Shown: piece by piece, positions 1 to 39,781 of the stretch
Position numbering within the stretch: position 1 is the stretch's first letter
Layout: each line of letters begins with the position of its first letter
Source: Chloroflexota bacterium
GTDB lineage: Bacteria > Chloroflexota > Anaerolineae > UBA1429
Direction: 5' to 3'
DNA: 39,781 nucleotides
Assembly: GCA_012729455.1 (NCBI GenBank)
Contig: JAAYDC010000025.1
Span: forward strand, 1 to 39,781
Made by a program: the position numbers and the translations under genes
The notes under the pieces: model-generated
The model's database searches: none
The model's input: only the letters and a program-made list of their open reading frames with translations
What the model was told of the DNA's origin: nothing

Positions 1-30
1 CAGCGTCTCTTTTAGGCGCCGCGCTTTCGC

Positions 31-1173
31 TCAGTCGTAGCGGCCGTATGTCTCGCACACCTCAACCAGCTTGCGCAGGTTCTCGAGCGGGGTGTCGCGC
101 CCGCACTGGTCGCCGGTTGAGAGGATGAACCCGCCCCCCGCACCGGCATCGTCGATCGCCTGTTTGGCGGCTTGCTCGACCTCTTTCACCGTCCCACGCA
201 GCATCACATCAGTGGTGTGCAGGTTACCCATCAGCGCCAGCCGGTCGCCATAGAGCTGCTTGATCTCGGAAAGGTTGCAGTCGCCCATCGGCGGAGGCTC
301 GAGCGGGTTGATGCAATCCAACTCGGTCTCTTCGGCGCACATCTTGACCAGGTCTTTTTCCAGCCCGCAGCTGTGCAGGATGGTGAGCACTCCCGCCTGG
401 CGCGCCATGCGGGACAGCTTTTTGAGAGTCGGCAGCGAAAGCTGGCGCGCAAGCGCCGGTGACTGCAGCGTGATCGCCCCCGAGGCGCCGATCAGGATAA
501 AATCGGGCTTGAGTTCTAGCTGCATCTCCATCATCTTGACCTGACGCGCGTCATCCATCTGGCGCAGCTCTTCGATCAGGTCTGGTTCGTCGTAGTAGAG
601 ATAGGTCAGCGCCATGGCAGTGCCTTCGGCCAGGCCAAACCACCCCTGAAAACCCGGCATGCCGACCGCCATCCCAAAGGCGCCCGATTCTCCCAGTTCA
701 CGGCGCTGGATTTCGCAGATCGAGGCATCATAGCCGGTAGGAACCTGCATCAGGTAGCGCAGCTTGGCCCAGTCGGTCTTGAAATCCTTGATCGGTTTGA
801 TGGTGACGGTGGGTGGATCAGCGATGTAATAGGTCACCTGTTGAGTGAGGTCACCGGCAGGGGTGCCGATGCGCGAATCGATCACCAGGCGTTCGTTGCT
901 CCAGTGATAGGCGAGCTGCTCGTGCTCGAGGTCGATATCGTACGTAAAGCGCGGCGAGCCATTGAAAAACCAGCCGTCGAGGCCCAGCTCATTGACGGCA
1001 TTGATATAGGCGCGCCACAAGGGCGGTGCCTGGTAATAATAAATATCCCAAAAGGGCCTGCCCGTCAGCCGGGCGGGGACCATATTGGAGATATCGGGTG
1101 TGCAGGGGACGCGATCCGGGATACCCCGCTGCATGGCGACGATAAAACGTTCGCGCGAAGTCATTTTAGCCAT
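31..1173 (-). CDS. Uroporphyrinogen decarboxylase/MtaA-family protein
   Basis: A 380-residue protein of the UroD-like TIM-barrel family, which includes heme-pathway decarboxylases and corrinoid-linked methyltransferases such as MtaA and CmuA. The segment LHSCGLEKDL (about residue 268) holds the His-x-Cys pair that binds catalytic zinc in the methyltransferase branch, and GNLHTTDVMLRGT follows near the C-terminus. This favours methyl transfer over heme synthesis, and no heme genes are nearby. The ATG at 1173 is chosen because GGAG lies about 5 nt upstream; the open frame runs 40 codons further up but looks non-coding. It diverges from the ThuA-like gene. Substrate unknown; a catabolic methyltransferase or demethylase role is inference. 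Confidence 0.8.
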   Translation of the reverse strand: MAKMTSRERFIVAMQRGIPDRVPCTPDISNMVPARLTGRPFWDIYYYQAPPLWRAYINAVNELGLDGWFFNGSPRFTYDIDLEHEQLAYHWSNERLVIDSRIGTPAGDLTQQVTYYIADPPTVTIKPIKDFKTDWAKLRYLMQVPTGYDASICEIQRRELGESGAFGMAVGMPGFQGWFGLAEGTAMALTYLYYDEPDLIEELRQMDDARQVKMMEMQLELKPDFILIGASGAITLQSPALARQLSLPTLKKLSRMARQAGVLTILHSCGLEKDLVKMCAEETELDCINPLEPPPMGDCNLSEIKQLYGDRLALMGNLHTTDVMLRGTVKEVEQAAKQAIDDAGAGGGFILSTGDQCGRDTPLENLRKLVEVCETYGRYD

Positions 1174-1265
1174 AGGGACTCCAAGTCTAACCAGCTGAAT
1201 TATCCGGCAGCGGCTCAAGCACCTGTTGCAGAGCATGACTGGCGTTTGGCGCGCTGATTGGGAAA

Positions 1266-1293
1266 AGTATAGCTTGTCCGCAACGGTTGGCAA
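1266..1293 (-). promoter_or_regulatory. Predicted sigma-70 promoter for the UroD-family gene
   Basis: On the minus strand TTGCCA (1288-1293) and TATACT (1266-1271) are separated by 16 nt. The start codon is about 90 nt downstream. The -35 box is of the TTGCC type seen at three other promoters in this window. Confidence 0.5.
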
Positions 1294-1312
1294 ACCTCGA
1301 ACTGCGCCAGGG

Positions 1313-1341
1313 TTGACGGGTGCCGGGTGCGGTGGTAGAAG
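1313..1341 (+). promoter_or_regulatory. Possible weak promoter for the ThuA-like gene
   Basis: TTGACG (1313-1318), a 17-nt spacer and TAGAAG (1336-1341) lie about 30 nt before the ThuA-like start. The -35 box is good and the -10 box is poor. The start itself is preceded by a clear GAGGAG ribosome-binding site. Confidence 0.3.
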
Positions 1342-1368
1342 AAAGTATCATCGTGGACGAGGAGCGAG

Positions 1369-2013
1369 ATGAAACGAGCATTGATTGTCCAGGGCGGATG
1401 GCAGGGACACGAGCCCAAGCCGGTGGCAGATATCCTGGCAGGTGCGCTGCGCAAGGAGGGCTTTGAGGTAACGGTCTCGGATACGCTGGACGCCTTTTTA
1501 GATGGCGAGGCGCTTAAAGCGCTTGGTCTAATCGTCCCCGAATGGACGATGGGCACCATCACGAGCGCCCAACTCAACCCGCTGCTTGAGGCGGTTAAAA
1601 GCGGTGTTGGCATTGCCGGGCTGCACGGCGGTATGGGCGACGCCTTTCGCAACGAGACCGAGTTTCAGTACATGGTCGGTGGACAGTGGGTGGCGCATCC
1701 TGGCAACGACGGCGTGCGCTACATGGTGAACGTGGTCAAACCCTTTGACCCAATCATGCAGGGCATTACCGATTTCGAGGTGTGCTCTGAGCAATACTAT
1801 ATGCACGTCGACCCGGTCATCGAGGTGCTTGCGACCACCAACTTTGGCGAAACGGTCATGCCGGTAGTCTGGAAAAAGCACTATGGCAAAGGGCGCGTTT
1901 TTTACTGCTCGCTGGGGCATGTTGCACAGGTATTTGAGCAGGATCCGCAGATCATCACCATTATGACGCGCGGAATGCTCTGGGCAGCCGAAGGCAAGGC
2001 GTCAGCCCAATAA
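1369..2013 (+). CDS. ThuA-like (trehalose utilization) domain protein
   Basis: A 214-residue single-domain protein with the ThuA/class-I glutamine-amidotransferase-like fold: MKRALIVQGGWQGHEP at the N-terminus, then IAGLHGGMGDAF (about residue 82), the VGGQWVAHPG segment and a C-terminal strand GRVFYCSLGH. ThuA-like proteins act on sugars or sit beside sugar oxidoreductases, but few have assigned reactions. The length is normal for the stand-alone family. The ATG has a GAGGAG site 5-6 nt upstream. It is divergent from the UroD-family gene, and its 3' end overlaps the convergent ecfT gene by 12 bp. The substrate cannot be inferred from the sequence. Confidence 0.82.
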   Translation: MKRALIVQGGWQGHEPKPVADILAGALRKEGFEVTVSDTLDAFLDGEALKALGLIVPEWTMGTITSAQLNPLLEAVKSGVGIAGLHGGMGDAFRNETEFQYMVGGQWVAHPGNDGVRYMVNVVKPFDPIMQGITDFEVCSEQYYMHVDPVIEVLATTNFGETVMPVVWKKHYGKGRVFYCSLGHVAQVFEQDPQIITIMTRGMLWAAEGKASAQ

Positions 2014-2793
2014 AGACAGTCCCCAGTTACAGCGCCACACGAGGTAGCCGGCAAAGGCCGCCAACAAGATCCCCAGCACCAGCCAGTCGCTCGGGCGCAT
2101 GCAAAGCGGCTGCCAGTCGCTGCGGCGGTGGTGTGAACCGAATCCGCGCGAGGCCAGGCTGCGGCTGAGCGCCTCGGCTGAACGCAGCGAGGCGATCACC
2201 ATCGCCACCGCAATCGGGATCAGCGCCCGCAGACGTACCAGCAGCGCGCCCCGGTCGAGCTCAAGGGCGCGCGCCTTTTGGGCGTCGCTGATGCGCCGGT
2301 AGGTATCAGCCAAGGCTGGCAGCTGGCTAAGCGCCATCGCCAGCGTCATGCCCCAGCTGTAGGGCAGCCCCAGCCCTACCAGGCTGCGCGTGGTGGCCGA
2401 CTGGCTGGTAGTGATGAGCCATACCAGCACCACCCCCGCCAGTGCCCCGATGCGTAAAGCCAGCGTCACACCTAACAACAGACTGGCTGCGGAAAGGTGC
2501 ACAGGCCCCAATGCCAGCCATGCCTCGCCGGGCAGAGGGGTTAGCAGCGCGGTAAAGAGCGCGATCATGGCCATTACACCCCACAATAGCCTGAGCGAGC
2601 GCCACACTGTAGCAAGGATACCGGCACTGGCGGCAACCAGCAGGATCAGCCCCAGCGCTGCCAGGGTGAACCACAGGTTGCGCTGTGTCAGGATCACCAC
2701 CGAGGCCAGCAGCGCGGTAACCAGCTTGACGCGTGCATCCATACGGTGCAGCCACGACCCGCCGGCCTGATATAAGTCAAAGACGGCGCTCAT
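2002..2793 (-). CDS. ecfT: ECF transporter transmembrane component EcfT
   Basis: A 263-residue integral membrane protein with about five or six hydrophobic segments. It is the T component that couples the two ATPases to the substrate-binding S component of energy-coupling factor vitamin/metal importers. The cytoplasmic coupling helices are recognisable by their Arg motifs: DAQKARALELD (about residue 190) and SRSLASRGFG (about residue 215), matching the paired X-Arg-X signatures of EcfT. Its ATG overlaps the TGA of ecfA2 (ATGA), so translation is probably coupled. It is the last gene of the leftward unit and runs 12 bp into the convergent ThuA-like gene. Confidence 0.9.
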   Translation of the reverse strand: MSAVFDLYQAGGSWLHRMDARVKLVTALLASVVILTQRNLWFTLAALGLILLVAASAGILATVWRSLRLLWGVMAMIALFTALLTPLPGEAWLALGPVHLSAASLLLGVTLALRIGALAGVVLVWLITTSQSATTRSLVGLGLPYSWGMTLAMALSQLPALADTYRRISDAQKARALELDRGALLVRLRALIPIAVAMVIASLRSAEALSRSLASRGFGSHHRRSDWQPLCMRPSDWLVLGILLAAFAGYLVWRCNWGLSLLG

Positions 2794-3623
2794 TGGGTAC
2801 CCCCACGCAGCTGCGTCACAGCAGCTGAGAACTCGGCGTTGGTGAGTACATCGCCGGGCATACCAAGGTCAGTCAGAGCGCGCGCCAGACGAATGAGGGG
2901 CGGAGCCATCAGGCCGGCTTCCGCCAGCAGCGCGTTATCGGAAAAGATGCTGCGGGTGGCATCATCGCGCAGCAATCTGCCCCTGCACATCACCAGGCAG
3001 CGCTGACAGTGCTCGGCAGCCAGGGCCATGTCATGGGTAACAAGGATGATGGTATGCCCCGAGCTTGCCAAGGAGAGCACCTGAGCGAGCAGCGCGCTGG
3101 CGCTGCGGGCATCCAGCCCGGCGGTGGGCTCGTCCAGCACCAGCACGGGCGGCCGCATCACCAGGATACTCGCCAGCGCCACCAGACGGCGTTGGCCATA
3201 TCCCAGCATGGCTGGCGGGGTATCCGCCCAGCGTTCGATCCCCATCTGCTCTAGCATCGCCTCGCTGCGGCGAACGATCTCGTCCGGCTTAAATCCAAGG
3301 TTGCGCAGCCCAAAGGCCAGTTCCTCACGGCAGCTGCCGGCAAAGAGCTGGTCGTCAGGATTCTGAAATACCAACCCAACCTTGCGGGCCAATTCGGCGG
3401 TGGTGCGCGTGCGGGAATCCTGCCCGTCGACCCAGACCGTACCGCTGGTAGGCCTGAGCAGGCCATTGAGATGCTTGACGAGGGTGGTCTTGCCGGCGCC
3501 GTTGTGCCCGATGATGCCGACGATGCTGCCGGGCCATATCTCGGCCGTTACCGCCTCGATAGCCGGCACCTGCGGCTCGTAGGCATGGCTGAGCGCCTCC
3601 AGGCGGATGACCGGCTCAGGCAT
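2790..3623 (-). CDS. ecfA2: ECF transporter ATPase EcfA2, degenerate signature motif
   Basis: A 277-residue ABC ATPase of the ECF type. Visible motifs are Walker A GHNGAGKTT, the Q-loop VFQNPDDQLF, Walker B VLVLDEPTAGLD and the switch His in LVTHDM. The ABC signature, normally LSGGQ, reads MLGYGQ here, so this subunit offers an altered signature to the ATP bound on EcfA1. The ATG at 3623 overlaps the end of ecfA1 by 8 nt; an upstream in-frame extension exists but lies inside ecfA1 and looks non-coding. It should pair with EcfA1 and dock on EcfT. Family certain; the functional effect of the motif change is inference. Confidence 0.9.
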   Translation of the reverse strand: MPEPVIRLEALSHAYEPQVPAIEAVTAEIWPGSIVGIIGHNGAGKTTLVKHLNGLLRPTSGTVWVDGQDSRTRTTAELARKVGLVFQNPDDQLFAGSCREELAFGLRNLGFKPDEIVRRSEAMLEQMGIERWADTPPAMLGYGQRRLVALASILVMRPPVLVLDEPTAGLDARSASALLAQVLSLASSGHTIILVTHDMALAAEHCQRCLVMCRGRLLRDDATRSIFSDNALLAEAGLMAPPLIRLARALTDLGMPGDVLTNAEFSAAVTQLRGGTQ

Positions 3624-4470
3624 GCAGACCCCCACGCAGGTCACGTTCGGCTTGAGCAACGTCCAGCCAGTCGGCCGGCTGCAGCGCCGGCAGTTGTTTG
3701 CGCAGTTGCCAGGCCAGTTGCACCAGCGTCGGTGCGGAAAATGTCGACCACAGCGCGGGATCACTCAGCAGTTCGCGCGGTTCGCCCTGGGCTAGCAGCC
3801 TGCCGCTCTCGATGAGGATCAGCCGGTTAGCCAAGGCGAGTTCCTGATCCAGCTTGTTGACGGTCATCAGCACGGTGGTGCCCTGCTGGCGGTTGATATC
3901 CCGCAACAGCTGCAGGAGCGCCTCCCGGCCAGCCGGATCGAGGCTGGTCAGAGCTTCATCCAGGATCAGCACCCTCGGCCGTCGGGCCAGCGCACAGGCG
4001 ATCGTCAGCCTGGCCTTTTGTCCGCCTGAAAGCTGTGCAGGCGGCACGTGCCAGTGGTCGTGTAAGCCCACGGCATCCAGTACCCAGCTGGTGCGGTCGC
4101 TGATCTCTTGGCGATCGAGACCGAGGTTCTCCAACCCAAAGGCCACCTCTTCGGCCGCCGAGGCGCTCAGCAGCTGGCTATCGGCATCTTGATATACCAT
4201 GCCGACCACATCTGCCAGGTCAGCCGGGGCGATCTGGCTGGTATCGGTACCGTCAATGCGCACCTCGCCGCTGAGATCACCGCCTACCAGATGTGGAATC
4301 ATGCCATTCAATGTCAGGCACAGTGTGGTCTTGCCGGAGCCTGTGGCGCCCGCCAGCACCGCGATTTGTCCGGCTTCGATCGTGAGGTCTATCTCCTGCA
4401 AGGCAGGGGGCTGCAAATCCAGTGCCTGCGGGTAACGGTAAGAGAGCCCGCGCACCTCAATGATCGCCAT
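3616..4470 (-). CDS. ecfA1: ECF transporter ATPase EcfA1, switch His replaced by Asn
   Basis: A 284-residue ABC ATPase. Walker A is GATGSGKTT, the Q-loop region is VYQDADSQLL, the signature LSGGQ is intact, and Walker B is VLILDEALTSLD. In an ungapped alignment with EcfA2, the position of the H-loop histidine (LVTHDM) is Asn (MTVNKL). It therefore gives a good signature to its partner while its own nucleotide site lacks the switch His. It sits 15 nt after the S-component gene and overlaps ecfA2 by 8 nt, in the usual S-A-A-T order. Confidence 0.9.
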   Translation of the reverse strand: MAIIEVRGLSYRYPQALDLQPPALQEIDLTIEAGQIAVLAGATGSGKTTLCLTLNGMIPHLVGGDLSGEVRIDGTDTSQIAPADLADVVGMVYQDADSQLLSASAAEEVAFGLENLGLDRQEISDRTSWVLDAVGLHDHWHVPPAQLSGGQKARLTIACALARRPRVLILDEALTSLDPAGREALLQLLRDINRQQGTTVLMTVNKLDQELALANRLILIESGRLLAQGEPRELLSDPALWSTFSAPTLVQLAWQLRKQLPALQPADWLDVAQAERDLRGGLHA

Positions 4471-4485
4471 GGTGAGTGCCCGCGC

Positions 4486-5019
4486 TCAGCCGCGTTTGTG
4501 GCGAAAGGCGCTGATGGCCGGATAGGCGCGCCGCACTGCGTAAACCAGCGGGATGCCCACCAGGGCGCCGGCCAGATTCTGAGCCAGGTTAAAAGGCACC
4601 TCCAGCCAGGCGTTAGCCCAGCTGGTAAAAAAGAGTCCCTCACCGAGCAGGTAGGTGCCCACCATCAGGAGTGTGCCGACCAGGCAGCCGGCCAACATGG
4701 CCAGCATGGTGCCGCGCCGGCTGATCCAGCCGGCTGCCAGCCCCTGCAAACCGTGCGCCAGCAGCGAAAGCGGCGCAAACTGGCCGTAACCGCCCAACAG
4801 GTCGGCAATCGCAGCGCCAACCCCGCCCGCAAGACCGCCCACCAGCGGACCAAAACTAAAGCCCGAAAAATAAGTGGCCACGTCTGAAAAGTTGATATAG
4901 CCCTGCGTGGCAGGAATGGGGATGCGCACCAGCAGGGTAAACACGGTGGTCAGGGCGATCAGCATCGCTACCAAGGTATAACGCAACGGATTACGGGTGG
5001 GCTGAGGCGAGGGTCTCAT
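4486..5019 (-). CDS. ECF transporter S component (substrate-binding membrane protein)
   Basis: A 177-residue hydrophobic protein with about six membrane segments. It has typical S-component features: the short LVRIPIP segment after helix 1, the loop QGYINFSDVATY, and glycine-rich helices (FGPLVGGLAGGVGAAIADLLGG). It captures the vitamin or cofactor precursor and topples within the ECF complex. The sequence does not identify the ligand; the pattern resembles the broad ECF_trnsprt family rather than a named RibU, BioY or ThiT type. ATG 5019 overlaps the mazG stop as ATGA and has a GGAG site. Linkage to the MazG fusion gene is the only hint of substrate. Confidence 0.83.
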   Translation of the reverse strand: MRPSPQPTRNPLRYTLVAMLIALTTVFTLLVRIPIPATQGYINFSDVATYFSGFSFGPLVGGLAGGVGAAIADLLGGYGQFAPLSLLAHGLQGLAAGWISRRGTMLAMLAGCLVGTLLMVGTYLLGEGLFFTSWANAWLEVPFNLAQNLAGALVGIPLVYAVRRAYPAISAFRHKRG

Positions 5020-6473
5020 GGGTTGCGCTCCTCTTCCTGCTTGGCCTGATCCCACCAGGCATCCATGGTCTCCAGCGTGCAATCTTCCAGCGCCACGCCC
5101 TGTTGATGGGCACAGCGCTCGAGGTAGGCAAAGCGCCGCGCAAAGCGCTGGTTGGTCTCACGCAGGGCCGATTCGGGGTCGAGTTCGTACCAGCGTGCCA
5201 GGTTCACCAGGCTAAAGAGCACGTCGCCTAATTCGCTGGCGCGCTCAGCAGCCGTCTGGGCCTGGCACCATTCGGCGAGCTCTTCATCGAACTTGGCTTG
5301 CACGCCGGCCAGGTTGGGCCAGTCAAAGCCCACGCGCGCCACGCGCCGCTGCATCTCGAACGACTGCAGCAGCGATGGCAGTGCCCGCGAGACGCCATCC
5401 AGCAATGATTTGGCCGCATCGTTGCGTTCCTGGCGTTTGATCTGTTCCCAGTTGCGCAGCACCTCTTCGGAGCCGCTTACCGCTGCATCACCGAAAACGT
5501 GCGGATGGCGGCGCACCAGTTTGGCAATATTAGCTGCCACAGCATCCACCAGCCGGAAATCGCCCTCTTCGGTAGCAATCTGGACGTGCATGATGATCTG
5601 TAGCATCAGGTCGCCCAGCTCTTCGCACAGCTTGTCCATATCGCCAGAATCGAGCGCATCCAGCACTTCATAGGTCTCTTCGAGCAGGTTGGTGCGCATT
5701 GTGGTGTGGGTCTGCTCGCGATCCCACGGGCAGCCGTCCGGGGCGCGCAGGCGGGCGATCACATCCTGGTGGCTGGCAACCGAACTGCGCTCGGGCAGCG
5801 CCCCCAGGTACACGCACGCCAGATGGTCAAGCGATGCTTGACGATCGAGCTCGTGCAGGCTGGCGGAGATTACATGTGCCTGCGGAGTACCCAACGCGGT
5901 GATCAGCCGGATCGGGTGGCCATCCGGATAGAGGTTCATCAGGGTCAGCTTGAGCTGGGATGCCAGGTAACGGTTGCCCAACTGCATGATAAGAGCCGGC
6001 ACGTCCGGATCGAGGTTGGGATGCAGACGAGCGATCACCTGCTCGCATGCGTGCACCTGCAAGCCGCTTTGGGCGTCGACTTCAAGCAAGGCACAGGCAG
6101 CGTCTACCCAGGAGATGCCTGCATGGGTCACCAACTCAATGCCGCGCTCAGCGGCACCTGAGCGAATGGCGCTGGTGGTGGCATCACCGCTGAGCGCATC
6201 GCCCGGTACGGCATAGGTGAGCCCCTCCTGTTCGATGGCAAGGTCGAGCAGTCGCTCGGCAATCTGGTGATGGACCTCGCTCAGATCATCGATTTGGTCG
6301 TAGAGATCGTCAAAACTTTCATAGCTGGGGCCTTTGGGCAAGGATGCAACGGCCGCATGCTGGCGGGTGCGCAGATACACGTGCGGTGAGGCCGCCAGTG
6401 CCTCCCAGGCAGCGCGGGTGATCAGGAGCGGGTCGCCAGGGCCAAGGCCCACCAGAGTGATCGTCGTTGGCAT
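5016..6473 (-). CDS. mazG: YabN-like protein: tetrapyrrole-methylase-like domain fused to MazG pyrophosphohydrolase
   Basis: A 485-residue two-domain protein. Residues 1 to about 215 form a SAM-dependent tetrapyrrole-methylase-like domain starting ITLVGLGPGDPLLIT, the classic GxGPGDP motif. From about 245 to the end is MazG, with CPWDREQTH, the metal-binding EETYE (about 262) and EELGD (about 288), and a second helical half ending in GDVLFSLVNLARW. MazG hydrolyses nucleoside triphosphates to monophosphates and is thought to clean up abnormal NTPs. The role of the methylase-like half in YabN-type fusions is not established. ATG 6473 has AGAGG about 6 nt upstream. It heads the ECF operon and overlaps the S-component start. 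Confidence 0.9.
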   Translation of the reverse strand: MPTTITLVGLGPGDPLLITRAAWEALAASPHVYLRTRQHAAVASLPKGPSYESFDDLYDQIDDLSEVHHQIAERLLDLAIEQEGLTYAVPGDALSGDATTSAIRSGAAERGIELVTHAGISWVDAACALLEVDAQSGLQVHACEQVIARLHPNLDPDVPALIMQLGNRYLASQLKLTLMNLYPDGHPIRLITALGTPQAHVISASLHELDRQASLDHLACVYLGALPERSSVASHQDVIARLRAPDGCPWDREQTHTTMRTNLLEETYEVLDALDSGDMDKLCEELGDLMLQIIMHVQIATEEGDFRLVDAVAANIAKLVRRHPHVFGDAAVSGSEEVLRNWEQIKRQERNDAAKSLLDGVSRALPSLLQSFEMQRRVARVGFDWPNLAGVQAKFDEELAEWCQAQTAAERASELGDVLFSLVNLARWYELDPESALRETNQRFARRFAYLERCAHQQGVALEDCTLETMDAWWDQAKQEEERNP

Positions 6474-6489
6474 ACAACACCTCTCATTT

Positions 6490-6518
6490 ATTATAGGCCA
6501 AGGCTTACACGCGAAAAA
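6490..6518 (-). promoter_or_regulatory. Possible promoter for the mazG-ECF operon
   Basis: A perfect minus-strand TATAAT (6490-6495) lies about 17 nt upstream of the mazG ATG, with only a poor TTTTTC at the expected -35 position (6513-6518). It is back-to-back with the tRNA-Gly promoter, the two -35 regions being 2 nt apart. Confidence 0.4.
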
Positions 6519-6520
6519 GT

Positions 6521-6548
6521 TTGACATCCCAACCAGCTTGTTTATACT
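6521..6548 (+). promoter_or_regulatory. Strong sigma-70 promoter for tRNA-Gly
   Basis: TTGACA (6521-6526), a 16-nt spacer and TATACT (6543-6548). The tRNA begins 8 nt after the -10 box, so the transcript should start at or just before the mature 5' end. Confidence 0.8.
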
Positions 6549-6556
6549 GTGGTTAC

Positions 6557-6629
6557 GCGGGTGTAGCTCAGTTGGCAGAGCGTCTGCTTCCCAAGCAGAA
6601 TGTCATGGGTTCGAATCCCACCACCCGCT
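6557..6629 (+). tRNA. tRNA-Gly (anticodon CCC)
   Basis: A 73-nt cloverleaf. The acceptor stem GCGGGTG (6557-6563) pairs perfectly with CACCCGC (6622-6628), and the discriminator is T, as expected for bacterial tRNA-Gly. The anticodon stem is TCTGC/GCAGA with loop TTCCCAA, giving anticodon CCC for GGG codons. The T-loop is TTCGAAT, and the T-stem is ATGGG/CCCAC with an A-C mismatch at its base. The 3' CCA is not encoded (the next bases are CTG). It stands alone with its own promoter and terminator. Confidence 0.96.
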
Positions 6630-6639
6630 CTGTTTTTTC

Positions 6640-6680
6640 AGCTCTCCAGCCGCCGTAGTGCGGCACGGGAGCTTTTTTTA
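6640..6680 (+). terminator. Rho-independent terminator after tRNA-Gly
   Basis: AGCTCTC (6640-6646) pairs with GGGAGCT (6667-6673), with an inner GCCGC/GCGGC stem, and is followed by seven T residues. A TTTTTT run also lies just upstream (6633-6638). Confidence 0.85.
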
Positions 6681-6693
6681 TAGGAGGCGCCCC

Positions 6694-8169
6694 GTGGATA
6701 GCCGCGTGCAAACCCGTTCACGTGCCCTCTCTCGCTGTTTGATATACGCAGGGTTCTTTCTGTTGGCATTTGCTTATCTTGCGAGCGGCACCACGCGGGC
6801 GCTCAATATCTATGACGAGGGCTTGATCCTCTACGGCGCTCAACGGGTAGCCTGGGGCAGGTGCCTTACCGCGACTTTTGGACACTCTACAGCCCCGCCC
6901 AGTATTATGTCCTGGCTGGTCTGTTCAGGATGTTTGGTTCGAGTGTACTAGTCGAGCGCATCTGGGATACCCTCCTGCGCGCCGTTATGGCGGCGCGGCA
7001 CCTGGCCAGCTGGATTACTGGCTTGGGTCGCCCTCATAGCGTGGCTGGGCTTTTACGAGTTTTACGGCTACCCGATATATGCTGCTCTCGGACTAACACT
7101 GGTGGGCTTTAACCTGCTCCTAGGGATGCTCGATTCACCACAACCGCAGCGCTGCCTGTTTTGGGCGGGCGTAGCGTTGGGTTTGGCGGCTCTTTCGCCA
7201 CAATCTGGGCGCCTATGCCTGGATTGCCTCTGCCCTGATCGTGATGGCGCTCGTGTTGCTGGGCGGTGCGGCTGGGTGGGGGCGTGGTTGGCGCAAATTG
7301 GATAAAGCCTGGCTGAGCATGATGGCCGGCACAGCCCTCGTGACGGTACCGGTGGCAATGCTCTTATAGCGGTGCCCTGGCCGCTGCTGGCAGATCAGTT
7401 GGTGATCTTTCCGGCGACTGTCTTTCCGCGTGTGCGCGCGCTGCTCTATCCGGCATTAACTGCCGATGTGCTCCGCCAACTGACCCTACCACCTGACCTG
7501 GATGGTGACGATCCTGCTGGCGCTGTATGCCCTGGTGCGTGCGATGCGCCTGGGGCACCTTCGCTTGGCGCCGGATGAGGTGGGGTGTGCGACTGTCCTG
7601 GGGCTGATCGTACTCACGGCGGTGGTGTCGATCAACCAGGCGCGCACCCGCGCCGATTATATCCATCTGGCTGGCCTGCTGGTGTTTACCATCACCGGCT
7701 TGTCGCTTTTGGTTGGCGCGCTGCGCGCTCACGGACGTGCAGCCAGCATCATCGGGATGGTGTTGGCTGTGGCACTTTTGTGGCCATCGAGCAGGTGCAG
7801 GTGGTGCCGGCGGTCGCGAGCGGGTTGCTCTGTGGACAACCCTTTTTCGAGGGGCTTTCGCGCCACGATCGCGTTTTCGTTAACGATCCGCTGCTTTATT
7901 TCCTGGTGGGGCGGCCAAGTGTCACTCGCCATCACGAGATGTACCCGGGAGTGGTTACCGAGGCTGCGGTACAGGCACAGATCATTGCCGAATTGGAGGC
8001 CCAGCAGCCAGAATTGATAGTACTATTTTCGATGTTTGAGGATGTACAGGAGCCGAACGACTCGGGGCGATCCAGCGGGATATTTGTGCTGGATCGCTAC
8101 ATCCAAAGCCGCTATACCCTTGATCGTTCGTTTGGCCCTAACTATCATCTGATGCGCCTTGAGCGCTGA
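6694..8169 (+). pseudogene. Decayed glycosyltransferase-39-like polytopic membrane protein gene, six frame changes
   Basis: Read with six frame switches, near 6855, 7000, 7195, 7367, 7497 and 7785, this region gives one continuous protein of about 490 residues. It starts at GTG 6694 behind an AGGAGG site, passes through conserved segments such as NIYDEGLILYGAQ, then VPYRDFWTLYSPAQYY, several hydrophobic helices, and ends with DPLLYFLVGRPSVTRHHE and a stop at 8167-8169. The order and spacing match family-39/ArnT-like membrane glycosyltransferases, which move sugars from polyprenyl phosphate donors in the membrane. No other gene in the window is broken, so genuine decay is more likely than poor sequence, though base errors remain possible. 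No intact product is expected. Confidence 0.8.
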
Positions 8170-8170
8170 T

Positions 8171-8200
8171 TCGACAAATTCACCATACTGGTTGTATGAT
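8171..8200 (+). promoter_or_regulatory. Possible promoter for the phosphofructokinase gene
   Basis: TCGACA (8171-8176), an 18-nt spacer and TATGAT (8195-8200), placed 30 nt before the ATG and just after the pseudogene stop. Confidence 0.4.
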
Positions 8201-8230
8201 CGGGCGTTGAAACATCTGAAGGAGGCACAT

Positions 8231-9430
8231 ATGGCAGCTGTTAAAGGGAATCTGGTCGTTGGACAATCGGGCGGGCCGACTGCCGTGATCAATAATAGCC
8301 TGGTGGGCGTCATCCACGAGGCGCTCGAATCTCCCCAGATCGAAGGCATCTATGGCATGGTGCACGGTATCCAGGGGCTGATGAATGAAGAGATGATCGA
8401 TCTGCGGCGCGAATCCGCCGAAACGCTCGAAATCCTGCGTGATACGCCGGCTTCAGCCCTTGGAACGGTGCGCTACCGCGTCAAGGACCAGGATTACGAG
8501 CGCCTGCTGGACGTCTTTATCAAGTACAACGTGCGCTACTTTATGTACATCGGCGGCAACGACTCGATGGATACCACCAACAAGATCGCCCAGCTGGCTG
8601 CCAGCCGCAACTATGAGATGTATGCCATCGGGGTGCCCAAGACAGTCGATAACGATCTGGCCGAGACCGACCATTGCCCCGGCTTTGGCAGCGCGGCGCG
8701 CTTTGTCGCGACAGCCATCCGCGATACCGGCGTCGATACCCTGGCGATGGGCGACAGCAGCCCGATCAAGTTCATGGAGATCATGGGACGCAACGCCGGC
8801 TGGCTGGTGGGCTCAACCGCCTTGGCCAAAGAGACCCCTGATGATCCGCCGCATCTGATCTACATGCCCGAACATGGCATTTCGGTTGATCAGATCGTCT
8901 CGGATGTCGACGAGGTTTACCGCCGCCTGGGCTATTGCGTGATGGCGATCTCAGAAGGCGCCAAGGATGACCAGGGCGAGGACCTGGGCTCTGGCAAAGG
9001 CGATGTGGATGCCTTTGGGCACGTGCTCAAGGGCGGTGTGGTCGAGTTTGTCGACGGATTAATCAAAGATCACCTCAAGCTGCGCACGCGCTATGACAAG
9101 CCCGGCTATCTGCAGCGCTCGTTCGCCAGTTTGCAGTCGCCGGTCGACCGCGAAGAGGCCTACCAGGTGGGGCGTAGAGCAGTGCGCGCTGCTACCGAGG
9201 GCAAGACGGGCATGATGGTCACAATCCAGCGTGCTCCCGGCGAGATCTACCAGAGCGAATACGGGTTGGCGCCTCTATCCAAGGTTGCCAACTATGAGCA
9301 TCTTGTGCCGGCCGAGTATATCAACGCGCAGGGCAACGGCGTCACGGAAGCCTTTATCCGTTATGCCCGGCCGCTCATCGGAGGACCGTTGATGCGTTAC
9401 GCGCGTCTGACCAAGTACCCGCTCAAGTAA
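8231..9430 (+). CDS. 6-phosphofructokinase, predicted PPi-dependent
   Basis: A 399-residue group-A phosphofructokinase that converts fructose 6-phosphate to fructose 1,6-bisphosphate. The N-terminus has the phosphate-donor loop VVGQSGGPTAVIN. The donor-specificity sites read GGNDS (108-112) and PKTVDND (136-142): Asp and Lys where ATP enzymes have Gly and Gly, the combination known for PPi-dependent, reversible enzymes. The substrate/catalytic motif MGRNAGWL is at 185-192. ATG 8231 follows GAAGGAGG at good spacing; an upstream in-frame extension into the pseudogene is rejected. It stands alone, convergent with the giant secreted-protein gene. PPi preference is predicted from two residues only. 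Confidence 0.92.
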   Translation: MAAVKGNLVVGQSGGPTAVINNSLVGVIHEALESPQIEGIYGMVHGIQGLMNEEMIDLRRESAETLEILRDTPASALGTVRYRVKDQDYERLLDVFIKYNVRYFMYIGGNDSMDTTNKIAQLAASRNYEMYAIGVPKTVDNDLAETDHCPGFGSAARFVATAIRDTGVDTLAMGDSSPIKFMEIMGRNAGWLVGSTALAKETPDDPPHLIYMPEHGISVDQIVSDVDEVYRRLGYCVMAISEGAKDDQGEDLGSGKGDVDAFGHVLKGGVVEFVDGLIKDHLKLRTRYDKPGYLQRSFASLQSPVDREEAYQVGRRAVRAATEGKTGMMVTIQRAPGEIYQSEYGLAPLSKVANYEHLVPAEYINAQGNGVTEAFIRYARPLIGGPLMRYARLTKYPLK

Positions 9431-9442
9431 GGAGATACCCTG

Positions 9443-9470
9443 ATGCACCGCCCAACGCTGGACGGTGCAT
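9443..9470. terminator. Hairpin between convergent genes, terminator-like
   Basis: ATGCACCG (9443-9450) and CGGTGCAT (9463-9470) form an 8-bp perfect stem just after the phosphofructokinase stop, and the stem reaches into the stop codon of the opposing gene. Neither strand has a T-run, so factor-independent termination is uncertain. Confidence 0.4.
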
Positions 9471-12400
9471 TAGGGGGTACGGTTCGCCTCGCCCGGACGC
9501 ACCTGGCACGGGAGGGCCACAGGGTCACTCAGCGCTACAGCACTTCCCCAATCGTTGCTCGAAACCGCCTTGACGGTTACCCGATGGCAAGCCAGGGCGC
9601 CTGCATCCCAACTATAGCTGCCGCTGGCAGCCAGATCCTCCGCTAGGGGTACCCACACGGCGCTGCCCTCCACCGCATAGTAAAGCCGCACGCGGCTTGA
9701 TACATTGCGCTGCTCGCTGGTTTGCCAGGTGATGTTCAGTGCAGCCGGATATAAGCCCGGCGCAACTGCGACCAGGATGTTGGGTGACTCGGGGTTGGCG
9801 ACCGCGATGGGCGTGTCGGTGATATCCGCCACCATCCCCAACTCACTGGTATGGATCAGGCGCAGCCAGAGCGCCGCGCTGTTGGGCAGGGCTCGCGTGT
9901 CAAAAGTATAGCTGCCGCTATCAGGCAGGTTGCCGGCAATGATCTGCCAGGTGGTGCCATCCTCGCTATAGAGCAGACTCACCTTTGCCAAAGGCATCTG
10001 CGGCGAACTCCAGCGCAGGGTGCGGTTGCCCCACCAGGTGCGCACATCGGGTTCGATGAGTGCTACCGCAGGGCGGTCACGCTGCGGATTTGCCAGGGTG
10101 ATCGGCGCGCTGATGTGTTGGGTAAAGACGCCGCGGTTATCGGCGCGGATGCGCACCAGATAAGTGCCATTGGTATGGCGAGTAGTATCCCACATATAGG
10201 AGCCCTGCGATTCGGCCTTGTTCTCGAGGGTGTCCCAGCTATGTCCGCCGTCAGCGCTCAGGTCGATGCGGATGCCCACTGAGCGCCCCAGCGGGTCATC
10301 GGTCTGCCAGGTGAGCTCATGCTGGCCGCGCCAGACCACCGCTTGATCTGGTAACTGGGTTTCCAGAAGCGGCGGGTTAGAGGGCAGCACCACCCCAGAG
10401 ATCACCAACCGCGGTGTCAGCTCGATGCTGGCAGGTAAAGTCGTAGCCAGCACGACTGCTACGGGCTGACCGACTGCGGTTAATCCCGGCGCAAGGATAG
10501 CCGGGCTGCCCAGCTCCCAGGTGAGCGCGCGAGCGCCATTCTGAGCGGTTACCAGCAGGGCATCCGGCAGCCAGGTATGGAGGGTGGCTGCTTGGAGGAT
10601 ACTTTCAGAGACGCCATCGCTGGCCGATAACTCCAGCAAGCCGGATGGCACATCTGTCGGAACCTGCCACCAGCTTTCGCCCTGGCTGGGCAAGTCCTCG
10701 CCCAGGCTAACCCACTCCTGGCTGAGATCCGATCGCCAGCGCAGACGGATGGCGACCGGCAGACCCTCCGGGTCGCACACCCGCCAGCTGATCGGCACCA
10801 GCTGTCCTGGCAGCAGGCGCTCCGGCACATGCAGCTCGGTGATGGGCGCCAGATTGAGCTGGTTGTTAATCGTCACCGGCAGAATGCTCTCCAGCGGTGC
10901 CAGATCAGGAGCCGAGACGGTCAGGCGCAGCTGATAGGCGCCATCTGCCAGCGCGTTGGTGTCCACCAGCAGCATACCGGTATCGCGTTCCGCTTCTGCG
11001 ACAACCAGCCAGGCATCATCCTGGGCGCTTTTAAGTGCCAACTCGACGCGGCGCTCGGACGGCGGACGCCCCTCGTAGCGCCACGTAATGGGCGTAATGC
11101 CGCGCAGCAACCCTGCAGCAGGAGGGTCACTCAGCTGTACCTGCAGTTCGGTGCTGCGGCCAATGATAAAAGTGCCCGAGGTGGTTCCGGCACTATTATT
11201 GGCGGTCGAGACTCTGGCCCTGATGCGATAGTTCTCGCCGGGAGGTAGATATGAGAGCAGCCAGCGATAGTTGCTGGTGTTGCGCAACCCTTCGGCCAAT
11301 GGTACCCAGGTAATGCCGGCATCGTCACTAAAGTACAGGTCGATAGAGTCCTGGATGGGGGTCAGGGCCGGCACGTTCCACAGCACCAGTACCTCGTTTT
11401 GCAGCGTGCGCCCTGCAATCGGCGAAAACAACCGGATACTGAGCGGGTTTTCGGGCGAGATGTGCAACCCTTCATGTGTCTCGGTGGTCACCCGGCCGTT
11501 ATCGCTGACGGCCTCAGCCTTTAGCGTACAGGTAAAGGGTGCACGGCCGGCGACATCCCAGATATACTCGCCATTAGCCGGCAATCTCTGGGCGATCGGT
11601 TTCCACTGGTCGCTGCCCTCCAGGGCATAGCTGAGGCGCACTTGCACGGCGCAAGCATCCGGGTTCCAGCTGCGCCAGGCGATTCGCACACCACTTTCGG
11701 TAACGGTGTCCGTGCTGGGGGCAAGCAGGCGCAGCAGGGGCTGTTCGGCGATGTTATCGACCGCCAACAACCCGCTGGTGGCGCTGGATTCAGCCAGGCC
11801 TGCGAGCGCCACCGCGCGCACACGCCCGAGCGATGAATCGGGCGTACGCGTCGAATCCCACCGGTAACACCCCGAGGGCTTTTCTCCGCTTACGATCGTT
11901 AACCAGGACGCGCCGTCATCGGGGCTGTACTCCAGGCGCACCTGCTCGGACGCCTCAGAGGATTCCCAGCAGACCGCGACTGTGCCGGCTAACGCGGCTG
12001 GGCCGCTCGGGCTGATGAGGCGGATGTCCAGCGCCTGGTTTTGCACGGTGATGGGGGTCTGCACCGTCACGAGCGGCTGGAGCGGTTCGCCGGAAACCAG
12101 AGTAAGGGTATAGGGGCCATCCAAGAGCGAGCGGGAATCCCACAACCAGCTACTGGCGATGCTGTTGGCAGCCGGGCGCGGCAGTTCCCAGCTGCCCGCG
12201 GTGCCCGATACGATCCACCGATAGGGAGAGCTATCTGGTGATATAGTGCTGAGCGTTACCTTATCGGAGAGGGGCTGATCCAGCGAGGTGTTCAGAACGG
12301 CAGTACCCGGCTGGTTGGCGACGATGAGTGTGGCACGCGCTGGATACGCAGATGGTTCTGCAGATGAAGCGGCCGCCCACAGTTGATGAGCACCGTTGGT

Positions 12401-14590
12401 CAATGTATGGCTATCGAGCTCGAACGTCCATCCCTCGGCGCTGGGTATGGCTTCGCCCAGCTTGGTCCAGCCCCCGTCGTCATTTGAAACATACAACGCC
12501 GGGCTGCTCTCCAGTGGGGCGTTGGCGCCGATGCGCACCGCGACAATACCGCTGATCGGTTCGCTGGGCAGGCCGATGAACTGAAGCCGCGGGATGCCAG
12601 AGGTGAGGATATCGATCGTCGCATCACTGGTGGTGGTGCCGGCCAGTCCAGCACGATCGTAGGCCTGTGCGCGGATGTGCCAACCCGTGCCAAGCCAGGT
12701 ACTGTTGACGGGTACCTGGATACGCCACTTGTCTGCCAGCGTGCTTGTGCCCAGGAACCTGACGGCATGCTCGGCCAAGCCGGGCTGATCCTCGCGAACC
12801 AGGTAGAAATCCACATAGCTGACGGGTTCGGCACTGGCCGTGATCAGGGTGCGCACTTCGAGCAGTTCACCCACTGTGATGGCACTGCGGAATGGCAGCA
12901 AGCTCACCTGAGGGGGCTGCTCATGCGCTACCTGTACTACGATGCCGGGTGTGGTCGCCAGGTCCGGCTGAGTGCCAGCCATGGCGGCGATGAGGTAATA
13001 GCTGCCGCTTGCGATGGAGTCCCAATCGATCAGCAGGCGCTGGCGATAGACCCCGGCGGCGCGCGGCTGACCGAGCGTCTGGCGCCCCAGATAATGTATG
13101 TCGCTGTTCGTGCAGCGTACCAGCCTCTCGCGGCAGGTCAGAGGCTGGACATACAGGTCGATCTGCTGGCCCCCTAGTTCGGCATCGACCAGGGTATAGA
13201 TAATCGGCATCCCATTCAGATCGGCAGGATAGTATAGCTGCACCGGCACCTGATCGGTTGGCAGCAGCGTGAACTCGCCGCTGCAGGCTTCTGCCTGGCG
13301 GTCGTCGCTGGCAGTTGCCAGGGCACACACCCGCGCTAAAACAGGTGTGCTCAGCTCGGAGCCCAGCAGGGTGCTCCAGCCGTCACGGCCATCGGCATCG
13401 GTGCCTGCAGGTTGGTAGATACGCTGCTCGGAGGCATCCGTATATTCGAGGCGAAAACTGATCCGCAAAATCTCGGTGGCTGGCAGGTTAGTCTGTGCAT
13501 GCACAGTGTGGGGCGCACGATAGACCTCGCCGGCGGTGATGCCGTTGATGGCGAGCTGCAGGGGCTGGTGTTCGCCCGGCAGATAGTAGAGCGCCGTGCC
13601 CTCCTCGCCCGTGGCACTGAAAGCCAGGTGTAGCTGGCCGCGGCTGCCCACTGCCAGCGTGACGTGCTCGACAACTCCGGTTGCCGTCAAGACCTGTTGG
13701 CTGGCGGTACGATCGATACTGTTTTGCAGGATGATGCGTGCGCCATCAGCCCAAGCCAACCAGGCGCTGCCATCGGTATCGGCAGCCAGGGCGAGCGGTG
13801 ATGCCGCCTTATGCTCCTCCAGCACGATGACATCCTCTTCCCAGTTGGCGCTGTTGCGGTATATGAGGCTATCGCCTACGCGATAGAGCACATGCAGCAC
13901 TCCGCCCTGTGCATCGGCTAACAACGGCGAACCGTCAGCAGCAATCCGCAGAGGCATTGCATCGGGCATCAGCTCCAGGACATAGATGCCCGCCAGGGAG
14001 GCATCTGCGCTGGTCTGTTCCCAAACGAGGTAGCCGGCATCCGCCGAAAGCTGCAGGTTGCGGACTTCTCCGCCCAGTCGGCGAATTTGTGGTGCGCCCG
14101 CGGGCAGAGTATAGGTCAGCGTGGTGCCGTCGGCCCAGGCGCTCACCAGCTCGGCAGAAGGGTTCAGTGCCCAGCGCGCGCCGGCGATCAGTTCGTAAGA
14201 ACGGCGTGCTCCCTGCGGTAAATCGAGCGACTGCACGAATGCAGTACCATCGCGAGCGGCTTGCCACTCCAGGCGGTCGCGGCTGAGCATGGGTGCGAGG
14301 TTAGTGGCGATCTCGCCTTCGCTGGTAAAGACTTTGCCCGGCAGGAGGCTGGGGCTGGCAACGTGCAGGACACCTTCCTGGTGCCAGGCCAGGCTTACCA
14401 TACCGTATGGATCAACCTCCAGTGCAAAGGGAGTGCCAGGGGTGATGGCATCGCTCACCAACAATGGCGGGGTGAGCGCCGGCTGTTGAGCCCGCGCTTT
14501 AAGCGGCCAAGCCAAGCCGGCTGTCAGAGCCAGCAGCACGGCACACAGCGCGCAGCACCTCCAGTGGTGCCTCAAGTCAATGGTCGGCAC
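9470..14590 (-). CDS. Giant secreted protein with tandem Ig/FN3-like beta-sandwich modules
   Basis: A 1706-residue exported protein. Residues 1 to about 34 form a Sec-type signal peptide (Arg-rich start, hydrophobic LCAVLLALTAGLAWPL, cleavage probably after ARA). Residues about 40-350 are beta-rich with repeated short strands, possibly a propeller. From about 650 to the end, modules of roughly 95-100 residues recur, each with a V-x-L-x-Y-S strand, D-G-G/W-x-x-I-A and a closing [GS]-x-Y-x-W-D-[ST]; the closing motif falls near 816, 913, 1011, 1108, 1205, 1306, 1466, 1561 and 1658. No sorting signal or C-terminal membrane anchor is seen. It starts at GTG with AAGGA about 8 nt upstream, 10 nt after the TPR/LysM gene. 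A cell-surface or matrix role is likely; no enzymatic motif was found. Confidence 0.75.
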   Translation of the reverse strand: MPTIDLRHHWRCCALCAVLLALTAGLAWPLKARAQQPALTPPLLVSDAITPGTPFALEVDPYGMVSLAWHQEGVLHVASPSLLPGKVFTSEGEIATNLAPMLSRDRLEWQAARDGTAFVQSLDLPQGARRSYELIAGARWALNPSAELVSAWADGTTLTYTLPAGAPQIRRLGGEVRNLQLSADAGYLVWEQTSADASLAGIYVLELMPDAMPLRIAADGSPLLADAQGGVLHVLYRVGDSLIYRNSANWEEDVIVLEEHKAASPLALAADTDGSAWLAWADGARIILQNSIDRTASQQVLTATGVVEHVTLAVGSRGQLHLAFSATGEEGTALYYLPGEHQPLQLAINGITAGEVYRAPHTVHAQTNLPATEILRISFRLEYTDASEQRIYQPAGTDADGRDGWSTLLGSELSTPVLARVCALATASDDRQAEACSGEFTLLPTDQVPVQLYYPADLNGMPIIYTLVDAELGGQQIDLYVQPLTCRERLVRCTNSDIHYLGRQTLGQPRAAGVYRQRLLIDWDSIASGSYYLIAAMAGTQPDLATTPGIVVQVAHEQPPQVSLLPFRSAITVGELLEVRTLITASAEPVSYVDFYLVREDQPGLAEHAVRFLGTSTLADKWRIQVPVNSTWLGTGWHIRAQAYDRAGLAGTTTSDATIDILTSGIPRLQFIGLPSEPISGIVAVRIGANAPLESSPALYVSNDDGGWTKLGEAIPSAEGWTFELDSHTLTNGAHQLWAAASSAEPSAYPARATLIVANQPGTAVLNTSLDQPLSDKVTLSTISPDSSPYRWIVSGTAGSWELPRPAANSIASSWLWDSRSLLDGPYTLTLVSGEPLQPLVTVQTPITVQNQALDIRLISPSGPAALAGTVAVCWESSEASEQVRLEYSPDDGASWLTIVSGEKPSGCYRWDSTRTPDSSLGRVRAVALAGLAESSATSGLLAVDNIAEQPLLRLLAPSTDTVTESGVRIAWRSWNPDACAVQVRLSYALEGSDQWKPIAQRLPANGEYIWDVAGRAPFTCTLKAEAVSDNGRVTTETHEGLHISPENPLSIRLFSPIAGRTLQNEVLVLWNVPALTPIQDSIDLYFSDDAGITWVPLAEGLRNTSNYRWLLSYLPPGENYRIRARVSTANNSAGTTSGTFIIGRSTELQVQLSDPPAAGLLRGITPITWRYEGRPPSERRVELALKSAQDDAWLVVAEAERDTGMLLVDTNALADGAYQLRLTVSAPDLAPLESILPVTINNQLNLAPITELHVPERLLPGQLVPISWRVCDPEGLPVAIRLRWRSDLSQEWVSLGEDLPSQGESWWQVPTDVPSGLLELSASDGVSESILQAATLHTWLPDALLVTAQNGARALTWELGSPAILAPGLTAVGQPVAVVLATTLPASIELTPRLVISGVVLPSNPPLLETQLPDQAVVWRGQHELTWQTDDPLGRSVGIRIDLSADGGHSWDTLENKAESQGSYMWDTTRHTNGTYLVRIRADNRGVFTQHISAPITLANPQRDRPAVALIEPDVRTWWGNRTLRWSSPQMPLAKVSLLYSEDGTTWQIIAGNLPDSGSYTFDTRALPNSAALWLRLIHTSELGMVADITDTPIAVANPESPNILVAVAPGLYPAALNITWQTSEQRNVSSRVRLYYAVEGSAVWVPLAEDLAASGSYSWDAGALACHRVTVKAVSSNDWGSAVALSDPVALPCQVRPGEANRTP

Positions 14591-14600
14591 GGCGATGTCC

Positions 14601-16103
14601 TTATTCGTCGGGAATCACGAGCACCTGACCGATAAAGAGGGTATTGCGATCCTCTAGTTTGTTCAGCTGGATAAGGTCTTCTTCCGAGACGCCATAGATG
14701 CCGGCGATCTCGCGGATGGTCTGATTACGTGTAACGACATGCTGACGCTGCCCCGGCACTGACATGGGGGAGGGCGTCGCCGCGATGGTGGCAGTAGCGA
14801 CCGGTGCCGGAGGTGCAGCCGCCAACTGGTCGACGCGCTGTCTGATCACGCCCCTCAGATTGCCAAATGGGCCCAAGCTGCTGCCTGCCAGGTCATAGGC
14901 AGTCCGGGCGCCCTCGACGTCGCCGCGCAACTCAAACACCTGTGCGCGCAGCAGCTGGATAATCCCCCAGCCAGGTTCGAGCGTCAACGCCTGGTTATAG
15001 AGCGCGCTGGCGCGGTCGAGCTTTGCGCGCGAGGCTTCGATGATCCCCAATCCGCAATAGGCCTGCGCCGAGTGCGCATCCAGGATGCGCGCCGCCAGGA
15101 AGGCATCCTCGGCAGCAGCACTGTCGTTTTGTACGAGGGCCAGTGTTCCTGCCACCAGCGCGCTTTGCAGGTTGCCGGCCGGATCGGCGGCGGCGACCGC
15201 ATCGGCCGCCAGGTCGGCGCGGTTGGCATACAGGAGTGCCAGGGCATAGTTGGCAGCCAACTGGCTCTGTACGGCGGGTTGCAGCTGGGATACCTGGGCG
15301 ACCTGGAAAAAGCTGGCGGCGTAAAGCGGCTGATTGCCCGCCAACGTGGCAAAGCCGAGCGCTGCCGGCACGATCACCTGTTTGGCGGTTGCCACGGCAG
15401 GTCCTTCGCTGGTGAGGCTGTTTTCGGCCAGGGCCAGGGTGGTATCGCTGACCAGGAGCATCATCAGCGCCGAGGGCTCCAGGCTGGAGGCCGCCAGACG
15501 CGCCCCCAGCGAGGTGACATAATATTTGGTGTGACGCAGCTCGGAACCCTCTTCGGCGCCCCAGATGATCACGCAGGCTTGCATGCGCTGCGCTACGTGG
15601 CGGGCGGCTTTTACAGTGCTCAAGGAAGTGACCTGGCGTGTCTCGATGAGCCCATCCAGGCCAGCCAGGGACACTTGCTGACGGATGGTCTCTTCGATGG
15701 TGCGTGCTACTGCCAGTGCCTGGGCGCTATCGCCGGCGGGGGCGATGACAATGCCGAGTTTGCCTTCTTCAAAGGGAGTCCAAAGGGTACCACTGGTGAG
15801 GAGCCGGGCATCTGCACGCCACAGCCGTCCGGCATAGATAATGCCGCCGAGGTTCACTAGCAGCGCCACAACCGCCAGAATGCGAAAGAGCACACGCGGA
15901 GGCCGCAACAGCAGCCAGACGGCTGCCACTGCCGCGGCGGCCATCAGCAGATAGGTACCGGCCAGCTTGGCCATCGGCAGGTAAAAGAACGAGACGCCGC
16001 GCGTCAGCAAGCCAACCCAATACAGCACCGGGCTGAAAAGGGCGACTATGCTCAACGAAAAGGCTTGAGCGATCTGGCAGTTTTCACGTTCAGAATCCGA
16101 CAC
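14601..16103 (-). CDS. Membrane protein with TPR-like region and C-terminal LysM domain
   Basis: A 500-residue protein. Hydrophobic helices lie at about 18-33, 47-66 and 70-95. A middle region resembles a substrate-binding/CHAT-like fold of unknown role (KLGIVIAPAGDSAQALAVARTIEE is split over two strands). TPR-like helices occupy about 260-420 (NYALALLYANRADLAADAV; AQAYCGLGIIEASRAKLDRA), followed by a Pro/Ala/Thr linker. A LysM domain ends the protein: HVVTRNQTIREIAGIYGVSEEDL and, after a short gap, GQVLVIPDE. LysM modules bind peptidoglycan-type glycans. The GTG start at 16103 lacks a clear Shine-Dalgarno site, so the exact start is uncertain. It is co-directional with the giant secreted protein, 10 nt apart, suggesting one transcript and a shared envelope function. 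Confidence 0.72.
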   Translation of the reverse strand: MSDSERENCQIAQAFSLSIVALFSPVLYWVGLLTRGVSFFYLPMAKLAGTYLLMAAAAVAAVWLLLRPPRVLFRILAVVALLVNLGGIIYAGRLWRADARLLTSGTLWTPFEEGKLGIVIAPAGDSAQALAVARTIEETIRQQVSLAGLDGLIETRQVTSLSTVKAARHVAQRMQACVIIWGAEEGSELRHTKYYVTSLGARLAASSLEPSALMMLLVSDTTLALAENSLTSEGPAVATAKQVIVPAALGFATLAGNQPLYAASFFQVAQVSQLQPAVQSQLAANYALALLYANRADLAADAVAAADPAGNLQSALVAGTLALVQNDSAAAEDAFLAARILDAHSAQAYCGLGIIEASRAKLDRASALYNQALTLEPGWGIIQLLRAQVFELRGDVEGARTAYDLAGSSLGPFGNLRGVIRQRVDQLAAAPPAPVATATIAATPSPMSVPGQRQHVVTRNQTIREIAGIYGVSEEDLIQLNKLEDRNTLFIGQVLVIPDE

Positions 16104-16169
16104 GAGCGACTGTATTCCGATCAGATGATAATGTCATTGTATCCAAGAGCGCCACAGATGAAAAACCAG

Positions 16170-16198
16170 TTTACACCGCCGACAAAATCGGTTACAAT
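16170..16198 (+). promoter_or_regulatory. Predicted sigma-70 promoter for tatA
   Basis: TTTACA (16170-16175), a 17-nt spacer and TACAAT (16193-16198). The tatA ATG is about 90 nt downstream. The stretch 16104-16286 between the divergent LysM-protein gene and tatA holds no other gene. Confidence 0.6.
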
Positions 16199-16286
16199 AC
16201 ATAATGGATTCAGCGTAGCTGGAGTATTTGACGAACGCTCTCTGCAACGTAAAATTTACATACCAAGGAATCTGGAGGATACTGGC

Positions 16287-16520
16287 ATGCCGTTTCGTAT
16301 TGGTCCACTCGAACTGGTAATTATTCTATTGATCGTAATCGCCATCTTTGGCGCCGGCAAGTTGGCCAGCGTCGGTGGATCGGTGGGCAAGGCGGTCAAG
16401 GATTTCCGCACCGCCGTCAAAGATCCCGAAAGGCCTGCCCCGCAGCCGGATAGCACGGTGCCGCCGGTTGAGCCCCCGCCAGCCCCGAAAGACGACACAC
16501 CGTCCGGCCCCGTTGCCTGA
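16287..16520 (+). CDS. tatA: Sec-independent protein translocase TatA/E
   Basis: A 77-residue TatA-type protein: a short N-terminus with GPLEL, one membrane helix (VIILLIVIAIFG), the FGAGKL hinge, then an amphipathic helix (GGSVGKAVKDFRTAV) and an acidic, Pro-rich tail. TatA oligomers help carry folded proteins through the membrane with TatC. The FG at the helix-hinge boundary is intact; Ala replaces the Pro often found after K-L. GGAGG lies upstream of ATG 16287; the frame is open further up but non-coding in look. No tatC is in the window. The next gene is a small TatA-like ORF. Confidence 0.9.
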   Translation: MPFRIGPLELVIILLIVIAIFGAGKLASVGGSVGKAVKDFRTAVKDPERPAPQPDSTVPPVEPPPAPKDDTPSGPVA

Positions 16521-16544
16521 GTCAGTTAGTGCAGGATCCTGCCC

Positions 16545-16709
16545 ATGGGCTTTATGGATCCGCTGGATGTTGCGCTGGTGCTGATCGTGGGCATGATTGT
16601 GATCGGCCTGGTGCGCACACCGCATTTTGGGGCTTCTTTTTGGAGCCTGCCCCAGCGCAAGCGGCCTTCTGCGCCCCCGATAGCGGACCAGGCTGACCAG
16701 GGTGTCTAG
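16545..16709 (+). CDS. 54-residue single-pass membrane protein, possible divergent TatA/TatB paralogue
   Basis: A small ORF 24 nt after tatA, with AGGAT 7-8 nt before ATG 16545. It has one hydrophobic helix (VALVLIVGMIVIGLV) followed by a basic, Pro-containing tail (SLPQRKRPSAPP). Aligned without gaps to the upstream TatA, PLDVALVLIVGMIVIG matches PLELVIILLIVIAIFG, keeping the Pro-Leu-acid start and the Gly at the hinge. Ile replaces the hallmark Phe of FG, and the amphipathic helix is short. It may be a degenerate second TatA/TatB or an unrelated mini-protein; expression is unproven. A terminator follows at 16771. Confidence 0.55.
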   Translation: MGFMDPLDVALVLIVGMIVIGLVRTPHFGASFWSLPQRKRPSAPPIADQADQGV

Positions 16710-16770
16710 GCGCTGCAGGCTCAAGCCTGCTTCGCCGCCTGGTACCCCTGAACCTGAATAGCTAACCGAG

Positions 16771-16803
16771 CCGGCAGCGTCGCAACACGCTGCCGGTTTG
16801 TCT
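16771..16803 (+). terminator. Rho-independent terminator of the tatA unit
   Basis: A perfect 10-bp stem, CCGGCAGCGT (16771-16780) with ACGCTGCCGG (16787-16796), closes a 6-nt loop and is followed by TTTGTCTT. It ends 16 nt before the next start codon. Confidence 0.7.
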
Positions 16804-16818
16804 TCACAGGAGCAGGCC

Positions 16819-17646
16819 ATGTACATACTTTCGGGTTTCGCCGACGAAATTTCGCCCGACCTGGATCAACAGCTCGCTACGCTGCAAACGCTGGAGATCC
16901 GCTACCTCGAGCTGCGCGGCGTGTGGGGCAAGAACGTCCTGGCGCTCGATGATGCCGAGTTGCGCACTATCGCAAGTGTCCTGGATGCCAGCGGCATCAG
17001 GGTATCAGCGATCGGCTCGCCGATCGGCAAGATCGACATTACCGCCCCGTTCGAACCGCACCTGGTTGATTTCCAGCGCACCCTGCAGATCGCCGAGCTG
17101 CTGCAGGCACCCTACATCCGCATCTTTTCGTTTTTCGTGCCAGCCGGTGAGGCCGAACAGTACCGCGGGCAGGTTATGGAGCGCATGCATGCCCTGGTGG
17201 AGGCTGCTCAAGGCCATTCGGTGGTGCTCTTGCACGAGAACGAAAGCCACATCTATGGCGATATACCCGAGCGCTGCCTCGACCTGCACCAGACGATCGC
17301 CTCGTCGCAGCTGCGCGCCACATTTGATCCGGCCAACTTTGTTATGAACGACATCGCGCCTTATACGCATGCCTACCCGTTGCTGGCCGACTGGGTCGAG
17401 TACCTGCACATCAAAGATGGCATCATGGCGGAAAAACGCGTGGTGCCAGCCGGTGAAGGCGATGGGCAGATCCGCGAGCTGATTGCAGCGCTGACTGAGC
17501 GCGGCTTTGACGGTTTTGCCTCGCTTGAGCCGCACCTGGCGAGCGCCGGGGCATTCAGCGGTTTTTCGGGTCCGCAGTTATTTACCAGGGCTGTCGAAGC
17601 GTTTCGCAGTGTGCTCACGGCTGTTGGCGTCAAGGAGGGCAAGTGA
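16819..17646 (+). CDS. Sugar phosphate isomerase/epimerase (xylose isomerase-like TIM barrel)
   Basis: A 275-residue TIM-barrel protein of the AP-endonuclease-2/xylose-isomerase-like family. It begins ILSGFADEISPDL, typical of this group. Probable metal ligands are the Glu of LLHENES (about 140), the Asp of ATFDPANF (about 175), the His of YLHIKDG (about 200) and the Glu of SLEPHL (about 238). Members interconvert sugars or inositol-type compounds; the substrate is not evident. ATG 16819 has AGGAG about 8 nt upstream. An in-frame TTG at 16798 lies inside the preceding terminator and is rejected. Its TGA shares one base with the galU ATG, so the two are probably translated together. Confidence 0.82.
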   Translation: MYILSGFADEISPDLDQQLATLQTLEIRYLELRGVWGKNVLALDDAELRTIASVLDASGIRVSAIGSPIGKIDITAPFEPHLVDFQRTLQIAELLQAPYIRIFSFFVPAGEAEQYRGQVMERMHALVEAAQGHSVVLLHENESHIYGDIPERCLDLHQTIASSQLRATFDPANFVMNDIAPYTHAYPLLADWVEYLHIKDGIMAEKRVVPAGEGDGQIRELIAALTERGFDGFASLEPHLASAGAFSGFSGPQLFTRAVEAFRSVLTAVGVKEGK

Positions 17647-18548
17647 TGGAGACCAGACAAGTGATCAAGGCAGTTGTGCCGGTAGCGGGTCTGGGGACGC
17701 GCCTCTTGCCGGCCACCAAGGCGCAGCCTAAAGAGATGCTGCCGGTGGGGCGCAAGCCCGTGGTGCAGTATGTGGTTGAGGAAATGCAGGCTGCGGGGGT
17801 CAAGCAGATCCTCTTTATCACCGGCCGCAAAAAGACTGTCATCGAAGACCATTTCGATACCGACCCCGAGTTGGTGCGCATCCTATCTTCCGGCGGCGGC
17901 TATGCCATGCTCGAAGAGTTGGCCTACACCGAGACCGACACGCGTTTTTACTATACCCGCCAGAGTGTGCCCAACGGTCTGGCAGATGCCATCGGGCATA
18001 CCAAAGAGTTTGTCGATAACGACCCATTTTTGGTGGCCTTGGGTGATTCGATCATCCGCAATCACGAAGATGGTTCCCTGGCAGAGAAGATGATCCGTGC
18101 CCACCTCGAGAACGGCGCAGCCTGCACCATCGCCGTCGAAGAGGTCAACCCTGATGAGGTCTATCGCTATGGGGTTGTCAAACCTTCCGACGGGGCCGAC
18201 CTTGCCGGCAGCTTTGCAGTCAGCGATCTGGTGGAAAAACCCAAACCCGAGAACGCCCCCAGCAACCTGGCGATTGCGGCGCGCTATGTCTTTAGCCCGG
18301 TGATTTTCGATGCCATCAGCCGTACCCTGCCCGACCGCAACGGCGAGATGCAGCTGACTGATTCGATCCGCCTGCTGATCCAGCTGGGATATCCTGTGCA
18401 GGCCATTCGCCTGACTGGCAGCGAACGCCGTTATGATATTGGCAACTTTGAAAGCTATTTCAAGGCCTTTATGGATTTTGCGCTGAGTGATGAAAAATAT
18501 GGCTACTTGGTGCGGCAGTATTTAAAGCGCAAAGTCAGGGAGTTTTAA
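17646..18548 (+). CDS. galU: UTP--glucose-1-phosphate uridylyltransferase
   Basis: A 300-residue nucleotidyltransferase making UDP-glucose from UTP and glucose 1-phosphate. The N-terminal nucleotide loop reads VAGLGTRLLPATKAQPKEM, with Arg and Lys of the activating motif in place. The catalytic-site strand is LVALGDSI (about 130), the substrate region contains VEEVNPDEVYRYG, and a C-terminal YDIGNFESYFKA follows. Length and order match bacterial GalU. GGAGG precedes ATG 17646. Its TAA overlaps the next ATG by one base. It lies between a sugar isomerase and a sugar kinase, which points to making an activated sugar, perhaps for exopolysaccharide. Confidence 0.93.
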   Translation: METRQVIKAVVPVAGLGTRLLPATKAQPKEMLPVGRKPVVQYVVEEMQAAGVKQILFITGRKKTVIEDHFDTDPELVRILSSGGGYAMLEELAYTETDTRFYYTRQSVPNGLADAIGHTKEFVDNDPFLVALGDSIIRNHEDGSLAEKMIRAHLENGAACTIAVEEVNPDEVYRYGVVKPSDGADLAGSFAVSDLVEKPKPENAPSNLAIAARYVFSPVIFDAISRTLPDRNGEMQLTDSIRLLIQLGYPVQAIRLTGSERRYDIGNFESYFKAFMDFALSDEKYGYLVRQYLKRKVREF

Positions 18549-19570
18549 TGCCCATCTGGCGCTCTTCCGCACCCGGCCGGTGCGGGATCATCGGCAATCC
18601 TACGGACATGTACGGCGGATCGGTGATCTCGTGCTCGATCGACAAGCGCGCCCAGGTGACGATCGAGCCGGCCGATACGCTCGAGTTGCGTACCAACGGC
18701 GAATCGTTTTTTATCCGCAATGACGACGACCTTTTGTTGCGCGACGATCTTTTCGATGTAGGCCGCTCGGTGCTCGACTATTTACGCGGCGAGCATCTGC
18801 GCTGCCGCATCTCCTATCAGAGCGAGATCCCCATCAAGGCCGGTGTTTCGGGCTCGACAGCGCTGACGGTGGCGCTGCTGGTGGCGCTGCTCGATTACCA
18901 GGGCAAACATTATCATCCTTATCGCGTGGCAGAGCTGGCGCGCTATATCGAGCTCAACCACCTCAAGATCGTGTGCGGCTACCAGGATGCCTACATGTGT
19001 ACCTTTGGCGGTCTCAACTATATGGATTTCCGCGGCAAGCAGTTCTACCGCGAGGAATCCGAAGAGCTATATGCCACCATCGAACCGCTGCATGACTATG
19101 TCAGCGAGTTACCCTTTGTGCTGGCACACACGGGTGTGGCGCATCTTTCGGGGGCAGTGCACAAGCCTCTGCGCGAACGCTGGCTGGAAGGCGACCCGGT
19201 GGTGCGCAGTGCCTATGAAGAAATCGCGCAGCTGGCACGCGAGGGTAAAAAGGCGCTCCTGGCAGCCGACTGGCTGCGCCTGGGGGCGCTGATGAACCAG
19301 AACCACGCCATCCAGCGCGATCTGGGCGGATCGGGCGAGGTCAACGAGCGCTATATCCAGGTGGCGCTGGCTGCCGGAGCTCAGGGCGCCAAGCTGGCTG
19401 GCGCTGGCAATGGCGGTACCATCATCGCGCTTTGCCTTGATCCGGAACCGGTAATCGCTGCGCTCAAAGAGGCGGGCTCAGAACTGGTGTTTTTCCCAAA
19501 GCCGTGCGAGGGGGTACGCATTGATCAACGCGGTGAGCAAGTTGACATTTTATGCCCAGCCGGGTTATAA
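18548..19570 (+). CDS. GHMP-family sugar kinase (glucuronokinase-like)
   Basis: A 340-residue GHMP kinase. The N-terminus SAPGRCGIIGNPTDMYGG is the substrate loop of sugar-1-kinases; the ATP loop is PIKAGVSGSTALTVALL (motif 2), and the C-terminal motif 3 is KLAGAGNGGTIIAL. The GNPTDMYGG segment resembles glucuronokinase-type enzymes, which phosphorylate the anomeric carbon; galactokinase or heptose kinase activity cannot be excluded. A sugar 1-phosphate product would be a direct substrate for a GalU-type uridylyltransferase encoded just upstream with a 1-nt overlap. Its TAA stop lies inside the -10 box of the rpmH promoter. Confidence 0.82.
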   Translation: MPIWRSSAPGRCGIIGNPTDMYGGSVISCSIDKRAQVTIEPADTLELRTNGESFFIRNDDDLLLRDDLFDVGRSVLDYLRGEHLRCRISYQSEIPIKAGVSGSTALTVALLVALLDYQGKHYHPYRVAELARYIELNHLKIVCGYQDAYMCTFGGLNYMDFRGKQFYREESEELYATIEPLHDYVSELPFVLAHTGVAHLSGAVHKPLRERWLEGDPVVRSAYEEIAQLAREGKKALLAADWLRLGALMNQNHAIQRDLGGSGEVNERYIQVALAAGAQGAKLAGAGNGGTIIALCLDPEPVIAALKEAGSELVFFPKPCEGVRIDQRGEQVDILCPAGL

Positions 19571-19571
19571 T
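19542..19571 (+). promoter_or_regulatory. Perfect consensus promoter for the rpmH operon
   Basis: TTGACA (19542-19547), an 18-nt spacer and TATAAT (19566-19571), both full matches. The -10 box contains the TAA stop of the upstream kinase gene. Predicted transcription start is about 40 nt before the rpmH ATG. Confidence 0.88.
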
Positions 19572-19618
19572 CCGCAAGCTTGTCGATATGCGGCTGACCT
19601 TCCTAACGGAGTGACAAT

Positions 19619-19783
19619 ATGGCAACCAAGAGAACCTGGCAACCAAAAAAACTGCGCCGTGTGCGTGTGCATGGCTTTCGTAAACGCATGTCGACCACCG
19701 GCGGACGTAATGTGCTCAAGGCGCGTCGCGCGCGCGGTCGGCATGTGCTGACGGTCCAAAAGAACTACAAGGTGCCGCGCTGA
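19619..19783 (+). CDS. rpmH: 50S ribosomal protein L34
   Basis: A 54-residue, very basic protein. It starts [20 protein letters not shown] and contains [21 protein letters not shown], the near-invariant L34 core. It is part of the large ribosomal subunit near the exit tunnel. The C-terminal extension [12 protein letters not shown] is slightly longer than the classic 44-46-residue form. GGAG lies 9 nt before the ATG. It is followed by rnpA after 9 nt, the usual order. Confidence 0.97.
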
Positions 19784-19792
19784 TTTGACGAG

Positions 19793-20143
19793 GTGTTAGC
19801 CAAGCCCTACCGCCTGACAAGCTCCGAGCATTTCCGGCGCTTGCATCGTGAAGGGCGCTCATGGGCCAACAGCAGATTCGTGTTGATAGCTGCCGAAAAC
19901 ACACAGGAACACGCCCGTTTTGGATTTTCTGTCAGCCGCCGTATCGGGACCGCTGTCGTTCGCAATCGCATCAAGAGGTTACTGCGCGAGGTTGTCTTCA
20001 GGCATCTGAGCGCTATTCGCCCGGGGAACGATTACTTGGTCATCGTCCGCAGGACACCATCGTCGCTCGATTACGCCAGTACCGAACGTGCCCTGCTCGA
20101 GCTGTTTGAGCGTTCAGGGATTCGGCAGAATACCAGTGGGTAA
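19793..20143 (+). CDS. rnpA: Ribonuclease P protein component
   Basis: A 116-residue basic protein that binds the RNase P RNA and helps cut the 5' leader from pre-tRNAs. Recognisable segments are [21 protein letters not shown] at the N-terminus and the hallmark RNR motif in [19 protein letters not shown], followed by DYLVIVRR. The GTG at 19793 is the only sensible start but its AGG is too close for a normal ribosome-binding site, so coupling to rpmH translation is likely. Its end overlaps yidD by 8 nt. Confidence 0.95.
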
Positions 20144-20348
20144 ACGCATTCTGCTCGCGCTTGTGCGCTTTTACCAATGGGGCATTTCGCCATTGTTGCC
20201 CCCTTCGTGCCGTTTTACGCCGAGCTGCTCACAGTATATGTACGAGGCGGTGGATAAATATGGCGCCGCGAAGGGCTTTTGGATGGGCTTTAAGCGCATC
20301 CTACGTTGCAGCCCGTTTTGCCCGGGTGGCTATGATCCAGTTCCCTGA
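20136..20348 (+). CDS. yidD: Membrane protein insertion efficiency factor YidD
   Basis: A 70-residue protein with the full YidD signature: [35 protein letters not shown] and a Cys-rich end ([14 protein letters not shown]), here split for reading. YidD is a small amphipathic membrane-associated protein that helps YidC-dependent insertion. The GTG at 20136 overlaps rnpA by 8 nt. The frame is open upstream, but GTG 20136 gives the family's usual length. It belongs to the rpmH-rnpA-yidD-yidC cluster. Confidence 0.95.
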
Positions 20349-20377
20349 TGTGTAGGTATCCACCAGGAGGATATGGT

Positions 20378-21502
20378 TTGAAGGTTAAACAGCGTCTGGG
20401 GTTTGTGCTGATTCTGGTTGTCAGCCTCGGGCTATTGGTGAGCGGATGTGTCTCGCGCGGAGTGTCCAACCCGGGGTGGACGGTGCTGGCTATCAACCAG
20501 GATATCGCCTACGCCGTACTAAATACCGGCAAAGTGGTAGCGCTGGACGCTGCCTCCGGCTCAGAGAAGTGGGTCTACCCGATCGCACAGGCCTCAGGTG
20601 GGCTCTTTAGACGCCAGCCCGCCGGTGATCCTCCTCTTAATGCCGTCTATGGCGTGCCCGTCTTTACCGATGAACTCGTCCTGGCCGGCACCTATGACAA
20701 CAAGGTGGTGGCCTTTGTGCAGGCCACAGGCCTGAAAGCCTGGGAATATGTCGCCCAGGGGTCAGTGATGGGCGGCATGGTTGTCGATGGCGAGCAGGTT
20801 TATCTGGGCGGCTCGGATGGCCGTGTATACGCCCTCAAAACCTCGGCTGCAGGGGCTGAGTTGTTATGGAGCACTCAGGCAGCCAAGCACGCTATCTGGG
20901 GTGTTCCTGTCCTCACCGACGACCTCGTCATCGTGGGTTCACTCGATCACTACGTCTACGCGCTCAAGCGCGCCGATGGTGAACTGGTGTGGGATCACGA
21001 CATGGGCGCTGCCGTCGCCGGCGACATCACCCTGGCCGATGACCTGGTGCTGGTTGGCGGGGTCGCCAACAAGCTCACCGCCCTGGAGATTGCCAGCGGT
21101 GACGTGGTCTGGGAATCTCAGTTTAAACAGTGGGTGTGGGGCGAGGCGTTCTTGGATGGCGGTGTGGTCTATGTCTCTTCGCTGGATGGCCAACTGCATG
21201 CCCTCGACCCGCGCACCGGCGAGACCAAGTGGGATACCGTGCTGCAAGGGGCAGCCCGCTCCGGACCAGCCCTTGCCGGAGACTATCTGGTGATCGGCAC
21301 GGCTGAGGGCAATATTTATCGCGTCGAAAAGGCGACCGGCAAGGCAGAGCTGCTCTACAAGTCGGCCGGCCGCATCCTTTCGCGCCCGGCTGTCAGCGGC
21401 AACCGTGTGCTGGTCGGCACTGATTCGGGCCAGATACTTGCCCTCGATACCACCGTGGTGGGTGGTGCGCCGGTGTGGCAGTATCCTGCGGTTACCAAGT
21501 AG
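20378..21502 (+). CDS. PQQ-repeat beta-propeller lipoprotein (BamB-like)
   Basis: A 374-residue lipoprotein. It starts at TTG 20378, chosen because AGGAGG lies 7 nt upstream. A hydrophobic signal ends in the lipobox LVSGC (about residue 25), so it should be lipid-anchored outside the membrane. The rest is a repeated beta-propeller of the PQQ/WD-like type, with blades such as VVALDAASGSEKWVYPIAQ, VYALKRADGELVWDHD, LTALEIASGDVVWESQ and LHALDPRTGETKWDT. BamB helps outer-membrane protein assembly in diderms; here that role is unproven. It is inserted between yidD and yidC, not a standard member of that cluster, and may aid membrane-protein folding. Confidence 0.85.
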   Translation: MKVKQRLGFVLILVVSLGLLVSGCVSRGVSNPGWTVLAINQDIAYAVLNTGKVVALDAASGSEKWVYPIAQASGGLFRRQPAGDPPLNAVYGVPVFTDELVLAGTYDNKVVAFVQATGLKAWEYVAQGSVMGGMVVDGEQVYLGGSDGRVYALKTSAAGAELLWSTQAAKHAIWGVPVLTDDLVIVGSLDHYVYALKRADGELVWDHDMGAAVAGDITLADDLVLVGGVANKLTALEIASGDVVWESQFKQWVWGEAFLDGGVVYVSSLDGQLHALDPRTGETKWDTVLQGAARSGPALAGDYLVIGTAEGNIYRVEKATGKAELLYKSAGRILSRPAVSGNRVLVGTDSGQILALDTTVVGGAPVWQYPAVTK

Positions 21503-21522
21503 AGTTCGGCGGAGGTTGATCA

Positions 21523-22437
21523 GTGACACCAGCCACCAGGCCCAGTATTAACCCCAAGCAGCTGCGCAAGACGCTGTTGATTTGGGCGATAGTTGCAGTT
21601 GTGGTGATCCTTGGCTTTCAAGTTGGGTGGAGCACCATCTGGCGCGAAGTCTTCATCCGCCCTGTGCTCAACGCCCTGTTGTTCCTCTATGCTCATCTCG
21701 GACGCAGCTTTGTGGTCGCCATCACCGTGTTTACCCTCTTCCTGCGCCTGATCACACTGCCCTTTCAGATCCAGCAGCTGACTACTACCCGACGTATGGC
21801 TGCCATTCAACCGCGCCTCAAAGAGCTGCAGGAGCGTTACGGGGGCGATCGCCAGCGGATGGCGATGGAACAGCAAAAGCTTTACCGCGAAGCCAAGGTC
21901 AACCCGCTCTCGGGCTGTCTGCCCACCTTTATCCAGTTCCCGATCTGGATCGCGCTGGTCCAGGCGATCAACGCAATGCTGGCGGATACCCCCATCGAGC
22001 TCATGAGCCTGGGGATGTCCGTCTACCGCAATCTGGGGGTCATTCCCAGTATTATTCCCATCCAGAACCGATTTCTGTGGCTCAACCTGGCGCTGCCCGA
22101 TCCGTCGCCGGTGGTGCTGCCGATTTTAGTGGGCGGCACGATGTGGCTGCAGCAAAGGCTGATGACCCCGCCCTCGACTGATGCCCAGACCGCCTCGATG
22201 AACCAGACCATGCAGATCATGATGCCGTTGATGTTTGGCTATTTCACCACCCAGTTTTCGTCGGGCATGGCGATCTATTTCATCATCTCCAACATCATTG
22301 GCATTGGCATGCAGTTTGCTATTGACCGTATTATCAAACCGGCGGATCTCAAACTGCCGGAGACTGTTACAGCCCCACCAGCAACACGCGAGGTTATCCA
22401 TGAGCGAAAAAAGCAGAGACGCAAGGCCAAGCGCTGA
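21523..22437 (+). CDS. yidC: Membrane protein insertase YidC/Oxa1 family
   Basis: A 304-residue insertase of the short type, without the large periplasmic domain of proteobacterial YidC. An N-terminal helix is followed by the Oxa1 core: FVVAITVFTLFLRLITLPF, a charged cytoplasmic hairpin (QPRLKELQERYGGDRQRM), then NPLSGCLPTFIQFPIWIAL, and late helices ending with MAIYFIISNIIGIGMQ. The first core helix carries the Arg (LFLRLI) that faces the hydrophilic groove. It inserts proteins into the membrane alone or with SecYEG. GTG 21523 has GGAGG 7 nt upstream. Its basic tail (KKQRRKAKR) is typical and overlaps the khpB start by 38 nt. Confidence 0.95.
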   Translation: MTPATRPSINPKQLRKTLLIWAIVAVVVILGFQVGWSTIWREVFIRPVLNALLFLYAHLGRSFVVAITVFTLFLRLITLPFQIQQLTTTRRMAAIQPRLKELQERYGGDRQRMAMEQQKLYREAKVNPLSGCLPTFIQFPIWIALVQAINAMLADTPIELMSLGMSVYRNLGVIPSIIPIQNRFLWLNLALPDPSPVVLPILVGGTMWLQQRLMTPPSTDAQTASMNQTMQIMMPLMFGYFTTQFSSGMAIYFIISNIIGIGMQFAIDRIIKPADLKLPETVTAPPATREVIHERKKQRRKAKR

Positions 22438-23173
22438 TTATTCCGGCAAGACCGTCGACGAAGCCCTGAAAAGGGCCTCGTCCGAGCTCGGGCTGACGCT
22501 CGACGAGCTCGATTACCAGGTTATCAAAGAGACTAGCCGCACCGTGCTGGGCCTGGTGCGTACCGGTGAGGCGATCGTGCGCGTATGGCTGCCTGTTTCG
22601 ATCATCGACGCCGACCTTGAAGAGGCTGGTGAGGTAGAGCCCGAGGCTACCTCCGAAGCAAAGGCAGCGGTGGCACCCTCCGTGCCGCCTGCCCACGGCG
22701 CCAAACTCGAGCACGTCGCCGAAGACCTTGTCTCCGAATTGCTTGACAAGATGGGCCTGCTCGCGGCCGTCGAGGTTAGCGACCCCGGCGGGGTGGTCGG
22801 TAAAGATGGCGAGACCAGCCCACTGGTGTTAAATATTGTTGGCGACGACCTGGGCATGCTGATCGGCCGGCGCGGCGAGACCCTGCGCGACCTGCAGTTC
22901 CTGGTGCGCCTGATGATCAGCCGCAAGATTGGCTCGTGGCCAAACCTGCTCCTGGATGTAGAAGGCTACAAAGCTCGCCGTGAGAGCTTGCTCAGGGGGC
23001 TGGCTGAGCGCATGGCCGAGCAGGTCAAGCGTACTGGCAACGCCGTCACCCTGGAACCAATGCCCGCTCACGAACGGCGCATCATCCATCTGGCGTTGCA
23101 TAACGACCCCGACGTTTACACCGAAAGCACCGGTGAGGACGAGGAGCGCAAAGTCCAAATCCTGCTGCGCTAG
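22400..23173 (+). CDS. khpB: Jag/KhpB RNA-binding protein
   Basis: A 257-residue protein with the three-part Jag layout: an N-terminal Jag_N domain (SGKTVDEALKRASSELGL, VIKETSRTVLGLVRTGEA), an acidic Ala/Pro linker at about 72-105, a KH domain with the GxxG loop in MLIGRRGETL (about 155), and an R3H domain (LEPMPAHERRIIHLALHND). KhpB binds RNA, often with KhpA, and affects cell elongation and division. ATG 22400 lies inside the end of yidC, behind GAGG. The yidC-jag pairing is classic for the origin-proximal cluster. Confidence 0.92.
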   Translation: MSEKSRDARPSADYSGKTVDEALKRASSELGLTLDELDYQVIKETSRTVLGLVRTGEAIVRVWLPVSIIDADLEEAGEVEPEATSEAKAAVAPSVPPAHGAKLEHVAEDLVSELLDKMGLLAAVEVSDPGGVVGKDGETSPLVLNIVGDDLGMLIGRRGETLRDLQFLVRLMISRKIGSWPNLLLDVEGYKARRESLLRGLAERMAEQVKRTGNAVTLEPMPAHERRIIHLALHNDPDVYTESTGEDEERKVQILLR

Positions 23174-23183
23174 CGGGGCGAGC

Positions 23184-24029
23184 GTGTTTGAACAAATCCC
23201 CGACTATCTCGTCATTGGCCATGTCACTCGTGACCTGGTGCCTGGAGGCTGGCGCTACGGCGGCACGGTCACTTATTGCGCCCTTACGGCTCAGCGCCTG
23301 GGCCAGCGTGTGGCCGTCCTGACCAGCACCCACACCCCGCCGGCGCCCCTGGATATCCCGGGCATAGAGGTGTTGTCGCTGCCCTCCGTCCAGGACACCG
23401 TCTTTGAGAACGTCTATACCCCCGAGGGGCGTATCCAATACCTGCGTTCGGTGGCGGCTCCGCTCGAGCTAGCCGCGCTCCCGAGTGCCTGGCGCAAGGC
23501 TGGTATTGTGCACCTCGGTCCGGTCGCCCAGGAGGTCAGCCGCGAGTTTATGGCGGTGGCACCCGGGCAGGTGCTGGACATCACCCCGCAGGGCTGGCTC
23601 AGGCAGTGGGGGCCAGATGACCGCGTGAGCTTTAGCGCGCTCCCGGATGCTGAGGCGCTGCTCGCCCAGTCGAGCTGTGTCGTGCTCAGCCTGGAGGACC
23701 TGGCCGGCGACTGCGAGCTCCTGGCGCGATATGCTGCAGCGGCTCCTTTGCTGGTGCAGACCTGTGGAAGGGATGGCGCGATCGTGTATCAACACGGGCG
23801 TAGCGAGCGCGTGAGGGCCTTTTTGGCGCGCGAGGTCGACCTGACCGGCGCGGGTGATGTATTCGCAGCATCCTTTTTTATCAGGTATCATGAGTGCAAA
23901 GATGCCCTTGAATCGGCACGCTTTGCCAACTGCACGGCGTCGTTCATCATCGAGGGTACTGGCACGAGCACGATCCCAACCCGTGAGCAGGTCGAAGAGC
24001 GCCTGCGCAGCGGCCGGATGTACGCCTGA
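23184..24029 (+). CDS. PfkB-family carbohydrate kinase
   Basis: A 281-residue ribokinase-like protein. It starts at GTG 23184, 10 nt after khpB, with a GGGGCGAG region upstream. N-terminal landmarks are YLVIGHVTRDL and GGTVTYCALTAQRLG (the substrate-side GG motif); the C-terminal PfkB signature DLTGAGDVFAASF lies near 218, with the catalytic Asp of GAGD. It should phosphorylate a sugar or nucleoside; the substrate is not evident. The N-terminal substrate motif is diverged and the protein is short for the family. It sits between khpB and parA, an unusual neighbour for chromosome-partition genes. Confidence 0.8.
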   Translation: MFEQIPDYLVIGHVTRDLVPGGWRYGGTVTYCALTAQRLGQRVAVLTSTHTPPAPLDIPGIEVLSLPSVQDTVFENVYTPEGRIQYLRSVAAPLELAALPSAWRKAGIVHLGPVAQEVSREFMAVAPGQVLDITPQGWLRQWGPDDRVSFSALPDAEALLAQSSCVVLSLEDLAGDCELLARYAAAAPLLVQTCGRDGAIVYQHGRSERVRAFLAREVDLTGAGDVFAASFFIRYHECKDALESARFANCTASFIIEGTGTSTIPTREQVEERLRSGRMYA

Positions 24030-24055
24030 TCGCACGCGGCATGCTTTGAGGATGT

Positions 24056-24823
24056 ATGGCTTGCATTTACACACTGGCAAACCAAAAGGGCGGGGTTGGC
24101 AAAACCACCACGACCGTCAGCCTGTGCGCGTATCTGGCATCTGCCGGCAAGCGCGTCCTGTTGGTGGATATGGACCCTCAGGCCAACGCCACCAGTTCCC
24201 TGGGGATTGACCGCGCTGCCCTGGCCCACTCGATCTATGACGTGCTGACCGGCAGCCTTACCAGCCAGGAAGCCCTGCTGATCACCCACCAAAAGGGACT
24301 CGATCTGTTGCCCTCAACCCAAGCCCTGGCCGGCGCCGATATCGAGCTGACCGCGCTTGCTAACCGCGAAAGCCTGCTGCAGCGCGCCCTTCAGCCACTC
24401 CTGCCGCAGTATGATTTTATCATGATCGACACCCCGCCCTCGCTGGGACTCCTGACCGTCAACGCCCTGGTTGCGGCCGATGGTGTGATTATCCCGGTGC
24501 AGTGCGAATACCTGCCCCTGGAAGGTTTGGCGCAGCTGTTGCAGACCATCGAGATGGTGCGTCATTCGCTCAACCCGCGCCTGAGGGTGCGGGGCTTGCT
24601 GATGACCATGTATGACCCGCGCACCCGCCTCTCTCGCGAAGTGGCTGACGATGTGCGCGCCAGGTTCCCGCACCATACCTTTGAAACGATCATCCCGCGC
24701 AGCGTGCGCCTGAGCGAGGCGCCCAGCTTTGGCGAGCCGATCGGTACCTATGCACCCGATTCTGCCGGCGCACAGGCTTATGAGGCTCTGGTAGAAGAGT
24801 TCCTATCCGGAGAGCCGCGATGA
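24056..24823 (+). CDS. parA: Chromosome partition ATPase ParA/Soj
   Basis: A 255-residue ParA-type ATPase with the deviant Walker A KGGVGKTTT (residues 11-19), the Walker A' strand LLVDMDPQANATSSLG, and Walker B FIMIDTPPSLGLLT. ParA binds DNA non-specifically as an ATP dimer and, with ParB, separates newly copied origins. The size matches chromosomal Soj proteins without an N-terminal DNA-binding domain. GAGG lies only about 3 nt before ATG 24056, closer than usual. parB follows 34 nt downstream. Confidence 0.95.
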   Translation: MACIYTLANQKGGVGKTTTTVSLCAYLASAGKRVLLVDMDPQANATSSLGIDRAALAHSIYDVLTGSLTSQEALLITHQKGLDLLPSTQALAGADIELTALANRESLLQRALQPLLPQYDFIMIDTPPSLGLLTVNALVAADGVIIPVQCEYLPLEGLAQLLQTIEMVRHSLNPRLRVRGLLMTMYDPRTRLSREVADDVRARFPHHTFETIIPRSVRLSEAPSFGEPIGTYAPDSAGAQAYEALVEEFLSGEPR

Positions 24824-24857
24824 TGCGCTCAACGATGCGATGCAGGAGATCCTCACG

Positions 24858-25739
24858 ATGAAAAATCGCAGTGCGCTCGGACGAGGCCTGGCTGCATTGA
24901 TCCCCCAGGAGGGCGAACCCGCTGCCGGCATGCTCAGGGTACCGCTCAAGGCGATTGTGCCCAACCCCTACCAGCCGCGCCAGCACTTTGATGAAGATGA
25001 GCTGCAGCAGCTGGCTGATTCGATCCGCGAGATGGGGCTGATTCAGCCGTTGATCGTCCAGCGCACCTCTGGCCCCGAGGGGCCGGCTACCTACCAACTG
25101 ATCGCCGGGGAGCGCCGCCTGCGCGCCGCCCAGATGGCCGGCTTGCGTGAAGTCGATGTGATCCTCAAGGAGGCCACCCCGCTCGAGATGCTTGAGCTGG
25201 CACTGGTTGAGAATATCCAGCGCTCCGAGCTCAACCCGCTCGAGCAGGCCAGTGCCTACCGCCAGCTGGCGGATGAGTTCGGTATGACCCAGGAGCGCAT
25301 CGCGGAGCGCGTCGGGCGTTCGCGCGAGAGTGTCGCCAACACACTGCGCCTGCTGCGCCTGCCGGATACCATCAAAGAGCTGCTGCAGGTTGGCCAGATC
25401 CAGCCGGGCCATGCTATCGCCCTGCTGGCGCTGGATGACGCCGATGAGCAGGAATTAATCAGCCGCCAGATCGTCAAGCGTCAGCTTTCGGTGCGCCAGG
25501 CAGAGGAGTTGGTGCGCCGATTCAAAGCCGCCGCAGGGCCGCGCGAACGGCGCCCGCGTTCGCCCGAGACCGAAGCGCTTGAAGAGTCTTTGCGTAACAC
25601 ATTCAACACCAAAGTCGAGCTTTACCGCAGCCGCAAGGGCGGAAAAGTAGTATTGTATTATTACTCGGATGAAGAGCTGGACGCGCTCTATAACCGGTTG
25701 GTCAACAGTGAGCCGGCAACATCCGAATATGGAGAGTAA
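24858..25739 (+). CDS. parB: Chromosome partition protein ParB/Spo0J
   Basis: A 293-residue ParB: N-terminal MKNRSALGRGLAALIPQ, a CTPase domain with the box NPYQPRQHFDEDEL and GERRLRAAQMAGL, a helix-turn-helix centre (MTQERIAERVGRSRESVANTLRLLRL) described here by its two halves, and a C-terminal dimer domain. ParB clamps onto parS sites and loads SMC. The start at 24858 fits the usual ParB N-terminus and has GGAG at about 10 nt; an in-frame ATG at 24840 is the alternative. No 16-bp parS palindrome is visible in the window. Confidence 0.94.
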   Translation: MKNRSALGRGLAALIPQEGEPAAGMLRVPLKAIVPNPYQPRQHFDEDELQQLADSIREMGLIQPLIVQRTSGPEGPATYQLIAGERRLRAAQMAGLREVDVILKEATPLEMLELALVENIQRSELNPLEQASAYRQLADEFGMTQERIAERVGRSRESVANTLRLLRLPDTIKELLQVGQIQPGHAIALLALDDADEQELISRQIVKRQLSVRQAEELVRRFKAAAGPRERRPRSPETEALEESLRNTFNTKVELYRSRKGGKVVLYYYSDEELDALYNRLVNSEPATSEYGE

Positions 25740-25742
25740 CGC

Positions 25743-26813
<1,071 letters not shown>

Positions 26814-26814
26814 C

Positions 26815-27681
26815 ATGAGCGAGGGCTTTCCAGAAACCGTGGTGCAGGCGCGCCAGCGGGTCAGCGAGTTGCTGCGTCAGGCGGGCATCGATACGCCCGA
26901 ACTCGATAGCCGCCTGTTGCTGCAGCGGGTCACTGGTCTGGCTCATGCCCAATTGTACCTGTCGGGACAGCAGCCGCTCACGGCAAGCCAACGTCAACAA
27001 CTGGATGGGCTGCTCGCGCGTCGGCTGCGGCGTGAACCGATGGCCTATATCCTGGGGCAGCGCGCCTTTTATGATCTCGAGCTCGAGGTTACGCCGGATG
27101 TGCTCGTGCCGCGTCCCGAGACCGAGGCACTGGTAGAGGCCGCCATCGCGTGGGGCGGACAGTTTGCGCGCAGAGCCTGGGCGGTCGATGTCGGCACCGG
27201 CAGCGGGGCGATTGCCCTGGCGCTGGCGCGTCACCTGAGCGCAACCATGGTAGCAGGGCTGGATATCTCGCTGGATGCTCTGCGCGTGGCAAAGCGCAAC
27301 GCCCAGCGTGTGGATGTGACGGAACGGGTCATGCTGCTCAATAGCGACCTGCTGGCGGCGCTGCGCGAGCCGTTCGCGCTGGTATGCGCCAACCTGCCTT
27401 ATCTGCCGACGGCCATCCTCACCCAGCGCCAGCCCGAAGTGCGCGACTATGAGCCACGATTGGCGTTGGATGGCGGCACTGATGGTCTGGTACTGATCCG
27501 CCGGTTGTGTGAGATGCTGCCGACTCGCCTGGCAAAACGCGCATTGGTGCTGCTCGAGATTGATCAAGGACAGGGCGAAACAGTTTCTGCCCTACTGAGC
27601 GCAGTGCGGCCGGGTGCTCAAATCCGCGTCCTGCGCGATTATGCTGGTTATGAGAGAGTGGTGCGTGCAGAATGGTTATAA
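26815..27681 (+). CDS. prmC: Release factor glutamine methyltransferase PrmC, NLPY variant
   Basis: A 288-residue SAM methyltransferase that methylates the GGQ glutamine of release factors. The N-terminal helical domain includes REPMAYILGQRAFYDLEL and VLVPRPETE, which are typical. The SAM site is VDVGTGSGAIALALA (about 120). The substrate-binding motif, normally NPPY, reads ANLPYLPT (about 193), with Leu in place of the first Pro. Location directly after prfA supports the assignment. The substitution may be tolerated; activity is not shown by sequence alone. Confidence 0.92.
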   Translation: MSEGFPETVVQARQRVSELLRQAGIDTPELDSRLLLQRVTGLAHAQLYLSGQQPLTASQRQQLDGLLARRLRREPMAYILGQRAFYDLELEVTPDVLVPRPETEALVEAAIAWGGQFARRAWAVDVGTGSGAIALALARHLSATMVAGLDISLDALRVAKRNAQRVDVTERVMLLNSDLLAALREPFALVCANLPYLPTAILTQRQPEVRDYEPRLALDGGTDGLVLIRRLCEMLPTRLAKRALVLLEIDQGQGETVSALLSAVRPGAQIRVLRDYAGYERVVRAEWL

Positions 27682-27689
27682 AAGGAAAA

Positions 27690-28493
27690 ATGCAGTACAA
27701 GATGGTTGCTTTGGATCTGGACGGCACCCTGCTGCCGCACAACCTCGAGCTCTCGGAGCGGGTTGAAGCTACTCTGGCACGCGTACAGGCGCGTGGGGTA
27801 TGGGTGACGATCGCTTCGGGCCGCGGCTACCCGTCGCTGTTGCCGTGGGTCGAGCGCCTGCACATCGCCGCGCCGGTTGTGGGCTATCAGGGGGCGCGCG
27901 TGACCGATCCAGCCACCCATCGAACGGTGCGCGACTACCCTTTCTCGTCAGATCTCATCCCCGAACTGGTAGCTTATGCCCGGGCGCAAGACCTCTCGCT
28001 GACGCTCTATCATGACGACGAGATCTATAGCGAAGAAAAGCGCCAGTCGGATGACTTTTACGACCGCTGGTTCGGCTTGCCGGTTCATTTGGTGCCTTCT
28101 TTGTTGGGGGCGCTGCCCGGCGATCCGACCAAATTTCTGATCACCGATGAGCCCGCACGGCTCGACTGCCTGCAGCCCGATATCGAGGCGCGTTTTACCG
28201 GTAAACTGCAGATCGTGCGCTCGCATCCGCTCTTTATCGAGGGGCTGGCGAGCGGTATCAGCAAGGCCAGCGCCCTGGCATGGATCTGCGAGCAGGCTGG
28301 CTTTAGCGCCGGCGAGGTCATCGCCATCGGCGATTCGGGCAATGATGTCGAGATGCTGCGCTGGGCTGGGGTTGGGGTTGCGATGGGCAACGCCTCACCT
28401 GATGCGCTGGCAGCCGCCGACCTGGTGGCGCCCAGCGTCGACGACGACGGCGTGGCGCACATCCTGGGAAAACTGGTCTTGGGTGAAGGCTAG
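27690..28493 (+). CDS. Cof-type HAD-superfamily phosphatase
   Basis: A 267-residue Cof-subfamily HAD hydrolase. Motif I is VALDLDGTLLP, with both Asp nucleophile/acid positions; motif II is TIASGRGYPS; the C-terminal motif is SKASALAWICEQAG followed by VIAIGDSGNDVEML and MGNASPDAL. These enzymes dephosphorylate sugar phosphates, flavin nucleotides or similar small molecules; the substrate cannot be told. ATG 27690 is chosen because AAAGGA precedes it and it avoids overlap with prmC; an in-frame ATG at 27672 would add six residues. It lies between prmC and the tsaC-like gene. Confidence 0.88.
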   Translation: MQYKMVALDLDGTLLPHNLELSERVEATLARVQARGVWVTIASGRGYPSLLPWVERLHIAAPVVGYQGARVTDPATHRTVRDYPFSSDLIPELVAYARAQDLSLTLYHDDEIYSEEKRQSDDFYDRWFGLPVHLVPSLLGALPGDPTKFLITDEPARLDCLQPDIEARFTGKLQIVRSHPLFIEGLASGISKASALAWICEQAGFSAGEVIAIGDSGNDVEMLRWAGVGVAMGNASPDALAAADLVAPSVDDDGVAHILGKLVLGEG

Positions 28494-28505
28494 CAGGGGG
28501 CGTCT

Positions 28506-29141
28506 ATGAACACGGTTATCCTGCCCGCCGGCGATCCGGCTGCCGTCGCGCAGGCGATCGACCTGTTGCATCAGGGCGAGGTCATCGCCTTCCCAACCGA
28601 TACAGTCTATGGCCTGGGCTGTAACGCCTGGCAACCAGAAGCGGTCGCTCGTCTCTACAAGGTCAAGGAGCGCCCGCGCGAGATGGCGATCCCGCTCCTG
28701 ATCAGCGGCCTCGACCGGGCTGCCAGCCAGCTGGCGCTCCTCAACCCTGCCTTTCGCGCCTTGGCCGATGCCTTCTGGCCCGGCGAACTCACCCTGGTAG
28801 CCGCCAGCTGTGGCACGCTGCCCGAGATCGTCACTGCCGGCAAGGACACGGTTGCCTTGCGCATGCCCGACCATGTACAAGCCCTGGAGCTATGTGCGGC
28901 ACTTGGCGGGGCGCTCGCCGTTACCAGTGCCAACCGCTCTGGCTCAGTCTCGGGGGTGAGTGCACAGCAGGTGTATGATCAGCTGGCGGGGCGTATCCCC
29001 CTGATTCTGGATGGCGGCGTGATGAGCGGCGGCGTGGCTTCGACAATCGTCGACTGCACTTGCACCCCGCCCAGGGTGCTGCGCCAGGGTGCGCTCAGCC
29101 TGGAGGCGCTAAACCAGGTCACGTGCGTGACGGGCGGGTAA
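28506..29141 (+). CDS. tsaC: Threonylcarbamoyl-AMP synthase (TsaC/YrdC family)
   Basis: A 211-residue YrdC-domain protein that makes threonylcarbamoyl-AMP from Thr, bicarbonate and ATP for the t6A modification at position 37 of ANN-reading tRNAs. Motifs are VIAFPTDTVYGLGCNAW, the basic KVKERPREMAIPLLI and the SANRSG nucleotide-site motif (about 140). It lacks the Sua5-specific C-terminal domain, so it is the short TsaC type. It starts 12 nt after the HAD gene, with AGGGGG upstream. It is followed by a promoter and dnaX. Confidence 0.9.
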   Translation: MNTVILPAGDPAAVAQAIDLLHQGEVIAFPTDTVYGLGCNAWQPEAVARLYKVKERPREMAIPLLISGLDRAASQLALLNPAFRALADAFWPGELTLVAASCGTLPEIVTAGKDTVALRMPDHVQALELCAALGGALAVTSANRSGSVSGVSAQQVYDQLAGRIPLILDGGVMSGGVASTIVDCTCTPPRVLRQGALSLEALNQVTCVTGG

Positions 29142-29148
29142 TAAGGGT

Positions 29149-29177
29149 TTGCCACGCCGTGGGGCTTGGTTTACACT
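29149..29177 (+). promoter_or_regulatory. Predicted promoter for dnaX-ybaB-recR
   Basis: TTGCCA (29149-29154), a 17-nt spacer and TACACT (29172-29177), inside the 61-bp gap before dnaX. It has the TTGCC-type -35 shared with three other sites in the window. Confidence 0.5.
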
Positions 29178-29202
29178 GAAGCAGACGAGTTGAGAGGCCA
29201 GC

Positions 29203-30885
29203 ATGCCCACCGAAGCGCTTTATAATAAATGGCGCGGCCAGACATTTGCCGATATCCTTGGCCAGGAGCACATTACCACGACCCTGCGCAACCAGGTGCG
29301 TAGCGGCCGTATTGGGCATGCCTACCTGTTTGTGGGCCTGCGTGGAACGGGTAAAACCTCGACCGCGCGCATCCTGGCCAAGGCGGTTAACTGCACCGGC
29401 GAAAGCGATGATCCGCCCTGCAACCAGTGCCGCATCTGCAAGAGCCTTACCGAGGGCGCCTCAACCGACCTGATCGAGATCGACGCGGCTTCCAACCGCG
29501 GCATCGACGAAATCCGCGACCTGCGCGAAGGGGCTGCCTTTTTACCGAGCGAGTGCCGCTTTAAGGTGTATGTGATCGACGAAGTACACATGCTCACCAA
29601 GGAGGCCTTTAACGCCCTGCTCAAGACCCTCGAAGAGCCCCCGCCGCGGGTGATCTTTATCCTGTGCACCACCGAGGTGCAGAGCCTGCCGGCCACGGTG
29701 CTCTCGCGCTGCCAGCGCTTTGATTTCCGGCGCGGCACGTTGGCTACTATCGAGGCAAAACTGCGGCGCATTTGCGAGGCGGAAGGGATCCGCATTACTC
29801 CCGAGGCGCTCGATTACATCGCACGGCGCGCCACTGGCAGTTACCGCGATGCCGAATCTCTGCTCGATCAGTTGGCAGCCTTTAGCGATCAGGAGATCAG
29901 CCTCGAGCAGATCAAAGCCATTCTCGGAGCGGCCCCCTCGCAGCAGGTGCGCGAGGTGGTGGCAGCCCTGTGTGAGCGCGATATGGGGCGCGGACTGGGG
30001 GTGATCAATGCCATGCTGGATGGCGGCTCAGACCCGCGCGAAGTCACCGCGGCGATCATCGACCAGCTGCGCGGGCTGGCGTTCATCTATGTCGGCAACA
30101 CCGACAACCTCTCGCTCGACCCGGAGGATATCCGCGCATTGCAGGCGCTTGCCCAGCGCTTTCCGGACGCGCTGAACGTAATAGTCAGCGCTATCAAGCG
30201 CTTTAACGAGGCTGCTGTGGGGTTCAAGGGCGCGGCGCGCCCGTTCATCCCGCTTGAGCTGGCCTTTATCGAATCCTGCCTGGTGGATGCCAGCCCGGCA
30301 GCCGCCGTCCCTTCCGAGGTGCCCGTCTTGCATCCGGTACGGCGTGAAAAGCCGGCCTTTCGCGAGCCAGAGCCGGTGGCACGCCCAGTCGTGCCTGCGC
30401 CAGACCCGCCCCACGAAGAGGTTCCGCCTGCTGCGCAAGCCGCACCTGTCAGCCCGCCGCCATCTGGGCGCGCCCTGACGCTCGAGCTGGTGCAAGCTAG
30501 CTGGACCGACATCTTAACCAGAGTCAGGGAGCTCAACCCACAGGCGCGTGCGCTGCTCAACTCGGTCACGCTGCAGGCAGTGCGCGATAACCAGATCGTA
30601 CTGGGTTGCCCGGCGGCCTTTCATCGCGACAAGCTGATGGAGCCAACCCGGCGCGAGCAGATCGAGCAAGTCATGAGCGAGGTGCTGGTAACGCCCACCA
30701 GCCTGACGTGCGAGCTGGTGAGTCCTAAAAGTACGCGTCCGGCATCGCGTGCACCAGCCGCGCCGCCCCCGACCGATCCGCGAGAGGCTGAACGTGAGCG
30801 CCTGCGCAACCATCCTGCCGTACAGGAGTTGGTGCGCCGCGGCGGTCAGGTGATGGATGTCACATTGAACAAAGAAAAGGATTAA
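29203..30885 (+). CDS. dnaX: DNA polymerase III subunit gamma/tau
   Basis: A 560-residue clamp-loader ATPase. AAA+ motifs are Walker A GLRGTGKTSTAR (about 46), a four-Cys zinc module (NCTGESDDPPCNQCRIC, about 65-82), Walker B VYVIDEVHML and the SRC motif VLSRCQRFDF. A Pro/Ala-rich linker at about 365-425 leads to a C-terminal tau-like domain and a charged end. It loads the sliding clamp and couples the replisome. No A-rich slippery heptamer for a gamma-type frameshift was noticed. It is followed by ybaB and recR, a standard trio. Confidence 0.96.
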   Translation: MPTEALYNKWRGQTFADILGQEHITTTLRNQVRSGRIGHAYLFVGLRGTGKTSTARILAKAVNCTGESDDPPCNQCRICKSLTEGASTDLIEIDAASNRGIDEIRDLREGAAFLPSECRFKVYVIDEVHMLTKEAFNALLKTLEEPPPRVIFILCTTEVQSLPATVLSRCQRFDFRRGTLATIEAKLRRICEAEGIRITPEALDYIARRATGSYRDAESLLDQLAAFSDQEISLEQIKAILGAAPSQQVREVVAALCERDMGRGLGVINAMLDGGSDPREVTAAIIDQLRGLAFIYVGNTDNLSLDPEDIRALQALAQRFPDALNVIVSAIKRFNEAAVGFKGAARPFIPLELAFIESCLVDASPAAAVPSEVPVLHPVRREKPAFREPEPVARPVVPAPDPPHEEVPPAAQAAPVSPPPSGRALTLELVQASWTDILTRVRELNPQARALLNSVTLQAVRDNQIVLGCPAAFHRDKLMEPTRREQIEQVMSEVLVTPTSLTCELVSPKSTRPASRAPAAPPPTDPREAERERLRNHPAVQELVRRGGQVMDVTLNKEKD

Positions 30886-30887
30886 GC

Positions 30888-31235
30888 ATGGGAAGTAAAG
30901 GAAAACGCCGTTTCAAGATGCCCTCCGCGCCCGGCGTTCAGTCGCGCGGCCAGATAGCTCAGATGCAAAGCCAGATGGAACAGATGCAGGCGACTCTCTC
31001 CGCTACCATGGTGACGGGTTCGGCCGGCGGCGGGGCTGTCACTGTCGAGATGACTGGCGACCAGCAGCTGCGTGCCATCACCATCAAGCCCGAAGTGGTT
31101 GATCCGGAAGATGTCGAGATGCTTCAGGACCTGATTATGGCGGCTTTTAAAGAGGCCAGCGAAAAGGTTGCCGAGTTGATGAACGCGGCGCTTGGCCCGC
31201 TGGCCGGCGGCCTGGGGTTGGGCGGCCTGAGCTGA
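30888..31235 (+). CDS. YbaB/EbfC nucleoid-associated protein
   Basis: A 115-residue protein. The family core is QIAQMQSQMEQMQATLSATMV, with the coiled-coil-like start split here, then GGGAVTVEMTGDQQLRAITIKPEVVDPED and a helix EMLQDLIMAAFKEASEKV. YbaB proteins are small dimeric DNA-binding proteins. A basic N-terminal extension (GSKGKRRFKMP) precedes the core. It starts 2 nt after dnaX, and its TGA overlaps the recR ATG by one base. Confidence 0.93.
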   Translation: MGSKGKRRFKMPSAPGVQSRGQIAQMQSQMEQMQATLSATMVTGSAGGGAVTVEMTGDQQLRAITIKPEVVDPEDVEMLQDLIMAAFKEASEKVAELMNAALGPLAGGLGLGGLS

Positions 31236-31840
31236 TGAGTGCCACTCCCAAGGCGGTCACGCGCCTGATCGATGCTTTTAGCCGTCTGCCGGGCATCGGC
31301 CCCAAGACGGCTTCGCGACTGACCTATTACTTGTTGCGCGGCGGTAAAGAAGAAGCGCAAGCCCTGCAGAGTGCCTTGGGTGAGCTGTATAGCGGGATCA
31401 CACTGTGTTCGAACTGCTATAACATCAGCGAAAGCGACCCGTGCGCGTTGTGCAGCGATTTGTCGCGCGACCAAGACCTGATCTGCGTGGTGGAAGAGCC
31501 CCTCGACGTGCTCGCAATCGAGCACACTGGGTGCTTTCGCGGCCTCTACCATGTGTTGCATGGGCATATTTCGCCGATGGACCGCATCGGGCCGGACCAG
31601 TTAAAGCTGCGTGAACTGGCTGAGCGGGTGCAGCGCGGTACGGTGCACGAGGTGATCGTGGCGACCAACCCGACCCTGGAAGGCGATGCCACCGCCCTGT
31701 ATGTCCTGCGGCAGCTGGCTGACAGCGGGGTTTCCGTCAGCCGCCTGGCGCTGGGCTTGCCGCGCGGCGGCGACTTGGAATACGCTGACCGCGTGACTCT
31801 CTCCGAGGCGCTGCTGGGACGGCGTGAGATGCAGCCCTAG
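31235..31840 (+). CDS. recR: Recombination protein RecR
   Basis: A 201-residue RecR of normal length. An N-terminal helix-hairpin-helix (FSRLPGIGPKTASRLTYYLL), a four-Cys zinc finger (CSNCYNISESDPCALC, about 66-81), a Toprim domain (ICVVEEPLDVLAIEHTG) and the VIVATNPTLEGDATALY segment are all present. With RecF and RecO it loads RecA at gaps. It is the last gene of the rightward run; its TAG lies in a CTAG palindrome shared with the stop of convergent rlmB. Confidence 0.97.
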   Translation: MSATPKAVTRLIDAFSRLPGIGPKTASRLTYYLLRGGKEEAQALQSALGELYSGITLCSNCYNISESDPCALCSDLSRDQDLICVVEEPLDVLAIEHTGCFRGLYHVLHGHISPMDRIGPDQLKLRELAERVQRGTVHEVIVATNPTLEGDATALYVLRQLADSGVSVSRLALGLPRGGDLEYADRVTLSEALLGRREMQP

Positions 31841-32592
31841 AGCGCACCGCGCGCGCTGGCAGCCTGGTAAAGCACCAGCGAGCTGGCGATGGCAGCATTC
31901 AGCGAATGGATCTGCCCCAACATGGGGATACGCACCACGAAATCGCACAGCTCGAGCGTCAGGCGCCGCAACCCAGCCCCTTCGCTGCCCACTACCAGCG
32001 CTAACGGCATGTCGTAGCTCAGGCTGCGGTAATCCTCGGCGCGCGCGTCCTCCTCGACGCCCACAATCCACACCCCCTGGCCCTTGAGCCAGCGCAGGGT
32101 CTGTGCCAGGTTGGTCTCGGCACTGATATGCAGATGCTCGACAGCCCCCACCGAGGCGCGGCTGACAGCTGGGGTGATCCCAACCGCTTGCTGGGCATGC
32201 ACCACCACGCCATGCACGCCGGTGGCCTCTGCGCTGCGCAGGAGTGACCCGACGTTCTGCGGATCCTGCAGGTTATCCAGCACCAGGATAAAAGCGAGCT
32301 GCTGGGCCGTCTGGGCGCGCTCGAGGATCTCGGTCAGGCTCGAGTAGGGGTAGGGCGCTACCTCAGCCAGTACCCCCTGGTGGCGCACACCGGCGCTGAG
32401 GGCATCCAGGCTGGCACGGGGCATCAGGGTCTGCGGAATGCCGGCAGTGCTGCACAGGCGCGTGATCTCGTCGAGGATTTCGCGCGTGGCCAGCCCTTCG
32501 GCCAACAATACGCGATAGATGCGCCGGCGACGGGCTACGAGCGCCTCGCGCACCGCATTGCGCCCCGCCAGAAACTCGCGCGGCGCGGGCAC
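31837..32592 (-). CDS. rlmB: 23S rRNA (guanosine-2'-O-)-methyltransferase RlmB-like (SpoU family)
   Basis: A 251-residue SpoU/TrmH methyltransferase. The N-terminal substrate domain starts with FLAGRNAVREAL; the SPOUT motifs are VLDNLQDPQNVGSLLRSAEA (motif 1), ALVVGSEGAGL (motif 2) and IPMLGQIHSLNAAIASS (motif 3). It should methylate a ribose on 23S rRNA (G2251 in the family prototype) or a related site. The GTG start follows the cysS TAG with no gap, so it depends on cysS translation or a weak GGAAG inside that gene. It overlaps convergent recR by 3 bp. Confidence 0.9.
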   Translation of the reverse strand: MPAPREFLAGRNAVREALVARRRRIYRVLLAEGLATREILDEITRLCSTAGIPQTLMPRASLDALSAGVRHQGVLAEVAPYPYSSLTEILERAQTAQQLAFILVLDNLQDPQNVGSLLRSAEATGVHGVVVHAQQAVGITPAVSRASVGAVEHLHISAETNLAQTLRWLKGQGVWIVGVEEDARAEDYRSLSYDMPLALVVGSEGAGLRRLTLELCDFVVRIPMLGQIHSLNAAIASSLVLYQAASARGAL

Positions 32593-34032
32593 CTAGACGT
32601 ACTTCCAGGTGGTGCCGTCGGGGCTATCGCGCAGTTCAATGCCCAGTGCGGTCAGCTTGTCGCGGATCTCATCCGCCAAGGCCCACTGTTTGGCGCTGCG
32701 CAGTTCGCGGCGTGTCTCGAGGAGCAGCTCGACCAACGCGCCGGCCTTGTCGGCGCCCGCACCAGAATCCTCACTGGGCAATTGCAGGCCGATGGCATCT
32801 TCCATAAAGCCCGCCATAAAGGTGCGCACCAGCTCCAGCGATCCGGCGCTCGGGTCACGATCCGCCATGATCGCGTTCATCTCGCGTGTCATATCAAAGA
32901 GTGCGGCAATCGCACCGGGGGTGTTAAAGTCGTCATCCATGCTGGCGATGACGCTGGCAGTGGTAGTCTCTACCAGTTTGGCGATCTCAGGATCGACCTC
33001 GCCTTCGGGGGCGCTGGGCAGGCGCTGGATCAGGCTGTACCACAGGTTGGTGAGGCGCTCAAGGCCGCGCGTGGCGGCGCCGATGGATTCTTCGGTAAAG
33101 TCGATCGGCCCGCGATAGTGGCTTAGCAGCATAAAAAAGCGCAGCATCATCGGGTCCCAACGTTCAAAGGCCTGCTTCAGGGTGATAAAGTTGCCCAGCG
33201 ACTTGTGCATCTCTTCGCCGCGGATAAACAGCATGCCGTTGTGCATCCAGTAGTTGGCAAAGGGCACGCCACTGGCCGATTCTGCCTGGCTGATCTCGCT
33301 TTCGTGGTGCGGGAATTTGTTCTCGACCCCGCCGCCGTGGATATCAAAGGGCTGCCCGAGGTATTTGGTCGACATGACGGTGCACTCGATGTGCCAGCCG
33401 GGAAAGCCCTCGCCCCATGGGCTGGGCCAGTGCAGGATATGCTCGGGGGCTGCGTTCTTCCACAGCGCAAAGTCGGCCGGATCGCGCTTTTCGTCGAGCA
33501 CGTCTACCCGCGTGCCGCTCAGGCTGTCTTCGAGCTGGCGGCCCGAGAGCTTGCCGTAATCCTCATCCTTGGCTACGGAAAAATAAACCGAGCCGTTGAC
33601 CTCGTAGGCATAGCCAGCCTCGATCAGGCGCTGGATCCAGCTGATCATCTCGGTGATGTGTCCGCTGGCGCGCGGCTGGATATCCGGGCGCAGCACATTC
33701 AGGCGGTCCATATCCTCGAGGTAGCGTCGGGTGTAATACTCGGTCAACTGCATGGGCTGCATTTGCTCGCGCTGCGAGCCCTTCAGGATGCGGTCTTCAC
33801 CGCTATCAAGCATGTGGCCTACGTCGGTAATGTTCTGCACATACAGTACGCGGTAACCGCGGTAGCGCAGGTAGCGAACGACCGTATCAAAGTTGATATA
33901 GGTCTTGGCATGGCCGAGGTGGGCGTCGTGGTAGACCGTTGGGCCGCACACATACATGTGCACCCGCCCGGGCTGGATCGGCGTGAAGACTTCTTTTTGG
34001 CGCGAAAGGCTGTTGTAAATGACGAGTGCCAT
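32593..34032 (-). CDS. cysS: Cysteinyl-tRNA synthetase
   Basis: A 479-residue class-I synthetase that charges tRNA-Cys. Zinc and substrate residues include [21 protein letters not shown] (with the HIGH-type HLGH near 36; Cys near 29), [10 protein letters not shown] and FPHHESE. The KMSKS loop is altered to EEMHKSLGN (about 276). The anticodon-binding/DALR part ends with [24 protein letters not shown] lies about 7 nt before ATG 34032. It has its own promoter and a 150-nt leader carrying a 19-codon ORF with two Cys codons. rlmB follows directly. Confidence 0.95.
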
Positions 34033-34087
34033 CTGTTTCTCCCTGGTATAGTTGGGCGTGTTGGTCGGTGAGCAGCGGGAGCGGGGA

Positions 34088-34111
34088 GGGACGCGCTAGG
34101 AGGCGCGCCCC
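34088..34111 (-). promoter_or_regulatory. GC-rich hairpin in the cysS leader
   Basis: On the minus strand GGGGCGCG (34111-34104) pairs with CGCGTCCC (34095-34088), 8 bp with one G-T wobble and an 8-nt loop that includes the leader-peptide stop. The 5' arm starts about 5 nt after the second Cys codon, so a ribosome stalled there would cover it. No T-run follows; instead 34092-34044 is C-rich and G-poor (27 C, 6 G in 49 nt). Confidence 0.5.
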
Positions 34112-34155
34112 GGGCGACAGATGCACACAGGTTGTCGAGTGATTCCAGCTTTCAT
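34096..34155 (-). CDS. Candidate 19-residue cysteine leader peptide upstream of cysS
   Basis: The ORF reads MKAGITRQPVCICRPGRAS with a TAG stop. It starts about 25 nt after the predicted transcription start of cysS and has two Cys codons (TGC at codon 11, TGT at codon 13) shortly before a strong hairpin. The only ribosome-binding hint is GGAACG about 8-9 nt upstream. Leader peptides rich in the cognate amino acid control biosynthesis or charging genes in several phyla, and Cys-containing upstream ORFs are known in mycobacteria. Here the regulatory role is inferred from position and composition. A 20-codon ORF with two Cys codons could also arise by chance. Confidence 0.5.
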   Translation of the reverse strand: MKAGITRQPVCICRPGRAS

Positions 34156-34185
34156 ATAGGTTCGTTCCGATGCGGTTCCAGCCCT

Positions 34186-34213
34186 ATTATAAGCGCACTA
34201 TGGGGTGAGGCAA
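34186..34213 (-). promoter_or_regulatory. Predicted promoter of cysS-rlmB
   Basis: Minus-strand TTGCCT (34208-34213), a 16-nt spacer and perfect TATAAT (34186-34191), in the 192-bp gap between radA and cysS. The leader ORF and hairpin lie between it and cysS. Confidence 0.72.
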
Positions 34214-34224
34214 TTCTGGCAGCG

Positions 34225-35589
34225 CTATTGACTGCCGATGAGTGAGGCGGAGATCGCCTCGGCGACAGTGCGTACCGTCTCGATGTGCAGGCTGGCACCA
34301 TCCAGGTTGAGGGATGCCCCGCTGCGCATCTGCGGGATCACGGCCCGCCGGAAGCCCAGCTTGGCAGCTTCGCGCAGACGGCGCTCGCTGTGCCCGACGC
34401 TGCGCAGTTCGCCCGCCAGGCCGATCTCGCCGAACAACACCAGGTCGGGATGTACCGGCCGGTTCTGCAGGCTGGAAGCAATCGCCACGGCGATCGCCAA
34501 GTCGGCGGCTGGCTCGCGCAGCCGAAGACCGCCCACCACGTTAACGAACAAGTCCTGATCATGGATGTGCAGCCCGACACGTTTGCCCAGCACAGCGGTG
34601 AGCAGCCACAGACGGTTCAGGTCGATGCCGTTGCCAGTGTAGCGCGGGAACTGCAGCACTGAGCGGCTGGCCAGCGCCTGCACCTCGACCATCAGCGGGC
34701 GGGTACCCTCCATGGTTACGGCAATCGTCGAGCCGGGGGCGTGGCTGGGGCGTTCTTCTAAAAAGACTTGTGAGGGGTTGGCAACCTCGTGCAAGCCGCT
34801 TTCGTGCATCTCAAACACGCCAACCTCATCGGTCGAGCCAAAGCGGTTCTTCACACTGCGCAGCAACCGAAAGGCATGAAAGCGTTCGCCCTCTAGGTAG
34901 AGCACCGTATCCACGATGTGCTCCAGTACCCTGGGCCCGGCGATGGCTCCGCTCTTGGTTACATGCCCGACGATCAGGATCGGCACGTTGAGCCCTTTGG
35001 CGAGGTGCAGGAGCGCGTTGGCGCACTCGCGCACCTGGGTCAGGCTGCCGGATGACGACTCCACCTCGGCCAACCGCACCGACTGGATCGAATCCATCAC
35101 CGCCAGGGCGGGGTGCAGCGTTTCGATCTGCCCGATGATGCGTTCGAGGTCGGTTTCGGCCAACAGATAGAGGTTGCCGGCGGTAACTCCAATGCGGTCG
35201 GCGCGCGCTTTGACCTGGGTGGCCGATTCTTCGCCCGACACGTACAACACCGGCTGGTCAGAGCTGACCAATCCGGCTACCTGCAACAGTAGGGTCGACT
35301 TTCCGACTCCCGGGTCGCCGCCGATCAGAACCAGGGAACCCGGCACCAGGCCCCCGCCCAGCACGCGGTTGAACTCGCCGATCGGCACCTGAATTCGCTG
35401 TTGGTCGGAAGCACTGATCTCAGCCAGCGGCATCGCCTGGCTGATGCCGCTGGCTACCTTGCTGGAACCCGCCACCGGGGCCGAGAGCACCAGCGAGTTC
35501 CACTCGCCGCATTCGGGGCAGCGGCCCATCCATTTCGCCTGGCTGTTACCGCACTGCTGACAAATATAGCGCGTGCTAGTTTTAGCCAT
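34225..35589 (-). CDS. radA: DNA repair protein RadA
   Basis: A 454-residue RadA/Sms. An N-terminal zinc finger (CQQCGNSQAKWMGRCPECGEWN) is followed by a RecA-like ATPase core with Walker A GGDPGVGKSTLLLQ (about 93), the RadA-specific KNRFGSTDEVGVFEM (about 246), and a C-terminal Lon-protease-like domain (FVNVVGGLRLREPAADLAIA). RadA is a hexameric helicase that speeds branch migration in recombination. It follows clpC by 3 nt, an arrangement common in many bacteria. Confidence 0.96.
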   Translation of the reverse strand: MAKTSTRYICQQCGNSQAKWMGRCPECGEWNSLVLSAPVAGSSKVASGISQAMPLAEISASDQQRIQVPIGEFNRVLGGGLVPGSLVLIGGDPGVGKSTLLLQVAGLVSSDQPVLYVSGEESATQVKARADRIGVTAGNLYLLAETDLERIIGQIETLHPALAVMDSIQSVRLAEVESSSGSLTQVRECANALLHLAKGLNVPILIVGHVTKSGAIAGPRVLEHIVDTVLYLEGERFHAFRLLRSVKNRFGSTDEVGVFEMHESGLHEVANPSQVFLEERPSHAPGSTIAVTMEGTRPLMVEVQALASRSVLQFPRYTGNGIDLNRLWLLTAVLGKRVGLHIHDQDLFVNVVGGLRLREPAADLAIAVAIASSLQNRPVHPDLVLFGEIGLAGELRSVGHSERRLREAAKLGFRRAVIPQMRSGASLNLDGASLHIETVRTVAEAISASLIGSQ

Positions 35590-35592
35590 GAA

Positions 35593-38067
35593 CTAGATGC
35601 TTTCGGCCTGGTCGAACTCGGTCAGCGCGGTGCTCGCGTCGGGGTGGCGCAACACCAACTCGCTATCGAGCACGTCGATCACCACCAGGTCGCCATCCTG
35701 GAAGGTGCCGTCCAGCAGCTTGTCGGCCAGCGGATCCTCGATCAGGCGCTGGATGGCACGTTTGAGCGGCCGGGCGCCATACTGCGGGTCAAAACCCTCT
35801 TGCACCAGCTTGGCGCGCCCCTCTTCGGTCAGCTCCAGCTGAATCTGGTGCTCCTCCAGGCGCTTGGTCACCTGCCGCAGCTGGATATCGACGATCTGTT
35901 CAATATCATCCCGCGAGAGGGCGCTAAAGACGACCACCTCATCGACGCGGTTGAGGAACTCGGGCTTGAACAGGCGCTTGAGCTCGCGCATCACCGTCGA
36001 CTGCATGTCGCGGTGTGGTACGATCATCTGGTCACCACTGCCGAGCGCGGCAAACCCGAGCGAGGCATTTTGCATGATCTCACTCGACCCCACGTTACTC
36101 GTCATGATCACCAAGGTATTGCGAAAGTCGACCTTGCGCCCCTTGGCGTCCGTCAGATGGCCTTCTTCCATAATCTGCAGAAGCATGTTAAAGGCTTCAG
36201 GATGCGCCTTTTCGATTTCATCAAAGCACACCACTGCGTACGGGCGCCGGCGGATGGCTTCCGTCAGCTGGCCGGCTTCTTCGTAGCCGACGTAACCCGG
36301 AGGCGCCCCCACCAGACGCGAGATGGTGTGGCGCTCCATGAACTCGGACATGTCGAACTGCAGCAGGGCATCCGAGGTGCCAAAGAGGAATTCTGCCAAA
36401 GCCTTGCACAGCTCGGTTTTGCCCACGCCGGTAGGCCCTAAAAAGATAAAGGTACCGATCGGGCGCGACGGGTCCTTGAGCCCCGCGCGGGCACGCCGAA
36501 CCGCCTTGGCGAGGGCGTGCACAGCTGCTTCCTGGCCCACAATGCGCTCGTGCAGCGCGGCTTCCATCAGGAGCAAACGCTGCGACTCTTCTTCGGCGAT
36601 GTTGGTGACGGGGATGCCCGTCCACATGGCAATGATCTCGGCGATGTCATCGGCCGTCACACGCAGCTCAACGGGCTCTGCAGGCACTGCTTCAATAGCG
36701 ATCCCCAGTTTTTCACCCCACAGCCCCAACTCGGATTGTGTCACCAGGCTGGACGGCATGGTGGGGCGTTCAGGGGCCGTTACCATCTGCATGGGCTCGC
36801 TGGGGACTGCATCGGTCACCCGACCGGATTTAAAGACGCGCACGCGCGAAGCGGCCTCATCCACCAGGTCGATTGCCTTGTCGGGCAGGAAGCGGTCTGG
36901 CACGTAACGCACTGCCAACCGCACGGCCGCCTCGAGGGCTTCGTCAGTGATCTTGAGTTTGTGATGTTCTTCGTAACGGCTGCGTATCCCCTGCAGGATG
37001 CTGAGGGTTTCATCGGCTGTAGGTTCAGAGACGTGCACCGGCTGGAAGCGCCGCTCGAGGGCGGCATCACTTTCGATGTGCTTGCGATATTCGTTGAGCG
37101 TAGTGGCGCCGATGCACTGCAGCTCACCGCGCGAAAGGGCCGGCTTGAGGATATTGGCGGCGTCCACCGTGCTGCCGGCCGCGCCGGCGCCGATCAGCAT
37201 GTGCAGCTCATCGATGAACAGGATCGTCGCGGTGGTCTTGATCTCGTCGATGACTTTTTTAAGACGTTCTTCGAACTGGCCGCGATACATCGTGCCTGCC
37301 ACCAGCGTGCCTACATCCAGGCGTACCAGGCGCTTATCCTGCAGGTCTTCGGGCACCTGCTTGGCGATGATGCGCTGCGCCAATCCCTCGACGATGGCCG
37401 TCTTTCCGACGCCGGGCTCGCCGATCAGGGCGGGGTTGTTCTTACTGCGGCGCGCCAGGATCTGCACCACGCGTTCGATCTCTTTCTGGCGGCCGATCAC
37501 CGGATCGAGCTTGCCCTGGCGAGCCAGGTTGGTCAGGTCAATCCCGAGCTGTTCAATCAGGCTGGGTTCTTTGGCATTTGCTGCCGCTGCCGGACGGCTC
37601 TCTTCCCTGCCCGCGGCAGGACGCATCTCCTGGCGCATCATTGCGAGCACACGCCGGCGCACGACGTCACGGCTGACGTCCAGGCTCAAGAGAACCGCCG
37701 AGGCGATATGGTCCGAATCACGGATCAGTGCTAGAAGCAGGTGCTCGGTGTTGACATAGCGCTGCCCGAGATTGCGCGCCTCAGCGATGGCGTATTGCAT
37801 CACCCTCTTGGTGTGGTCGGCCAGTTCCATGGTGCCGGTAGGGCCATCCTGGCGGCCAACCATGCGTTCGACGGCATGGCGCACCTGCCCAATGGTGAGG
37901 CCCAACTCGCTCAGGATGCGCGATGCAATGCCGTCTTCTTCGCGCATCAAGCCAAGCAGAAGATGCTCGGTGCCTATATAGTTGTGGTGTAGCCGGCGAG
38001 CTTCTTCCTGAGCCATCCCCAGGGCTTGCTTGGCGCGGCTGGTGAAACGATCCATGCTATCAGACAT
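35593..38067 (-). CDS. clpC: ClpC-type Clp protease ATPase without the usual M/UVR domain
   Basis: An AAA+ unfoldase of 824 residues. Residues 4-145 hold two Clp-N repeats ([34 protein letters not shown], read in parts). D1 has Walker [10 protein letters not shown] (about 221); D2 has GPTGVGKTE (about 545). In place of the coiled-coil M/UVR domain, about residues 406-472 form a low-complexity Pro/Ser/Met/Val linker with no EKAAELRD-type motif. ClpC feeds substrates to ClpP. ATG 38067 is preferred because GAGAG then sits about 8 nt away; ATG 38073 and 38055 are in frame. radA follows closely, as usual. Confidence 0.93.
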
Positions 38068-38090
38068 ATCCATTCTCTCTAGATAAACAA

Positions 38091-38123
38091 CAAGAGGCTA
38101 GGTCATTTTACACCAGCCTCTTG
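38091..38123 (-). terminator. Perfect 9-bp inverted repeat between rpsA-like gene and clpC
   Basis: CAAGAGGCT (38091-38099) and AGCCTCTTG (38115-38123) with a 15-nt loop. On the minus strand the stem is followed by TTGTTTATCT, so it could end the upstream transcript. It also overlaps the predicted clpC promoter and 5' leader. Confidence 0.5.
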
Positions 38124-38133
38124 CTTCAGCCAA
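38105..38133 (-). promoter_or_regulatory. Predicted promoter of clpC
   Basis: Minus-strand TTGGCT (38128-38133), a 17-nt spacer and TAAAAT (38105-38110). Predicted start is about 30 nt before the clpC ATG. The -35 box overlaps a 15-bp palindrome. Confidence 0.5.
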
Positions 38134-38144
38134 CAAATTGTTGG
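38130..38144. promoter_or_regulatory. Operator-like palindrome at the clpC -35 region
   Basis: CCAACAA-A-TTGTTGG is a perfect 7-bp inverted repeat around one central base. The 1-nt centre suits a dimeric DNA-binding protein better than an RNA hairpin. It does not match the CIRCE element or the CtsR direct repeat; the regulator is unknown. Confidence 0.45.
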
Positions 38145-38186
38145 GTTCAGGCCTGCTGCTGCGGTTGGGCAGCAACAGGCTTTGCC

Positions 38187-39404
38187 TTAGCCGCTGGTGT
38201 CCTCCGAGTCGCTGGGGTCGTCGAGTTGGCCGGCCGACCAGTCGTAATCGTCGGAATATTGGTCTTCGCTGACGCGCCGCAGGCTCAAGCCGATGCGCTG
38301 CTGGCTGCTATCTATACGGATGATCCGCAAGGTAAGTTCCTGATCCTCTTGCACCACCTCGCTCGGATGGGTGACATGCTCGTCTGAGAGCTCGGAAATA
38401 TGGATTAGCCCCTCGATCGAATCATCCAGGCGCGCAAAGGCACCGAAATTGGTCAGCTTGGTGATGGTGCCACTGACCAGCTGGCCGACCTGATAGAGCT
38501 CTTCAATGGCTGCCCAGGGCTCTTTTTGCAGCCGCTTCATGCTCAGGGCAATGCGCTTGCGCTCGCGGTCGACCGAGAGCACCAACACATCCACTTCCTG
38601 GCCAGCGCTCAGCACCTCGCGCGGGTGCGAAACGCGCTTCCACGAAAGCTCAGAGAGGTGCACCAGACCATCCGCACCGCCCAGGTCGACAAAGGCACCA
38701 AAGTCGCACAGGCTGCTGACGGTTCCGCGCTTGACGGTGCCCTCGACCAATTCGTCGAGCAGTTTTTCTTTCAGGTCCTGGCGACTCTCACGGCTGGCAG
38801 CGCGCTCCGAAAGGATCAGGCGGTTACGGCGCCGGTCGATCTCGATGATCTTGACAAGCATCTGCCTGCCAACCAGGCCGCTCAGGGCCTCTTCACGCTC
38901 TTCGTCGGTGCCGGTGCGTGAGATGCGCACGCTGGCGATCTGCGAGGCAGGGACAAACCCGCGCACGCGCCCGACGTTGATGATCAAACCGCCGCGGTTA
39001 TAGCCAGCCACAGGCTCGTTGATCATCTCGCCATCTTCAAAGAGCTTGGCTGCTTTTTGCCAATCCGTCTCCACCTGGGCGCGGCTGAGCGACAGGACGA
39101 CGTTGCCGTCGCTGTCTTCGGGGCGCACCACATAGGCGTATACCTGCTGGCCGACCGCAAGGTTCTCGCGGAACTCGGGGTCGAGGCTGTCCAGGTCGGA
39201 GCTGGAGACGATCCCCTCGCTTTTGGCGCCGATGTCGATCAGCACCTCGGTGGGCGACACATTGACGACCACACCCTCGCGGATATCACCGCGCCGCGGG
39301 GCGTGACTGACCGACTCTTGCTCCAACAGCGCTGCCATGGGGTGTTCTTCGATAGGGTTCTCACCGCCCGGCTCGTTGTTGTTCATGAGTTGATGCTCAT
39401 CCAT
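38187..39404 (-). CDS. rpsA: S1 RNA-binding domain protein (ribosomal protein S1-like)
   Basis: A 405-residue protein with four S1 (OB-fold) repeats: about 37-107 (GDIREGVVVNVSPTEVLIDI), 120-195 (diverged), 210-280 (GTVSSLCDFGAFVDLGGADGLVHLSELS) and 295-365 (GTITKLTNFGAFARLDDSIEGLIHISELS), cited by their core strands, and an acidic tail. S1 binds mRNA and helps translation start. The ATG at 39404 is chosen because AAGGAG is 9 nt away; the first ATG (39413) abuts that site. Four-repeat forms are common outside proteobacteria. It has its own promoter at 39439-39467. Confidence 0.9.
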   Translation of the reverse strand: MDEHQLMNNNEPGGENPIEEHPMAALLEQESVSHAPRRGDIREGVVVNVSPTEVLIDIGAKSEGIVSSSDLDSLDPEFRENLAVGQQVYAYVVRPEDSDGNVVLSLSRAQVETDWQKAAKLFEDGEMINEPVAGYNRGGLIINVGRVRGFVPASQIASVRISRTGTDEEREEALSGLVGRQMLVKIIEIDRRRNRLILSERAASRESRQDLKEKLLDELVEGTVKRGTVSSLCDFGAFVDLGGADGLVHLSELSWKRVSHPREVLSAGQEVDVLVLSVDRERKRIALSMKRLQKEPWAAIEELYQVGQLVSGTITKLTNFGAFARLDDSIEGLIHISELSDEHVTHPSEVVQEDQELTLRIIRIDSSQQRIGLSLRRVSEDQYSDDYDWSAGQLDDPSDSEDTSG

Positions 39405-39438
39405 GCGCGCCATCTCCTTACGAAAGACCTAGTAAGTC

Positions 39439-39467
39439 ATTATAAAGGCACGCAATAGAAAAGGCAA
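39439..39467 (-). promoter_or_regulatory. Predicted promoter of the rpsA-like gene
   Basis: Minus-strand TTGCCT (39462-39467), a 17-nt spacer and perfect TATAAT (39439-39444). The start codon is about 35 nt downstream. Confidence 0.72.
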
Positions 39468-39561
39468 GCTCCAGCATAATGTATAGCCCTGCAGACATGC
39501 CAATCGAACGTGCTGTACGCGGTCAGTGGAAAGGCAACCTGAAAGGAGTAAAACAACGATT

Positions 39562-39589
39562 TTGACAGATTCGGCGAACTGCCTAGAAT
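39562..39589 (+). promoter_or_regulatory. Upstream tandem promoter (P1) of a probable rRNA operon
   Basis: TTGACA (39562-39567), a 16-nt spacer and TAGAAT (39584-39589), facing right out of the window. Its -35 context CGATTTTGACAG recurs at P2, 96 bp on. The 377 bp from 39405 to the edge hold no convincing protein gene. Confidence 0.65.
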
Positions 39590-39657
39590 GGCTCCTCGTT
39601 GTCTCTCGTGCGGGAGATGACGGCCGAGCAGGAACGTCACAAGCCCATTTGGGCGAT

Positions 39658-39685
39658 TTGACAGGCCCGACGGCATGTGTATAAT
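39658..39685 (+). promoter_or_regulatory. Downstream tandem promoter (P2) of a probable rRNA operon
   Basis: Perfect TTGACA (39658-39663), a 16-nt spacer and TATAAT (39680-39685). The same spacing as P1 and similar -35 flanks suggest a tandem, strong promoter pair of the kind that drives stable RNA. Confidence 0.8.
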
Positions 39686-39686
39686 G

Positions 39687-39717
39687 AACCGCCGTGCCCA
39701 AGGATGGCACAGCGGTT
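39687..39717. repeat. Inverted repeat at the P2 start site
   Basis: AACCGC (39687-39692) pairs with GCGGTT (39712-39717), and GTGCC (39694-39698) with GGCAC (39706-39710), with one mismatch between the arms and a 7-nt loop. It begins 2 nt after the -10 box, so the left arm spans the expected start site. Confidence 0.6.
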
Positions 39718-39721
39718 GAGA

Positions 39722-39734
39722 GGCACCTTAACAA
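39722..39734 (+). promoter_or_regulatory. boxA-like antitermination site of an rRNA operon leader
   Basis: GGCACCTTAACAA matches the E. coli rrn boxA (TGCTCTTTAACAA) at 10 of 13 positions. boxA RNA recruits NusB/NusE so that RNA polymerase reads through the long untranslated rRNA operon. It lies about 30 nt after the predicted P2 start. Confidence 0.6.
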
Positions 39735-39748
39735 CTGAAGAGTGACAA

Positions 39749-39771
39749 AAGAGCGAAGAGTAAGAGCGAAG
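39749..39771 (+). repeat. Short purine-rich direct repeat in the probable rRNA leader
   Basis: AAGAGCGAAG occurs at 39749-39758 and again at 39762-39771, 13 bp apart. It lies in a purine-rich stretch that continues to the window edge. No function is evident. Confidence 0.5.
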
Positions 39772-39781
39772 GGGTACCACG

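Follow-up and report, generated by a model that had tools for sequence, protein, structure and literature searches.

Upstream of cysS in the window, by which we mean the whole 39,781-nucleotide stretch of Chloroflexota DNA that was analysed, lies a short open reading frame with two Cys codons followed at a fixed distance by a hairpin, and a tabulation of 74 leaders from 46 genera of Chloroflexota shows this element (TGY-NNN-TGT, 5 nt, covarying GGG…CCC hairpin) ahead of cysS or cysE-cysS. The element, its reading frame, its Cys codons, the covariation of its hairpin and, in other classes of the phylum, the complementarity of the leader to the gene's own Shine-Dalgarno sequence were all computed from the genomes. 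We consider the element to be, with good probability, a cysteine leader-peptide switch, that is, ribosome-mediated attenuation in a translational form. With less assurance, we also lean towards a broader reading, a phylum-wide family of switches in which a free UGC/UGU codon and then an obligate UGU, at a fixed distance from the hairpin, would define exactly where the ribosome stalls, this position being coupled to an anti-Shine-Dalgarno helix that covaries rapidly and masks the start of cysS or cysE.

The cysS leader of the window

A 192-nt intergenic region separates radA (stop at 34225) from cysS, which lies downstream of it on the minus strand and matched its NCBIfam model at 486.7 bits against a cut-off of 340; the features between the two genes are collected in Table 1. 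Since the promoter scan covered 3.2 kb, in which 0.8 equally good sites are expected, the promoter match alone is no proof. The leader stop codon sits within the hairpin loop and 3' arm. Sequence and folding indicate that the C-rich tract holds a CUCCC able to pair with the Shine-Dalgarno sequence of cysS. A terminator scan found no intrinsic terminator near the window leader, none was seen 3' of the hairpins of relatives, and Rfam 15, T-box included, gave no relevant match in the window or in eight leader loci even at permissive thresholds.

Table 1. Parts of the cysS leader region, in window coordinates
Feature	Position	Strand	Basis
cysS, cysteinyl-tRNA synthetase, 479 aa, the putatively regulated gene	32593..34032	-	NCBIfam TIGR00435
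Predicted sigma-70-type promoter: TTGCCT (34213-34208), 16-nt spacer, TATAAT (34191-34186)	34186..34213	-	consensus scan, 10/12 matches
Leader ORF MKAGITRQPVCICRPGRAS, ATG (34155) to TAG (34098-34096), 19 codons; peptide contains VCICR	34096..34155	-	sequence
Candidate regulatory codons TGC-ATC-TGT (Cys-Ile-Cys): TGC 34125-34123, TGT 34119-34117	34117..34125	-	sequence
Spacer, fixed 5 nt, second Cys codon to hairpin	34112..34116	-	sequence; kept in relatives
Constant hairpin GGGGCGCGCctcctaGCGCGTCCC, 24 nt, 9-bp stem; arms and loop GGGGCGCGC-CTCCTA-GCGCGTCCC	34088..34111	-	sequence; covariation in relatives
Core element by covariance model R3	34086..34131	-	38.4 bits, E 1.2e-6 whole genome
C-rich, G-poor tract, hairpin to cysS ribosome-binding site (27 C, 6 G counted over 49 nt)	34045..34087	-	sequence, folding
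cysS Shine-Dalgarno AGGGAGA	34038..34044	-	sequence

Judged alone, the window element is weak and close to chance. Its hairpin is no more stable than those of dinucleotide shuffles (folding z +0.4) and the whole leader also folds at the shuffle level (z +0.2). Among 20000 shuffled copies of the 192-nt intergenic region, 387 (1.9%) contained an ATG open reading frame with CxC or CC, and 3029 (15%) an ATG or GTG frame with any two Cys codons. Chance is excluded by the comparison of the element across the phylum, described below, and not by evidence from the single sequence.

Two further observations concern this genome. At 5822-5738 of the window (minus strand) the element model gave a weak match of 16.1 bits to a long-loop GGGGCGC...GCGCCCC palindrome, which is probably a chance match. 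The genome also carries a second cysS-like gene of about 410 aa (L002, G000:C9:77652-78878), no Cys-leader element being seen in its upstream region, which resembles both cysS and MshC, the cysteine ligase of mycothiol synthesis. It scored 376.5 bits as cysS and 344.6 bits as MshC (TIGR03447, below the cut-off of 485), and similar paralogs occur in several relatives.

Conservation and spread of the element

For the class comparison, cysS was taken from 100 related genomes and the regions upstream were read. Fifteen class leaders had an in-frame short open reading frame with Cys-[Ile/Leu/Thr/Ala]-Cys, exactly 5 nt, and a GGG...CCC hairpin, mostly 26 nt long, and the spacer had the same length in leaders aligned by eye and in those found by models. 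In the class alignment (A2), compensatory changes were present at 7 of 10 hairpin pairs; the covariation score was 0.489, compared with 0.173+-0.035 for shuffled alignments and at most 0.19 with slid partners. The genes upstream differ among element-bearing relatives of the class and family (radA, gltX and others). The leader start of L009, L013 and L116/L120 overlaps gltX at its end or directly adjoins it, an arrangement to be expected if the leader is translated and coupled. Most genomes of the window's class had no match to the element model, and in the many class members without the element cysS often lies directly behind another gene.

These results bear on a preliminary description of the locus, made from its letters. 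The minus-strand promoter, the 19-codon frame, the two Cys codons and the hairpin about 5 nt further on are all where it had placed them, and our recount of the 49-nt tract gave the same figures. It had further proposed a cysteine-responsive leader frame with an adjacent hairpin before cysS, and had named relatives that keep cysS without such a frame as the observation that would count against this; that is not the pattern, as the element is kept in many class relatives, and it recurs in other classes.

A first covariance model, R1, was scanned over the 100 relatives and 396 class genomes, where matches above 35 bits were exclusively cysS leaders and two new cysS leaders (G019, G165) appeared below that score. 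Over 400 phylum genomes, its sole matches outside the class at E<=1e-3 were L121, L122 and L123, each directly upstream of cysE, then cysS, a location that was not an input to the model. The element also lies before cysE-cysS in G073 (L031/L095), a relative of the class that was not part of the first set. Applied to the classes of G688 and G638, which we guess are probably Chloroflexia and Dehalococcoidia, a second model, R2, yielded 41 leaders before cysE-cysS, cysE or cysS. In these out-of-class leaders 97.8% of hairpin cells were paired, with a covariation of 0.528 compared with 0.226+-0.018 for shuffled alignments.

A third model, R3, was built from those 41 leaders only, with zero sequences of the window's class, the leaders themselves having been found and aligned by R2, which did contain window-class sequences. 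R3 matched the window at 34131-34086 on the minus strand with 38.4 bits (E 1.9e-8); across the window's 2.64-Mb genome this copy ranked first, the runner-up scoring 19.7 bits. R3 also recovered most other leaders of the window's class. Over 350 phylum genomes it gave matches at E<=5e-4 in 35, and 34 of the 36 matches at that threshold precede cysE-cysS, cysE or cysS. A scan of genome contigs returned mostly distant cysS genes from other phyla, with the element in one of the 31 loci checked (L124, Chloroflexi); outside the phylum it was absent from the roughly 30 cysS loci checked, and a scan of viral contigs gave no relative of the element.

Model matches outside cysteine genes (G000:C23, L090, L105-L115, L117-L119, L228, L241-L248, L250-L255, L257-L260, L279 and L282) were rejected, as they lie, as far as inspected, within genes or in repeats of the GTAGGGGCG...CGCCCCTAC type. 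Such intergenic palindromes, REP- or MITE-like, occur in Chloroflexota genomes at L228, L241, L244, L248, L250, L259 and other loci, and are a main source of false matches for the hairpin model, G500 alone having nine.

Leader translation and the proposed switch

Of the 74 leaders, 60 use TGC and 14 use TGT for the first Cys, and the middle residue is free (I, V, A, T, Y, S, W, L or G), its codon mostly ending in C. For the second Cys every one of the 74 has TGT; the models favour TGT there, and the first 15 leaders were chosen by eye without that condition. Cys codons of the downstream genes number 110 TGC and 24 TGT (18% UGU). Slow wobble decoding or an RNA constraint are candidate reasons for the invariant UGU. 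In 43 of the 74 leaders the stop lies one codon past the second Cys.

In 16 of 17 class leaders the Cys frame contains an ATG further upstream with no stop in between, compared with 2/17 and 0/17 for the other frames; an ATG or GTG with a Shine-Dalgarno match is present in the Cys frame of 23 of 73 leaders, compared with 2 and 0. These frame-specific starts and Shine-Dalgarno sequences support translation of the leader, as read from sequence. Short leaders with strong Shine-Dalgarno sequences can be read in L271, L274 and L272 (MAKVRLTCACL, MAKARLTCACL and MTRFFPLTCACL). A GTG at 31-33 codons upstream, within the end of the preceding gene, is present in many leaders of the G688 class and suggests translational coupling; among those where it falls inside that gene's last codons, 31-33 before the Cys pair, are L211, L216, L217 and L222. 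In L236, L238 and L233, which belong to the class of G638, the leader ATG follows a -10-like box at a distance of only about 6-10 nt; their mRNAs may therefore be leaderless, like those of mycobacterial polycysteine open reading frames.

The regulatory partner of the leader appears to be the Shine-Dalgarno sequence of the downstream gene. The best duplex of a leader segment with the gene's own Shine-Dalgarno sequence was compared with swaps between genera. For the 50 nt upstream of the Cys codons, own pairs averaged -12.53 kcal/mol and swapped pairs -10.39 kcal/mol (42 genera, z -5.8), or -14.44 and -11.51 kcal/mol outside the window's class (z -6.8), and control target segments stayed at |z| below 2. 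Within the window's class the pairing was not significant (p 0.19), and in the window itself it is weak (-6.0 kcal/mol). Covarying examples are L220 (CCUCCUAUGU with CGUAGGAGG) and L204 (UCACCUCCC with GGGAGGUGA), and in L121 and L227, where CCUUC faces GAAGG, the Shine-Dalgarno sequence itself has changed. Predicted folds of L211, L220, L021 and L280 close the upstream segment on the Shine-Dalgarno sequence around the hairpin. The window fold is less clean: its Shine-Dalgarno sequence is partly hidden by the local CUCCC:GGGAG pairing, which the stalled ribosome would not directly touch.

Other partners were considered and rejected. Pairing of the Cys codons with the cysS start codon, seen in the window fold, is not conserved across all leaders (p 0.60), and no own-specific signal was found for the hairpin arms (p 0.52) or for the region between hairpin and gene (z +2.2) with the Shine-Dalgarno sequence. 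The hairpin had itself been described as the switch in the preliminary description, and here the data favour instead the segment upstream of the Cys codons, paired with the Shine-Dalgarno sequence. Its preference for translational control over an intrinsic terminator is supported, with no terminator at the site and own-Shine-Dalgarno complementarity outside the window's class.

Placing a ribosome on the first Cys codon in the model lowered the Shine-Dalgarno opening cost by 2.37 kcal/mol in the class of G688, compared with 0.34 kcal/mol for swapped upstream segments (p 1.5e-4), and by 1.68 compared with 0.43 kcal/mol in the window's class (p 0.03); in the window the cost fell from 4.0 kcal/mol free to 1.2. 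The same test was not significant for the ten G638-class leaders (p 0.385). The ribosome footprint was taken at its textbook size, and some of the pairing segments are located outside it; because in several leaders about 30 nt separate the end of the pairing segment from the first Cys codon, steric blocking must be assumed. In the window's class the release of the Shine-Dalgarno sequence is weakly supported.

In the mechanism we propose, a ribosome would translate the leader and, when Cys-tRNA is scarce, would stall at UGC-NNN-UGU beside the constant hairpin. There it would cover or sterically block the leader segment just upstream, which otherwise would pair with the Shine-Dalgarno sequence; the freed Shine-Dalgarno sequence would allow cysS (or cysE-cysS) to be translated, and the supply of Cys-tRNA would recover. 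When Cys-tRNA is plentiful, the ribosome would reach the nearby stop and leave, the upstream segment would pair with the Shine-Dalgarno sequence around the hairpin, and translation would be low. The stalling and the sign of the response are what we infer from this arrangement, and the window's own leader presumably switches alike.

A Rho-dependent mechanism was also weighed, in which Rho would load on the C-rich tract once the leader ribosome is uncoupled and would end transcription ahead of cysS, unless a ribosome is stalled on the leader. The window has the 49-nt C-rich, G-poor tract, its genome has a rho gene, the site has no intrinsic terminator, and a similar proposal was made for mycobacterial cys operons (PMC1262725). 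Many relatives, however, have tracts that are not C-rich and G-poor, or that are as short as 19 nt (L021, 4 C and 13 G; L005, 2 C and 6 G; L116, 19 nt), so that the tract, to which the preliminary description had given this role as one of two options, is not the shared mechanism, and the own-Shine-Dalgarno complementarity would be left unexplained. We regard Rho as an unlikely basis for the control, if the best-placed of the alternatives to a translational switch.

Somewhat less likely is that the window copy is a decayed, non-switching relic of an element that functions in other genomes. The shuffle-level folding of its hairpin and leader and its weak upstream pairing would fit decay, but the high score with the independent R3 model argues against it, as do a promoter-like site, frame, Cys codons, spacer and 9-bp stem that are all intact. 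It is more doubtful still that UGYNNNUGU and the hairpin act without leader translation, as an RNA operator bound by a protein or tRNA (e.g., CysS). The rigid geometry of spacer and hairpin would suit such an operator, and the invariant UGU and the mostly C-ending middle codon exceed what coding demands; the frame-specific starts, with and without Shine-Dalgarno sequences, the variety of residues encoded by the middle codon and the lack of an Rfam match such as T-box speak against it. A chance open reading frame and hairpin within a G+C-rich intergenic region, with which the unremarkable statistics of the window alone would agree, is refuted by the phylum-wide conservation with covariation and by the R3 tests.

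Relation to known leader elements

Chloroflexota is a large, mostly uncultured phylum, and literature searches on Chloroflexi/Chloroflexota found no leader-peptide regulation of cysteine genes. The principle is known; what appears to be new, with no matching Rfam family or paper found, is this family with its geometry, the set of genes it precedes and its spread across the phylum. The element combines a compact form with high specificity, almost every strong match in the genome-wide scans lying before cysS or cysE-cysS, and it would join cysteine synthesis (cysE) and tRNA charging (cysS) under one sensor. It offers a natural test bed for why the regulatory codon is UGU rather than UGC, and for the way in which a stall is set by the spacing of codon and hairpin.

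The several cognate codons in a short open reading frame that mark ribosome-mediated attenuation are present as Cys-x-Cys in 74 leaders, and the hairpin with U-run of a classical transcription attenuator is lacking. In erm-type leaders, which work by translational attenuation, a stalled ribosome frees a hidden Shine-Dalgarno sequence; in that case an antibiotic, together with the nascent chain, provides the signal, whereas in the Chloroflexota element the signal would be a shortage of Cys-tRNA.

Among cysteine leaders, the nearest known counterpart is the uORFC-8-2 motif, which lies upstream of cysS in Rhodobacterales and is predicted to act by ribosome-mediated attenuation (PMC8632094). It shares with the window element a short open reading frame with two conserved Cys codons before cysS, but its Cys codons are in tandem inside the first of two stems, followed by an intrinsic terminator with a U-run (PMC8632094). 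Compared with that paper's text, the Chloroflexota element is distinct: its Cys codon and UGU stand one codon apart, outside a single constant hairpin and 5 nt from it, there is no terminator or U-run, and in other classes it precedes cysE-cysS operons.

Polycysteine short open reading frames without a conserved hairpin precede cys operons in mycobacteria and other Actinobacteria (Seliverstov 2005, PMC1262725), and those of mycobacteria are reported to be cysteine-responsive attenuators (Canestrari 2020, as cited in PMC13236596 and PMC9094748). Actinobacterial leaders and the Chloroflexota element have in common Cys codons near the stop of a short open reading frame and cysteine genes downstream. 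The actinobacterial leaders, however, carry runs of Cys codons, in a different phylum and mostly before different genes, whereas the 74 Chloroflexota leaders have, in place of runs without a conserved hairpin, a fixed Cys-x-Cys and a covarying hairpin.
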